Shown one piece after another: positions 1 through 43,311 of a stretch of DNA of 43,311 bases; position 1 is the stretch's first letter; every line of letters begins with the position of its first letter. Under the pieces are notes generated by a model. It searched no databases, was not told where the DNA came from, and saw nothing but the letters and a program-made list of their open reading frames with translations. The stretch is from a virus. Made by a program: the position numbers and the translations under genes. The stretch covers positions 1 to 43,311 of the IMG/VR virus record IMGVR_UViG_3300020579_000022; one strand, 5' to 3'.

Positions 1-711
1 GATCCTCATTTTTTGCAGAAACATGAAGAATGGATGAAGAATTTTGGTAAAAATACTATGGGTCAGCCAAGTAGTGCGCCGCCGACTAAGAATTTTCCGA
101 CTGTTGGTCCTATGTTTGGAGGGCCGAGTATGTTTACGCAGGCTGAACAGCCGTTTAAGCCGTATAGGATTGCTGGGGCGATACAGCCGCCTCCGACTAG
201 TTCGACTGCACCTGGATTTGGAGAAGCGCCGAAGGCGGGACAGATGTCTCCGCAGGGTGGACCGTACATTCAGAGGCCGGATGGAATTTATGCGACGGAT
301 GGAGATGGGAAAATTGTGGGACCTGCAGTTAAGAGTATTAGTGCGCCAGACAAATTTGACCCAGATAATACTCTGGACAATCCTAAGCCAAAGACGGTGC
401 AGAATGTACCAGGCCCGTTGAAACAAGAAGTGCCGGAGAGAAAGACTGGCTTTATTGGATCTAGTTCCAGTCAGGGTGGTGGTTTTGTGCCAGGTGCCAC
501 GCCGCCTGTAGAAGCGCCGGCTCCAGCGGCAGCTCCAACTTCAACTCCAACAGAAGCTCCGGCGACGGCTACGTCCGTCGCCGGAGGGGCTGATATGCAA
601 AAGCTGTGGAGATATATGCTGATTAAGAGCTTGTTTCCGCAGATGAAATTTAGGAATATAGGGTATGACCCGTGGGCTGTGCATAGGTTCGGACAAGGAG
701 GCGGATACTAA
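1..711 (+). CDS. Partial low-complexity Pro/Gly-rich phage protein
   Basis: The frame is open from the first base, so the true start lies outside the window; the first in-window ATG is at 34. The visible part is rich in Pro, Gly, Ala and Ser and shows no recognisable fold. A Pro/Ala/Thr linker (about residues 160-190) leads to a compact basic and aromatic tail ending FGQGGGY. The stop TAA at 709-711 abuts the GTG of the next gene. In P22-like gene orders the genes before scaffold and coat are terminase and portal, so this could be a portal C-terminus or a separate head protein. The sequence does not decide between them. A 12-bp hairpin (557-586) lies inside the coding region. Confidence 0.6.
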   Translation, partial: DPHFLQKHEEWMKNFGKNTMGQPSSAPPTKNFPTVGPMFGGPSMFTQAEQPFKPYRIAGAIQPPPTSSTAPGFGEAPKAGQMSPQGGPYIQRPDGIYATDGDGKIVGPAVKSISAPDKFDPDNTLDNPKPKTVQNVPGPLKQEVPERKTGFIGSSSSQGGGFVPGATPPVEAPAPAAAPTSTPTEAPATATSVAGGADMQKLWRYMLIKSLFPQMKFRNIGYDPWAVHRFGQGGGY

Positions 712-2673
712 GTGTTTGATCTCTTTGACTTTACTCCGGTCGAGGACGATCCATTTCGGAGGCAGGCTTCGCCTGCCTCTCCAGTTGTGAATGAGTATCA
801 AAAGAGTCAGCCAGATCCGAATACAGATAAATTAGCTGCAGCCTCATCCATACCGACGGATGCGGCAATTCAGCCGGATACGATGGTTGGGAAGCTGGGG
901 TCGAATGTTGTTAGAATGTTGGCGAAGACGTTTGCGGGAAGTGATGCTGAGGATTGGGCGCAGTATGCTGCTAATCCGCTGCATCCGATGCCTGCCAGGA
1001 TTGGGTCAGCGGTGGGAGAGGAGGCAAGAAGATTTGGGGCTGGAGTGATTGGAGATGTAAATAAGCTAATGGGACCAGTCTATGGAGAGGGGCATTATCC
1101 TGTGTTTTCGGATACTGGTGCGCAAGCACCAGCATCCGAATATGCAGGGGCAGGACTTAATTTGGCGAGCATAATGGGTGGACCGGGAGGTGAGACTGGA
1201 GTTGGGGCGGGGTGGAACCCGAAGGCGGTCAAGTATTTGGATAGTCTGATAAAGAGTAAGCCGCCACTGAAGCCGGAGACTGCAGCTGTTGTGCAGCAGA
1301 TGATTAATAAGGGACCGGAGTGGACAGCTGAGTTTAATAAGGCAAGTCCTCCTGGGACGCCGGGAGTTGGTATTTCTACACTGGCGACTTCTATGCATAA
1401 GATGGAGGAGGCTAAAAAAGAGGTGCCGCAGGCATTTGTACCTGGGCCGAAGCCTGTGAAGCCACAGACTACTCCGTGGAGTCCTGAGGCGGTGAAATTT
1501 TTGAAAGAGAAGGGCTATGCTCCTGGATCTTTTTCTCCAGAAAATGCTGCATCTTTGGCTGGAGTTCAAAATCCTACTCCGAATATAGAGGTGTGGAAAC
1601 AAGCGTTGAATTTGCATGATGCAGAAATTGCTAAGACAGGGGTTACGCCTAGTGTGCCGAAGTTTACAGATAAGCTGACGGATGTTTTGAAGACACCTGC
1701 TGCAGCTAGTTTAGATCCAGCGGTAGTGACGAAGATGAAAGCGCTGGGTCCAGATGCATCTTGGTATGATTGGGTTATGTCAAATCAATCGCCAGGGACT
1801 GCGGCTGCTGCTGGATGGACACCTAAGACAGCAGCTCCAGGAATTTCTGTGGCTCCTGCTCCGAAACCTTTGAAGAAACCGTCTGTTAAGACGGTTTCTT
1901 CTGTGCCGGTGACGCCGGAGGAGGCGTTGTTTGGTGGTGGAAGCGCTACGCAGACCCAGTTGAATGATTTATTTGGACAGCAGATTCCAGCGTTGACTGT
2001 TCCGACTATGAAGCCATATGATCCTAATGTGCCGTTTCCGTCTAATTTGGCTCATGAGACTGCACCGGGGACAAGTGGTGTACAGCAGCCATTTAATCCG
2101 GGGAATTTGCCGATGGATAATGCCTCGGTGATGAAGAGGATGCAGGAGCAGGGATTTGCACCGATTGATAAGAATTGGCTGTTCTGGAGAGGTGTGAAAC
2201 AGCATGGGCCATTCTCTTGGGACTCGGCTGAGATGGGTTATAGAGATCCAAGCACGAAGACTAATGAACCGGGACTGTTTTTAGCCCCGGCTGAGACACA
2301 GGGTAAGGAGGGGAAGAAGATTGCTACTATGTATGGGACGAATGTTAATCCGCATGTAGTGAGGGCTGATAACCCAATTGTTATAGATTGGAAGAAGGAA
2401 GCTGGTGGAACTAGTTATGGTCCGACAGCTATGCAGAAAGTGATTAAGAAGATGTGGGCTCAGGGTCATGATGCAGTGTTGTTAAAGGGAATTAGTGATA
2501 TTGGTGGGCATCAGGATCAGCTGGTTGTGAGACATGCTAATCAGGTTAGACATCCACACGCAGCATTTGATCCAGCTAGGAAAAGTTCGAGAAATCTGTT
2601 GGCAGCCAGAGGTACCGGAGGAGTGACGCCACTGGTTGTTCCGGATGAAGGAGGAGAGAACGATGAACAGTAG
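712..2673 (+). CDS. Large virion-region protein with C-terminal ADP-ribosyltransferase-like (ART) domain
   Basis: 653 aa, GTG start directly after the upstream TAA, with Shine-Dalgarno AAGGAGG at 695-701. Residues 1-480 are Pro/Ala-rich and repetitive, without a clear fold. Residues about 490-630 resemble the ART-like domains carried by phage polyvalent proteins: a WRGVKQHG start, a GLFLAP segment, a YG...VVRADNPIVIDW strand pair, QGHDAVLLKG, and an ending of the type HAAFDPARKSSRNLLA. In that family the fold transfers ADP-ribose to host proteins. Whether this copy is catalytic cannot be told, because the R-S-E catalytic triad is not obvious by eye. Its place before scaffold and coat suggests a protein packaged or injected with the virion. 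Confident about the ORF, moderate about the domain. Hairpins at 759-779 and 1872-1901 are in the coding region. Confidence 0.7.
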   Translation: MFDLFDFTPVEDDPFRRQASPASPVVNEYQKSQPDPNTDKLAAASSIPTDAAIQPDTMVGKLGSNVVRMLAKTFAGSDAEDWAQYAANPLHPMPARIGSAVGEEARRFGAGVIGDVNKLMGPVYGEGHYPVFSDTGAQAPASEYAGAGLNLASIMGGPGGETGVGAGWNPKAVKYLDSLIKSKPPLKPETAAVVQQMINKGPEWTAEFNKASPPGTPGVGISTLATSMHKMEEAKKEVPQAFVPGPKPVKPQTTPWSPEAVKFLKEKGYAPGSFSPENAASLAGVQNPTPNIEVWKQALNLHDAEIAKTGVTPSVPKFTDKLTDVLKTPAAASLDPAVVTKMKALGPDASWYDWVMSNQSPGTAAAAGWTPKTAAPGISVAPAPKPLKKPSVKTVSSVPVTPEEALFGGGSATQTQLNDLFGQQIPALTVPTMKPYDPNVPFPSNLAHETAPGTSGVQQPFNPGNLPMDNASVMKRMQEQGFAPIDKNWLFWRGVKQHGPFSWDSAEMGYRDPSTKTNEPGLFLAPAETQGKEGKKIATMYGTNVNPHVVRADNPIVIDWKKEAGGTSYGPTAMQKVIKKMWAQGHDAVLLKGISDIGGHQDQLVVRHANQVRHPHAAFDPARKSSRNLLAARGTGGVTPLVVPDEGGENDEQ

Positions 2674-3067
2674 AGATGAAGCTGCGAAGGCGGTTTATGG
2701 TAAGTTAGCAAGGAAGCGCAATCGAAGGCTGAAGCATGTGCATCCGATGATAGCGGATGCGGCGGTGGGGATTATTATGGAGAGTTATGATGCGCTGATG
2801 CATCATAATGAGCACTGGGCTTCCTTTAAGAGGCAGTTTCCGGATGCGACGGCTAAGGAGTTGGAGCAGATTTATCTGGAACATAATTGGGGAAAGGGTG
2901 TCGAGGCAGCGAGGACTGTGCTGGCCCGGATGCTTGATCCGGCTGCTGCACCGGGGATTGATGAGGCGTCGAGAGAGAAGATTCATGAGGCACTGATTTT
3001 GGATAGATCGCTGCAGATGGGGAGACATGAAGATGCTTGGGAAGCAGCAGGGATACGCCGAAATTGA
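2663..3067 (+). CDS. Small conserved head-region protein
   Basis: 134 aa. The ATG at 2663 is chosen because the purine-rich AAGGAGGAGAG at 2648-2658 is well placed before it. An upstream TTG at 2636 in the same frame lacks such a site. It overlaps the end of the preceding gene by 11 nt, so translation is probably coupled. The protein is basic at the N-terminus (KLARKRNRRLKHVHP) and helical throughout, with Trp and Asp/Glu-rich segments towards the end. No family recognised. Its position just before the scaffold suggests a head-assembly role, which is inference. Confidence 0.75.
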   Translation: MNSRDEAAKAVYGKLARKRNRRLKHVHPMIADAAVGIIMESYDALMHHNEHWASFKRQFPDATAKELEQIYLEHNWGKGVEAARTVLARMLDPAAAPGIDEASREKIHEALILDRSLQMGRHEDAWEAAGIRRN

Positions 3068-3069
3068 GA

Positions 3070-3092
3070 CTTTCGGCTCGAAGAGCCGAAAG
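3070..3092 (+). repeat. Intergenic hairpin before scaffold gene
   Basis: Perfect 10-bp inverted repeat (CTTTCGGCTC / GAGCCGAAAG) with loop GAA, directly after the stop of the 134-aa gene. The Shine-Dalgarno AAGGAG of the scaffold gene follows it outside the stem. Confidence 0.85.
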
Positions 3093-3111
3093 GCTCATAA
3101 GGAGAAACTGA

Positions 3112-3897
3112 ATGGCTGATGAGAATGATAAGGTTGTAGTTACCGCCTCGGATGATGCCGGTACTCCCCCTGGCTCTCAGACGGCGGAGGAGACTCGGAC
3201 GGCGAAGCCGGACGAGTCTCCAGGGGGGAAGGAAGAGGGGGCACCTCCTTCTCCCACTCCTTCCCCCCACACTCCTTCCGGGATCTGGCCGAAGAGTGCA
3301 GTGGATCGAGTTGCCAAGCTGACGGCGAGGCTTAGGGACTATGAGGCGAGAGCAACCGCAGGACAACAGACGGTTGATCCAGCAACTGGACAGGCGTTCA
3401 CGCCTGCCCAGATTGATCAGATGATTAATGAGAGAGCTAGTCTGGTTGCAAATCAGACGGCTTTCAATACGAGGTGCAATGAGGCTGCGAATAGGGGTGC
3501 AAGTAAGTATCCGGATTGGCAAGTGAGGCTGAGTGGGTTGACTCAGCTGGTGGATCAGACGGATGCGAGAAGTCTGCAGCAGTATAATCTGTTTTTGGAG
3601 GCTGCCCTGGAGACAGGTGATGCCGAGGCGATTATTCATAAGCTGGGGTCGGATCTGAATGCGGCTTCGAGGATACTGGGGATGAGTCCGATGAAAATGG
3701 CAATGGAAGTGGGAAAGTTGGCCTCTGAAGGAGGCCAATCTTCCCCAAGCAAGGCTCCTAAGCCGATCAGGCCGCTCGGGTCAACGAGTCCAGTGACGGG
3801 GACGAAGCCGGATGATCCGGAAAGGGGAGCTGAGATGAAGATTGATGACTGGATGAATGCGCGGAATAAACAGGCGGCGGAAAGGCGTATACGTTAG
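3112..3897 (+). CDS. Scaffolding protein
   Basis: 261 aa, ATG after AAGGAGAAACTGA. The composition is that of a phage scaffold: an acidic, Pro/Ser/Gly-rich disordered N-terminus (residues 1-60), a charged helical core (about 65-200) and a Pro/Gly linker leading to a short basic helix at the extreme C-terminus (NKQAAERRIR). In P22 the basic C-terminal helices of scaffold bind the coat and direct procapsid assembly. It lies immediately before the coat gene, the canonical place. No internal protease domain is seen, so scaffold recycling as in P22 is plausible. Assignment rests on composition and context rather than a specific motif. Confidence 0.75.
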   Translation: MADENDKVVVTASDDAGTPPGSQTAEETRTAKPDESPGGKEEGAPPSPTPSPHTPSGIWPKSAVDRVAKLTARLRDYEARATAGQQTVDPATGQAFTPAQIDQMINERASLVANQTAFNTRCNEAANRGASKYPDWQVRLSGLTQLVDQTDARSLQQYNLFLEAALETGDAEAIIHKLGSDLNAASRILGMSPMKMAMEVGKLASEGGQSSPSKAPKPIRPLGSTSPVTGTKPDDPERGAEMKIDDWMNARNKQAAERRIR

Positions 3898-4038
3898 TTT
3901 CTGGACGAATGTCCTGTCGGAGATGCTAAGGCTCCTGCCTCTTAGCCAGTTTCTGGGAACTGTAACTCCCTGAGGGAAGGTTTGCAAAGCAAGCTTTCCA
4001 GAGTCTACCAGTGGTCGCTCTGCCACAAGACTGTTTCT

Positions 4039-4063
4039 CAGACTTCGCCGCAGGCGAAGTCTG
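4039..4063 (+). repeat. Hairpin upstream of coat gene
   Basis: Perfect 11-bp stem (CAGACTTCGCC / GGCGAAGTCTG), loop GCA. It lies in the 182-nt gap between scaffold and coat, with GGTGGAG and the coat ATG just downstream. The rest of the gap holds no ORF or clear promoter that I can see. Confidence 0.85.
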
Positions 4064-4079
4064 CGGTGGAGACTGACTG

Positions 4080-5303
4080 ATGGCTAATACACTGCTCACT
4101 ATTAATCTGATCACCCGAGAGGCGGTCAGACTCTGGAAGAATAGCAATGCGTTTCTGCAAAATGTGGATATGCAATATGATGACTCCTTTGCGGTGGCGG
4201 GGGCTAAGATTGGCAATACGCTGAGGATCAGGTTGCCGAATGATTATATTGTTACCACGGGTCCGGCACTGTCAGTGCAGGATACTGCGGAACAGAATAC
4301 TACGCTCACAATGGCGACGCAGAAGCATGTGGATATTGCGTTCACCACCCAGGAGCGTACCCTCAGCTTGGATGACTTTTCGCGGAGGATTTTAGCTCCG
4401 GCGGTGAATAATCTGGCTGGGTCTGTAGCCTCGGACATCATGTCTGGAGCTGAGGGTGGTATCTGCAACTTTGTGGCTAATCAGGATGCCAGTCAGAATA
4501 TCCTGAGCCCCATTGCAGCAACTTATCTGTTGGCGGGCGCTAACCTGGATAATAACTCGGGACCGATTGAGAACCGGAAGGTTGTCAATAATCCGGTGAC
4601 TGAGGCCAGGATGGTTGCCACGCTGGCTGGCCTGCTTAACCCGGCACCGGAGATTGGCCGGCAGTATGTGACCGGGCGTATGTATGATGCGCTCGGTTTC
4701 ATCTGGATGAAGGACCAGACCGTCATCACCCATACGAGTGGGAGCATGGCGCAGGGTTCGCTGACTATTAATGGGGCCAATCAAACTGGGCTGCAGATTG
4801 CGGTGACGGCGGCTGCGAGCACGCTGGCGGTGGGCGATATTGTGACCATTGCTGGTGTATTCAAGGTCAATAGGATCACCAAGCAGACCACTGGGCAGTT
4901 GGAGCAGTTTGTGGTCACGCAGCCGCTTGCGGTTGGTGGGACTTCGCTGTTCCTGTATCCGGCTGTTGTACCGCCTGCTGGTGGGTTGCCCGTCCAGTAT
5001 CAGACGGTGACTGCGAGCCCGGCTAATGGGGCTGCGGTTAACCCGACGAATGGACTGGCTGCATCCTCGGTTTACCGGAAGAACTTCGTGTTCGCTCCGG
5101 AAGCAGTGACGCTGGCTACGGCTGATCTGGAGACTCCAGAGGGTGTTCATGCGGTTGCGCGTGAGCAGTTTGACGGGGTTTCCATGAGGATGATCACGGA
5201 TTACTTTATCGGGACTGATCAGCTGATTACTCGGTTGGATGTGCTGTATGGGTATCTGTGGATCAGGCCGGAATGGGCCGTGGTTGTGGCGGATGTCATA
5301 TAA
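4080..5303 (+). CDS. Major capsid (coat) protein, P22 gp5 type
   Basis: 407 aa, close to the 430 aa of P22 coat. It forms the capsid shell. Family features visible: an N-terminal helix region with RLPNDYIVTTGP, a long helix with LSLDDFSRRILAPAVNNLA, and a beta-rich inserted domain around residues 215-300 (VGDIVTIAGVFKVN). That segment corresponds to the region of P22 coat reading LKRGDKISFAGV. A closing segment reads MRMITDYFIGTDQLITRLD and matches the end of P22-type coats. The codon use is richer in C at third positions than in neighbouring genes, as expected for a highly expressed gene. The scaffold lies upstream. Confidence 0.88.
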   Translation: MANTLLTINLITREAVRLWKNSNAFLQNVDMQYDDSFAVAGAKIGNTLRIRLPNDYIVTTGPALSVQDTAEQNTTLTMATQKHVDIAFTTQERTLSLDDFSRRILAPAVNNLAGSVASDIMSGAEGGICNFVANQDASQNILSPIAATYLLAGANLDNNSGPIENRKVVNNPVTEARMVATLAGLLNPAPEIGRQYVTGRMYDALGFIWMKDQTVITHTSGSMAQGSLTINGANQTGLQIAVTAAASTLAVGDIVTIAGVFKVNRITKQTTGQLEQFVVTQPLAVGGTSLFLYPAVVPPAGGLPVQYQTVTASPANGAAVNPTNGLAASSVYRKNFVFAPEAVTLATADLETPEGVHAVAREQFDGVSMRMITDYFIGTDQLITRLDVLYGYLWIRPEWAVVVADVI

Positions 5304-5316
5304 GCCACCAACAAAG

Positions 5317-5385
5317 AGAGGCTCTGCACAGCAGAGCCTCTGGTTTGAGATGCTGGAAGAGATGGGAGGCCAATTCTGGCCTCCC
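5317..5385 (+). repeat. Two consecutive hairpins after coat gene
   Basis: First: AGAGGCTCTGC / GCAGAGCCTCT, 11 bp, loop ACA (5317-5341). Second: GGGAGGCCA / TGGCCTCCC, 9 bp, loop ATTC (5364-5385). Neither is followed by a T-run. One open frame crosses both hairpins without a stop from an ATG at 5293 to the next gene's ATG at 5407. Confidence 0.85.
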
Positions 5386-5406
5386 GAGTCAGTAGAGGAG
5401 GAGGAC

Positions 5407-5979
5407 ATGCCGGAAGTCGGTGCGAAATATCCGATGATGCTCTATGATGGGCCTAGACAGTGCATTGTGTATGATGTGGAGGAGAGGGCTGAGGCGAAGA
5501 AGAATGGGTTTAAGGAGCATCCGAGTATGGAGCCGATGGGACCGGATAAGCCAGCGATGGCTCCGGTTGTAAAGCATGCTCCTTATCTGAGTCAGTCTGG
5601 GAGTATGCTAAACTGTACGATGGGTGAATGGACAGGTGAGCCGCAGACCTATCATTATCAGTTTAGAAGGGATGTGAATACGAATATTGGGACAGACTCC
5701 AATGAATATAGTATTGCTCCAGCGGATGCAGGGCATACCATTGACTGTAAGCTGGAGGCGGTCAATGTAGCTGGATCAGCGTTCTCTGTGTCGAATGGGG
5801 TCGCTATTCCTTTACGAGCTGAGCAGCAGATGCCGCAGCCTATCCCGAAGGCTCCGGCAGCTCCTCCTGTGAAACAGCCGGAAACGAAGACTACGACTAC
5901 GGCGACGGTAAGTGTACAGAGGTCCGTGGAGGTTAAGAAGCCTGCCACTCCTACACCCTCCCCTAAGGGGAGGGTGTAG
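5407..5979 (+). CDS. Ig-like domain structural protein (possible capsid decoration)
   Basis: 190 aa from the ATG at 5407, which has a strong site (GAGGAGGAGGAC) just upstream. An in-frame ATG at 5293, overlapping the coat stop, would add 38 residues encoded across two hairpins, so the start is uncertain. Residues 1-40 carry a short motif (YPMMLYDG...EERAEAKKNGF) also found in the 169-aa gene at 6219 (YPKMLYHP...EAELIAQGW). Residues about 60-140 match the Ig-like pattern common in phage structural proteins: GEWTGEPQTYHYQF, DAGHTIDCKLEAVNVAGSAFSVSNGV. Such domains are displayed on virions and bind surface carbohydrates weakly. The C-terminus is Pro/Thr/Lys-rich. The last codons form the 5951-5979 hairpin. 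Confidence 0.7.
   Translation: MPEVGAKYPMMLYDGPRQCIVYDVEERAEAKKNGFKEHPSMEPMGPDKPAMAPVVKHAPYLSQSGSMLNCTMGEWTGEPQTYHYQFRRDVNTNIGTDSNEYSIAPADAGHTIDCKLEAVNVAGSAFSVSNGVAIPLRAEQQMPQPIPKAPAAPPVKQPETKTTTTATVSVQRSVEVKKPATPTPSPKGRV
5951..5979 (+). promoter_or_regulatory. Stop/start hairpin hiding the next gene's ribosome site
   Basis: Perfect 13-bp stem (CTACACCCTCCCC / GGGGAGGGTGTAG), loop TAA. The 3' arm holds GGGGAGGG, the only candidate Shine-Dalgarno for the GTG at 5979, and ends in the TAG stop of the upstream gene. Ribosomes arriving from upstream would have to open it, implying coupled translation. Confidence 0.8.
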
Positions 5980-6161
5980 TGCCGAAGATCTTGGAGGACG
6001 CTGTTAAGGCGATCAAGAAGACAAGCCCAGGGGTTAATCCCTGGGCTGTGGCGACCAGTACGTTGCAGAAAGCTGGGGAGCTGAAGAAGGGAACTAATAA
6101 ACCCACTGCGAAGGGCGTGAAGCGTGGGGAGATGACTAAAGCTGAAAGGCACAAGAAGTGA
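5979..6161 (+). CDS. Small basic conserved phage protein
   Basis: 60 aa, GTG start overlapping the upstream TAG by one base (TAGTG). Lys-rich, with a central segment VNPWAVATSTLQKAGELKKG followed by TNKPTAKGVKRGEMTKAERHKK. This pattern (PWAVATxxLQKAGELKxG) is one I recognise from many phage genomes, but no function is known to me. A 9-bp hairpin (6024-6047) lies inside it. Confidence 0.75.
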   Translation: MPKILEDAVKAIKKTSPGVNPWAVATSTLQKAGELKKGTNKPTAKGVKRGEMTKAERHKK

Positions 6162-6229
6162 ATACCAATCTGAGAGGCGGCTTGGTTACGTGCCTTGTCG
6201 CCTCCGAAGGAGGCGACAATGGCTCGTAA
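6158..6229 (+). CDS. Possible bridging micro-ORF
   Basis: A GTG overlapping the stop of the 60-aa gene (GTGA at 6158-6161) opens a 23-codon frame. It crosses the 6195-6219 hairpin and stops 8 nt past the next gene's ATG. Its peptide has no recognisable features. Its likely role, if translated, is to melt the hairpin and hand ribosomes to the next gene. Confidence 0.3.
   Translation: MNTNLRGGLVTCLVASEGGDNGS
6195..6219 (+). promoter_or_regulatory. Hairpin sequestering a Shine-Dalgarno sequence
   Basis: Perfect 11-bp stem (TTGTCGCCTCC / GGAGGCGACAA), loop GAA. The GGAGG at 6209-6213 is the ribosome site for the ATG at 6219 and is fully paired with CCTCC. The start codon begins on the last stem base. 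Confidence 0.85.
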
Positions 6230-6725
6230 CCGGATGAATAAAGTGTACTCTATCTATCATTCGATGGAGGATCGAGGACTGTTTGAGGCGAATAAGGCCA
6301 ATGTCCAGGCAGTCAGCAATGATGGGCTCTCTATTTATGAGGGGCCGGTAGAGTATCCGAAAATGCTCTATCATCCTAAGGGGGAACTGCAGCTTATTTC
6401 GCAGGGTATCCTGGTCACGGATCGGGACAATAGACCAGTCTTTGATGAGACCGGGAAGCCTAAGTATGCGGGTGCGGTGTGGGGAGTGCGGAATATCATT
6501 GTGGAGACGGAGGCTCAGGAAGCTGAGCTGATTGCGCAGGGCTGGCATTTTACTGAGGCGCAGGCGCTGAGAGCCAATCCGGAGACTCATATCAAGGCAC
6601 CGCCAAAGACCACACATGAGCTGCAAACGGAAGAAATTGCTGCTTTGAGGAAGCAGATTGAGGAGATGAAGGGCAAGGTGGTGCCTGACTCCAAGCCGGC
6701 TCCTACTCCTGGAAAGGCTGCGTAA
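6219..6725 (+). CDS. Conserved head-region protein
   Basis: 168 aa. ATG at 6219 chosen because GGAGG lies 5 nt upstream. Residues about 35-125 contain EYPKMLYHP, GVRNIIVETEAQEAELIAQGW and HFTEAQAL, a short domain shared with the Ig-like protein upstream and common in phage head gene clusters. The C-terminus is a charged helix (residues about 135-155, with EIAALRKQIEEMKGK, heptad-like) and a Pro-rich tail. Probably a minor capsid or capsid-associated protein; function unknown. It ends at a TAA directly followed by the next ATG. Confidence 0.75.
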   Translation: MARNRMNKVYSIYHSMEDRGLFEANKANVQAVSNDGLSIYEGPVEYPKMLYHPKGELQLISQGILVTDRDNRPVFDETGKPKYAGAVWGVRNIIVETEAQEAELIAQGWHFTEAQALRANPETHIKAPPKTTHELQTEEIAALRKQIEEMKGKVVPDSKPAPTPGKAA

Positions 6726-7577
6726 ATGTCTCAGCTCACCCCGTTAGCGACTTCTGTCAATGATATTTGCAATGCTGCACTGAAGGAGTGTGGTGCGCTT
6801 GGTCAGGGGCAGAGTCCTACTGGGGAGGAGATTGCGGACGCTTGGGCTCGTTTGCAATGGATGTTGCAGGAGTGGGGCGAAGATACGTTTATGGTCTGGA
6901 GGACGCGGACCATAACAGTGCAGGCAGTGGATAGGGCTCTGTTACCGGTTGATCTGGATCAAGGGACTGCGGAAGCTCCGGTGTTTTATTTTCCGATTGG
7001 ACCAGGAGCTGGGGTGTTGGGAGGGTTTGAGACTGGACCGAACAATACGCTGGTTAGTCCGACTCAATCTACATCGGTTGCGCCGAGACGAATTAAGGCA
7101 GTCTTCTTGAGACAGCCTGGACAGTCAGGTGGGTTGCCGATTGATTATCCGCTGTACGCGCTGGATAGCATGCAGGACTATGCGAGGATTGCGCTGAAAG
7201 GGATGGTAAGCTTTCCGGGAGCGTACTATTATGATCCGGCATGGCCACTTGGTAGGATTTTTCTGTATCCTCTGCCTACTAATTCTATTTATGGTGTTGG
7301 TGTGGTTATTAGGGATCAGCTTCCACTTCAGTTTGTGACTGCTCAGGATCTGATTGAGCTGCCGTTTATTTACTTTAATGCGTTTTATACGAATTTGGCG
7401 ATGCGGCTGAGACCGCACTATGGGATGAGGACATTTCCGGGGGATACGCTGCCTGATCTTGCAAAGGGTGCGAGAGCGGCCATAAAGAATACTTCTGTGC
7501 AGATTGCTCAGTTGAGTCTGCCGCAGGAGTTGAGTAGGCCGGGAATATATAATATATTCTCGGATAGATCTTACTGA
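6726..7577 (+). CDS. Head-tail adaptor, P22 gp4-like
   Basis: 283 aa, ATG abutting the upstream TAA. The N-terminus (NDICNAALKECGALGQGQSP, then EEIADAWARLQWMLQEWGED) is characteristic of the gp4-type packaged-DNA stabilisation/adaptor family. That family docks under the portal to begin the short tail. Later segments YPLYALDSMQDYARIALK, YYDPAWPLGRIFLYPLP and QDLIELPFIYFNAFYTNLAMRL fit longer members of the family. At 283 aa it is longer than P22 gp4 (166 aa). It lies between head and fibre genes, as expected. Confidence 0.7.
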   Translation: MSQLTPLATSVNDICNAALKECGALGQGQSPTGEEIADAWARLQWMLQEWGEDTFMVWRTRTITVQAVDRALLPVDLDQGTAEAPVFYFPIGPGAGVLGGFETGPNNTLVSPTQSTSVAPRRIKAVFLRQPGQSGGLPIDYPLYALDSMQDYARIALKGMVSFPGAYYYDPAWPLGRIFLYPLPTNSIYGVGVVIRDQLPLQFVTAQDLIELPFIYFNAFYTNLAMRLRPHYGMRTFPGDTLPDLAKGARAAIKNTSVQIAQLSLPQELSRPGIYNIFSDRSY

Positions 7578-7590
7578 GAGAGGATGAGAG

Positions 7591-7977
7591 ATGTCTGTCT
7601 ATACACTTCCAAATAACCCCGTCACCAACAATATTACGGCGCTGGCGGGTGGTGCTCTAACAGCGGCAACGCCGCTGTTGAGCACCGGGATGAATGAGAT
7701 TGATACCGTGGTTACGACGGGCGACTCCGTTGTCATGCCTCCGGCGGTCATGGGGTCGAGCGTCTGGGTCAACATGCAGAATACGGCAGCTGGACTGTCT
7801 GGGAAGATTGTGGCCCAGGCTAATCCGTTCAATAATAATATCCTGGACCAGTTTGTTCTGCATGGATCGGTTGCGCTGGTGGCAGGTGCGACTGGGCTGA
7901 GTCTGCTGAATGGGCATGCGAGCCTGTTCATTTGCACTACGCAGGGCATCTGGAAGCAGGTCGGCGACTTCTCCTAA
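7591..7977 (+). CDS. Small beta-rich structural protein (paralogue A)
   Basis: 128 aa, preceded by GAGAGGATGAGAG. Ala/Val/Thr-rich beta pattern: ITALAGGALTAATPL, NEIDTVVTTGDSVVMPPA, then VNMQNTAAG and ICTTQGIWKQVGDFS. The same order of motifs is found in the next gene (8049-8498), so the two are tandem paralogues. Folds of this pattern occur in phage head-decoration or head-fibre proteins. The exact role here is unknown. Confidence 0.7.
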   Translation: MSVYTLPNNPVTNNITALAGGALTAATPLLSTGMNEIDTVVTTGDSVVMPPAVMGSSVWVNMQNTAAGLSGKIVAQANPFNNNILDQFVLHGSVALVAGATGLSLLNGHASLFICTTQGIWKQVGDFS

Positions 7978-7990
7978 GAGGAGAAATTGT

Positions 7991-8047
7991 ATGACCGTTA
8001 ACTGCTTTTCAGGCTCCTTGAAGCCTGAAAGGCTTCAAGGAGACTGA
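7991..8047 (+). CDS. 18-codon leader micro-ORF
   Basis: ATG at 7991 with a good upstream site (AAGAGGAG) opens an 18-residue frame (MTVNCFSGSLKPERLQGD). It reads through the whole 8014-8042 hairpin and stops (TGA 8045-8047) one base before the ATG of the next gene. A leader that opens the hairpin and re-initiates at 8049 is the simplest reading. Confidence 0.4.
   Translation: MTVNCFSGSLKPERLQGD
8014..8042 (+). promoter_or_regulatory. Hairpin sequestering a Shine-Dalgarno sequence
   Basis: Perfect 12-bp stem (CTCCTTGAAGCC / GGCTTCAAGGAG), loop TGAAA. The 3' arm ends in AAGGAG, the ribosome site for the ATG at 8049, and is paired with CTCCTT in the 5' arm. Confidence 0.85.
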
Positions 8048-8048
8048 G

Positions 8049-8498
8049 ATGCCTGGATCACATTTGGCGTATCTGCCCTCTCTCCAAACGGGGAGAGGTT
8101 CTGGGTTGATCGATTCGACAGAGCTGTCGAAGTTCTTCAACATGGTGCTGGGCTGCGTGAATGGTGTTGTGGCTCATGCGGGCGGTGGAGTTGCTTTGGC
8201 GACTCCACTCGTCCTGGGGTTCAATGAGGTGGATGTCTGTGCAACGGCGGCGGATTCTGTTGTGCTGCCACCGGCTATTATGAATGCACTCTGTTGGGTG
8301 TATAATGGTGGCGCTGCAAGTATGAATATCTTTAATTTGCAGAGTAATCCCAATACGGGGGCCACGGACGTTATTGTCCCACACGGGGTGACTGCTGCCA
8401 ATGCAGGGACGGTGGCTGTTTCGCTGGCAGCAGGGCATATGACTGGGTTTATTTGTATGACGCTAGGTAAATGGAAGCAGATTGCTGACTTTGCCTGA
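8049..8498 (+). CDS. Small beta-rich structural protein (paralogue B)
   Basis: 149 aa. From residue 35 on it follows the 7591-7977 protein motif for motif: GVVAHAGGGVALATPL, NEVDVCATAADSVVLPPAI, ICMTLGKWKQIADFA. The extra N-terminal 30 residues (MPGSHLAYLPSLQ...) are not shared. Probably a decoration or fibre-base protein that arose by tandem duplication and has diverged. The ATG is separated by one base from the leader micro-ORF's stop. Confidence 0.7.
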   Translation: MPGSHLAYLPSLQTGRGSGLIDSTELSKFFNMVLGCVNGVVAHAGGGVALATPLVLGFNEVDVCATAADSVVLPPAIMNALCWVYNGGAASMNIFNLQSNPNTGATDVIVPHGVTAANAGTVAVSLAAGHMTGFICMTLGKWKQIADFA

Positions 8499-8509
8499 GG
8501 AGCAAGCAA

Positions 8510-9445
8510 GTGACTTTCTCGACTGGAAAGTATCCTAGCTTCAATACTAGTCTTGGCCGGCTTATGCCTACCGGCCAAGACCTTCAGCAGCTGGCTGCGG
8601 ATATTAGTGCGGGGTTTTCTACTTTTCCGGATGCTCCGAATAACGGGAATTATTATGTAAGGCAGAGTGCGGCTTGGGTTGTGCTGCCTACGACGGCCTC
8701 GGTTTCGAGTGTGGCTGGGAAGACGGGAGTTGTAACGCTTAACCATAATGATATTTCAGACTGGAATACAGCAACTGCTTCGTTCTTGACTGGTAATCAG
8801 CCAATTACGCTGACAGGAGATGTGGTAGGGACAGGGTCGACGACTGTGTCGACGACCCTGGCCAATGTGAATGCAAATGTTGGGACATTCCAGGGTATTA
8901 GTGTTAATGCTAAGGGGCTGGTGACTGGGGCAGCTAATATGAATTACGCCCCGCTCAACTCGCCGGTGCTGACGGGGACGCCGACTGCGCCGACACCGGC
9001 GTTGGCAGATAATTCGAATAATATTGCGACGACTGCTTTTGTGCTAGCGAATGCGATAACAGGAAGTATAACTTATGCTCAGTTGCCAGCTGAGGTGCAG
9101 AAGGTTCCGATTAGTTTTGCGTTTCCGGGCGTACCAGCGAATGGGGCGATGGTTAATGCTCCGTCAGCGATGGCTTTGACCATACCGGCTGCGTTGGCTG
9201 GAACGGTCGTTTATGATGCTACGCTGGCAACGGCGAGTGCCGTGTTTACGTTGAACAAAATTTCTGGTGGAACTACTACTGCGTTGGGGACTGTGACAAT
9301 TACAAATGGGTCGCATACATCTGCTACGCTTGCAGGTGCAGGTGGGAGTTTGGCTATTGGGGATGTGCTGTCACTCGTCGCTCCGTCGACGAGTGACAGC
9401 ACATTGGCTGATATAGGGATTACTATTTTGGCGATGAGAGTATGA
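8510..9445 (+). CDS. Tail-fibre-like protein with shared N-terminal anchor
   Basis: 311 aa, GTG start after GAGGAGCAAGCAA. Residues 6-30 (GKYPSFNTSLGRLMPTGQDL, then QQLAA) are nearly the same as the N-terminus of the collagen-like fibre gene at 10498, so this is probably the virion-attachment module. The middle has standard fibre spacers (VAGKTGVVTLNHNDISDW, DVVGTGSTTVSTTLANVN, NSNNIATTAFVLANAI). The C-terminal 110 residues are an Ala/Thr/Val beta domain, plausibly receptor binding or trimerising. A 16-bp perfect hairpin (9365-9402) lies inside the coding sequence near the end. Confidence 0.75.
   Translation: MTFSTGKYPSFNTSLGRLMPTGQDLQQLAADISAGFSTFPDAPNNGNYYVRQSAAWVVLPTTASVSSVAGKTGVVTLNHNDISDWNTATASFLTGNQPITLTGDVVGTGSTTVSTTLANVNANVGTFQGISVNAKGLVTGAANMNYAPLNSPVLTGTPTAPTPALADNSNNIATTAFVLANAITGSITYAQLPAEVQKVPISFAFPGVPANGAMVNAPSAMALTIPAALAGTVVYDATLATASAVFTLNKISGGTTTALGTVTITNGSHTSATLAGAGGSLAIGDVLSLVAPSTSDSTLADIGITILAMRV
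9365..9402 (+). repeat. 16-bp perfect hairpin inside fibre gene
   Basis: Arms GTGCTGTCACTCGTCG and CGACGAGTGACAGCAC, loop CTCCGT, 40 bases before the stop codon of the fibre gene. Both arms are translated. Confidence 0.9.
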
Positions 9446-9504
9446 AATATATTCTAATACTGCTTATGGGATGTTGTCTTTCTTTGAAAGACAACATCCC
9501 ATGA
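9442..9504 (+). CDS. 20-codon leader micro-ORF
   Basis: The ATG overlaps the upstream stop (ATGA at 9442-9445) and the TGA overlaps the next start (ATGA at 9501-9504). The frame therefore bridges the gap exactly and crosses the 15-bp hairpin. The peptide [20 protein letters not shown] looks like a lipoprotein signal (Lys, hydrophobic run, LMGC). That may be chance in so short a frame. Confidence 0.4.
   Translation: MKYILILLMGCCLSLKDNIP
9468..9500 (+). repeat. 15-bp hairpin abutting a start codon
   Basis: Perfect stem GGGATGTTGTCTTTC / GAAAGACAACATCCC, loop TTT. The ATG of the Gly-rich gene follows immediately at 9501, leaving no free Shine-Dalgarno. Confidence 0.9.
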
Positions 9505-10487
9505 CAACTATTTTTCTTACATCTGGGACAACTTGGACTGTTCCGTCTGATTGGAATAATGCAGCTAATTCGGTTGAGTGCATTGGTGGTGGTGGAGCGG
9601 GGACGAGTACAAGCAGTAATGTGGGAACTGGTGGAGAGGGTGGGCATTATGCCAAGTCAGCTAATTTGACGCTGACACGTGGAGCAGTTATTAATATGGC
9701 GATTGGGGCTGGAGGTACTCCTGGGACGACGCCAGCTGCGGCGACGTCAGGAGGAGCGACTTGGTTTGGTGGAACAAGTCTGGCTACTTCGCTGTGTGGT
9801 GCAGTTGGTGGAGCGCATGGAACTGATACGGTGAGTAATGCGACGACGGCGACGACTAATGATATAGGTAATGTGGTTGTTCGGCAGGGTGGTTTTGGCT
9901 CAGGTTTTGGGGGTAATCATGATGGCGGGGCGGGTGGTGGAGGTGCGGCTGGTCCAGGAGGTGTAGGCGGTGCTGGTGGGACGGGAAGTTCGACTACTGC
10001 TGCGTTTGCGGGTGGTGGAGGTGGAGGCGCTGGAAATACTGGAGGAGCTGGGGGTGTAGGTGGAAATGCTTCGAGTTCTGTTTCGACGACTGGTGGCCCA
10101 GGTGGAGCCGCTGGAGATGGAACGGCAGGTGGTGCTGCTGGAACTGCTACGACTACTGGGCAAGCAGGAGCGCATGGCTCAGGGGGTGGTGGAGGTGGGA
10201 CTGGAACGACTACTGTTACGCTGGCTGGTGCGGGAGGTGTGGGAGTTGAAAGTACCTGGGATGCTTCGCATGGACCGGGAGGTGGCGGTGGAGGTGGAGG
10301 ATCGCAATCTTCTGCTGGGAATAGTGGTGGTGCAGGGGGACTGTATGGGGGTGGTGGTGGCGGTATGGGCTGGCCCAACTCAGCTGGCGGTCAGACTGGT
10401 GGAGTTGGAGGACAGGGTTTGATTGTTATTATTTATACGCCGACTGTGACTGTTACGCGGAAGGCGAGTGTCAGGATCTTGGCTTGA
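9501..10487 (+). CDS. Glycine-rich fibre/adhesin-like protein
   Basis: 328 aa. Start taken at 9501 because [18 protein letters not shown] is a typical beginning for this family and the ATG is coupled to the micro-ORF. An ATG at 9471 in the same frame would add 10 residues encoded by the hairpin. After a 50-residue beta start, residues about 120-310 are dominated by runs of Gly ([18 protein letters not shown]). This resembles the stacked polyglycine-II helices of phage receptor-binding tips such as gp38-type adhesins. A short IVIIYTP strand closes it. Host binding is the likely role; it lies between two fibre genes. Confidence 0.7.
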
Positions 10488-10497
10488 GGAGAGTGGG

Positions 10498-12105
10498 ATG
10501 GCGGTGACTGGGAAGTATCCGAGTTTTAATGTCTCGACCGGACCAGTCATGCCGACTGGGCTTGATTTGCAACAGCTGGCTGCGGAGGCTGATAGTCATC
10601 CGCTGATTGCACCTGCGGATGGGCAGGTCTATGGAATGCAAGATGCCGACTGGGTTGTGCTGGGTGCGGATCAGGGAGGCGTCGGTCCTCCAGGGCCACA
10701 AGGCCCTGTTGGGCCAAGTGGACCTCCTGGAAATACGGGACCGGCAGGACCAGCTGGGTCGAAGGGTGATCCAGGACTGCCTGGAGCGGATGGGTTGCAG
10801 GGTGCGTCGGGAGCACCTGGGACAATTGGACCTGCAGGTCCGACAGGACCGCAAGGTCCGGCTGGTCCTAGCGGACCAGCTGGAGGAGTGGGACCGGCTG
10901 GACAAGATGGTGCGGTTGGACCAGCTGGTCCGCAAGGTGTGCCTGGTGAGGCTGGACCTCAAGGGTTGCAAGGTGGGCAAGGCCCGGCTGGGCAACAGGG
11001 ACCAGCAGGTAATACTGGATTGACAGGACCGCAAGGACCGGCAGGCCCAATGGGCCAGCAAGGTGCGCAGGGACTGCCAGGGCCGACCGGTAATACAGGG
11101 ACAGCAGGACCGCAAGGACCGGCAGGACCTGTAGGCCCTGCAGGCCCAGGTACTGTGAGTGGAAATGCTGGTAATACGGCTACTCTGGGCACTGATGGTT
11201 TCATCTTTGTGCCAGCTCCGGTTGTGCCGGCTGGATCGAATACGGTGCCTGCGCCGGATGGAGCGGGATCGGCAGGTGTATCGGCTGTTTATTCGAGAGG
11301 GGACCATCAGCACCCGTCTGATCCGACCAAGCTGTCACTGTCTGGTGGGACGATGTCGGGGGCACTTGTACTGAATACTAATCCCTCGGTGCCGTTCGGG
11401 GCCTCCACTAAGCAGTATGTGGATAGCTCTGTGCCTGGGCCTTCCACTGTTGTTCCGCTCATGGCGGGGACGGCGGCTGTTGGGACGGGGACTACCTGGG
11501 CTAGGGCAGACCATGTGCATCCGTCAGATGCTAATAGGGTAGCGAAGTCTGGCGATACTATGTCCGGACTGCTGGTACTGTCTGGCGACCCTGTCGTGGC
11601 CCTCGGGGCCACGACTAAGCAGTATTCGGATACGAAGGTGCCGCAGGCTGGCGGCGTCACCATGGGAGGCGTGCTTAATCTGTTGGGGACAGTTGCACAG
11701 GATAATGCACCGCCTGGTTGCATAGGGGAAGTCCTGTTTACCTCGACGACCGTCGGAGTTGGTATAGGGCAGACGGTGCCGGTCAATATTGCTACGCTGG
11801 TGTTGACGGCGGGTGATTGGGACGTGTTCGGAACAGTCTATTTTACTGCGCAGAATGGGCCGTCTCAGGTGATGGTGGGGATAAGTCAGACGAGTGCTGC
11901 ACTGCCAACTACGGCTAATGTGCTGGCTGGAGTGGCGTCGATGATGCAGACACAGGGTGGGATGCAGTCAGGAGGATTTTATCTGCCGGCTGGAAGGTGT
12001 AGGATCAATACGAATGCGTCCAAGAGTGTTTTCTTAGTAGTGCAGCTTACTGGTGGAGGAACGTCTGCGGGTATGGGTTATATTGGAGCGAGAAGGGCCA
12101 GGTAA
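10498..12105 (+). CDS. Collagen-like tail fibre
   Basis: 535 aa; ATG at 10498 after GAGGAGAGTGGG. Residues 4-27 ([25 protein letters not shown]) repeat the anchor of the 8510 fibre gene. Roughly 50 Gly-X-Y triplets follow (about residues 60-220, GPQGPAG type), forming a collagen-like trimeric stalk. Then come two copies of a fibre motif ([11 protein letters not shown] and [11 protein letters not shown]), each followed by [16 protein letters not shown] and TKQY. The C-terminal beta domain ([12 protein letters not shown]... YIGARRAR) is of the type found at the tips of phage fibres. The Gly-X-Y coding is repetitive and a likely site for repeat-number changes. Confidence 0.82.
11593..11615 (+). 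repeat. Hairpin inside collagen-like fibre gene
   Basis: 10-bp perfect stem GTCGTGGCCC / GGGCCACGAC, loop TCG, in coding sequence. Confidence 0.7.
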
Positions 12106-12167
12106 AATTTTTATTTTAGGAGATTTTCAATTTACAGGAGAGGTGAGTGAGACTGGTATTATATGAG

Positions 12168-12196
12168 CTTGGACTTTCGCGAAGCGAAAGGACAAG
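12168..12196 (+). repeat. Hairpin before gp10-like gene
   Basis: Inner stem CTTTCGC / GCGAAAG with loop GAA, and an outer CTTG / CAAG pair across a 2x2 internal loop. An ATG at 12163 (TATGAGCTTGG) resembles the real start at 12200 (TATGAGGCTGG). The start region may therefore have been duplicated around the hairpin. Confidence 0.6.
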
Positions 12197-12199
12197 CCT

Positions 12200-13765
12200 A
12201 TGAGGCTGGCTCTTCTTGGCGGAGCATATTCTGCTCGCTCTAATATTGCGAGCTGCACAAGGGCGATTAATCTTTACCCGGAGGTTAACCCGAGGGAGTT
12301 TGCTATTGTCCCGATGACCCATTACCAGAGGCCGGGACTGCAGTTTATTACGCATGATCCGGCCAATCTGACACAGGTGCGAGGGATTTGGAGTAGATCG
12401 GACTATAATGGGGCGTATGTGGTTATTGGCGGGACAGTTTATTATTTGGATAATGCACTAAATTTGACTGCCATTGGGACGATTGGTTCCCTGTCTGGGC
12501 CGGTAAGTATGACGGACAATGGTGTGGTTTGTATGCTGACGGATGGGACAAGTAATGGGTATTTTATTCAGCTGGTGGGGAACGTGTTTTCGGTAATTAA
12601 TGATACGACGGGGACTTTTACAGGCGCGACGAGCGTAGATACGCTGGACACGTTTATTGTTTGGGGATGGCTGAACTCTAATTTCTTTGGATCTACGTTG
12701 GCTGGGAGTGTCACGTTTGATCCACTCTATTTTGCTGCAAAGGCTGCTTTTCAAGACCGGCTCTTAAGGTTGATTGTGAATAAGAGGGAGATTATACTGC
12801 TGGGAGCGAAGAGGAGTGAGATTTGGTATAATACAGGAGGCGCTCAGTTTCCGTTTGCGCTGTTGCCGGGCATCTATATTCAACAGGGGATACTTGCTCC
12901 GCATTCGGCGGCATTCCAAAATATTGAGGTTTACTGGTTAGCGGGGAATGAGCAGGGGCAGGGCGTGGTGATGATGCAGAGGGGGTACGAGACTAGGAGA
13001 ATTTCTAACCATGCGTTGGAGTATCAGATTAGACAGATGGCTGCAAATGGAACTGTGCAGGATGCGGTAGGATTTACGGCGCAGGTTGACGGACATATTT
13101 TTTATGTGCTGACGTTCCCGACGGGTGATCAGACATGGGTTTATGACGCTGCGATCACTGATCCGAACGATGCGTGGCATCAGTGGGCTTGGACAGACTA
13201 TCAAGGTTCTCTGCATAAGTCTAGGGCTTATTGTGGAGCTTTTATGCAGAATGCGGTGTGGGGTAATCAGAATGGATTGTTTGTTTGCGGGGATTGGCAG
13301 AATGGGAGTTTATATTTTCTCAATCCGAACTATTATTATGATGATGCGGCTGAGACTAAATCGCTTGCACCCGGATATCCGCCTGGACATACTCCGGGAC
13401 CGATCAGCTGGATTAGGACTTTTCATCACATTGGGAAGGCAAGAGCACAGGGACAGATGCAAGAGGGATTGACGGATGGGAGAAGAGTTAAATTCAATTT
13501 TGTGTACGCTGATATTGATGCGGGGCATGTGCCGCTGGATGCGGATGGAAACCCGATGATTACGCTGAGATGGAGTGATGATCGAGGGAATACGTGGAAG
13601 AATGGGATTTTACAGCCGTATGGCCCACAAGGGAAGTATGACACCTGGCCGACTTGGAGGGGGCTTGGAATGGCGAGAGATCGGATCTTTGAACTGAGTT
13701 TCTCCGCTGCCGGCGAAACTGCATTGAATGGAGCGTGGGTAGATGCAGAAATTCTGGACAGCTAA
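12200..13765 (+). CDS. Tail hub / packaged-DNA stabilisation protein, P22 gp10-like
   Basis: 521 aa (P22 gp10 is 472 aa). The N-terminus (NIASCTRAINLYPEVN, then TQVRGIWSRSDYNGAYVVIGG, VYYLDN) and the repeated short beta units are characteristic of the gp10 tail-accessory family. GPVSMTDNG and QDRLLRLIVNKREIILLGAKRSEIWYNTG also fit. gp10 closes the portal-gp4 channel and anchors the tail needle or spikes. The start lies after a weak AAGGA in the 3' arm of a small hairpin. It is followed by a TAATG stop/start overlap with the next gene. Confidence 0.75.
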   Translation: MRLALLGGAYSARSNIASCTRAINLYPEVNPREFAIVPMTHYQRPGLQFITHDPANLTQVRGIWSRSDYNGAYVVIGGTVYYLDNALNLTAIGTIGSLSGPVSMTDNGVVCMLTDGTSNGYFIQLVGNVFSVINDTTGTFTGATSVDTLDTFIVWGWLNSNFFGSTLAGSVTFDPLYFAAKAAFQDRLLRLIVNKREIILLGAKRSEIWYNTGGAQFPFALLPGIYIQQGILAPHSAAFQNIEVYWLAGNEQGQGVVMMQRGYETRRISNHALEYQIRQMAANGTVQDAVGFTAQVDGHIFYVLTFPTGDQTWVYDAAITDPNDAWHQWAWTDYQGSLHKSRAYCGAFMQNAVWGNQNGLFVCGDWQNGSLYFLNPNYYYDDAAETKSLAPGYPPGHTPGPISWIRTFHHIGKARAQGQMQEGLTDGRRVKFNFVYADIDAGHVPLDADGNPMITLRWSDDRGNTWKNGILQPYGPQGKYDTWPTWRGLGMARDRIFELSFSAAGETALNGAWVDAEILDS

Positions 13766-14232
13766 TGGGCGTTAATCCCTATCAGTTTTCGTCGGCTTAC
13801 CCGAAAGACTTCCAGATTGTGGATGGCTTCGGACAGCTCACGCCTGCGTGGCAATATTTTTTCCAGGCGCTGTGGGCAAAGACAGGTGGCGGTGCAACAA
13901 CTATTAATAATTCTTATGTGGTTATTGAAACACCAAATGGGCCAGTTATTTCTGGACCTGGGCCGAGCAATGGAACACCAATCAGCGGCGGACCAGTTAC
14001 GAAGTCGCCTCCTGTTGTTCAAACGCTGGTTAGTTCTCCGTGGACCTTTAGGTCCACGGAGAACGGGTTTATGGCGCTGTCAGGGGGTGAAGTGGACTAC
14101 TCTAGAGATGGGATAAATTATTATAAGGCGTCTATGCTGGGCGGGCAGATCTTGATGGTGGAGGGCGATCACATAAACGTGATCTGGTACGGACCGACTC
14201 CCTCGGCCATTTGGTTTCCAGGAGGCTTTTAA
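13765..14232 (+). CDS. Small virion-associated protein
   Basis: 155 aa; ATG overlaps the gp10-like stop (TAATG at 13763-13767). The N-terminus has FGQLTPAWQYFFQALWAKTGG, a segment I recognise from many phage genes beside tail proteins. A Pro/Ser linker and a C-terminal beta segment (MALSGGEVDYSRDGINYYKA... IWFPGGF) follow. Function unknown. A 14-bp hairpin (14033-14064) lies inside. Confidence 0.7.
   Translation: MGVNPYQFSSAYPKDFQIVDGFGQLTPAWQYFFQALWAKTGGGATTINNSYVVIETPNGPVISGPGPSNGTPISGGPVTKSPPVVQTLVSSPWTFRSTENGFMALSGGEVDYSRDGINYYKASMLGGQILMVEGDHINVIWYGPTPSAIWFPGGF
14033..14064 (+). repeat. 14-bp perfect hairpin inside a gene, loop TTTA
   Basis: GTTCTCCGTGGACC / GGTCCACGGAGAAC with loop TTTA, the loop that recurs at many gene boundaries of the right arm. 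Here it is translated within the 155-aa protein. Confidence 0.9.
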
Positions 14233-14801
14233 TGAATGAGCCTTTCATCATCTTCGCCTTGCCGCGTAGTAGAACTGCGTGGCTTAGCCACTGGCTATCC
14301 TACATAAAGGATGGGAGCCGGGTGAAGTCGGTCGGACACGATGCGTTCAGTCGATGCTCGACTCTCGAAGAGTGCTTGTCACTCTTCGAGAGTGGGCTGG
14401 ATGGAACTGTGGAAACAGGAGCGGCTTTCGCTTATCCAGTAATTCGTAATGGGCTGCCAAAGGCTAAGCTTTTGGTTGTGCAGCGCGAACCGATGGACTG
14501 TCTGCATAGTTTGATGAAGAAGGGAATTGCGGTCGATCCAGATGATTGGAGTCAGAGAGTTAGGGATTTGTGGACTGTGAGTGCGAGTGGGGTACGGACG
14601 GTTGCTTATCAGGATTTGGATCTGGAGAGTTGTGCAAGATGGATTTGGGAATACTGCCTAGAGGTTCCATGGGACGTCCAATGGTGGGCTCAATGGACTC
14701 CCATTAATGTACAAGTTGATATGCAGAAGAGAGTTGAGGAATTAAGAAAAAATGCTGATAATATTATTAAACTGAAGCTGGAGATTGCAAATGCTGGCTG
14801 A
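14232..14801 (+). CDS. Sulfotransferase-like P-loop protein
   Basis: 189 aa; ATG overlaps the upstream stop (TAATG). The N-terminus FIIFALPRSRTAWLSHWL is the PAPS-binding 5'-phosphosulfate loop of sulfotransferases, in the PRSRTAWL form seen in phage members. KLLVVQREPMDCLHSLMKK provides the REP and Ser of the 3'-phosphate site. The protein is short and the usual C-terminal GxxGxWK motif is not apparent. It may therefore be a divergent or minimal enzyme. Likely substrate unknown; sulfation of a virion or cell-surface component is a guess. Overlaps the next gene by 11 nt. A 14-bp hairpin with loop CTTGT (14361-14393) is inside. Confidence 0.65.
   Translation: MNEPFIIFALPRSRTAWLSHWLSYIKDGSRVKSVGHDAFSRCSTLEECLSLFESGLDGTVETGAAFAYPVIRNGLPKAKLLVVQREPMDCLHSLMKKGIAVDPDDWSQRVRDLWTVSASGVRTVAYQDLDLESCARWIWEYCLEVPWDVQWWAQWTPINVQVDMQKRVEELRKNADNIIKLKLEIANAG
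14361..14393 (+). repeat. 14-bp perfect hairpin in sulfotransferase-like gene
   Basis: ACTCTCGAAGAGTG / CACTCTTCGAGAGT, loop CTTGT. The same loop recurs at 36596, 41166 and 42213. Confidence 0.9.
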
Positions 14802-15306
14802 AGCTGTGCCGCATAGATTTGTGAGAGTTCAGAGAGAGGCGTTTGAGGCCATTTGGCCTGCCATTAGAGATTTGACGAGGGCTCATGCCAAGGAGGTTGA
14901 GCCTGATGGGAGTCCGAGACCATTTAAGCTGGATGTGGCACGGATCATTCAGGCGGATAGGCTGGGGTATATGAGGTGGTTTACGTTGAGGGTGGATGGG
15001 GAGATTTATGGATATTGCTCCTGGAATGTGAGCTGGGATTTAGAGAGTGAGGGGTTGCCGATTGCTACGCAGGGAGCGTGGTATGTAGGGGAAGGTGCTC
15101 CGTGGGGAGGGGCCGCCAAGCTGTTCATGGTCAGTTTGGATGAGTTGAAAAAGATTGGTGTGCAGTGTGTGTTTCCGCATCACAGGCTCCAAGGCAGGGG
15201 TATGAGATTGGGACGGTTTTTCCAAAGTCTGGGAGCTGTTCCTATTCAACAGACTTACATGCTTTGGGTTGGCGAGCAAAGCTCGCCAACCCAAGAGGAG
15301 GCGTAG
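14791..15306 (+). CDS. GNAT-like protein beside ejection genes
   Basis: 171 aa; ATG at 14791 with GGAG upstream. The pattern suits a GNAT fold: an N-terminal strand and helix (FEAIWPAIRDLTRAHAKEVEP), GEIYGYCSWNV as the central strand pair, and KLFMVSLDELKKIGVQCVFPHH. RLGRFFQSLGAVPIQQTYM then closes as in GNAT C-termini (fxxslGfvx). T7-like phages carry a GNAT-fold internal virion protein (gp13) next to their ejection proteins, which fits the context here. The acetyl-CoA loop (Q/RxxGxG/A) is only partly visible as RLQGRGMRLG. Enzyme or structural use cannot be settled. Confidence 0.6.
   Translation: MLAEAVPHRFVRVQREAFEAIWPAIRDLTRAHAKEVEPDGSPRPFKLDVARIIQADRLGYMRWFTLRVDGEIYGYCSWNVSWDLESEGLPIATQGAWYVGEGAPWGGAAKLFMVSLDELKKIGVQCVFPHHRLQGRGMRLGRFFQSLGAVPIQQTYMLWVGEQSSPTQEEA
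15264..15294 (+). repeat. 14-bp perfect hairpin at end of GNAT-like gene
   Basis: TTGGGTTGGCGAGC / GCTCGCCAACCCAA, loop AAA. It is translated as the last residues of the GNAT-like protein. The next gene's AGAGGAGG follows just outside the stem. Confidence 0.9.
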
Positions 15307-16104
15307 ATGCCATCAATCGGGATCGGGACAGCGGCTGCTATCGGTGGAGCTGGTTCCATTGCTGGCGGGCTTATTTCAGCTGGTGGTGCCAAGACTGCGG
15401 CTGACGAACAGCTTGCGGCTACGCAGCTTGGTATTCAGTATCAGCAGTTGAATAAGGGTCAGCTATTGGGACTGCTGTCACCTTATTTAAATACTGGACA
15501 GTCTGGGGTTAATCAACTATCGGCGAACATTGGTTCTCTGACTAAGCCGTTCAATCCGACAATGGCTGACTTGGCGGCTACACCTGGTTACCAGTTTACG
15601 CTGCAACAAGGTGAGCAGGGAGTAGCTAATGCCTACTCGGGACAAGGACTTGGGGCGGGTGTGACTGGGGGTGCGACTGCTATGACGCCCTCTGGGCCGG
15701 GGGCGAAGGGCGCGATCAATTATGCGGAGAATTTGGCTTCTACGACTTACCAACAGCAGTTTCAGAACTATTTGGGGCAGAATTCGCAGATATTTAATAT
15801 GATGATGGGTCAAGCCGGACTTGGCGAGCAGGCGGCTGGGACGTATGGCGGGGTAAGTCAGAGTGCTACAAATGCTATTTCTGGGCTGACGAGTGCGGGT
15901 GGTGCTGCCCAGGCAGCTGGGACGCAAAGTGCGGCGAATGCACTTGGGCAAGGGATCACGGGAGCGACATCAGGGCTAAGTAATTTTGCACTGCTTAACT
16001 CACTGGGCGGTGGGAGTCTGTTTGGAGGTAGCGGTGGAGGCGGATTTAGTAACTCGCAATTAGCTTCCGGGGCAGACGCAGTGTACGGGACGACTAACGC
16101 ATAA
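15307..16104 (+). CDS. DNA ejection / internal virion protein 1
   Basis: 265 aa, ATG directly after the TAG of the preceding gene. Ala/Gly-rich, with an N-terminal Gly-zipper (AAAIGGAGSIAGGLISAGG), LAATPGYQFTLQQGEQGVAN, and KGAINYAENLASTTYQQQFQNYL. These are hallmarks of the gp7/gp14-type injection proteins of podoviruses. These proteins leave the capsid with the DNA and help build the transenvelope channel. It is the first of four consecutive genes of this class. Confidence 0.75.
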   Translation: MPSIGIGTAAAIGGAGSIAGGLISAGGAKTAADEQLAATQLGIQYQQLNKGQLLGLLSPYLNTGQSGVNQLSANIGSLTKPFNPTMADLAATPGYQFTLQQGEQGVANAYSGQGLGAGVTGGATAMTPSGPGAKGAINYAENLASTTYQQQFQNYLGQNSQIFNMMMGQAGLGEQAAGTYGGVSQSATNAISGLTSAGGAAQAAGTQSAANALGQGITGATSGLSNFALLNSLGGGSLFGGSGGGGFSNSQLASGADAVYGTTNA

Positions 16105-16115
16105 AGGAGGCAGAG

Positions 16116-16760
16116 ATGCCGAATGGAAACGTAATGGCCCCTGGAGGTATGCCAGGCGGAATGCCTCCCGGAATACCAATGGGCGGAGGAGGTCCATCAC
16201 AAGGTGGACCTCCTAATGCGCTGGCAAAGCAAGGACAGAGTCCAGGTGGTTTCTCTGCTGAGCAGCATGTTGAACAAAATTGGGAGCAGGCAGAGGCTCA
16301 GCATAAACAGTTGAAAGCTTCTATGAAGAGGATGAAAGTTGCACGGACTATGCTGGACTCGTTGAAGAAAATGGGAGATCAGGTGCAGGTGGAGGATGTG
16401 ATTACTGGGGCTGGAACGATGGTGGGCGCTGGATTTAGCCCCACAGCGCTGGCTCAAATGTTGTCGCAGATGCCGACCACTGGGGGAGAAGCGCTGCAAG
16501 CGTGGGTTGAGCAGCAGGATCAGAGAGCACAGCAAATGGATCAGCAGCTGCAACAGAAGTATAAGGCTTCTGCTATCCATAGAGGTATTACTGCTATGGC
16601 CTCTCTCCATGTCCACTCAATCAAGCAGCAGCATTTGAAGGAGCAAGGAGCTATGGGGCCTGGATCGCCACAAACAGGCAATGCATTAAGTCCACAACAA
16701 CAGCCGGATGAGGAAGCTGATCAGGCTCCTGTTTCGGCGAATGCCGAAACAGGAGACTGA
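16116..16760 (+). CDS. Ejection-cluster protein, Met/Gly/Gln-rich
   Basis: 214 aa, good site AAAGGAGG before the ATG. N-terminal 40 residues are Met/Gly/Pro-rich. Residues 50-170 form charged and Gln-rich helices (EQQDQRAQQMDQQLQQKYKA), with coiled-coil potential. The C-terminus is Gln/Pro-rich and its last codons form the 16726-16755 hairpin. Probably an internal virion protein by position; no motif proves it. Confidence 0.6.
   Translation: MPNGNVMAPGGMPGGMPPGIPMGGGGPSQGGPPNALAKQGQSPGGFSAEQHVEQNWEQAEAQHKQLKASMKRMKVARTMLDSLKKMGDQVQVEDVITGAGTMVGAGFSPTALAQMLSQMPTTGGEALQAWVEQQDQRAQQMDQQLQQKYKASAIHRGITAMASLHVHSIKQQHLKEQGAMGPGSPQTGNALSPQQQPDEEADQAPVSANAETGD
16726..16755 (+). promoter_or_regulatory. 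Hairpin sequestering a Shine-Dalgarno sequence
   Basis: Perfect 13-bp stem CTCCTGTTTCGGC / GCCGAAACAGGAG, loop GAAT. AGGAG at 16751-16755 is the ribosome site for the ATG at 16762. The segment GGAGACTGAGATGCCTGGA that follows also occurs at 8039-8057. Confidence 0.85.
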
Positions 16761-16761
16761 G

Positions 16762-18390
16762 ATGCCTGGATTAATTCCTGACGCCACTGGACAACCGGGT
16801 GGGACCGGAATGGAAAATCCGTTTGGGATGGTTAACTCTCTTATGGATTTCCAGAATAAGGCTAACCAGAATAGAAAGTTTCAAGCGGAGTTCATGGCCA
16901 ATCAGGCATTGGGAGAGGTCATGGCCCATGCTCCGTCAATGGAGGAGGGGATTAGCACGGCGATGCAGAATCCACTGATTGCCGGATTTGGGACCGAAGG
17001 ACTGTTGAATGCTAGAAATGCTGCAATGGTACAGGCGCAGACGAGAATGATTGGAACACAAACTGCTGCTGCCAAAACTAGGCTGGGACAGGACTCATTT
17101 CTTAATGTAACAACAGCAGGTTTACAGGGTGCAGATGATCCTCAAAACTGGAATAAGTATTTTGATAATGCAATGAAGGGAGTTGATCCGGCTGCGATGG
17201 ATTTTGTTAAACCGAGAGTTGATGCGTTGAAAGAGGGGATTGCCGCGAAAATTCAAGGGCTGAATATGAATGATCCTGTTCAGAGAGCGCAGGCACAAAA
17301 AGCTATTCAGACGCTGGTGGCTGGTGGATTTGTTGGAGCAAATGGCGACATCAGCAGATTATCAGCAGTGCTGCCTAGCACCACAGTTGGTCCTGACAAT
17401 ATTCCAATTCGGGTGCCGTCTGGACTGGAACGTATACGGGGTGCGGTTGAGAGTCCAATTTCTGGGCAGGTGCCACAGACGCAGACTCCGCCGGAAGCTA
17501 CAACATTCACCAACTCGTCAACTGGAAATAGTGCTCCGGTTGATGTGTCGGGAGTCACTCCGTATCTGGTCAGGGATAGACAAGGGAGTCCGGTCGTCAC
17601 CACACAAGGGAGAAATGTTATCGATCAAGCCAAGTTTGGGGAGATGGATAAAAATCTCAAAGAACAGCATAGTGGGCCAGAGCTGATTGCATATAATGGT
17701 GATAGGGGAATGCTGAACAGCCTTGGCCAGATGCAAGCGTCTGCTGATGATTTGACGGCGCAAGGCGGTTTCACAGTTCCTGGACTGTTTGGCACGGCTA
17801 GAGGAGCCATCTCTAATGCGCTGGAAACTTTCGAAAATATCACTGGAACGAAGCTTACTGGGGATGCAGCACTGCCTGGCAAGAATGCGGATGTCCAGAC
17901 TATTAATAAGTGGGCACATGCCTTGCCATTCAGTTTGAAAAATGCGCTGGATGGGACTAACGGTCGAGGACTGGGTGTATTGATGGAGGCTGCGGCGGCA
18001 GTGCCAAGCATGGAGAACACGCCGTTAGCGTTTAAGGTGCTAACTACTGGATTGAAGGCGCTGGCTAATTGGGACATTGGGAAATATGAATTTAAGGAGA
18101 AGTATATAGCGCATCCGGGAAACAGCAGTGGGTCGCTGCTTGGATCGGACGTAGCTTACAATAAAATTTCAACTCCGCTTGCTGAGGCTCAAAGAGAGCT
18201 GGCGAAAGAGGGGATTGTGCTGGATGGAAGTCATATAAAATTTACTGATGACCAGCATTTGACGCAGGCGTATGAAAGAGGTCTGTTCGGAAGGCGAAAA
18301 GATAGTCCTGATGCTCCGGATGGCCCTGCAGAAAAAGCAATGGATGACATGTACGACGCTATGCACCCAGATCTGAAACCAAAAAAATAG
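16762..18390 (+). CDS. DNA ejection / internal virion protein 2
   Basis: 542 aa. The ATG at 16762 (one base after the upstream TGA) is chosen over a TTG-type start at 16708 because of the AGGAG site and coupling. Ala/Gln/Met-rich helical N-terminus (residues 30-190), a Pro/Thr/Ser linker near 240-290, and a mixed C-terminal half. Size, composition and position between two other helical, Ala-rich proteins fit the P22 gp20 / T7 gp15 class. No catalytic motif seen. Contact with the membrane channel is inference. Confidence 0.65.
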   Translation: MPGLIPDATGQPGGTGMENPFGMVNSLMDFQNKANQNRKFQAEFMANQALGEVMAHAPSMEEGISTAMQNPLIAGFGTEGLLNARNAAMVQAQTRMIGTQTAAAKTRLGQDSFLNVTTAGLQGADDPQNWNKYFDNAMKGVDPAAMDFVKPRVDALKEGIAAKIQGLNMNDPVQRAQAQKAIQTLVAGGFVGANGDISRLSAVLPSTTVGPDNIPIRVPSGLERIRGAVESPISGQVPQTQTPPEATTFTNSSTGNSAPVDVSGVTPYLVRDRQGSPVVTTQGRNVIDQAKFGEMDKNLKEQHSGPELIAYNGDRGMLNSLGQMQASADDLTAQGGFTVPGLFGTARGAISNALETFENITGTKLTGDAALPGKNADVQTINKWAHALPFSLKNALDGTNGRGLGVLMEAAAAVPSMENTPLAFKVLTTGLKALANWDIGKYEFKEKYIAHPGNSSGSLLGSDVAYNKISTPLAEAQRELAKEGIVLDGSHIKFTDDQHLTQAYERGLFGRRKDSPDAPDGPAEKAMDDMYDAMHPDLKPKK

Positions 18391-18397
18391 GTGAGCT

Positions 18398-20707
18398 ATG
18401 GCTGATAACCAACCGCCACTAACTGGGGCAGCCGCATTACGTGCCCAGCTTAAGCCACAGGTGCAGGAGCAAGCTCCGTCGGTGCCTGCAGAGCAGACAC
18501 CGCCACAAGATAATGCTCCGACTCCGGTGACTGGAGCGGCTGCTTTGCGCGCTCAATCTAAAGTGCCACTGCCTGGGGCTGATACATCGCAAAGTGGAGG
18601 TGACACGCCTAAGACTTGGGGAGATGTTATAAGGGGTGCGCCGAAACAGCTGTATCAAGGGGCAATTGAGGGCGGAGCTGGGATGCTAGGGCTGCCCGCC
18701 ATAGCAGAACATGCAATAGGTGCCGGACTTTCGAAGGCTGGAATTAATATTCCGGATAATGCACTGACACGGTTTCTCGCCCCGAAGACGTCGGCTGAGA
18801 TGCTGGGGAACGCTCAGGAAAGTATTGGATATGATCCGACTCAGCCAAAAGATCTCAGCAGTCAGATGATTAGGGGAGCTGGGCAAGCTACTGCTTCGTT
18901 GCCGTTGGGCGAGGCGATGGGGATGGCTCGCGGAGCTAATCTAGGTTACACTTATCTGCCAGCGGCTATCGGCGATGTGTGGCACCACGAAACCGGCATG
19001 AATCCACTGTGGGCAAGTTTGCCTGCTGCGCTTACGGGGACGGGTTTTGCAAGGCTGTGGGGGGAGTCGAGTGCGAGGCAAGCGGCAACTCAGGCTGCGG
19101 AGCAGGCGGCAAAGGAACAGGCAGAAGCCACTGCGGCTAGACAAGCTCATGAGGCCGTAGCACCTGATGAGTCACAGCTGCAGAAAGCACAGACAAGAGG
19201 GACTAAGCAGGTAGCAAGGGCCTTTAAAGAGGGTTCGGAGGCGGATATTGCGAAGGCACACGACATTCAGACTACAGCGACTGACACGCAATTACAGGGC
19301 GCTCATACGGGAGCAGACATAGACCGAGAGGCTGTTGCATCTCAGTTGGGGACGTCGAAGACGCTGGAAGAGGGTACGGGGAAGATGCAGGATCAGGCCC
19401 GACAGTGGTTAGATAAGGAATATAAGAAGAAGCTGGGAGATGCTGAAGATGGATTGTTCTATAAAGACCCAGCTGATCACAGTCAAGGTACGCTGATCCC
19501 GCAGGATGCACTGGGGGATGCGACTAATCTTAAAAACTCTATTGAGCATTCTTATGTTATGGGGGCAGGGGTAGAGGGAGAGCCAATCGCCTCAATGTTT
19601 AGGAGCAGGCTGCCAGAAGCAGTTAATGCTAAGCTGGATATGCTGGCACAAAAACAAGGGCTGCCTGCAGGGCAAGCGCCTAAATTTACATTTGCGGATC
19701 TGAGGAATATCAGGTCTGCAATTGGTGATGCAATAGGTGATCCTTCAATACTTTCTAGTATTGGGGTGAAGAAATTGAATGAGATGTATAAGGGGGTAAG
19801 TGATGATATGAGAGCAGCTGTTGGTAATAGTGCTGGGCAGGAAGGGCTGAATGCGTTTGACAAGTTTAATAAGGAGGCGAGTCGTATTTTCGGTGTGGCG
19901 GGGAATGTAGGCGAGAACATTGCTACGACAACGAACGCTGCTAGAGAGACGATTACTCCTAAGATGTTGGCGGATAATAAGGGATTGTGGAATGACAGCA
20001 CAAAAATAAATCAGCTGCGCTCGGAGCCGACTCTGGATAAGGGGGTCAATGAAGTGGCAGCTTCTAAGTTGAGGGCGGGTGGCAGAGATGCTGAGACAGC
20101 TTATGATGAGCTGCCAGAAGCAAAGGCTGCGATGTTTGGACAGCAAGCACCTGCGCTGGATGCTATTACGGCTAAGAGAACAGCGGCTGAGAGTGCTGCT
20201 GCAGATGCAAAAACGGCTGCCGAGAATCAGCGAAAACAGATGTTAAAAGATACTGTTACTGGTAAACAGGAGATTAGTGAGCATGGGGCTGCCCTGAGGG
20301 ATGTGGATATTGCGACGAGAGGTAAGACTAAAATTGCATTAAGTCAGGCAGAGGAGAATGCTAAGACGAAAACACAGCAGTTGACTGCTTGGGCTAAGGA
20401 ACTTCAGAGGAGGGCTACGTCAGTTGGCGGAAGAGAGTTTCCGTTCTGGATTAGGAATATGCCTTCACTGGCAAGCGGTTATCTGGGAGGACAGCATTTG
20501 TTGAATGAGTTTGGGATGCAAATGCCCGACTGGGGCTCTCAGCTAATGAGTGGCGCAGCTGGTCTTGGTGCTTATGGGATGACACAGGGGGCTAAAGAAC
20601 TTTACCAAAATCCTCATGCAGTTAGAAATTTGCTTCAAGCCGGGACTGCCTCTGCATCTCCACCAGCTCCTAATAAGCTGGGCTTCAGCGTGACAAAAAA
20701 TCAATGA
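18398..20707 (+). CDS. DNA ejection / internal virion protein 3 (large)
   Basis: 769 aa, ATG after TAGGTGAGCT. The N-terminus holds a duplicated short motif: TGAAALRAQLKPQ at residues 9-21 and TGAAALRAQSKVP near 45-57. Residues 70-230 include Gly/Ala hydrophobic stretches that could insert in membranes. About 230-330 is a long Ala/Gln/Glu coiled-coil region (AATQAAEQAAKEQAEATAARQA). About 570-650 is another helical Ala/Lys stretch. This fits P22 gp16-like ejection proteins. No lytic transglycosylase motif was seen. Its stop overlaps the next ATG (ATGA). Confidence 0.65.
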   Translation: MADNQPPLTGAAALRAQLKPQVQEQAPSVPAEQTPPQDNAPTPVTGAAALRAQSKVPLPGADTSQSGGDTPKTWGDVIRGAPKQLYQGAIEGGAGMLGLPAIAEHAIGAGLSKAGINIPDNALTRFLAPKTSAEMLGNAQESIGYDPTQPKDLSSQMIRGAGQATASLPLGEAMGMARGANLGYTYLPAAIGDVWHHETGMNPLWASLPAALTGTGFARLWGESSARQAATQAAEQAAKEQAEATAARQAHEAVAPDESQLQKAQTRGTKQVARAFKEGSEADIAKAHDIQTTATDTQLQGAHTGADIDREAVASQLGTSKTLEEGTGKMQDQARQWLDKEYKKKLGDAEDGLFYKDPADHSQGTLIPQDALGDATNLKNSIEHSYVMGAGVEGEPIASMFRSRLPEAVNAKLDMLAQKQGLPAGQAPKFTFADLRNIRSAIGDAIGDPSILSSIGVKKLNEMYKGVSDDMRAAVGNSAGQEGLNAFDKFNKEASRIFGVAGNVGENIATTTNAARETITPKMLADNKGLWNDSTKINQLRSEPTLDKGVNEVAASKLRAGGRDAETAYDELPEAKAAMFGQQAPALDAITAKRTAAESAAADAKTAAENQRKQMLKDTVTGKQEISEHGAALRDVDIATRGKTKIALSQAEENAKTKTQQLTAWAKELQRRATSVGGREFPFWIRNMPSLASGYLGGQHLLNEFGMQMPDWGSQLMSGAAGLGAYGMTQGAKELYQNPHAVRNLLQAGTASASPPAPNKLGFSVTKNQ

Positions 20708-20958
20708 GACATGCGCTGTCAAGGAGGCAGCGTGAATGCCTGCTGTGGATTGCGCGCGGGAAGACATATGATGAGATAGCAGCCATCGAAAAGCTCTCAT
20801 TCGGCTCGATCAAAAGTTATTTGGACTCCGCTAGATATAAGTTGAACGCAGTTAATTTGCCACAGGCTGTGGCTATTGCAGTGGCTACAGGTGTTCTCCG
20901 GTATGATGAGCTGCAATTGGAGAATAGATCTACAGGAAGGGATATTATGATTGTTTAG
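20704..20958 (+). CDS. Solo LuxR-type HTH protein
   Basis: 84 aa; ATG overlaps the stop of the ejection gene (ATGA 20704-20707). Residues 4-62 are a LuxR/GerE-type HTH: LSRRQRECLLWIARGKTYDEIA, then SFGSIKSYLDSARYKLNAVNLPQAVAIAVATGVL. The canonical order of the T/SxRExECLxxxxxGKxxxEIAxxLxxSxxTVKxHxxxxxxKLxxxNRxQAVxxA pattern is kept. There is no sensor or receiver domain, so it resembles the HTH tails of quorum-sensing regulators. As the last gene of the late operon it may regulate late genes or host quorum-controlled genes. It overlaps the convergent replication gene by 14 bp. Confidence 0.8.
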   Translation: MRHALSRRQRECLLWIARGKTYDEIAAIEKLSFGSIKSYLDSARYKLNAVNLPQAVAIAVATGVLRYDELQLENRSTGRDIMIV

Positions 20959-22132
20959 GTGACTTGCCTGTTACACGCCAAGTGCCGTCCTCCCTTCGGA
21001 CGAAGGTGCCGATAGCCTCCATAGATAAGAGGATTGACTTAATCTTTTGGGCAGGTACTTTCCTGACAAGCCAAGTTATTAGAGTGTTGTCTGTTATTGG
21101 TTTGCCGTCGGTCTGTGATTTTAGGGCAAACGCATAGAGCCCCAGCATATGATCGAAGTCTGAGTTCTGCTCCTTCATATTCTCAAAGACTTCTGGCATC
21201 ACCGTCTCAGCTTCGAGGAGCCAATTGATGGCACGCTCGACGTGAGACACATTAATAGTCATACCGGGGCTTTCACTCATTGAAGCTACCATTGAAAGTT
21301 TGAGTGCATGAAGGGTGCGGGTCTCATTATAGTAGAGGAGGTGGTGATGAGTCGGACGTGGATATGCTCCGTCCTCATTATCCCATTCTTGGAGAAGGGA
21401 TATGGCCTCCTCATTAAATTGCATTTCTCCGTGGATTGTACTGATCTCATGAAGCCGTTTGCATATTGCGTTTTTAAGCTGTTCGTCGAGGGGTGGCGCG
21501 CTAAAGAGAGTTTGTTTCTCCGCGTTGCGGTTCCAGATTAGGATTGTGCGGCGAAGAAAGCCCTGGTCAGCACCCTCCTTTAGGAGCACTTTGTTCATGA
21601 CGTCTGGCTGATAGCCGAGAAGAGCTGTCATGAGGGGGGCTTTGATTTTCGTTTTGCCGTGCCCTCGGCGCTCCTCTTCATAGTCATCCGGAGCGTTATA
21701 AATTTTGGTGAGAAATGAGAGGAGGGAGGGATCGTAGGTCGAGAAGAAGTCAGAAAACTCCTCCACCGGGAGAAGGAGGCAGTTGTATTGGTAGGAGGGG
21801 ATGCCGTTCTGGGTGGCTTTCGAAAGAGCATCTACGAGAGCTGCTTTGGTTGCGTTGTCTACGCCCACATAGAAGTCAGGAATTTGTAGTTCGTTTAAAG
21901 TGGCTCTCCAGAGACGACGCACGCTATCAATTACGCTCTTGCCGCTACCTGGAGGGCCGGCGAGCATAATGTATAGGTTCGGATAGTTGACGTAAGCGTC
22001 GTTCTTCGTAAAGACTCGACGCTCCATTGCGCCCGCTACTAAAGTGATCCCTGCCCACTTCCTATATAAAGGACTGGTACGAAAGCCCTTCGTGTACAGT
22101 GTAAACTGATCGACCAGATCTCCCGATGGCAC
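20945..22132 (-). CDS. DUF3987-like replicative helicase/ATPase
   Basis: 395 aa, GTG start with GGGAGG upstream. Walker A GPPGSGKS at residues 59-66 after a hydrophobic strand (YIMLAG). A Walker B-type strand LLLPVEEFSDFF lies near 125, and a later segment DQGFLRRTILIW near 200 includes a plausible arginine finger. The layout matches DUF3987 proteins, DnaB/RecA-fold ATPases that serve as helicases next to phage polymerases. It lies directly downstream of the polymerase, 15 nt away. It lacks a primase domain. The C-terminus reads like a winged-helix tail (ITWLVRKVPAQKIKSILLSMEAIGTF). Confidence 0.7.
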   Translation of the reverse strand: MPSGDLVDQFTLYTKGFRTSPLYRKWAGITLVAGAMERRVFTKNDAYVNYPNLYIMLAGPPGSGKSVIDSVRRLWRATLNELQIPDFYVGVDNATKAALVDALSKATQNGIPSYQYNCLLLPVEEFSDFFSTYDPSLLSFLTKIYNAPDDYEEERRGHGKTKIKAPLMTALLGYQPDVMNKVLLKEGADQGFLRRTILIWNRNAEKQTLFSAPPLDEQLKNAICKRLHEISTIHGEMQFNEEAISLLQEWDNEDGAYPRPTHHHLLYYNETRTLHALKLSMVASMSESPGMTINVSHVERAINWLLEAETVMPEVFENMKEQNSDFDHMLGLYAFALKSQTDGKPITDNTLITWLVRKVPAQKIKSILLSMEAIGTFVRREDGTWRVTGKSPKQS

Positions 22133-22147
22133 GACAACTCACCCTCC

Positions 22148-23680
22148 CTACAGTCGTTCTAAGCCTGACGGCCTAGAACGCCTGTCATGCGTTCCCCTCC
22201 TCCACTTGAGTAATCCAGCCGGGTTGTTTCCCGACTCCGGTGCCCAGTTCCACCCGACCTTGGCGGCTCCAGGCGCGATATAAGCTCTTTGACTCTTCGA
22301 GTCAAAGAGCTTAATTTCATTCAACAGTTCTAAGACTGCTGTGATAAGTTCGTCCGCATCTTTATCATCTTCACGGAATTGAAAGGTGATGGAGTCGTGT
22401 GTCTGAGCTAATAGCTGAATGCGATCTCCGAGTCTAGCCCATGCCAACCAGAGCCAGAGATTTGTGCGTTCAGCCGTCATATTCTGGGGAACGAATGCAA
22501 TTGCCTCCCTTAGTGTGGCATCACTCCTATGATCTCCAAAGAAGTGACGCTGCCTTCCGAATGGTGTCGTAATGGAGCCGACCGTCTGAAGCCGGTCGGC
22601 TATCCAGTTCCAGTATTGGCGAAGAGCTGGATAAGCTGGGCGAATGTTGTTCTTGGCGTCTCCTCTACAATAGCGCGCCTGAAACTCCACACAGACTTTC
22701 ATGGGGAGCTTTAAGACACGGCTCATTGTCCATGCTGTTCCGTTGTAGTTGGTGAGGTGGCCTCCTCGCTTGGCCAAGTCACGCATTGTCCAATCGCGGT
22801 AGACGGGTATGCGTTCAGCCAGCTGGCGGCAACCAGCGGGATCGGCTGGCCAAGGCTGATCTGGCCATATAAGTCTGCAGTTGTTGGTGTGGAAGTCTCC
22901 CGACTCGCAAGAATCCAACAGAGACCAGTCCCCAAACAAACACCCGCAGAGAAACCCAACATCACGAGCCTCCACCTGCTCAAGGTCAATCGAGCAGAGT
23001 TTCCAACCTGGATCTGATATGAAGACTCGGCGGAGTTCTGGAGCAATATTTTGAGCGTTTCCGCCTGTGCCGAGGACTGAAGTTGAAGATGAAAGACGGC
23101 CTGTTTCAGTTCCGCCGATATTGTACGAAGTTCTATGTCGTCCATCTTCGTCTATCTCCTCAGTGAGGACATCCAACTGCTTATAGAGATCGCGGCATGA
23201 AAGGATGAGGGAGACAATTGGTCGAGCATACATATACTCGTCTATCTTCTCTAGGGCCTCCCGATTGACTGACAGTCTACGCTCTCCCTTAAAGGAAAGC
23301 CAGATCTCGGGGATCTTCATTGTCTTATAGAAGAAGTCTGATAACTGGGTGTGGGATCGGGGGTTAAGTTCTTTACCCCATACATGCTGAGCTAATATGT
23401 TCAGCACCTGTCGCGAAGCAGCAACTTGCTGCTTCACTGCAAGCTCCATTCGGTACCGATCCAGTCCATCAATGAGGAAGCCGTGAAGAGCCATCTCCAG
23501 GAGGGGAGCTTGAAGCGCCCTCTCAAAGGAGTAGATTGGCTCCGCACCGCCCGGATGTTCCTTGTTGATGTTCTCCAGGATCTCTAGTGTGAGCATGGAG
23601 TCGAGCGCACAATAGGTCTGATGCTGCTCTTCAATATTCAGCCTGCCAGGTTCTATTGTAGCTGTCTGGATGACTGGCAT
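22148..23680 (-). CDS. DNA polymerase, family A (polymerase half of a split enzyme)
   Basis: 510 aa; ATG at 23680 after TGAGGCTGAG. Polymerase motifs in order: TGRLSS at 193-198; motif A CSIDLEQVEARD (D232); motif B RDLAKRGGHLTNYNG (R300, K304, H308, Y312); motif C QTHDSI (H428, D429). His occupies the O-helix position of E. coli Pol I Phe762, as in some phage polymerases with an HGTNYG-type motif. The N-terminus contains YCALDSMLTLEIL (Y23, D27), which is the ExoIII motif of a 3'-5' exonuclease. ExoI and ExoII are missing here and are found in the UDG-exonuclease gene at 24165. The enzyme therefore looks split inside the exonuclease domain. Replicates the phage genome. Confidence 0.88.
   Translation of the reverse strand: MPVIQTATIEPGRLNIEEQHQTYCALDSMLTLEILENINKEHPGGAEPIYSFERALQAPLLEMALHGFLIDGLDRYRMELAVKQQVAASRQVLNILAQHVWGKELNPRSHTQLSDFFYKTMKIPEIWLSFKGERRLSVNREALEKIDEYMYARPIVSLILSCRDLYKQLDVLTEEIDEDGRHRTSYNIGGTETGRLSSSTSVLGTGGNAQNIAPELRRVFISDPGWKLCSIDLEQVEARDVGFLCGCLFGDWSLLDSCESGDFHTNNCRLIWPDQPWPADPAGCRQLAERIPVYRDWTMRDLAKRGGHLTNYNGTAWTMSRVLKLPMKVCVEFQARYCRGDAKNNIRPAYPALRQYWNWIADRLQTVGSITTPFGRQRHFFGDHRSDATLREAIAFVPQNMTAERTNLWLWLAWARLGDRIQLLAQTHDSITFQFREDDKDADELITAVLELLNEIKLFDSKSQRAYIAPGAAKVGWNWAPESGNNPAGLLKWRRGTHDRRSRPSGLERL
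22155..22180 (-). repeat. Hairpin at end of polymerase gene
   Basis: 11-bp stem with one mismatch (CGTTCTAAGCC / GGCCTAGAACG on the + strand), loop TGAC, over the last codons of the polymerase gene. Confidence 0.6.
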
Positions 23681-23686
23681 CTCAGC

Positions 23687-23742
23687 CTCAAAAAACTAAA
23701 GTTTTTTGAGTCTGAATAAGCTTTAGCTTATTCAGACTCAAA
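23687..23742 (-). repeat. Two overlapping hairpins between DUF1937 and polymerase genes
   Basis: 10-bp stem CTCAAAAAAC / GTTTTTTGAG with loop TAAA (23687-23710). It partly shares bases with a 17-bp perfect stem (23705-23721 / 23726-23742), loop TTTA. The two cannot form fully at the same time, so they are alternative structures. On the coding strand the TGA stop of the DUF1937 gene is at the base of the longer stem. Confidence 0.85.
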
Positions 23743-24172
23743 GTAATCTTGTCCAGTTCAAGGTCACTTCATCTCCTTGGTATGTGGGAGGCGGATCTAG
23801 CGCCCACACTGGACAACCAATCATTTTGCTATAATCCAGTTCTTTCCGCACTCCTTTTGATTGAGCCCAATTGGGAAAACAAAGGAGGATTACTCCTCTG
23901 GAGCGGAATATCATGTGGCGGTTATGTTCATTCCAAAACTCCGCATCTGTTGGCATGTTATATGTTTGTGCCATGTCATGATAGTGAATGATGGGGGCAT
24001 ATACAGTTAGTTTACGTTTTGTTAAAAGAGCTGCTAAAGCTAAATGCTCTTTGTAGCGCTCCATTATGTTGTCGGAATAGGGACCGGCCATGTACCAGTA
24101 GCCTTCCCCAGGTGCGGGATGTTGAGTCGAATCTTGTAAAGCAAGATTCGACTCAAGAGGATGGTCACTCAT
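23738..24172 (-). CDS. DUF1937 / nucleoside 2-deoxyribosyltransferase-like protein
   Basis: 144 aa, start overlapping the UDG-exonuclease stop, with GGGAGAAAAACTAG upstream. Residues 27-33 YMAGPYS, then VYAPIIHYHDMAQTYNMPTDAEFW, an NEHNRHMIFRSRGVILL segment and SKGVRKELDYSKMIGCPVWAL. These match DUF1937, a Rossmann-like group related to nucleoside deoxyribosyltransferases. A role in nucleotide metabolism is likely but unproven. The conserved part starts at residue 25. The first 24 residues are encoded across a 15-bp hairpin and look like an added extension. The gene separates the two halves of the polymerase and is flanked by hairpins on both sides. Confidence 0.7.
   Translation of the reverse strand: MSDHPLESNLALQDSTQHPAPGEGYWYMAGPYSDNIMERYKEHLALAALLTKRKLTVYAPIIHYHDMAQTYNMPTDAEFWNEHNRHMIFRSRGVILLCFPNWAQSKGVRKELDYSKMIGCPVWALDPPPTYQGDEVTLNWTRLL
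24122..24156 (-). repeat. 15-bp perfect hairpin at 5' end of DUF1937 gene
   Basis: TTGAGTCGAATCTTG / CAAGATTCGACTCAA with loop TAAAG on the + strand. Translated as residues about 6-17 of the DUF1937 protein. Confidence 0.9.
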
Positions 24173-25331
24173 CTAGTTTTTCTCCCTTCACTTTGGTTGC
24201 ACGATGCCGACCCATCAGCTTCCAGCTAGCTTCGTTGGTGTAGATGGAGCCTAGGAAACCGAGACTCTTCTGAACTTCTGGGTAAAGCGAATGGTGTAGC
24301 AGCATGGTGTCCTCACGAGCACAATGCAGTTTGAAACCCATTCTAATAAAATACTGCATGTCATACATACCATTCTGGAAAACAAGTGGGCGTCCACACT
24401 CCAAGAGGATCTGGACACATGCCCAGGCTTGAAGCTCTTCTTCAACCGTACCCCAGTAGTTGTGCGTACCAGCCTTGTTACGGAACGGAATGGTAATGGA
24501 AAACTGAGAATTGTGGGCGAAGCTGATGCAGGTGATTAGCGGACCTGCTGTCTCACAGTCTACGGCTAGAGGAGATGACCAAGAAATGATACCCCTAGTA
24601 AAATTTATAACTTCTTCCAGAGTTGGGTTAATGATGGCTTTACGCTCGGGCCGGATCACTCGGGGATGGGATGTTTCGCGCCAGGCTTTAATGAAGTCGG
24701 CCATGCAGATGATACGCCACTCACGGCGTCCACGTCCAGGCAGGACTGCGGATGGATGGTAAGTGGGGAGGATTTTTACTCCCGGAGCAACCCCTCCTGA
24801 CGAGCCCACTGTCGCAGTGCCACGGACATTGCTAATGTCAGTTCTTCCAAGGAGGGCCCAGGTCGCGATAGCTCCAGCCGCAATGATACACGTTGGTCTG
24901 GTTTGCTCGAGTTCGGCTCGGAGACGGTCAAGCTCACCCAAATACTCCGTTTTGAGATAGGCAAGTTTGCCACGTCCGAGCGGGGGAAGTTGAGGATAGT
25001 CATTGGGAAGCTCCTTCTTGGAGCATAGGAGGAAGTCGAAGTCATTGTTTGGTGGACGGAGTGCGGCCACATTGGTCAGACCAATTCCGGCCTCCTTGGC
25101 CCATACATTTCGCATCTGATGCCAGCCGGAGCGTCCAAGAGCGAACCGGAAGTCAGCCGTGTATTTGTTGGCTGGAATGGTTTCTAGAAGAATGCGAGAT
25201 AGTTCGGCTCCGGCTATTCCGCAGAAGGGAATACCGCCTGTCTGTTCTTCGGACTCGCCCCATGCCTCGCCGATAATGACTAGGCGCGGTTCACGGGAGC
25301 CAGCCCACCCGGCAAAAGGGGGACATGTCAT
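24165..25331 (-). CDS. Uracil-DNA glycosylase fused to 3'-5' exonuclease (N-terminal half of split polymerase)
   Basis: 388 aa; ATG at 25331 overlaps the upstream stop (ATGA). Residues 1-215 are a family-4/5-like uracil-DNA glycosylase: LVIIGEAWGESEEQTGGIPF (18-37), then GAELSRILLE, and LPTYHPSAVL (188-197) with the HPS motif. Residues 250-388 are a DnaQ-fold exonuclease: ExoI AVDCE (D258, E260) and ExoII VFQNGMYDMQYF (D324), then EDTMLLHHSLYPEVQKSLGF. ExoIII is absent and found in the polymerase gene. Related phages often carry UDG, exonuclease and polymerase as one chain. Likely removes uracil and proofreads in a complex with the polymerase. No separate [4Fe-4S] cysteine set is evident. Confidence 0.8.
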   Translation of the reverse strand: MTCPPFAGWAGSREPRLVIIGEAWGESEEQTGGIPFCGIAGAELSRILLETIPANKYTADFRFALGRSGWHQMRNVWAKEAGIGLTNVAALRPPNNDFDFLLCSKKELPNDYPQLPPLGRGKLAYLKTEYLGELDRLRAELEQTRPTCIIAAGAIATWALLGRTDISNVRGTATVGSSGGVAPGVKILPTYHPSAVLPGRGRREWRIICMADFIKAWRETSHPRVIRPERKAIINPTLEEVINFTRGIISWSSPLAVDCETAGPLITCISFAHNSQFSITIPFRNKAGTHNYWGTVEEELQAWACVQILLECGRPLVFQNGMYDMQYFIRMGFKLHCAREDTMLLHHSLYPEVQKSLGFLGSIYTNEASWKLMGRHRATKVKGEKLDE

Positions 25332-26746
25332 GAGTCAGCACCGTGCTTTGCACGATGCTGACTCAGGTCATGGGCTTCTGCATTTACGCGGAAGCTGAGA
25401 AGGGCTTCGCGTCCAACGGACACAAAGCGCTCCTCAATTTCCAGACCAAGGACATTCTGAGACAGAGCCCCAAGACTTTCAGCAGCTCTGAGGGAGGAGG
25501 CGGCTCCGCAGGTAGGGTCCAAGAAACGGGTGTTTCCATCAACCAAGGCTGCAAAGAAGTGGCGAAGCATAGGCTCCGGCTTACAGGATGGATGCAGCTT
25601 TCGGTCACCTGGACCTGAATAAGAGTCAGCAACTGTCCGGACGAGGGGACGGCGGCCTCGATAGGCTAGAAGGGCTGCCTCGTAGGTGTGACGAGGCCAC
25701 CGTTGGGAGTCGCCAACGATACCTGAATTGTCCGATTTGTGCCAAATAAGTGGATATGGATAGAACTCAATAGATGGGCCGTTTGCCTCAAAGAGGCGCA
25801 TAGTCCTAGCCATGACAGCTGGCTTAGGACTGAGCCAGAACATTATGTGGCCAAGAGGTGATAGCAGATGATCGAGGTTCTTTATCAAGCACTCGGTGAG
25901 GGTCCAGTAGTCGACTGCTTGATCGGAGTAAGCGCCCTCTTGGTCTTCTGGTTTGAACTGGCCTGCGCCGTCGAAGACATTCGCCCCATACGGAAAGTCA
26001 CAGTGGATTAGGTTGAAGGACATGCCAGTGTAATTTGGTGCCCATTCGAGGAAATTTTCCTGCCTGATGGCACGCTCTACCGCAGCACGGGACCATGATG
26101 CCTCAACAGCAATCTCAGGTTCAGGCAAAGCCTGAACCTGAGTTTGCGGAGTCACTACGTTTTGTAATAGGGAGGACGGCTTGCCCGTCTCCCCTATTAC
26201 CATCCCTCTAGCGAAGATGGCCATATCGTTTATCTCCGTCTCGTCCTCGCGCTCTTTGCGCCTCCTGATGAGGTTGCGGGCCTCGTTGACTGAAGTGGCC
26301 TTGGCCACTCTCGGATCTTTCAGGTGAGTGGCGACGAGGAGGGTGTTGGAGACGTGACCTGCGTCAATAGAGAGGGCCTCGGCAGTCATTCTTTGGTTCC
26401 ATGCAGGATCTTTCTTCCCATATAGGAAGTGAAGCTCGGCTATGGCTCTGGTGGAGTCTTGCCATGTGAGGTCTTTGCGCTTGATATTCTCTTCAAGCTC
26501 AACCACTTTAAGTTCGTCTATGTTCAGGTCTTCAAACCATCGAACTGCGATAATTTGCATGTTTAGTGCTTTGCAGGCCTCCCATCTGCGCTCACCGGCT
26601 ATCAGCTGGTAGTCTTTGGTGATAATGATGGGGTTGATGAGGCCCACCCTCTTTATACTCTGCTGGAGTGCGGGGTCCGGCTCTAGCTTCCGTCTCTGAC
26701 GGGAGTCTCGTTTAACCCAGATGAGGGAGAGGGCAATGTCTGGCAT
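25328..26746 (-). CDS. ParB-like domain fused to DNA methyltransferase
   Basis: 472 aa, ATG after AAAGGA. Residues 1-165 are a ParB/Srx-type domain: GLINPIIITKDYQLIAGERR, then VVELEENIKRKDLTW, and a helical region with TAEALSIDAGHVSNTL. Residues 215-450 are an amino-methyltransferase of beta-type order: catalytic motif IV CDFPYG (D250) precedes the SAM motif I FLDPTCGAASS (408-418). HPSCKPEPML stands in between. Motif IV is DFPY instead of the usual DPPY, compatible with N4/N6-adenine or cytosine-N4 methylation. The linker (residues 180-212) is encoded by two hairpins. The product may modify phage DNA at sites guided by the ParB part. Confidence 0.8.
   Translation of the reverse strand: MPDIALSLIWVKRDSRQRRKLEPDPALQQSIKRVGLINPIIITKDYQLIAGERRWEACKALNMQIIAVRWFEDLNIDELKVVELEENIKRKDLTWQDSTRAIAELHFLYGKKDPAWNQRMTAEALSIDAGHVSNTLLVATHLKDPRVAKATSVNEARNLIRRRKEREDETEINDMAIFARGMVIGETGKPSSLLQNVVTPQTQVQALPEPEIAVEASWSRAAVERAIRQENFLEWAPNYTGMSFNLIHCDFPYGANVFDGAGQFKPEDQEGAYSDQAVDYWTLTECLIKNLDHLLSPLGHIMFWLSPKPAVMARTMRLFEANGPSIEFYPYPLIWHKSDNSGIVGDSQRWPRHTYEAALLAYRGRRPLVRTVADSYSGPGDRKLHPSCKPEPMLRHFFAALVDGNTRFLDPTCGAASSLRAAESLGALSQNVLGLEIEERFVSVGREALLSFRVNAEAHDLSQHRAKHGADS
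25331..25365 (-). repeat. Hairpin at methylase/UDG gene boundary
   Basis: 16-bp stem with one mismatch (TGAGTCAGCACCGTGC / GCACGATGCTGACTCA), loop TTT. It covers the last codons of the ParB-methyltransferase gene, right up to the ATGA overlap. Confidence 0.85.
26114..26199 (-). repeat. Two hairpins in the ParB-methylase linker
   Basis: 13-bp perfect stem CTCAGGTTCAGGC / GCCTGAACCTGAG, loop AAA (26114-26142), and an imperfect stem of about 16 bp over 26165-26199. Both are translated and fall exactly in the linker between the two domains. Confidence 0.8.
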
Positions 26747-26754
26747 CGAAGTCC

Positions 26755-26806
26755 GATCCTTTCAATAAGCAGTCGAGCTTTGCTCGACTGCTTATTGAAG
26801 AGGATC
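26755..26806 (-). repeat. Long hairpin before ParB-methylase gene
   Basis: 18-bp perfect stem (26761-26778 / 26782-26799), loop TTT, extended by GATCCT / AGGATC beyond a one-base bulge. The AAGGA ribosome site of the ParB-methylase gene is in the outer part of the coding-strand 3' arm. This is among the longest hairpins in the window. Confidence 0.9.
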
Positions 26807-27051
26807 TAACTCTTTAATTTAGGATCGACGTAGACTTTTGTCATGGGTCCGACACTGTTTTGTACTAGATTGGCTAGGTGGGCTTCTGTTTCGCCGGAGA
26901 ATATCATTACGTCGATTGGCAGATCCATTTGTCTGCCATCGATTTTGATGAATGTGTCGCCTGGCTCGGCGCGAAATTTATCGAGGTTCTTAAAACTCAA
27001 ACCCAGAATAAGCATAGTCCTACCATTCATTTGTGCTGTAGCTTTTATCAT
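26806..27051 (-). CDS. Small hypothetical protein
   Basis: 81 aa; ATG at 27051 chosen because GAGGACTGAC lies just upstream (a TTG 12 nt earlier is possible). Mixed alpha/beta: MNGRTMLILGLSFKNLDKF, then PGDTFIKIDGRQMDLPIDVMI. ETEAHLANLVQNSVGPMTKV follows. No family recognised. It lies between the SSB-like and ParB-methylase genes in the replication cluster. Confidence 0.65.
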   Translation of the reverse strand: MIKATAQMNGRTMLILGLSFKNLDKFRAEPGDTFIKIDGRQMDLPIDVMIFSGETEAHLANLVQNSVGPMTKVYVDPKLKS

Positions 27052-27070
27052 GTCAGTCCTCAATAATTTA

Positions 27071-27147
27071 GGGGGAGGCCCTCCACCTCCCCCAGGGGCA
27101 GATCTACTGCCCCATCAGAACAGCCTGAGCTTTAGCTCAGGCTGTTC
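27071..27147 (-). repeat. Three tandem hairpins after the SSB-like gene
   Basis: GGGGGAGG / CCTCCCCC (27071-27093), GGGGCAG / CTGCCCC (27095-27113) and a 13-bp perfect stem with loop TTTA (27118-27147). In the last, the TGA stop of the SSB-like gene lies in the coding-strand 5' arm. No T-run follows, so a transcript stop here would be atypical. Confidence 0.8.
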
Positions 27148-27568
27148 CGATGAGCTGCTGAGCGACGGCCCAGACTTCACCAGTCTTCTTACTGATCTGA
27201 TGCTTCACGGAGGCGAGGACTTCCTTGCCAACCAGCTCATAGTTGGTCTGCTCCGTGATCTCCCCTGTGATCCCGCACTGCGCACACAGGCGGCCGTACC
27301 TGTAATCGAGAGGCAGCCAGTAATCACAGTTGACTGTACGCTGGGTGATGTTCTCGATGGGGGCCTTCTGCGACTCGTCGATGGAGTCATCAGCTGGCCA
27401 ACCGAGAATGCGGGCCGTAAAACGGAGGATCGGAGTCTGCTCCGCATTGCGAGCCGATGTCAGCTCGAACTTGGAAATGACTGCCGGATAGTCACCGATG
27501 GGAAGTGTCGGTGGTCCTTTAATAAGATCCTCGACACGTCCCTTCATCAGTTCTGCTAGATTTGCCAT
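27137..27568 (-). CDS. Possible single-stranded DNA-binding protein
   Basis: 143 aa, site AAGGAGAAAGTAA before the ATG. The start (PPTLPIGDYPAVISKFEL, then NAEQTPILRFTARILGW) resembles a group of phage proteins with an OB-like beta core annotated as SSB. Later TVNCDYWLPLDYRYGRL and GKEVLASVKHQISKKTGEVW also look like OB strands. Its place among polymerase, nuclease and RecA-like genes supports this. No acidic C-terminal tail typical of bacterial SSB is present, so the assignment is tentative. Confidence 0.5.
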   Translation of the reverse strand: MANLAELMKGRVEDLIKGPPTLPIGDYPAVISKFELTSARNAEQTPILRFTARILGWPADDSIDESQKAPIENITQRTVNCDYWLPLDYRYGRLCAQCGITGEITEQTNYELVGKEVLASVKHQISKKTGEVWAVAQQLIGTA

Positions 27569-27659
27569 TTACTTTCTCCTTGGGCAGCTGCCCTGCTTAC
27601 ATCCACTCCAGATTTTTTTCCTCTAGAATGGAATTTCACATAACTGTTTTGCAAGACTC

Positions 27660-28046
27660 CTAATAATCTCGCTTATCATCAGTGTTTTGAAGATCTGCGA
27701 GCTTGTATCGCAGATCTTCTCTCTGTTCGTCCGGATCTGGCACCGGATAATCCCTATCCAGCTCTTCGATGACGGTCTGGTCATTTAAAAGCTCCCAGAG
27801 CCACGGAGGAATATCCAACAGACGGATGGTGCGGACTGTCTTGACCGAGTTTACTCGGATATGAGACTGCTTGTTGAGGATGCTCTGATGCCTCTTTATA
27901 TGCAGCTCCACCTTCTCCACTTTTACATCATCAACTGGAACTGGGGCATGCTTATTCTCATAAGACAGCTCGATGCGGTAGTCGTAAACGGCTTCTATTG
28001 TGAAACCGCCAAACTCAGCTATTGTTATGATATCTTGTCTATTCAT
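27660..28046 (-). CDS. Hypothetical protein of the replication cluster
   Basis: 128 aa; ATG overlaps the upstream stop (ATGA at 28043-28046). N-terminal strand-rich part (ITIAEFGGFTIEAVYDYRIEL), then KVEKVELHIKRHQSI, and an acidic C-terminus whose codons form a 12-bp hairpin (27689-27719). No family recognised. Confidence 0.65.
   Translation of the reverse strand: MNRQDIITIAEFGGFTIEAVYDYRIELSYENKHAPVPVDDVKVEKVELHIKRHQSILNKQSHIRVNSVKTVRTIRLLDIPPWLWELLNDQTVIEELDRDYPVPDPDEQREDLRYKLADLQNTDDKRDY
27689..27719 (-). repeat. 12-bp hairpin inside gene 3' end
   Basis: GAAGATCTGCGA / TCGCAGATCTTC, loop of 7 (GCTTGTA), in the last third of the 128-aa gene. The 92 nt that follow to the SSB-like gene hold only a GGGCAGCTGCCC palindrome. 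Confidence 0.8.
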
Positions 28047-28234
28047 GGACGTTTCTCCTTGATTAAGTCTGATGCATCGATTATACCCTGAAAATAAGCA
28101 CTGGCTAAAGCAGTTCTCAGGGGGATGTTAAAATCAATTAGGCGCTTAATTAAAAAAGCAGTTCGACGTTCGGCTAAATCACGCTCCTTGGCTGTGACGT
28201 CGTACTTCTCACCAATCTCTTTCTTTTCTCTCAT
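28043..28234 (-). CDS. Small helical hypothetical protein
   Basis: 63 aa from the ATG at 28234. It follows the 28249-28281 hairpin (TAGGTCTGTG / CACAGACCTA). Charged N-terminus (MREKKEIGEKYDVTAKERDL) and a hydrophobic helical second half (TAFLIKRLIDFNIPLRTALA). No family recognised; coupled to the next gene by ATGA. Confidence 0.6.
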   Translation of the reverse strand: MREKKEIGEKYDVTAKERDLAERRTAFLIKRLIDFNIPLRTALASAYFQGIIDASDLIKEKRP

Positions 28235-28247
28235 TGTAAGCTGCTCT

Positions 28248-29126
28248 TTAGGTCTGTGAAGGCTTGTCCGCCACAGACCTAACGGCTGCGAAGTAGTCGG
28301 CCAGGCCGGTTTCGATTGGGTAGGTTTGTTTAATTTTGCCGGGAGCCGCACTCTTTAACTCGACTACGCCGTCCGACTGGGTGATGATGGAGTGGCGGTT
28401 ACCGACGGTGGCAGCCCGAATTGTATGGTTAAAGTAGGTGCCGATCTCTCGATTGAGGGCTCGGCCTGGACCAGCAGGGAGACCGTGAAGGATCTCGTTC
28501 TGGTCGGTGTCGTAAGCGATGTGGGCGCAACAGACCACATTGCATTTGATGCTGGCATCGAAGAAGGTGGAGAGGACGTCGAGGATCATCCCTTGGCAGG
28601 TGCCCCACTCCGGTTGCGTCGGGTTTTGGCCCAGCCGGTTGTTGATTGCAAGAATGAAGTTTAAGGCTGTGCGCCAAGCATGGGTTAAGGAGTCGAAGAC
28701 GAGGACGTCCTGCGAGGTCCAAGTGTAGACAGACCCCAATGATTTTTGATTATTGGGGTCTTTCCAGTCAGTGCAGATTAGGTCTACGGCTTTCTGCCAG
28801 GCGTTTGGATTGAGAGGGATGGCGCTGACTTTGTAGCCGCGGATATTTTGCCCATCCATGACTGGCACTTTCTTGGCCATCCGCTTATCTTGAAGGTGAA
28901 TTATGGAGCAGGTTGCGTACTCTTCCTTGGTTAAAAGATTCTGGAGGATTTCGGTGCCGTTGTCGAAGTCCATGATGCGGAGATTGTATCCCGCCTTAAC
29001 GAGGGAAGCTAGACTCCCTGTTTTGCCGCTGCCGGGGTCGCCAAGCATCAAGATCTTGACTGGCCGGAACTGAGCAAGCGGAGCTTGCTCAGTTCTAAAT
29101 AGGTCTTTCTTGACTTCCTCGTTCAT
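28248..29126 (-). CDS. RecA-like AAA ATPase (AAA_24 / Sak4-type)
   Basis: 292 aa; ATG at 29126 overlaps the upstream small gene's stop (ATGA). Walker A GDPGSGKT at residues 29-36, LRIMDFDNG soon after, a Walker B-type strand QDVLVFDSLTHAW near 130-142, and CNVVCCAHI later. This is the layout of phage nucleotide-binding proteins of the AAA_24 group, which include Sak4-like annealing or recombination ATPases. Likely helps recombination-dependent replication together with the adjacent nuclease. A 13-bp hairpin (29067-29095, loop GGA) lies over residues about 11-20, just before the P-loop. Confidence 0.75.
   Translation of the reverse strand: MNEEVKKDLFRTEQAPLAQFRPVKILMLGDPGSGKTGSLASLVKAGYNLRIMDFDNGTEILQNLLTKEEYATCSIIHLQDKRMAKKVPVMDGQNIRGYKVSAIPLNPNAWQKAVDLICTDWKDPNNQKSLGSVYTWTSQDVLVFDSLTHAWRTALNFILAINNRLGQNPTQPEWGTCQGMILDVLSTFFDASIKCNVVCCAHIAYDTDQNEILHGLPAGPGRALNREIGTYFNHTIRAATVGNRHSIITQSDGVVELKSAAPGKIKQTYPIETGLADYFAAVRSVADKPSQT
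29067..29095 (-). repeat. 13-bp perfect hairpin near 5' end of ATPase gene
   Basis: GAACTGAGCAAGC / GCTTGCTCAGTTC, loop GGA, translated. Confidence 0.88.
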
Positions 29127-29293
29127 TTGACTGCTTCCCTTGTCTCGACTTCCCGGCAGGCATCTTCGCACGCGGCCTGGATGACCCGTGCCAGCTCCCA
29201 ATAGTCGTCTTCTGTTGCACCGGGGATCTCACTAAGGAAATGCTCTGCCAAATCGTATGACTTGGTATCTACTGTTGGACGTTCTTTTTTCAT
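29123..29293 (-). CDS. Small acidic hypothetical protein
   Basis: 56 aa, starting MKKERPTVDTKSYDLAEHF and ending ACREVETREAVK. Both ends are coupled by ATGA overlaps (29290-29293 and 29123-29126), which is strong support for a real gene despite its size. Helical, acidic, with two Cys near the C-terminus. No family recognised. Confidence 0.7.
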   Translation of the reverse strand: MKKERPTVDTKSYDLAEHFLSEIPGATEDDYWELARVIQAACEDACREVETREAVK

Positions 29294-29553
29294 TTGGACG
29301 CTTCCTCACTTTTGTCTGACGAGCTTTTGCCTGACGAGCTTTGCTCGTCAGGCAACTGGTAGTGGCAGGTTATGGGGATGCAGTGGAGACCGTTTTGTTT
29401 GGCATCCATGATCTCATCTGCGCTTGGCCATCCGAGATAAAGCTGCCAACATTCGGCAATGCTCGAGTAGAGGCCAATGTGGATAAGAGCGCAGTTACGA
29501 GTGTCATAGATCCCGTAGGGCATTCTCGATTTTACAAACTCTTTTGCAAACAT
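29290..29553 (-). CDS. Small hypothetical protein
   Basis: 87 aa. Compact aromatic N-terminal part (YGIYDTRNCALIHIGLYSS, then AECWQLYLGWPSADEI) and a Ser/Lys/Asp tail. The tail is encoded by a 13-bp hairpin plus an imperfect copy of its 3' arm (AAAGCTCGTCAG, then again with AGAC). No family recognised. Confidence 0.65.
   Translation of the reverse strand: MFAKEFVKSRMPYGIYDTRNCALIHIGLYSSIAECWQLYLGWPSADEIMDAKQNGLHCIPITCHYQLPDEQSSSGKSSSDKSEEASK
29327..29355 (-). repeat. 13-bp hairpin with a partial third arm
   Basis: TTGCCTGACGAGC / GCTCGTCAGGCAA, loop TTT. A further copy of TTGTCTGACGAGC (one mismatch) lies next to it at 29312-29324. It could pair with the same partner arm. Confidence 0.85.
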
Positions 29554-29581
29554 ATTGCAATTCTCCTATGGGAGCCGAGCG

Positions 29582-30550
29582 TTAGCGAGGCTCCCCAGCC
29601 GGGTCCCAGCGTCTAATCTGGAAAGTTGCATCCATAATCGGTTTGCGAGCCAGTGGGCTTCGCCCACAGATCTCTCGAAATTGGCAGCCGCCGTATAGAC
29701 CGCAAGCTTTGTCGTTCTGAGGGTAGGCAGCCTCGGGATTTTTCATTGGCTCAGCTACTGTGGCGCAGCTCTCCATGAGGGATACCCAGTAGGGGAGGGC
29801 TTGAAGCCATTCGTCGAGGACTGGTTGAGGACGGTAGACGGGGAAGCGTTGGAAGCGAACGAAGTTGACGCCGATCTGGGCGGCGTCGAGGAGGATGCCA
29901 CGGGCAGGAACGCCGAGGGCGACACGGCCTGCAATGGTGTAGAGGGTAAACTGGTTGTCTGGAGTGAAGCGCTCTGCATATTTTGAGCTGATCGCTTCCA
30001 TGGTGGTTTTTAAGTCGGCTATGAAGATGTCGTCATTGAACTGGACGAGGCGGTCTATGTGACCGCACAGCGAAATGACTTCGTTGTTCATAGAACGGAA
30101 GCCAGCATCGAAGAGAAAGGTCAGTTCGACTGCTGGTTTGCCATTATCTAGCTGGATTGTTTTGAGAGGGGAGCCCTGCTTCTCGTAATGGTCTAGGTAT
30201 TCGACAGCGAAACGGATGAGAGATAGGCGGTTCTTCTGAACGTCGTCGAACGCTGGAGCGTTAGCTTTGTAATCCCATGTATCAGCCAGGGCTTTTACTA
30301 TAGTGGCCTCTAACGCCTCTTCGTGCTCGATCCCTTGAGATCGAGCACGCTGATAGTTTTCGGATACGTGGTGAGCGGCGGAGCCGAAATCCAGATGGAT
30401 CTGGACGCCAATCTTTGTATAGCCGCAGATGATAGAATAATAGTAGTAGCGAGCGCATTGTTTGAATGCACCCAGACTCGTTGAGTCGATTGCGGTTTGG
30501 AACCGCGGCAGCTTCTGACTGAAGCTTTTATTGTTTTCCCAGTTTTGCAT
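29582..30550 (-). CDS. PD-(D/E)XK exonuclease, Cas4/RecB-like
   Basis: 322 aa; ATG shares one base with the upstream TGA (TGATG). Residues about 22-45: STSLGAFKQCARYYYYSIICGY, with the first Cys of an Fe-S set. FGSAAHHVSENY holds the motif I-type His. The catalytic core reads GHIDRLVQFNDDIFIADLKTT (D...DLK). The C-terminus has CGLYGGCQFREIC, giving the remaining cysteines of a probable [4Fe-4S] cluster. This is the RecB/Cas4-type nuclease commonly paired with a Sak4-like ATPase in phages. Acts in recombination or end processing. Confidence 0.82.
   Translation of the reverse strand: MQNWENNKSFSQKLPRFQTAIDSTSLGAFKQCARYYYYSIICGYTKIGVQIHLDFGSAAHHVSENYQRARSQGIEHEEALEATIVKALADTWDYKANAPAFDDVQKNRLSLIRFAVEYLDHYEKQGSPLKTIQLDNGKPAVELTFLFDAGFRSMNNEVISLCGHIDRLVQFNDDIFIADLKTTMEAISSKYAERFTPDNQFTLYTIAGRVALGVPARGILLDAAQIGVNFVRFQRFPVYRPQPVLDEWLQALPYWVSLMESCATVAEPMKNPEAAYPQNDKACGLYGGCQFREICGRSPLARKPIMDATFQIRRWDPAGEPR
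30322..30349 (-). repeat. Hairpin inside nuclease gene
   Basis: 11-bp stem CGTGCTCGATC / GATCGAGCACG, loop CCTTGA, in coding sequence. Confidence 0.75.
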
Positions 30551-30957
30551 CACAGCTCGGTTCCTCCGTTAGGATATATTATTATGGTCGGTTTCTTCCA
30601 TTTACGAGCGTAGCGGATGGTTGCCCATGTGCCTGAACGAAGCTGCTCTTCTTGTTCGCCTGGTGTGGCGAGAAGAAGTTCGGTCGCATCTACTATGTCG
30701 TGATTGCGATCCAGATAGTCTTTCTGTGGAAGGATGTTATCAGCGATGCAGAAAGCACGTTTATTCGGATTGATAGGAGGATGGATAATAATGAGGCAAC
30801 CAGCTGCTTTAGCTAATCGGTGAGCCTGCTCATCAGCCCCAGTACAGTCGCCGTGGTGGAACTCTACTCCATCGCCGAAATAGTTGCTTATCGTTTCGGC
30901 CTGGATTTCGGTCATGCCACGCTGCGTTCCAGTAAAGCCTATTTTGCTTACTTTCAT
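30550..30957 (-). CDS. SLOG-family (YAcAr/DUF2493-like) protein
   Basis: 135 aa. KIGFTGTQRGMT at the start, FHHGDCTGADEQAHRLAKAAG, IIIHPPINPNKRA, LATPGEQEEQLRSGTWATIRYARKWKKPTIII: the conserved pattern of small Rossmann-like SLOG proteins. That fold also includes DprA and lysine decarboxylase-like (LOG) proteins. These bind nucleotides or nucleotide-derived ligands; the function in phages is unknown. Preceded by GGGAGGGACAA. Confidence 0.78.
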   Translation of the reverse strand: MKVSKIGFTGTQRGMTEIQAETISNYFGDGVEFHHGDCTGADEQAHRLAKAAGCLIIIHPPINPNKRAFCIADNILPQKDYLDRNHDIVDATELLLATPGEQEEQLRSGTWATIRYARKWKKPTIIIYPNGGTEL

Positions 30958-30970
30958 TTGTCCCTCCCTT

Positions 30971-30998
30971 TAAGGTTTGAGCTTTAGCTCAAACCTTA
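30971..30998 (-). repeat. 12-bp hairpin, loop TTTA, before SLOG gene
   Basis: TAAGGTTTGAGC / GCTCAAACCTTA with loop TTTA (TAAA on the coding strand). The TAA stop of the 90-aa gene is at the base of the stem. The SLOG gene's GGGAGGG lies outside it. Confidence 0.9.
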
Positions 30999-31268
30999 TT
31001 TGTCGTCCCCAAATAGCAGTTCTTCGGCTGTGAGGAGGGATTTGACTGGAAGAGCATCGGCCATTTTACTTGGACGAGGAATCCGCTTGCCGGATTCCTC
31101 GGCCATTCGGTTGCGTTCGGCCTGGGCACGAAGCTCCATGATGAGCCGTTTGAACTGTTCGGGGTACTGCTGGTAGAGTGCGAGCGGCTCCCGATTGAAG
31201 AGTTCGGCCATTGACCACTCGGGGTCCGCCTTCTTTAGAAGATCATTTTGGGGGAGTTCTTCAGTCAT
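30996..31268 (-). CDS. Hypothetical conserved phage protein
   Basis: 90 aa, helical and charged: LFNREPLALYQQYPEQFKRL, then IMELRAQAERNRMAEESG and a C-terminal AEELLFGDD. I recognise this pattern from phage early regions but know no function. An 11-bp hairpin with loop CTTGC (31075-31101) is inside. Confidence 0.68.
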   Translation of the reverse strand: MTEELPQNDLLKKADPEWSMAELFNREPLALYQQYPEQFKRLIMELRAQAERNRMAEESGKRIPRPSKMADALPVKSLLTAEELLFGDDK

Positions 31269-31287
31269 TTTTGTCTGCCCTATTTAT

Positions 31288-31313
31288 TAGATTTGAGCTT
31301 TAGCTCAAATCTA
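31288..31313 (-). repeat. Hairpin with the stop codon in its loop
   Basis: 11-bp perfect stem TAGATTTGAGC / GCTCAAATCTA, loop TTTA. On the coding strand the loop is TAAA and its TAA (31300-31302) is the in-frame stop of the upstream gene. Confidence 0.92.
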
Positions 31314-31521
31314 CCGGCTCGAAGTTGTCAGAGAAATACTGGGCAGCGACTAGCCATTGGTCGCTATGGTTCTTTGGATTGCGGGCGATCATATCGCCTG
31401 GCTTAGGGGAGCCAGCCTTTTCATCTTCTGGAGATATTGACACATGAGATAAATTCTCGCCTGGGACGTAAGGGCGCAATTCGGCAATCTGCTTGCGCCT
31501 ATATTTGGTAAAATCAGTCAT
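31300..31521 (-). CDS. Small conserved phage protein
   Basis: 73 aa from the ATG at 31521 (GAGGAGGCAACACATC upstream). TDFTKYRRKQIAELRPYVPG at the start, then SPKPGDMIARNPKNHSDQWL and AAQYFSDNFEPVD. This matches a widespread small phage protein with a GSPKxGDxIxxNPxxxxD...YFxxNYEPV pattern. Function unknown. Overlaps the upstream gene by 8 nt. Confidence 0.7.
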   Translation of the reverse strand: MTDFTKYRRKQIAELRPYVPGENLSHVSISPEDEKAGSPKPGDMIARNPKNHSDQWLVAAQYFSDNFEPVDLS

Positions 31522-31753
31522 GATGTGTTGCCTCCTCCTCGTCTTTCGACACATGCTCCCACAGTTTCTGAGCAGTCTCGTTTTGGATGTAACGCTCCTC
31601 TCTCAGCTGGAGGACTACGCGGTGAAGCATCTCCCTCACCCAGGAGCCAGGCGGTAGACGTGTACGGGCTGCTACATGGGTGGAGACAAAATCCCAGTCT
31701 TCATCATAGAGCCATAGGTGGCGACGAGATTGCGGCCTGATAACTCTACGCAT
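31514..31753 (-). CDS. Small probable ribbon-helix-helix DNA-binding protein
   Basis: 79 aa. An N-terminal basic strand (RPQSRRHLWLYDEDWDFVST) is followed by helices (AARTRLPPGSWVREMLHRVVLQLREE), the layout of RHH regulators. Its start ATGCGTAGA is duplicated 57 bp upstream in a micro-ORF. No Shine-Dalgarno lies directly before its own ATG, so translation probably depends on the micro-ORF. Confidence in the fold is modest. Confidence 0.6.
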   Translation of the reverse strand: MRRVIRPQSRRHLWLYDEDWDFVSTHVAARTRLPPGSWVREMLHRVVLQLREERYIQNETAQKLWEHVSKDEEEATHHD

Positions 31754-31758
31754 GAGGC

Positions 31759-31783
31759 TTTATCCTCGCTTCGCGAGGATAAA
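31759..31783 (-). repeat. Hairpin between micro-ORF and gene start
   Basis: 11-bp perfect stem TTTATCCTCGC / GCGAGGATAAA, loop TTC. The micro-ORF's TAA is in the coding-strand 3' arm. Confidence 0.88.
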
Positions 31784-31810
31784 TCCTCGGAGAGTGTTAT
31801 TTCTACGCAT
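31760..31810 (-). CDS. 16-residue leader micro-ORF with perfect ribosome site
   Basis: AAAAGGAGTTGGAAATG followed by a 16-residue frame (MRRNNTLRGFILAKRG). It crosses the 31759-31783 hairpin and ends six bases before the ATG of the RHH-like gene. The micro-ORF and the gene both start ATGCGTAGA, as if a palindrome-bearing insert had separated the gene from its ribosome site while duplicating the start. Confidence 0.5.
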   Translation of the reverse strand: MRRNNTLRGFILAKRG

Positions 31811-31821
31811 TTCCAACTCCT

Positions 31822-31855
31822 TTTCCAAATCATACGCTTGCGTATGATTTGGAAA
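31822..31855 (-). repeat. 15-bp perfect hairpin overlapping ribosome site region
   Basis: TTTCCAAATCATACG / CGTATGATTTGGAAA, loop CTTG. The AAGGAG of the micro-ORF directly follows on the coding strand. Confidence 0.88.
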
Positions 31856-31871
31856 TTGGGTTTGCAAAGGA

Positions 31872-31943
31872 GGGCCGAGTCCTAGAAGTTGCGGCACTTG
31901 GAAGACTCGGCCCCTTAATCAGGGTGTTGTTTCACCACCCTGA
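31872..31943 (-). terminator. Terminator-like structures after the PEP-CTERM gene
   Basis: Stem GGGCCGAGTC / GACTCGGCCC around a 22-nt loop (31872-31913), and an 11-bp stem with one mismatch, loop TTT (31919-31943), just downstream of the PEP-CTERM stop. A short TTAAGG rather than a T-run follows, so termination is plausible but not proven. Confidence 0.45.
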
Positions 31944-31964
31944 CCTATCGCAGCCCTACGGGGG

Positions 31965-32552
31965 TTAAAGAGCTGCGACTATGGAGTCCGTCCTCGACGC
32001 TCTACGAGAACGACCTCCAATAAAAGCTAGGCCAGCGAAGCCTAGCAAGATCATTGCCCAGGTTGACGGCTCCGGAACTGCTGCTTGGGCGGTTACGGTG
32101 CCGTCGATGGCGAGGTGGATCGGGGATGAGCCACTGGTGCCGGTTAACGCGACAAAGTAGTTGCCGGCATTCAGAATGTCAGGACTGACTATGGCTTCCT
32201 GCCCGCCAACCACGTTGAGGACTGGAGAGCTTTCGAGGAACGCTCCAAGCGGGGTGAAGAGAGGCCCCGGTCCAGTTGAGGTCTGGGTGTTGAGTGAGAG
32301 AACGCCTCCCACAACCGCCAGATTGCCGATACCGCTGTCGGACATAGAGACGGTGACAGTCTCTCTGGTTGGGAGAGAGAACTCGAAGAATTGGGCAAAG
32401 CCGATCCCCGAGCCGGGAGTGTCTTCAGCTGGGAGTGCGAGGCTCTCATTGAAGATTGAGCCGACATTCTCGACTGAGGTGAGGACTGCTGCTCTTGCAG
32501 GCAATACCCCCAATGCGGCAATCAGTACCGCCGCTGATAGAACTCTTGTCAT
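31965..32552 (-). CDS. PEP-CTERM (PEPxxWA type) exported protein
   Basis: 195 aa. Residues 1-22 are a Sec signal peptide (short basic start, hydrophobic core, cleavage near PARA-A). The body is a beta-rich domain of about 130 residues (FAQFFEFSLPTRETVTVSMS, NAGNYFVALTGTSG). Near residue 159 comes VPEPSTWAMILLGFAGLAFI followed by GGRSRRASR. This is the complete PEP-CTERM sorting signal: PEP box, one membrane helix, Arg cluster. Exosortase hosts cut it and send the protein to the surface, often with exopolysaccharide. The gene has its own promoter and downstream hairpins and is unlike its neighbours in composition. It looks like an acquired accessory (moron) gene. Role could be surface alteration or superinfection exclusion. 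Confidence 0.88.
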   Translation of the reverse strand: MTRVLSAAVLIAALGVLPARAAVLTSVENVGSIFNESLALPAEDTPGSGIGFAQFFEFSLPTRETVTVSMSDSGIGNLAVVGGVLSLNTQTSTGPGPLFTPLGAFLESSPVLNVVGGQEAIVSPDILNAGNYFVALTGTSGSSPIHLAIDGTVTAQAAVPEPSTWAMILLGFAGLAFIGGRSRRASRTDSIVAAL

Positions 32553-32596
32553 CTATTCAGTCCCTCTGATAGGAATGACTGATGTCATCCAAGTTA

Positions 32597-32625
32597 ATTC
32601 TGTCATATTTGGTGGGTCATGTCAA
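32597..32625 (-). promoter_or_regulatory. Sigma-70-like promoter of the PEP-CTERM gene
   Basis: On the minus strand TTGACA (32620-32625), a 17-nt spacer and CAGAAT (32597-32602, 4 of 6 matches to TATAAT), about 45 nt upstream of the ATG. The perfect -35 and ideal spacing make this the clearest promoter in the window. Confidence 0.55.
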
Positions 32626-32661
32626 GGGGTCCATACATTAACTTTTGGTAATGTACCATTC

Positions 32662-32964
32662 TCACTCGGGGTTTACTGCCCGTTTGGTCTTATGATGTTC
32701 TAGAGAGTAAGGTGGCTCATCTCTGGAGGATGACTGGCCGCTAGGCCAGTCATCCGACACACCATTGGATGGGCCATCATGGACACAAGCAAGCTCTGCT
32801 TGCTTGTGTCCAGGGCAGATGATCGTACACTCCCGGAAGCGACCGTCTGGCAGCATACGAGAGCAGTTGAAGTAGATCCCGTTGATGATCTGGTCTATGT
32901 GCCAGCGGACATCTCCGTTGCATATGAAGGTGTGCTCTGCGCCGCGGTCAAATCTATGCGTCAT
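32662..32964 (-). CDS. Hypothetical Cys-containing protein
   Basis: 100 aa; ATG overlaps the upstream gene by 11 nt. N-terminal half HTFICNGDVRWHIDQIINGI, then NCSRMLPDGRFRECTIICPG, with several Cys/His that could bind metal. The second half is low-complexity and encoded across two hairpins (32780-32812 and 32728-32755). It may have been extended by those inserts. Confidence 0.55.
   Translation of the reverse strand: MTHRFDRGAEHTFICNGDVRWHIDQIINGIYFNCSRMLPDGRFRECTIICPGHKQAELACVHDGPSNGVSDDWPSGQSSSRDEPPYSLEHHKTKRAVNPE
32728..32755 (-). repeat. 12-bp perfect hairpin, loop GCTA
   Basis: GGATGACTGGCC / GGCCAGTCATCC in the 3' part of the 100-aa gene. Confidence 0.85.
32780..32812 (-). repeat. 15-bp perfect hairpin, loop TCT
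   Basis: TGGACACAAGCAAGC / GCTTGCTTGTGTCCA inside the 100-aa gene. Confidence 0.9.
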
Positions 32965-33151
32965 CTTTTTCCGGTTTCTTCTGTGCGAGGATGTCGCGCT
33001 TGAGCAGGTTGATTGCGATGATGAGGTTGCCGAGGACTACGCCGGTTGCATAAGAGGTTTCATTCTCCATGTCGTCCTCAAGCTGGCCTCGCATTGGGGC
33101 GAGTGTTTCGTAGGCGGTCTGTAGACGCCAGAGGATCTCATCGTTTTTCAT
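32954..33151 (-). CDS. Small helical hypothetical protein
   Basis: 65 aa: MKNDEILWRLQTAYETLAPM at the start, then MENETSYATGVVLGNLIIAI and LLKRDILAQKKPEKDDA. Helical, with a hydrophobic stretch too short and polar to call a membrane helix. No family recognised. Confidence 0.62.
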   Translation of the reverse strand: MKNDEILWRLQTAYETLAPMRGQLEDDMENETSYATGVVLGNLIIAINLLKRDILAQKKPEKDDA

Positions 33152-33164
33152 GTTCTGCCTTTGT

Positions 33165-33199
33165 CAGAGCTTAAGCGAGCAAAGCTCGCTTAAGCTCTG
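33165..33199 (-). repeat. 16-bp perfect hairpin, loop AAA
   Basis: CAGAGCTTAAGCGAGC / GCTCGCTTAAGCTCTG. The TAA stop of the 94-aa gene is within the coding-strand 5' arm. Confidence 0.92.
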
Positions 33200-33474
33200 C
33201 CTTTCATCTCAGGCTGGCCCTCAAAGCGTTGGATCATCTCTTTCATCAAATTGATGATGTCTTTCCGGTCTGCGCCATTAGAAAGATAGTTGCAACGGCC
33301 TTCACTAGCCTCGTCGAACGGGAAGACCATGAGGACAAACCCTGTTTTACGGGCTGGATCGCGGACTCCGCCATTGAATAACTCGTCGAGAGTTTGCGCA
33401 ATGGCGTTCATTTTTTCGACGTACTGCGGTTCGATGGGCGCGTCGCCTAATCCGGGGAGTGGACGTTTAGCCAT
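33190..33474 (-). CDS. Conserved small phage protein
   Basis: 94 aa. The segment TGFVLMVFPFDEASEGRCNY followed by ISNGADR-like LSNGADRKDIINLMKEMIQRFEGQ is one I recognise from many phage early regions. Function unknown. Overlaps the upstream gene by 8 nt. Confidence 0.75.
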   Translation of the reverse strand: MAKRPLPGLGDAPIEPQYVEKMNAIAQTLDELFNGGVRDPARKTGFVLMVFPFDEASEGRCNYLSNGADRKDIINLMKEMIQRFEGQPEMKGRA

Positions 33475-33868
33475 TGATTAAGCTCCAGAGGCCGTCGCCG
33501 TGCTGTTTGACCATGCCACGGTGTGCCAGCTTTTGTAGGCGGGAGCCGACTGAGTTGGGGGAAAAGCCGCCCTCTTTTAGATGGATGCGTAACTCGGTAG
33601 CGCGATGAGGACGCTGGGCTAGGTGGGTGAGGAGGATTTTGTTTATTCCTTTGTCTGGGCTGAAGGGGATTGAAGCCCTACCTTTTCTATATTTTGGTTT
33701 GTGAGCAAGTACTTTTTGCTCTTTTGGGGCGAGAGCATGAAGAGCTGCCTGAAGTTCTGCAGGGTCAAATTTCTCCTCGACCTTTAAGTCCTCGATGGGG
33801 AGTATTTTGGACATGATTAAGAAGAGGGTTTTGGAGTCCATAGTGAAGGCAACTTTGAATTTTGTCAT
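33467..33868 (-). CDS. Winged-helix-like DNA-binding protein
   Basis: 133 aa; ATG coupled by ATGA (33865-33868), with AAAAGGAGCACGCCG upstream. The C-terminal 60 residues (INKILLTHLAQRPHRATELR, then FSPNSVGSRLQKLAHRGMVK, QHGDGLWSL) have the helix-helix-recognition helix-wing layout of a wHTH. The N-terminal part is beta-alpha of unknown type. A regulator of the early operon is plausible. Confidence 0.65.
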   Translation of the reverse strand: MTKFKVAFTMDSKTLFLIMSKILPIEDLKVEEKFDPAELQAALHALAPKEQKVLAHKPKYRKGRASIPFSPDKGINKILLTHLAQRPHRATELRIHLKEGGFSPNSVGSRLQKLAHRGMVKQHGDGLWSLING

Positions 33869-34233
33869 CGGCGTGCTCCTTTTCTAAGTTTCGAAGCTTT
33901 ACTTCGAAACTTAGCCATCTGGACTACGTGTCGCACCTCGCGTGCGTGAGGTGCAGGCTCGGGCTGAGGCATGGGAGGGTCCATATGAATGATGGTTGCG
34001 AATGGGACGAAGCCAAGTTTGTAGCCGAGGGAACGGGCCACTGCATTGATTGTGGCCGCTTGGGGTTTTTTGGTTGCACCGTAGAACCAGGCTCGGAGGG
34101 TTACGGCGGTGACGCCTGAGTTCTCTTCGATCCATTTGTGCGAAACGCCGCACTCCTGAATGACGGTGCGGATCTCATCGATTATGGGATCTTTCTCGAG
34201 GAATGAGTAGGATTTGTAGGTGAAGCCAGGCAT
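33865..34233 (-). CDS. Xre-type HTH regulator
   Basis: 122 aa; ATG at 34233 overlaps the upstream TAA by one base. IIDEIRTVIQECGVSHKWIE, then ENSGVTAVTLRAWFYGATKK and PQAATINAVARSLGYKLGFV form a clear five-helix lambda-repressor-like HTH (residues about 15-75). The C-terminal tail is Pro/His/Arg-rich and its last part is encoded by a hairpin. No peptidase or dimerisation domain, so a Cro-like or small regulatory protein. It sits within, not at the head of, the early operon. Confidence 0.75.
   Translation of the reverse strand: MPGFTYKSYSFLEKDPIIDEIRTVIQECGVSHKWIEENSGVTAVTLRAWFYGATKKPQAATINAVARSLGYKLGFVPFATIIHMDPPMPQPEPAPHAREVRHVVQMAKFRSKASKLRKGARR
33884..33914 (-). repeat. 13-bp perfect hairpin, loop CTTTA
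   Basis: CTAAGTTTCGAAG / CTTCGAAACTTAG in the last codons of the Xre-type gene. The next gene's AAAAGGAG follows immediately. Confidence 0.9.
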
Positions 34234-34439
34234 TATACTTTCTCCCAGTTGAGACGTTCCATTCTTTCCAGAAACCAAAGATATAGTCTTGATCCAGGCT
34301 TCTCTTGAGAAGCCTGGATCACTTCCTCGTAGAGCCAGAGACGAATTTCGCGCTGGATTAGATGTGGAGGAGGCGGAAATAGCTGGATGAGGTCGTTGTA
34401 AAGGACACGATCTCTCCGCTGTCTTTCCGATATTTTCAT
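34233..34439 (-). CDS. Small hypothetical protein
   Basis: 68 aa from the ATG at 34439, coupled by ATGA to the gene before it and by TAATG to the Xre-type gene. Basic helix (MKISERQRRDRVLYNDLIQL), a PPPP break, then amphipathic helices ending WFLERMERLNWEKV. A 14-bp hairpin (34291-34320, loop TT) is inside. No family recognised. Confidence 0.65.
   Translation of the reverse strand: MKISERQRRDRVLYNDLIQLFPPPPHLIQREIRLWLYEEVIQASQEKPGSRLYLWFLERMERLNWEKV
34291..34320 (-). repeat. 14-bp hairpin with 2-nt loop
   Basis: GATCCAGGCTTCTC / GAGAAGCCTGGATC, loop TT, in coding sequence. Confidence 0.85.
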
Positions 34440-34792
34440 ATCAAGTCCTCGATTGGGATAGGGACTCGGACTTGCGGTTCGATGGCTTTTGGTTTTGGTC
34501 GCATTGCGGCTGCGATACGTGCGTGCTCGTGGGGCCAGTCGGTTAGACCGAAGAGCTGCATGAAGGTGCCTTCGGGGTCCACTTCCCAAAAGTGAAGGAT
34601 TTTGTGGAGTTCTGTTTTGGGGATGTCTTTCTCGAGCCAGATGCCACGAGAACCGTGGCAGATGGTTAGATGGATTAAGGATGGGTCGGTCTCGTGCGGC
34701 TCCAGCTGGATGGGTGGGAGGGCAATGACTGAGTTGAGCCAGCAGGGACGCCAGTTGCCTAGGCGAGTGCGGGATGGATCGTGGAAGTTCAT
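34436..34792 (-). CDS. Hypothetical phage protein
   Basis: 118 aa. Starts directly at the foot of a 16-bp hairpin; ATG overlaps the upstream stop (ATGA 34789-34792). SRTRLGNWRPCWLNSVIALP, HLTICHGSRGIWLEKD, TFMQLFGLTDWPHEHARIA. No family recognised; C-terminus rich in Pro/Lys. Confidence 0.65.
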   Translation of the reverse strand: MNFHDPSRTRLGNWRPCWLNSVIALPPIQLEPHETDPSLIHLTICHGSRGIWLEKDIPKTELHKILHFWEVDPEGTFMQLFGLTDWPHEHARIAAAMRPKPKAIEPQVRVPIPIEDLI

Positions 34793-35019
34793 GCTCTTTC
34801 ATCCTCACGTTGTGAGGATGAAAGAGCAGAGACGGCAGGATCGAGATCATCTGCTATCATCCTCAGCATTTTTGGGAGTAGAAGGGTTACTTCTAGGGTG
34901 GCTTGGATTGAGAAGCCCTCACCTCTGTCGCCATCGATGACTATTATGATGACGCCAGCGGCTTTGGCGGACTCCATGACTAGGGTGGCCTCTGCGTCGT
35001 ATTTGCCGGGGCCGATCAT
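34789..35019 (-). CDS. Small hypothetical protein
   Basis: 76 aa; ATG at 35019 coupled by ATGA. YDAEATLVMESAKAAGVIII, then VIDGDRGEGFSIQATLEVTL and LLPKMLRMIADDLD: an alpha/beta mini-fold seen in other phage early regions. The last residues (SSSQREDERA) are encoded by the hairpin. Function unknown. Confidence 0.68.
   Translation of the reverse strand: MIGPGKYDAEATLVMESAKAAGVIIIVIDGDRGEGFSIQATLEVTLLLPKMLRMIADDLDPAVSALSSSQREDERA
34793..34827 (-). promoter_or_regulatory. 16-bp hairpin abutting a start codon and hiding its ribosome site
   Basis: Perfect arms GCTCTTTCATCCTCAC / GTGAGGATGAAAGAGC, loop GTT. On the coding strand the 3' arm contains GAGGA, the only purine-rich site for the ATG that begins on the next base (34792). 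Confidence 0.88.
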
Positions 35020-35309
35020 TGTATGCCTCCCTCGGTGGGCATGGACTGTAGTTCGGTGCCAATCTTGGCCTGAGCTATTTTGGCCAGTATTTTGAGGGCG
35101 TCTGCGATGAATAGGGGACCGTTGCTTTCTTGGTTGTTGTTTAGGCTGAATACCGCTCTGGCGATATTCTGGGGGTTGGCATTTGCGAGGCAACGGGCTG
35201 CGTCAGCGCATTTCGAACTGTAGGCGTCGCTGTCTTCTTCTGGAGAGCGGCCTCGTCCTAGCGTGATGATGGCGTGTGCTGAGACACGCATTTCGATGTC
35301 AGACATCAT
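35016..35309 (-). CDS. Hypothetical helical protein
   Basis: 97 aa; AAAAAAGGAGTATCCA before ATGATG (the second ATG is equally possible). Helical with two Cys: EDSDAYSSKCADAARCLANA, then NPQNIARAVFSLNNNQESNG and ADALKILAKIAQAKIG. No family recognised. Confidence 0.62.
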   Translation of the reverse strand: MMSDIEMRVSAHAIITLGRGRSPEEDSDAYSSKCADAARCLANANPQNIARAVFSLNNNQESNGPLFIADALKILAKIAQAKIGTELQSMPTEGGIQ

Positions 35310-35323
35310 TGGATACTCCTTTT

Positions 35324-35355
35324 TTAGGTTTGCAAGCTTTAGCTTGCAAACCTAA
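35324..35355 (-). repeat. 14-bp perfect hairpin, loop TTTA
   Basis: TTAGGTTTGCAAGC / GCTTGCAAACCTAA. On the coding strand the TAG stop of the 100-aa gene is at the base of the stem and the loop is TAAA. Confidence 0.92.
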
Positions 35356-35654
35356 TCGACGCGGCACACTTCGAAGCTGCCGTCGGGTTGGAAGATGGCG
35401 AGGTAGCTGTAGGGATAGAAGCAGATTAGTTCGTGGCGTAGGTTGGTCATAGCGAGCGGCTTCATTGGTGGGTCGCCAGAGTATTTTAAGGTGTAGTCTT
35501 TGAGAGACTCGAAGCCGGGCTGAGGACGCCATCCACCTCCGTGGGTGTAATTGGAGTCAATTTGCTTGGCGGCTGGACGAGGGTCGGTGTCGCTTAGGAA
35601 GGAGGGGAGGAAGCCGAGATCGACTCGCGGATCAGTTTGTATCCAGAGCATCAT
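35352..35654 (-). CDS. Conserved phage protein of unknown function
   Basis: 100 aa. MLWIQTDPRVDLGFLPSFLS, GGGWRPQPGFESL, LKYSGDPPMKPLAM, FYPYSYLAIFQPDGSFEVCR: a pattern I recognise as recurring in phage early regions. Function unknown. ATGA-coupled; its start codon overlaps the foot of a 14-bp hairpin. Confidence 0.75.
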   Translation of the reverse strand: MMLWIQTDPRVDLGFLPSFLSDTDPRPAAKQIDSNYTHGGGWRPQPGFESLKDYTLKYSGDPPMKPLAMTNLRHELICFYPYSYLAIFQPDGSFEVCRVD

Positions 35655-35887
35655 AGCGTGCCCTCACATTGTGAGGGCACGCTAAGGAGGATGCCCTTGC
35701 GTGAGATCCAATCCCAGCGGAAATTGACTGGTTCGTCGCTTTCGATCACGCGGCTTTCGCGGACTGCAGTCCAGCGCCATGCGAGGTCGAGATTGTAGGC
35801 GTCGGCCTCTTCGAGGGTGGCGAAGCGGGCGGCGTTGCTGTACCATTTGCCCGAGGAGTCGGTTTGGACTTCTGGTTTGTAGCTCAT
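35651..35887 (-). CDS. Conserved small phage protein
   Basis: 78 aa from the ATG at 35887, coupled by ATGA on both sides. YKPEVQTDSSGKWYSNAARF, ATLEEADAYNLDLAWRW, then AVRESRVIESDEPVNFRW. The order 'x-exported data, row of aromatic residues, TAVRVxES' is familiar from small phage proteins of unknown role. The last residues (SVPSQCEGTL) come from the hairpin. Confidence 0.7.
   Translation of the reverse strand: MSYKPEVQTDSSGKWYSNAARFATLEEADAYNLDLAWRWTAVRESRVIESDEPVNFRWDWISRKGILLSVPSQCEGTL
35654..35684 (-). promoter_or_regulatory. 14-bp hairpin covering a ribosome site and start
   Basis: TAGCGTGCCCTCAC / GTGAGGGCACGCTA, loop ATT. The coding-strand 3' arm contains GAGGG and its last base is the A of the next gene's ATG (35654). 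Confidence 0.88.
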
Positions 35888-36126
35888 TGAATACCTCCGA
35901 TTGGTTTGGCCTCGCCCCAAATCACCATGTAGTTGCAGCCCTGGACGGCGATGTCTGTTATGTGACCGCACTCTTCACATTTGCCGCGAGTGAAGAATTG
36001 GTTGGCCTCGGCGATGGTTTGACGTGCTCCGCACGCCAAACAGGTGAATTTTTGGTGGATGGTTGCGCCGGACTCGATGAGGGGTGCGGCGGTTGCAGCG
36101 CACTCGTGGAGTGGGTGGTCAGCCAT
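35884..36126 (-). CDS. Small zinc-ribbon protein
   Basis: 80 aa from the ATG at 36126 (GAAGGAGAGCCC upstream). FTCLACGARQTIAEANQFFT followed by RGKCEECGHITDI gives CxxC...CxxC with about 17 residues between: a zinc ribbon. An extra Cys pair is not needed. Such proteins may bind nucleic acid or partner proteins. Function unknown. Confidence 0.72.
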   Translation of the reverse strand: MADHPLHECAATAAPLIESGATIHQKFTCLACGARQTIAEANQFFTRGKCEECGHITDIAVQGCNYMVIWGEAKPIGGIQ

Positions 36127-36355
36127 TGGGCTCTCCTTCTTGAGTGGCGGCAAGACAAGCTTGCCGCCACTCAATCTTTTCAGCCTCCCACCATGTTTCG
36201 AAACGCTCACGAGTGCTGGGTGGAAGGGTGAGGATTTTTGACATGGTTAAGTGGCTGAAATGCTCCCAGTGGCGGGGGCCGGTTTGGTACATGTCCCATA
36301 ATGGATCATAGCTGGTTCTGCGGCATTTGCGGCAGGTGTGATATTCTCTAGACAT
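36119..36355 (-). CDS. Small hypothetical protein with CxxC
   Basis: 78 aa from 36355; a shorter form from the internal ATG at 36244 (MSKILTLPPSTRERFETWW) is possible. The N-terminus has HTCRKCRRTSYDPLWDMY, possibly half a zinc knuckle. The C-terminal residues are encoded by a 15-bp hairpin. No family recognised. Confidence 0.55.
   Translation of the reverse strand: MSREYHTCRKCRRTSYDPLWDMYQTGPRHWEHFSHLTMSKILTLPPSTRERFETWWEAEKIEWRQACLAATQEGEPNG
36140..36174 (-). repeat. 15-bp perfect hairpin, loop ACAAG
   Basis: TTGAGTGGCGGCAAG / CTTGCCGCCACTCAA, translated at the end of the 78-aa protein. The next gene's AAGGAGAG follows at once on the coding strand. Confidence 0.9.
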
Positions 36356-36563
36356 TCTGTTTTAGCTCCTCTGGCTGCCGGCGCTGGATGGCTTCCCAGA
36401 TGAGGCCGGCATTGTAGTCAGTGGTTATCATGAAGAAGTCGTATGGGTTAGTGCGAAACTTCTCCCATTGATCATCGGTTAGGAAGGAGACTTCGTAGGA
36501 GTCGAGAGCGCGAAGGATACGGAGTGCGTTGCTGAAGGCGCGGAATGAGATAGAGCGAGGCAT
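36348..36563 (-). CDS. Conserved small phage protein
   Basis: 71 aa. SISFRAFSNALRILRALDSY, EVSFLTDDQWEKFRTNPYDF, then ATTDYNAGLIWEAIQRRQ-like end. Recognised as a recurrent phage early protein of unknown function. The frame stays open upstream of the ATG through a hairpin as far as 36673, but without a start codon. Confidence 0.68.
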   Translation of the reverse strand: MPRSISFRAFSNALRILRALDSYEVSFLTDDQWEKFRTNPYDFFMITTDYNAGLIWEAIQRRQPEELKQNV

Positions 36564-36582
36564 GGGTTTGGTTTCCTGGTTT

Positions 36583-36613
36583 GCAAGCGTGGAGGCTTGT
36601 CCTCCACGCTTGC
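36583..36613 (-). repeat. 13-bp perfect hairpin, loop CTTGT
   Basis: GCAAGCGTGGAGG / CCTCCACGCTTGC in the gap between two early genes. Confidence 0.9.
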
Positions 36614-36652
36614 CAAAGTAGAACTCGTAGGAGGCGTAGAGGCTTGCAGCCT

Positions 36653-36919
36653 TTATGCCGACTGAGGTGGTCTTTCATGATGCTTGTGATCCACCGTCGG
36701 TGGATCAAGCATCAGCTGAGAGGCGAGGAAGATGTTATGGAGGTGGTCGGCCGACTCGGCATTGTGAGAGAATAATGATATTTGATGGGCGCGGATAGTG
36801 GAGTCGGGACTGTAAATTAGGAGGCGGAGGAATGAGAAGGCTGGGTCAGAGGTGTCGGGGAAGTACTCGAACTCGATGCGAGAGACTTGATGGAATGTGG
36901 TTGTTGTTGTGCTGGCCAT
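36653..36919 (-). CDS. Conserved small phage protein
   Basis: 88 aa. ASTTTTTFHQVSRIEFEYFP, then PAFSFLRLLIYSPDSTIRAH and ISLFSHNAESADHLHNIFLA. A short two-layer beta pattern typical of a phage early-region family of unknown function. The last codons form an imperfect hairpin (36676-36713). Confidence 0.65.
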   Translation of the reverse strand: MASTTTTTFHQVSRIEFEYFPDTSDPAFSFLRLLIYSPDSTIRAHQISLFSHNAESADHLHNIFLASQLMLDPPTVDHKHHERPPQSA

Positions 36920-36950
36920 TTACTTTCCTTTCCAAGTGGCTTGTCTTCCC

Positions 36951-37328
36951 TCACTTGTTGTTTAGTTTTTCCCAGGCTGTTTCGCATTGTTCGGGAGTTG
37001 AGGTGCGAACACAAGTGTCAATCCAGGGCTTCTGGAGGGTTTTGCTCCATTTCCGTGAGAGGAGAAGTATGTTGAGTTCATCTTTAGACTGAGCTAAGAG
37101 GACTGGGAAAGGAATGCTCCTTGGATCTTGAGATTCAGCTTCTGTGGGGAGCTGAATCTCCACGTACCAGTTGGAGGCATTATCTGGGGTTGGGTTCTGC
37201 CCAACCCCGGCCCGACCCCCACATGAGGGCTGAGGATAGGGGTAGTGCCATGTGGCATAGTGATGGCATGGACTTGCGTTTGCGGCAGGTGCAAACGCAA
37301 TTCCTAGAGCTGCGATGATGGATTTCAT
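36951..37328 (-). CDS. Small exported protein with signal peptide
   Basis: 125 aa from the ATG at 37328 (coupled by ATGA). Residues 1-19 are a signal peptide (MKSIIAALGIAFAPAANAS). The mature start PCHHYATWHYPYPQPSCGG is a Cys/His/aromatic motif I recognise from other phage secreted proteins. The rest has a WYVEIQLPT strand and TCVRTSTPEQCETAWEKL, with two more Cys. Presumably periplasmic and disulfide-bonded. Function unknown. Confidence 0.72.
   Translation of the reverse strand: MKSIIAALGIAFAPAANASPCHHYATWHYPYPQPSCGGRAGVGQNPTPDNASNWYVEIQLPTEAESQDPRSIPFPVLLAQSKDELNILLLSRKWSKTLQKPWIDTCVRTSTPEQCETAWEKLNNK
37130..37208 (-). repeat. Two hairpins inside exported-protein gene
   Basis: GAGATTCAGCT / AGCTGAATCTC, 11 bp, loop 9 (37130-37160), and GGGGTTGGG / CCCAACCCC, 9 bp, loop TTCTG (37186-37208). 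The second lies in the codons just after the Cys-rich start of the mature protein. Confidence 0.7.
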
Positions 37329-37570
37329 CGCTTGGCTCTCCGCGCCTCGAATTGGGCTTGAATGCGCTGTTTGTCTAGAGTATGCCCGCAAGAGATAGCG
37401 AGACTTTCTAGTGATGCTGCGAGAATTTTAAGCCGATTTATGCTGTCTAGAGAGAAGGACATTGGCTCTTGAGCTATGCCTAATTCTAATGTGTCTAAAT
37501 CAGTGAAGATGTTGATAGACCGGCGTCGTGTCTGGTCGATCTGATCTTGGATTGTGGCTCGATCATTCAT
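37325..37570 (-). CDS. Small helical hypothetical protein
   Basis: 81 aa from the ATG at 37570, which has AAAGGAGTCTATC upstream. Helical: NDRATIQDQIDQTRRRSINI, then INRLKILAASLESLAISCGH. No family recognised. Confidence 0.65.
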   Translation of the reverse strand: MNDRATIQDQIDQTRRRSINIFTDLDTLELGIAQEPMSFSLDSINRLKILAASLESLAISCGHTLDKQRIQAQFEARRAKR

Positions 37571-37581
37571 GATAGACTCCT

Positions 37582-37776
37582 TTAGAAGCATGTATCGCAA
37601 GTGCAGTGGGGATGAGAACCGGACTCGCAGTGGGGCGATGGGTCATGTGAGGGGCCTTCAGCCCTGTCGCGGTCACATGAGGGGCACTCGCCGAATGGGA
37701 GGCGGCGTCTCCGGGACGCCGGAGGCGTCTCGGGCTTATCATTTTCTTTTTTGAAGCGACGGCGCTGATAGGTCAT
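37582..37776 (-). CDS. Small Cys-rich (zinc-binding?) protein
   Basis: 64 aa with TGAAGGAGCAGCACA before the ATG. A basic Arg-rich first half (YQRRRFKKEND) and ECPSCDRDRAEG, then SPHCESGSHPHCTCDTCF: six Cys and four His, probably a metal-binding knuckle. Function unknown. Confidence 0.6.
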   Translation of the reverse strand: MTYQRRRFKKENDKPETPPASRRRRLPFGECPSCDRDRAEGPSHDPSPHCESGSHPHCTCDTCF

Positions 37777-38003
37777 TGTGCTGCTCCTTCAGGCGAAGGC
37801 TCTGCCTTCGCCTGAATTGTGGTGTGGCGAAGGGTTTCGGAGGCTTCTCGCCATATCTGGATTTGAGCTACGTGTATTTTTATTTGCACCTGGGTCATGC
37901 GACCGGGATGGCGAAGACGCTCCTCGATGCGTTTTGCAAACATCTCGAAGTGATCGGCTATGTCGGATAGGGATGTGGCTGTGTAGGTTATGTTGTTTTC
38001 CAT
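37773..38003 (-). CDS. Small helical hypothetical protein
   Basis: 76 aa from the ATG at 38003, ATGA-coupled to the next gene. YTATSLSDIADHFEMFAKRI, then EERLRHPGRMTQVQIKIHVA. The C-terminal codons (KAEPSPEGAAQ) form a 13-bp hairpin. No family recognised. Confidence 0.62.
   Translation of the reverse strand: MENNITYTATSLSDIADHFEMFAKRIEERLRHPGRMTQVQIKIHVAQIQIWREASETLRHTTIQAKAEPSPEGAAQ
37788..37816 (-). repeat. 13-bp perfect hairpin, loop TCT
   Basis: TTCAGGCGAAGGC / GCCTTCGCCTGAA. The first bases of the next gene's AAGGAG lie in the stem on the coding strand. Confidence 0.9.
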
Positions 38004-38030
38004 TAATTGGCTCCTTAGTGTTTTTGGATT

Positions 38031-38070
38031 AAGAAATATGCAGCGAGCTTTAGCTCGCTGCATGTTTCTT
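38031..38070 (-). repeat. 18-bp hairpin with the stop codon in its loop
   Basis: Arms of 18 bases with one mismatch, loop TTTA (38049-38052). On the coding strand the loop TAAA carries the in-frame TAA stop of the J-domain-like gene. Confidence 0.9.
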
Positions 38071-38340
38071 AAGCCACTCGAAGGCGGCGTTGACTTGCTG
38101 GGCGTCGGATGTGGAGCCGCCGGAGTCTGGGTGGTATTGTTTCATGAGGGTGCGGTAGCCTGCTTTGATTAGTTTTTCTTTCCAGGTGCCGGTTGCAAGC
38201 TCGGCTAGCTCTCTGCGTTCTAGCTCGGCTTCGATCTCGGCTATTTGGGCCTTTGTAGTACGGAGATACCATTCTAGGTAGTCCATAGGGACTTCGGAGA
38301 GTGGGACATCTTTGTGGCGACCGAATGGAAATGTTTTCAT
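38050..38340 (-). CDS. DUF3820-like domain fused to a J-like domain
   Basis: 96 aa. Residues 1-30, FPFGRHKDVPLSEVPMDYLE, match the DUF3820/exodeoxyribonuclease X C-terminal-type motif (PFGKHKGxxLxEVPxDYLxW). Residues 58-92, KAGYRTLMKQYHPDSGGSTS, then AQQVNAAFEWLKK, match helices II-III of a J domain, including the HPD tripeptide. A J-like module could recruit the host DnaK chaperone. The domain pair recurs in phages as far as I know. Confidence 0.72.
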   Translation of the reverse strand: MKTFPFGRHKDVPLSEVPMDYLEWYLRTTKAQIAEIEAELERRELAELATGTWKEKLIKAGYRTLMKQYHPDSGGSTSDAQQVNAAFEWLKKHAAS

Positions 38341-38353
38341 CTGCCCTTCTCTT

Positions 38354-38426
38354 GCAGTGAGCTTTAGCTCACTGCCCTGCCCTTTTGAAGGTTAAGGCGA
38401 GGCAGTGGGCCTAACGGCCCACTGCC
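38354..38426 (-). repeat. Two hairpins in a 92-nt intergenic gap
   Basis: GCAGTGAGC / GCTCACTGC, loop TTTA (38354-38375), and GGCAGTGGGCC / GGCCCACTGCC, 11 bp, loop TAAC (38401-38426). The left arms share GCAGTG, so cross-pairing is possible. Confidence 0.85.
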
Positions 38427-38432
38427 GATGCC

Positions 38433-38663
38433 TTATACCTTCGCGTCGTTAAGCTTCGAGATTAGGTTGTCACAGTCATCGACGGTTTCTTCGAGGATTG
38501 TGGCTGTTGCTTCTATGTTAGTTCCCTTGGTGGACTCTTGGGCTTTCTCTGGGAGTTCTTCGAACTCTTCCCGTTCGTCATTGGAGGCTGACTCGAGGAT
38601 GGATTTGGCGTCCTCGATTTTTGAGATGGCTTCAGCAATTTCTTTACGACGTGCATCATTCAC
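38433..38663 (-). CDS. Small acidic coiled-coil-like phage protein
   Basis: 76 aa from the GTG at 38663 (AAAAGGAAAAATCAA upstream), which fits the recurring family start NDARRKEIAEAISKIEDAKS. An acidic helix pair follows (SNDEREEFEELPEKAQEST, then EETVDDCDNLISKLND). This two-helix pattern recurs in phage early regions; function unknown. Confidence 0.68.
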   Translation of the reverse strand: MNDARRKEIAEAISKIEDAKSILESASNDEREEFEELPEKAQESTKGTNIEATATILEETVDDCDNLISKLNDAKV

Positions 38664-38730
38664 TTGATTTTTCCTTTTCCAAGAGCGAAGACAGCCGGAT
38701 GTCAACTGTCTTCGGTATTGGAAATGGTTT

Positions 38731-38756
38731 GTAGACGCGCCGTTAGGCGCGTCTAC
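38731..38756 (-). repeat. 11-bp perfect hairpin, loop GTTA
   Basis: GTAGACGCGCC / GGCGCGTCTAC. The TAG stop of the 120-aa gene is at the base on the coding strand. Confidence 0.9.
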
Positions 38757-39115
38757 TCTTCTCTGGATTTGCGGTAGTCTTCTTCGATCTGGGCGATGCG
38801 AAGCTCTTCTATGTCTTCTGGGGACTGGATGCTGGGGATTGCTCCTTCAGCTTTTGTGAGAAGAGCTTTGGCTCGCCTCGCTTCGTTGTAGCGTTTGGTG
38901 TGTTTGATGCGCTCGGTTTCGAGGGCGATGGTCGTGTTTGTTTTGATGGGGTCAAGGAGGTAGTCGTTTGCACTGTAGCGCGCGAGGGCGCTGAGTTGTT
39001 TGTTGTCTTGTTCGCGGGCGAGGTGCTCCATGAGGCGGGACTTTTCGTTGAAGGCGTGCTGCCAATCGAGGGCGGCGGAGAGGAGGTCGATTAGGCGCGA
39101 TTGAAAGATGGGCAT
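38753..39115 (-). CDS. Helical hypothetical protein
   Basis: 120 aa. SRLIDLLSAALDWQHAFNEK, then TNTTIALETERIKHTKRYNE and IEELRIAQIEEDYRKSREE: helical and charged along its length, coiled-coil potential. No family recognised. It has ACAGGAGTCCTCA upstream of the ATG. Confidence 0.65.
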   Translation of the reverse strand: MPIFQSRLIDLLSAALDWQHAFNEKSRLMEHLAREQDNKQLSALARYSANDYLLDPIKTNTTIALETERIKHTKRYNEARRAKALLTKAEGAIPSIQSPEDIEELRIAQIEEDYRKSREE

Positions 39116-39142
39116 TGAGGACTCCTGTTAGGTGTTTCTGGT

Positions 39143-39397
39143 TCAGCCCCAAATCCAGTGGTAGATGGCGATGAAGGCCATAAAGGAGGCCCATGTTGAC
39201 CAGAAGATGCGAGTGTTGCGAACTTTGTGCGCAACACTCGCACTCGCAATCCTCGGGTGGCGCTGGCGGTAGTTGAAGTGGATGCGGGCGAGGACTTCTA
39301 TGGTCCCTAGATAGAGGGTTTGGAGGGCTAGGAGGATGAGGGCTACGAAGAATAGTCCGCTGCCTGTGAGGAAGCCGAATAGGGCTGCGCCGGCCAT
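39143..39397 (-). CDS. Small membrane protein
   Basis: 84 aa with two hydrophobic helices, about residues 4-34 (ALFGFLTGSGLFFVALILLA) and 66-83 (FWSTWASFMAFIAIYHWIW), and a basic loop between them. A holin-like or inner-membrane early protein is possible. Its position among early genes argues against a holin. The basic loop is encoded by a 13-bp hairpin (39208-39242). Confidence 0.62.
   Translation of the reverse strand: MAGAALFGFLTGSGLFFVALILLALQTLYLGTIEVLARIHFNYRQRHPRIASASVAHKVRNTRIFWSTWASFMAFIAIYHWIWG
39208..39242 (-). repeat. 13-bp hairpin in membrane-protein gene
   Basis: TGCGAGTGTTGCG / CGCAACACTCGCA, loop of 9, translated in the loop between the two membrane helices. Confidence 0.85.
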
Positions 39398-39412
39398 TGA
39401 AGGACTCCTTTC

Positions 39413-39440
39413 TTGAGTTTGGGCTAAAGCCCAAACTCAA
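39413..39440 (-). repeat. 12-bp perfect hairpin, loop TAAA
   Basis: TTGAGTTTGGGC / GCCCAAACTCAA. The TGA stop of the ParB-like gene is in the coding-strand 5' arm; the loop there reads TTTA. Confidence 0.9.
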
Positions 39441-39892
39441 TAATTCCTTTTGAGGAGGGGGCTGCGGCGCAGCTGCTCCTTGGTGATTGAGGGGAGGTTG
39501 TGAAGCTGGAATGGTTTCCATTGGGATGGTTCGAGGAGGTGGCCTTCGATGAATGTTTGTTTACGGAGGCAGGCGAGGAAGAAGCGGTGGTGTCCGTCCA
39601 CTAGCATGACGTTGGACGCGTTGTTTGTGAGAGTGCCATCTTTGGCCATTATGATGGGGTCTAGGGAAGCGACTGGTCTTTGCGACAGCTCGCGAATGCG
39701 AGCTGGCGCAATGACGTTCTCGGGGATGAATGTGGCTGCTAGGTCGTATTTGAGGGGGATTAAAAAGACTTCGAGCTGGGCCAGCTTTAGCTGGCCCACG
39801 CACCAGTCGCGGAGAGCGTGAGTGTCTATGTGGTAGTTTGTGCCGTCGTCGGCGACGAATGTGAAGATGGGCTTGAATGGATCAAAGGTCAT
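39437..39892 (-). CDS. ParB/Srx-like nuclease-fold protein
   Basis: 151 aa from the ATG at 39892 with GAGGAGTCCTCAA upstream. FIPENVIAPARIRELSQRPV, then DPIIMAKDGTLTNNASNVML and VDGHHRFFLACLRKQTF follow the ParB/sulfiredoxin core. VDGHHR takes the place of the usual GERR or DGHHR. Such domains occur in phage regulators and in enzymes that use NTPs. No extra domain is attached, so the role is unclear. Confidence 0.72.
   Translation of the reverse strand: MTFDPFKPIFTFVADDGTNYHIDTHALRDWCVGQLKLAQLEVFLIPLKYDLAATFIPENVIAPARIRELSQRPVASLDPIIMAKDGTLTNNASNVMLVDGHHRFFLACLRKQTFIEGHLLEPSQWKPFQLHNLPSITKEQLRRSPLLKRNY
39777..39798 (-). repeat. 9-bp hairpin, loop TTTA, inside ParB-like gene
   Basis: TGGGCCAGC / GCTGGCCCA, loop TTTA, in coding sequence. 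Confidence 0.75.
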
Positions 39893-40160
39893 TTGAGGAC
39901 TCCTCTTGAGATGATCCAAGCTTGCTTGGATCATCTCGGGGGCGGAAAGTGATGCCGAGGCCGGATTTCCACTCGAAGACGATGGAGTCGCCGCCGTCTG
40001 TGACGATTACGCGGGCTGTGATGCCGATGCGGGACGCCACGTTGGTTGTGTAGTGGTTGAAGGCTGTGACGGCCTCCTCGGCTGAGACGAAAGAGCGGAC
40101 CTTTTCGTAAGAGTTATCTTTGAAGAACTGATAGACACTGAACTCGTTGCGCTCGGTCAT
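39882..40160 (-). CDS. Small hypothetical protein
   Basis: 92 aa from the ATG at 40160. EFSVYQFFKDNSYEKVRSFV, SAEEAVTAFNHYTTN, then RVIVTDGGDSIVFEWKSGLG. Alpha/beta; a family of phage proteins with the VTDGGDxxVFEW end is familiar to me but uncharacterised. The last codons form a 14-bp hairpin. Confidence 0.68.
   Translation of the reverse strand: MTERNEFSVYQFFKDNSYEKVRSFVSAEEAVTAFNHYTTNVASRIGITARVIVTDGGDSIVFEWKSGLGITFRPRDDPSKLGSSQEESSNDL
39908..39937 (-). repeat. 14-bp hairpin with 2-nt loop
   Basis: GAGATGATCCAAGC / GCTTGGATCATCTC, loop TT. The next gene's GAGGAG follows it on the coding strand. Confidence 0.9.
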
Positions 40161-40179
40161 TGGAATGGTCTCCGGTTGT

Positions 40180-40213
40180 GGTAGTTGATTGAGCGCAAGC
40201 TCAATCAACTACC
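40180..40213 (-). repeat. 15-bp perfect hairpin, loop GCAA
   Basis: GGTAGTTGATTGAGC / GCTCAATCAACTACC. The TGA stop of the VWA-like gene is in the coding-strand 5' arm. Confidence 0.92.
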
Positions 40214-41136
40214 TCCTCAAGCTTTAGGGGGTCGTGCTCGGCTAGCTGGCGCTTGAGCCAGGACTCCGGGTCGGTCATGGATTCGTCGGCGGCGTGGAGG
40301 CCTGGGAGGGCCAAGGTTTCGCTGACGTGTGGCCACATGGGGGCGCAGAGGACTTCCATTTCATGGCGGGAGAGGGCGCGGTTGATGCGGAATGGCCAGC
40401 CGCCGCGGAAATCGTGATACTTCTCCTCGAGGGAGAAGAGGACTTGGCGGACAAAGGCTGGGTGGGTTAGGGCGTAGCAGGCTGTGGAGAGGTCGAGGGG
40501 CGATGTTTCGATCTTGGCTGCTACGCAGACGCAGTTGGATCTGGAGCTGCCGAAGCCGTAGGCTGATGCAGCTCCATCGTCGGCGCTGCCGAAATCCATG
40601 GCCCATAGCTCGATGGGGCGGTGCGCTGAGAGGGCACGGACTAGGGCGAGGATGGCGGTGCCACGGTTGCGGACTTGTTGTGCTGATATGGCTGCAGATA
40701 TGCCCAGGTCTACCATGATCGCAAGGGGCGCAGACTCCGTCTGCGCCCGTTGCCGGGTGCGCATGTTGAGGGGCTGACCGGCGATGTAGGCGGGGATGTT
40801 TGGGAATGCGCCTGAGATGTCGTCGGTCCATAGAGCGCGGGTGGAGGGCATTTGGATGTGCTCCTCCATGCGGTGGAGCAAGGCATCGCTTTGCTCCACG
40901 CCGGACTCGTCGCCGGTGAAGCAATAGGAGATTGCACTTTCTAGGCCAAGCTTCATGTCCCAGTAGTCGGAGGAGGAAGAGCCGCGAAGCTTGCTAGACT
41001 TAGCGAACTCTCCGAGTTCGCTAAGGCTTTGAGCGATGATATAGTGGACTAATTTGCCCGGCAGGTTTGGGATTGTCGATATCCCCCGCCCGTTTAGGGC
41101 GGGAGATAGCGACCGGGTGTGGCGGATGATGGTCAT
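40201..41136 (-). CDS. VWA-like partner of the AAA+ ATPase (CobT/DUF7192-like)
   Basis: 311 aa. The middle part APLAIMVDLGISAAISAQQV, then AILALVRALSAHRPIELWAM, looks like a von Willebrand A fold. The metal-site motif is degenerate (DLGIS in place of DxSxS). RTRQRAQTESAPLAI precedes it. Related phages carry such a protein beside a MoxR/CobS-type ATPase, as here (next gene upstream, 37 nt away). MoxR-VWA pairs act as protein-remodelling machines; the target is unknown. Hairpins at 40721-40755 and 40999-41025 are in the coding sequence. Confidence 0.6.
   Translation of the reverse strand: MTIIRHTRSLSPALNGRGISTIPNLPGKLVHYIIAQSLSELGEFAKSSKLRGSSSSDYWDMKLGLESAISYCFTGDESGVEQSDALLHRMEEHIQMPSTRALWTDDISGAFPNIPAYIAGQPLNMRTRQRAQTESAPLAIMVDLGISAAISAQQVRNRGTAILALVRALSAHRPIELWAMDFGSADDGAASAYGFGSSRSNCVCVAAKIETSPLDLSTACYALTHPAFVRQVLFSLEEKYHDFRGGWPFRINRALSRHEMEVLCAPMWPHVSETLALPGLHAADESMTDPESWLKRQLAEHDPLKLEEVVD
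40721..40755 (-). repeat. Hairpin at 40721 inside VWA-like gene
   Basis: 15-bp arms with one mismatch, loop TCC, in coding sequence at the edge of the VWA-like fold. Confidence 0.75.
40999..41025 (-). repeat. 12-bp perfect hairpin inside VWA-like gene
   Basis: CTTAGCGAACTC / GAGTTCGCTAAG, loop TCC, encoding part of SELGEFAKS near the N-terminus. Confidence 0.85.
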
Positions 41137-41151
41137 TGGAGTTCCTGTTTT

Positions 41152-41184
41152 TGATCAATTGACGGCTTGTCCGTCAATTGATCA
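41152..41184 (-). repeat. 14-bp perfect hairpin, loop CTTGT
   Basis: TGATCAATTGACGG / CCGTCAATTGATCA. The TGA stop of the AAA+ gene is in the coding-strand 5' arm. Confidence 0.92.
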
Positions 41185-42376
41185 GGTTCCGTTTGTCCGC
41201 TGGAATGTTGGCCAAGTATGTGAGTTCGGCGGCTTGGTCTGGGGTGAAGCCGGACTGGATTAGGGCTGAGCCGGCGATGCTGTGGCGCGGGTCAATTATG
41301 ACTTTGAGGCCTGCTTTCTTGGCGGCTGCTCGGGCAGCTTGGACTCGCTTGGTCCATGCGGGGTTTCCGCCGATGGCGAGTTCGAAGGGTTCGTCGTAGG
41401 GCCATGAGATTTTGACGGGGAAGCGGGAGAGGAATGCTGCGTCTATTTTGACGCGGCCTACGTAGTCGGCTGTTGCGCCGAGACCCCAGGTGTTGGCGGT
41501 TGCGAGGATGATGCTGTCTGGGTGGCGGGGCATGAGGCGGTCGGCGAAATCGCATTCGCCGTTGGCTAGGGCTGCGTTGAGGGCGAGGAGGGCGCTGTTC
41601 TCGCTTGAGTCCACGTCGTCGAATTGGTAGACGGCGGGGACTGTGTAGCCTTCGCGGAATGGGGTGGTGTGGTAGTTGCCGGTGGCGTCGCGGAAGCCGA
41701 TTAGCTTGTGCTCCATGGAGACGGCACCGTTGAAGAAGAATGGAAGGTTTAGGGCGGATGCGAGTTGGCGGCCGCCTGTGGTTTTGCCTGAGCCGGCTGG
41801 ACCGGCTATCCAGCAATTGGGGTGATAGCCGTCTGCTTGGCGAGATGAAGCGGCTCGGAGGAGGGTGAGGAATTGCGGGTGTTTGTGGCCGTCAGGGACT
41901 GTGAATGAGCCTTCCGGGGTGTTGACTGTGATATTGACTTCGCGGGTCTGTTCGAGAAGTTTCAGGGCCTCATCCATTGAGGATGAGAGGGAGTCGATTT
42001 TTTCTTCGAGGGATGAAATGGCATTTGCATGTGCGAGACGCTCGGATGAGAGCGTCGAAGCTATTTCGGATTTGAGCTTGGCGAGGCCTGTTAGGGCCAC
42101 GACGTGGTTGCTGCCGATTTGGGAGATTGCGGCGTCGAGGCGCCCTTTGAGCTTTAGGAGGTCGGCAGTTTGGGGGTCACTATTGGATGGTCCACCTTCA
42201 TTAGATGACGAGCTTGTCTCGTCATCCAATCCAAGGAGTTCTTCGGCTGATTTGCTGGAATAGGCCTGGGGTTTTGGGCTGGGCTCTTGGCCGGTGCCGT
42301 TGCAGCGATAGCAGGTGTAACCGGAGTTGTGTTTGCCGGTGCCTTTGCAGCGGAGGCAGGGTTTGAGGGTGGCCAT
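41174..42376 (-). CDS. MoxR/CobS-type AAA+ ATPase with DnaJ-type zinc finger
   Basis: 400 aa. Residues 7-29 hold two CxxCxGxG-like repeats (CLRCKGTG and CYRCNGTG), as in the zinc finger of DnaJ. A Ser/Asp-rich linker and a coiled coil (75-145) follow. The AAA+ core has Walker A GPAGSGKT (192-199), Walker B VYQFDDVDS (249-257), sensor 1 LATANT (N295) and an arginine finger FLSRF (R318). This is the MoxR/CobS group, which works with a VWA partner, here the next gene downstream. The zinc finger may bind unfolded protein or nucleic acid. Together they could remodel a host or phage protein complex early in infection. Confidence 0.78.
   Translation of the reverse strand: MATLKPCLRCKGTGKHNSGYTCYRCNGTGQEPSPKPQAYSSKSAEELLGLDDETSSSSNEGGPSNSDPQTADLLKLKGRLDAAISQIGSNHVVALTGLAKLKSEIASTLSSERLAHANAISSLEEKIDSLSSSMDEALKLLEQTREVNITVNTPEGSFTVPDGHKHPQFLTLLRAASSRQADGYHPNCWIAGPAGSGKTTGGRQLASALNLPFFFNGAVSMEHKLIGFRDATGNYHTTPFREGYTVPAVYQFDDVDSSENSALLALNAALANGECDFADRLMPRHPDSIILATANTWGLGATADYVGRVKIDAAFLSRFPVKISWPYDEPFELAIGGNPAWTKRVQAARAAAKKAGLKVIIDPRHSIAGSALIQSGFTPDQAAELTYLANIPADKRNLIN
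42204..42226 (-). repeat. 9-bp hairpin, loop CTTGT, in AAA+ gene
   Basis: GATGACGAG / CTCGTCATC, translated in the Asp/Ser-rich linker behind the zinc finger. Confidence 0.75.
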
Positions 42377-42393
42377 TGATTTGGGCTCTTTCT

Positions 42394-42636
42394 TTAATCG
42401 TCTTGGCCGGTGCGCTCGTCATTGACGAGCATATTGCCGATGTTGCATGCACGGAGGCGGCAGATGCCGTCTATATTAACCCAGAGGACTGAGCCGTCAG
42501 ATCGAATTTGTACTTCGACGATCTCGGGTGCGGTGATGTCGAGCATTCGGCCGGAATAGGTTTTGACTTTGGCTGCCTCGAGGGCAGCTACTTCGGTTTG
42601 GGAAGCTATGATGTCTAGGGTTTTGTCAGTGCTCAT
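42394..42636 (-). CDS. Small hypothetical protein
   Basis: 80 aa; ATG overlaps the upstream gene by 11 nt. An N-terminal helix (DKTLDIIASQTEVAALEAAK), then a beta half (PEIVEVQIRSDGSVLWVNID) ending CRLRACNIGNMLVNDER. A small hairpin (42414-42430) is in its last codons. No family recognised. Confidence 0.62.
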   Translation of the reverse strand: MSTDKTLDIIASQTEVAALEAAKVKTYSGRMLDITAPEIVEVQIRSDGSVLWVNIDGICRLRACNIGNMLVNDERTGQDD

Positions 42637-43087
42637 ATGAGGTCCTCGATGCGTTTGTTGACTGATTTGACGATGTTTGTTGGGTGGGGGGTGTGCGGGT
42701 GTTGTAGGCGGACTCGTAGGCTTTTAGTTGCGCGCCGGAGAGGCCGGGCTTGATGTGGCGGACTTCTACTTTGCCACCAGTATGTGCTCGAGCAGCGATG
42801 AGACGATCCGCTTCCGAGGATGATTTACGCCCTTGGGCGTAAAGCAGCCTCCCCTCAAGTTTGCAACATGGGCAGTGGGTGCCTATGACGGTTGAGGATT
42901 GGTGGTCGCGCAAGTGTTCGGAGATGCGGGTGTGGGACACGCCACAGCGGATGTGGAGGAGTAGGTTTGTGAGGATGGACTCCGCGCGGCCTGAGGTTAG
43001 GGGGAAGGATTGGGAGTTGAAGTGGACTATGAGGCCATGTGGGCCGTCGGTGATTTGGATGGAGTCGGATAAGAGAAGTTGTATCAT
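42626..43087 (-). CDS. First gene of the early operon; Cys-containing hypothetical protein
   Basis: 153 aa from the ATG at 43087 with GAGAGTCCCCA upstream. IQLLLSDSIQITDGPHGLIV, THCPCCKLEGRLLYAQGRKS and a Gln/Ser/Thr-rich C-terminus. CPCC with His nearby could bind zinc. Being first after the putative early promoter, it may act on the host. A 9-bp hairpin (42824-42843) is inside. No family recognised. Confidence 0.62.
   Translation of the reverse strand: MIQLLLSDSIQITDGPHGLIVHFNSQSFPLTSGRAESILTNLLLHIRCGVSHTRISEHLRDHQSSTVIGTHCPCCKLEGRLLYAQGRKSSSEADRLIAARAHTGGKVEVRHIKPGLSGAQLKAYESAYNTRTPPTQQTSSNQSTNASRTSYEH
42824..42843 (-). repeat. 9-bp hairpin, loop TT, in first early gene
   Basis: TTTACGCCC / GGGCGTAAA, in coding sequence just downstream of the CPCC motif. 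Confidence 0.7.
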
Positions 43088-43104
43088 TGGGGACTCTCTG
43101 CTTT

Positions 43105-43137
43105 TGAAGCTTGCCCGACTTGCTCGGGCAAGCTTCA
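43105..43137 (-). repeat. 14-bp perfect hairpin in early leader, loop CTTGC
   Basis: TGAAGCTTGCCCGA / TCGGGCAAGCTTCA. It lies in the untranslated leader of the early operon, just before the ribosome site of the first gene. Confidence 0.9.
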
Positions 43138-43181
43138 CAGAACAGGTAAGCCTAGCATGGGAATGTGGCCAAATTGGGGCG

Positions 43182-43206
43182 TTGGGATATGCTAATTTGG
43201 GATATG
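43182..43206 (+). repeat. Direct repeat TTGGGATATG x2
   Basis: Two exact copies (43182-43191 and 43197-43206) with a 15-nt period in the leader region of the early operon. They could be operator or iteron half-sites. Confidence 0.5.
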
Positions 43207-43236
43207 AGGTATGCATGTGGGGCATGATGTGATAGG

Positions 43237-43264
43237 GCTATATGCAAGCAAGGGAAAGAGGCAA
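43237..43264 (-). promoter_or_regulatory. Weak candidate promoter of the early operon
   Basis: On the minus strand TTGCCT (43259-43264), 16-nt spacer, TATAGC (43237-43242); each box matches 4 of 6 consensus bases. It is the best sigma-70-like site between the right end and the first early gene. The 43138-43290 stretch holds no convincing ORF. Confidence 0.3.
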
Positions 43265-43289
43265 GGGGGGGAGGCAGTCTAGGAGTTTG

Positions 43290-43311
43290 TTTTTTTTTTT
43301 TTTTTTTTTTT
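43290..43311 (+). other. 22-base poly-T run at the right edge
   Basis: Uninterrupted T run ending the window, after AGGAGTTTG. Probably a tailing, sequencing or assembly artefact at a molecule or contig end rather than genome sequence. Confidence 0.6.

What the first reader, a model, noticed from the sequence alone, without database searches (positions are those of the whole stretch)
22148..25331. Family A polymerase split inside its exonuclease domain by a DUF1937 gene
The 24165-25331 protein has UDG plus ExoI (D258, E260) and ExoII (D324) and stops. The ExoIII motif (Y23xxxD27) opens the polymerase protein at 22148-23680. Between them is a complete DUF1937 gene flanked by hairpins of 15 and 17 bp. 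Known relatives carry UDG-exonuclease-polymerase as one chain. The break falls in the loop between ExoII and ExoIII. The two products must assemble to proofread, or proofreading is lost.
Basis: partly seen in the sequence, partly recalled or inferred. Interest (0 to 1): 0.64.

Follow-up and report, generated by a model that had tools for sequence, protein, structure and literature searches.

The report
Virus DNA polymerase split through its proofreader
This virus makes its DNA-copying enzyme as two proteins cut through the middle of the proofreading domain, and about a hundred related viral lineages share the same cut with all proofreading residues kept, which suggests an old, stable two-part enzyme rather than a gene recently broken by an insertion.

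Summary
The split is real. Chain 1 (24165-25331, minus strand) is UDG plus the exonuclease core with ExoI and ExoII. Chain 2 (22148-23680) starts with ExoIII and continues through the family A polymerase. Neither chain holds a complete exonuclease. The PDB matches of the two chains tile the Klenow fragment without overlap.

The inserted-gene reading fails. The same break occurs in about 97 non-redundant viral lineages, including the cultivated Caulobacter phage Kuura, where it appears unreported. Between the halves lie zero to several unrelated genes (gap -1 to 3314 nt). DUF1937-like genes occur in 16 of these genomes, and four lineages have nothing there. The hairpins around DUF1937 are younger insertions, absent from two close relatives that carry the same gene in the same place.

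The exonuclease catalytic residues, spread over both chains, are conserved in essentially every lineage. Chain 1 ends in a K-R/K-D-E-like tail, and chain 2 gains a head of about 20 residues that fused relatives lack. I infer an obligate two-chain polymerase whose proofreading site forms only on assembly. Assembly is not shown experimentally. Split phage polymerases are known elsewhere (T4-like gp43A/B, MEP401). I found no report of this one, cut inside the proofreading active site.

The parts
24165..25331 (-). Chain 1: UDG plus exonuclease core (388 aa), with ExoI D258/E260 and ExoII N320/D324
   Evidence: Pfam UDG 1.1e-13; catalytic residues conserved in 97 of 97 split lineages with that region; AlphaFold2 pLDDT 91.5
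24657..25331 (-). UDG domain (about aa 1-225)
   Evidence: Family 4 UDG fold, Z 18.4 to 1ui0/1vk2/6l6s
24210..24638 (-). 3'-5' exonuclease core without its last helix (about aa 232-374)
   Evidence: Matches Klenow chain positions 15-125 by profile; model 232-350 aligns to apPol 57-168, Z 12.4
24168..24209 (-). Chain 1 C-terminal tail (aa 375-388, ends KLDE; K382 nearly invariant), disordered when modelled alone
   Evidence: Tail ends KRDE/KKDE/KKDD in 59 of 97 lineages and in an acidic residue in 90 of 97; pLDDT under 50
23738..24172 (-). Intervening gene, DUF1937 (nucleoside 2-deoxyribosyltransferase-like); its ATG overlaps the stop of chain 1 by 8 nt
   Evidence: Pfam DUF1937 6.6e-7, PHROG 355; cargo changes between lineages
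22148..23680 (-). Chain 2: ExoIII helix plus complete polymerase domain (510 aa)
   Evidence: Pfam DNA_pol_A 1.8e-25; model 1-491 aligns to Klenow 468-928, Z 31.2; pLDDT 93.5
23615..23680 (-). Chain 2 head (aa 1-22, MPVIQTATIEPG...), an extension absent from single-chain relatives
   Evidence: T6 nearly invariant; median 22 residues before the ExoIII Tyr, against 17 residues for the whole WK-to-Tyr linker in fused relatives
23600..23614 (-). ExoIII motif Y23xxxD27
   Evidence: Y and D in 98 of 98 split lineages
22208..23548 (-). Polymerase thumb, palm and fingers (aa 45-491; D232, R300, K304, Y312, D429)
   Evidence: D232, R300, K304 invariant in 98 split lineages; D429 in 94, gap in 4
24122..24156 (.). 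15-bp hairpin inside the 5' end of the DUF1937 ORF; part of a 42-nt in-frame insertion specific to the window
   Evidence: Absent from L010 and L012
23682..23742 (.). Two overlapping hairpins between DUF1937 and chain 2; part of a 58-nt insertion specific to the window

Best explanation
The two proteins are the subunits of one two-chain family A DNA polymerase. An ancestral single-chain UDG-exonuclease-polymerase was fissioned in the loop between ExoII and ExoIII, and this state has been inherited by a large clade of tailed phages. Chain 1 carries the UDG and the exonuclease core with ExoI and ExoII. Chain 2 carries the last exonuclease helix (ExoIII Tyr and Asp) and the whole polymerase. Inferred: the chains dock through the exonuclease domain, helped by a conserved head on chain 2 and tail on chain 1. 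The proofreading site is complete only in the complex, so free chain 1 should be a poor nuclease. The place between the halves is a variable cargo site, often filled by nucleotide-metabolism genes; DUF1937 is this lineage's cargo and not the cause of the split.
For: The two halves tile Klenow without overlap. The same break is present in about 97 non-redundant lineages at under 90% identity. The quick tree needs one change of state (SH-aLRT 92). ExoI, ExoII, ExoIII and the polymerase residues are conserved almost without exception across both chains. Conserved tail and head motifs occur at the new ends. Gap length runs from -1 to 3314 nt with unrelated cargo, and the halves stay separate in four lineages with 3 nt or less between them; in L086 only one in-frame TAG and one codon lie before the ATG. 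Covariation between the exonuclease domain and chain 2 residues 1-45 is enriched: 14 of the top 100 inter-chain pairs, 4.1 expected (UDG with the same residues 6, 4.9 expected). The only cultivated member found among 50,697 phage records is Kuura, a plaque-forming phage, so the arrangement is viable.
Against: No physical interaction or activity has been shown, and no two-chain model could be computed. Covariation comes from 97 sequences (Meff 81) and is modest. The careful tree leaves the root region open: it prefers 2 changes, 58% of bootstrap trees have 1, and the AU test does not reject a single split clade (p 0.39). The locus sample is a 'best 80 per scan' sample, not a survey.
Confidence: 0.77

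Rival explanations
1. The halves separated and proofreading was lost: chain 2 works alone as an exonuclease-free polymerase and chain 1 is kept only for its UDG.
For: Chain 2 contains a full polymerase domain with a confident fold of its own.
Against: D258, E260 and D324 in chain 1, and Y23 and D27 in chain 2, are conserved in 97-98 of 98 lineages although the proteins diverge to about 40% identity. A lost exonuclease would not keep them, least of all the ExoIII pair on the polymerase chain.
Confidence: 0.07
2. The halves are joined after transcription or translation (trans-splicing, intron, intein or programmed recoding).
For: Introns and split genes are common in phage polymerase genes (PMC10580990, PMC2988022), and a few relatives have HNH genes in the gap.
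Against: No Rfam match anywhere in the window. No room for intein parts (11-17 residues after the last conserved WK). Each half has its own start and stop, and in L089, L176 and L151 the stop and start are 2 nt apart or overlap out of frame. The conserved end peptides look like real protein ends.
Confidence: 0.04
3. The split is recent and was made in this lineage by insertion of the DUF1937 gene.
For: A complete DUF1937 gene lies between the halves with hairpins nearby.
Against: The same break occurs with other cargo or none in about 97 lineages. The hairpins are absent from L010 and L012, which have DUF1937 in place.
Confidence: 0.03
4. The split enzyme assembles, but the separation itself is adaptive: it lets the phage vary the ratio of proofreading UDG-exonuclease subunit to polymerase, or exchange the subunit by recombination.
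For: Long persistence without observed re-fusion, including lineages without any insert; conserved new termini.
Against: A neutral ratchet explains persistence equally well; no exchange of halves was tested or seen.
Confidence: 0.2

Closest known systems
Single-chain phage UDG-exonuclease-PolA (Microcystis phage Mel-JY34, MW202489, Desulfofustis phage LS06-2018-MD01; solved: phiLo polymerase 9qhs)
   Same: Same domains in the same order, same catalytic motifs, and the same neighbours for the phages (ParB-methyltransferase upstream, DUF3987 primase-like gene downstream) (9qhs)
   Different: One chain; WK-to-ExoIII linker of about 17 residues; no head extension
Split PolB gp43A/gp43B of T4-like Aeromonas phages 25 and 44RR (PMC2988022)
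   Same: A phage replicative polymerase encoded as two chains with intervening DNA; in phage 25 the chains co-purify and are active
   Different: Family B; as described there in only a few T4-like phages; the interruption is a seg homing endonuclease gene or an untranslated spacer
Split PolA of OM43 phages MEP401/MEP402 (Zobellviridae; PMC10580990)
   Same: Family A phage polymerase in two ORFs with a small ORF between
   Different: The break is in the polymerase domain, so ORF13 keeps a whole exonuclease domain; no UDG is mentioned in the passages read
Caulobacter phage Kuura (OQ067476; PMC9959647)
   Same: Same split at the same place, with two different small genes between; chain 1 annotated 'hypothetical protein'
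   Different: Other cargo; tail KQGN; the paper does not contain the word 'split' and the passages shown do not mention it

Membership tests
Family A DNA polymerase (PolI-like) | Motifs A, B, C and Klenow-like fold in the polymerase domain | tested here: met
   D232, R300, K304, Y312, D429 conserved; Pfam 1.8e-25; Z 31 to Klenow and Bst
DnaQ-like 3'-5' proofreading exonuclease | ExoI, ExoII and ExoIII motifs in one domain | tested here: met
   All motifs present and conserved, but on two chains
DnaQ-like 3'-5' proofreading exonuclease | 3'-5' exonuclease activity | not testable with these tools
   Needs purified proteins
Family 4 / UdgX-type uracil-DNA glycosylase | UDG superfamily fold | tested here: met
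   Z 18.4, rmsd 1.7 over 157 residues to 1ui0
Family 4 / UdgX-type uracil-DNA glycosylase | Iron-sulphur cluster cysteines and activity | not tested
   Not examined
Homing-endonuclease-split phage polymerase (T4-like kind) | Mobile endonuclease at the break | tested here: not met
   DUF1937 in the window; HNH genes in only a few relatives
Intron- or intein-interrupted polymerase gene | Self-splicing element at the break | tested here: not met
   No Rfam match; no space for intein parts; gapless members
DUF1937 / nucleoside 2-deoxyribosyltransferase clan (middle gene) | Curated profile match | tested here: met
   PF09152 30.4 bits, cut-off 23; PHROG 355

The most novel reading that the evidence does not exclude
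A widespread, ancient family of viral polymerases in which proofreading is switched on only by joining of a separate UDG-exonuclease subunit, so the phage can set its fidelity through subunit dose or exchange. The break is also a long-standing docking place for nucleotide-metabolism genes.
Probability: 0.2. Interest if true: 0.78.

Novelty: new variant of a known kind. Interest (0 to 1): 0.6.

Why it matters
All family A polymerases I know of with proofreading carry the exonuclease as one domain of one chain. Here about a hundred viral lineages appear to keep its active site divided between two proteins. That gives a natural test of how a split domain is kept in evolution, and of whether proofreading can be a dissociable function. 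Kuura, a cultivated Caulobacter phage, makes it testable now. It also corrects annotation: chain 1 is listed as 'hypothetical protein' in Kuura, and a genome annotated this way looks as if its polymerase lacks proofreading.

Tried and rejected
DUF1937 as cause of the split: rejected. Hairpins as insertion borders: rejected. Intron or intein: rejected. Exonuclease loss: rejected by conservation. Splits at other sites were set aside as different: ABTNL-3 (L185), L255 and L179 break before motif A; MW202554 (L181) breaks after ExoIII; L261 is a probable frameshift. One origin with full certainty: not claimed, because the careful tree leaves the root region open. Paper searches for UDG-PolA fusions or PolA gene fission found nothing on this split. 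The genome-contig scan gave only four loci; two of them (L176 in a Terriglobia MAG, L177 in an Actinomycetes MAG) carry the same split. 9qhs was identified by title only; the paper search for phiLo found nothing relevant.

Full report
Observation. The window is a whole viral record of 43,311 bases. The replication genes run on the minus strand: a ParB-like/methyltransferase protein (25328-26746), chain 1 (24165-25331), a DUF1937 gene (23738-24172), chain 2 (22148-23680) and a DUF3987 primase/helicase-like protein (20945-22132). Chain 1 matches Pfam UDG and the middle of PHROG 17 (DNA polymerase, profile 549-798). Chain 2 matches DNA_pol_A and the adjoining part of the same PHROG (808-1231). 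Neither matches the Pfam 3'-5' exonuclease model, which all three single-chain relatives do match.

Where the break lies. In an alignment with single-chain relatives, chain 1 ends after the conserved 'GFLGSIYT..WK' stretch and chain 2 begins just before ExoIII. Profile searches of the PDB place the exonuclease part of chain 1 on Klenow chain positions 15-125, and chain 2 on 171-590. AlphaFold2 models built from 90 and 86 sequences have mean pLDDT 91.5 and 93.5. Chain 1 residues 1-228 are a family 4 UDG fold, and residues 232-350 align to the exonuclease of the apicoplast polymerase (57-168). Chain 2 residues 1-491 align to Klenow 468-928 with Z 31.2. The halves therefore tile one Klenow fold, and the last exonuclease helix, with the ExoIII Tyr and Asp, is on the polymerase chain. 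The final 14 residues of chain 1 are disordered when it is modelled alone.

How common it is. Among annotated phages the nearest relative is Caulobacter phage Kuura, with the same break and two other small genes in it; its exonuclease half is annotated 'hypothetical protein'. Three further searches of 50,697 phage records with other members of the clade showed no second isolate with this split among the best rows. Scans of IMG/VR found many more. After reading the ORFs of all fetched loci, 158 were split and 86 fused. At under 90% identity this leaves 97 lineages with this split and 61 fused. Two MAG contigs, labelled Terriglobia and Actinomycetes, also carry it. These numbers come from the best 80 loci of each scan and are not a census.

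One event or several. A quick tree of both halves needs a single change between fused and split (SH-aLRT 92), with no re-fusion among 97 lineages. A smaller tree with a mixture model leaves the root region open: it prefers two changes, 58% of bootstrap trees have one, and the AU test does not reject a single split clade (p 0.39). The shared new ends favour one fission. Of 97 lineages, 90 end chain 1 in an acidic residue, and KRDE, KKDE or KKDD account for 59. Most chain 2 proteins start with an M-x-I-I-x-T-like head. Tail plus head give about 36 residues (medians 14 and 22) between the conserved WK and the ExoIII Tyr, against a median of 17 in fused relatives.

Selection on the divided active site. 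In the split lineages ExoI Asp/Glu and ExoII Asp (chain 1) are conserved in 97 of 97 with that region present, and ExoIII Tyr/Asp (chain 2) in 98 of 98, as are polymerase D232, R300 and K304. Proteins mostly at 36-57% identity to the window would not keep these on two chains if proofreading were lost. Inter-chain covariation (97 sequences, Meff 81) is enriched between the exonuclease domain and chain 2 residues 1-45: 14 of the top 100 pairs against 4.1 expected, while the UDG shows 6 against 4.9. This is modest support for docking through the ExoIII segment.

What lies between the halves. The gap runs from -1 to 3314 nt, median 604. Cargo includes nucleoside-2-deoxyribosyltransferase-like genes, MazG and other pyrophosphatases, TSCPD proteins, one ribonucleotide reductase, a DNA ligase part, and a few HNH endonucleases. 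DUF1937-like genes occur in 16 genomes, and a second family, which by sequence resembles the DUF7768 members counted by Pfam, occurs in 21. On the tree they need at least 11 and 16 changes, against one or two for the split. In L176, L089, L151 and L086 the halves are -1, 2, 2 and 3 nt apart with nothing inserted. In L086 one in-frame TAG and one codon separate chain 1 from the ATG of chain 2. The split therefore persists without any insert.

The hairpins. They belong to a set that fills the window: 57 near-perfect hairpins against none in shuffled sequence, concentrated at gene ends. The copies in and after DUF1937 lie in 42- and 58-nt insertions that L010 and L012 lack, although both have DUF1937 in the same place. 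They are younger than the split and unrelated to it.

Mechanism. Shown: two separate genes, complementary parts of one enzyme, conserved divided active site, conserved new ends, variable cargo, viability (Kuura is a plaque-forming phage, PMC9959647). Inferred: the two chains assemble; proofreading happens only in the complex; head and tail help docking. Unknown: whether the separation has an advantage or is a neutral ratchet.

Comparison with the known. Split phage polymerases exist: gp43A/gp43B of T4-like phages 25 and 44RR, where the phage 25 chains co-purify and are active (PMC2988022), and PolA of MEP401/402, cut in the polymerase domain (PMC10580990). Papers on phage polymerase diversity that I searched for terms such as 'split' and 'uracil' do not describe this case, nor do the Kuura passages. 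The library holds open-licence papers only, so absence is weak evidence. I file it as a new variant of a known kind.

Noticed in passing
window 1-43311 (e.g. 9363-9404, 23705-23742, 26761-26799, 33165-33199): 57 near-perfect short-loop hairpins (stem 13 bp or more), 0 in shuffles; loops often TTT, TTTA or CTTG; half of those checked lie within 40 nt of a gene end, without a clear U-tract. Frequent in L010, nearly absent from L012 although its polymerase chain is 95% identical, so the gain or loss is fast. At 25329-25367 window and L010 share the outer stem but not the inner stem.
   Followed up: partly
window 24120-24160: The 42-nt hairpin insertion at the start of DUF1937 keeps the reading frame and is flanked by CATCC on both sides, like a small mobile palindrome with target duplication.
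   Followed up: partly
L185 (Vibrio phage ABTNL-3), L255, L179: A second break point in family A polymerases, just before motif A (after ...NLQNIP); in ABTNL-3 a 555-bp gene lies in it.
   Followed up: partly
L181 (MW202554) 1727-4364: UDG-exonuclease including ExoIII (419 aa) separated from the polymerase (408 aa) by 150 bp that encode a zinc-ribbon-like stretch in another frame.
   Followed up: no
L020 7970-8377 and L018: An HNH-like endonuclease ORF sits in the gap of L020 but not of its close relative L018, a pair for studying gain or loss.
   Followed up: no
chain 2 motif C in split relatives: The motif C His (H428 in the window) is Tyr in 16 and Phe in 6 of 98 split lineages, for example L015 'EVYDSVC'.
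   Followed up: no
window 41174-42376: Protein of PHROG 249 ('porphyrin biosynthesis', 7e-43) on the minus strand near the right end of the record.
   Followed up: no
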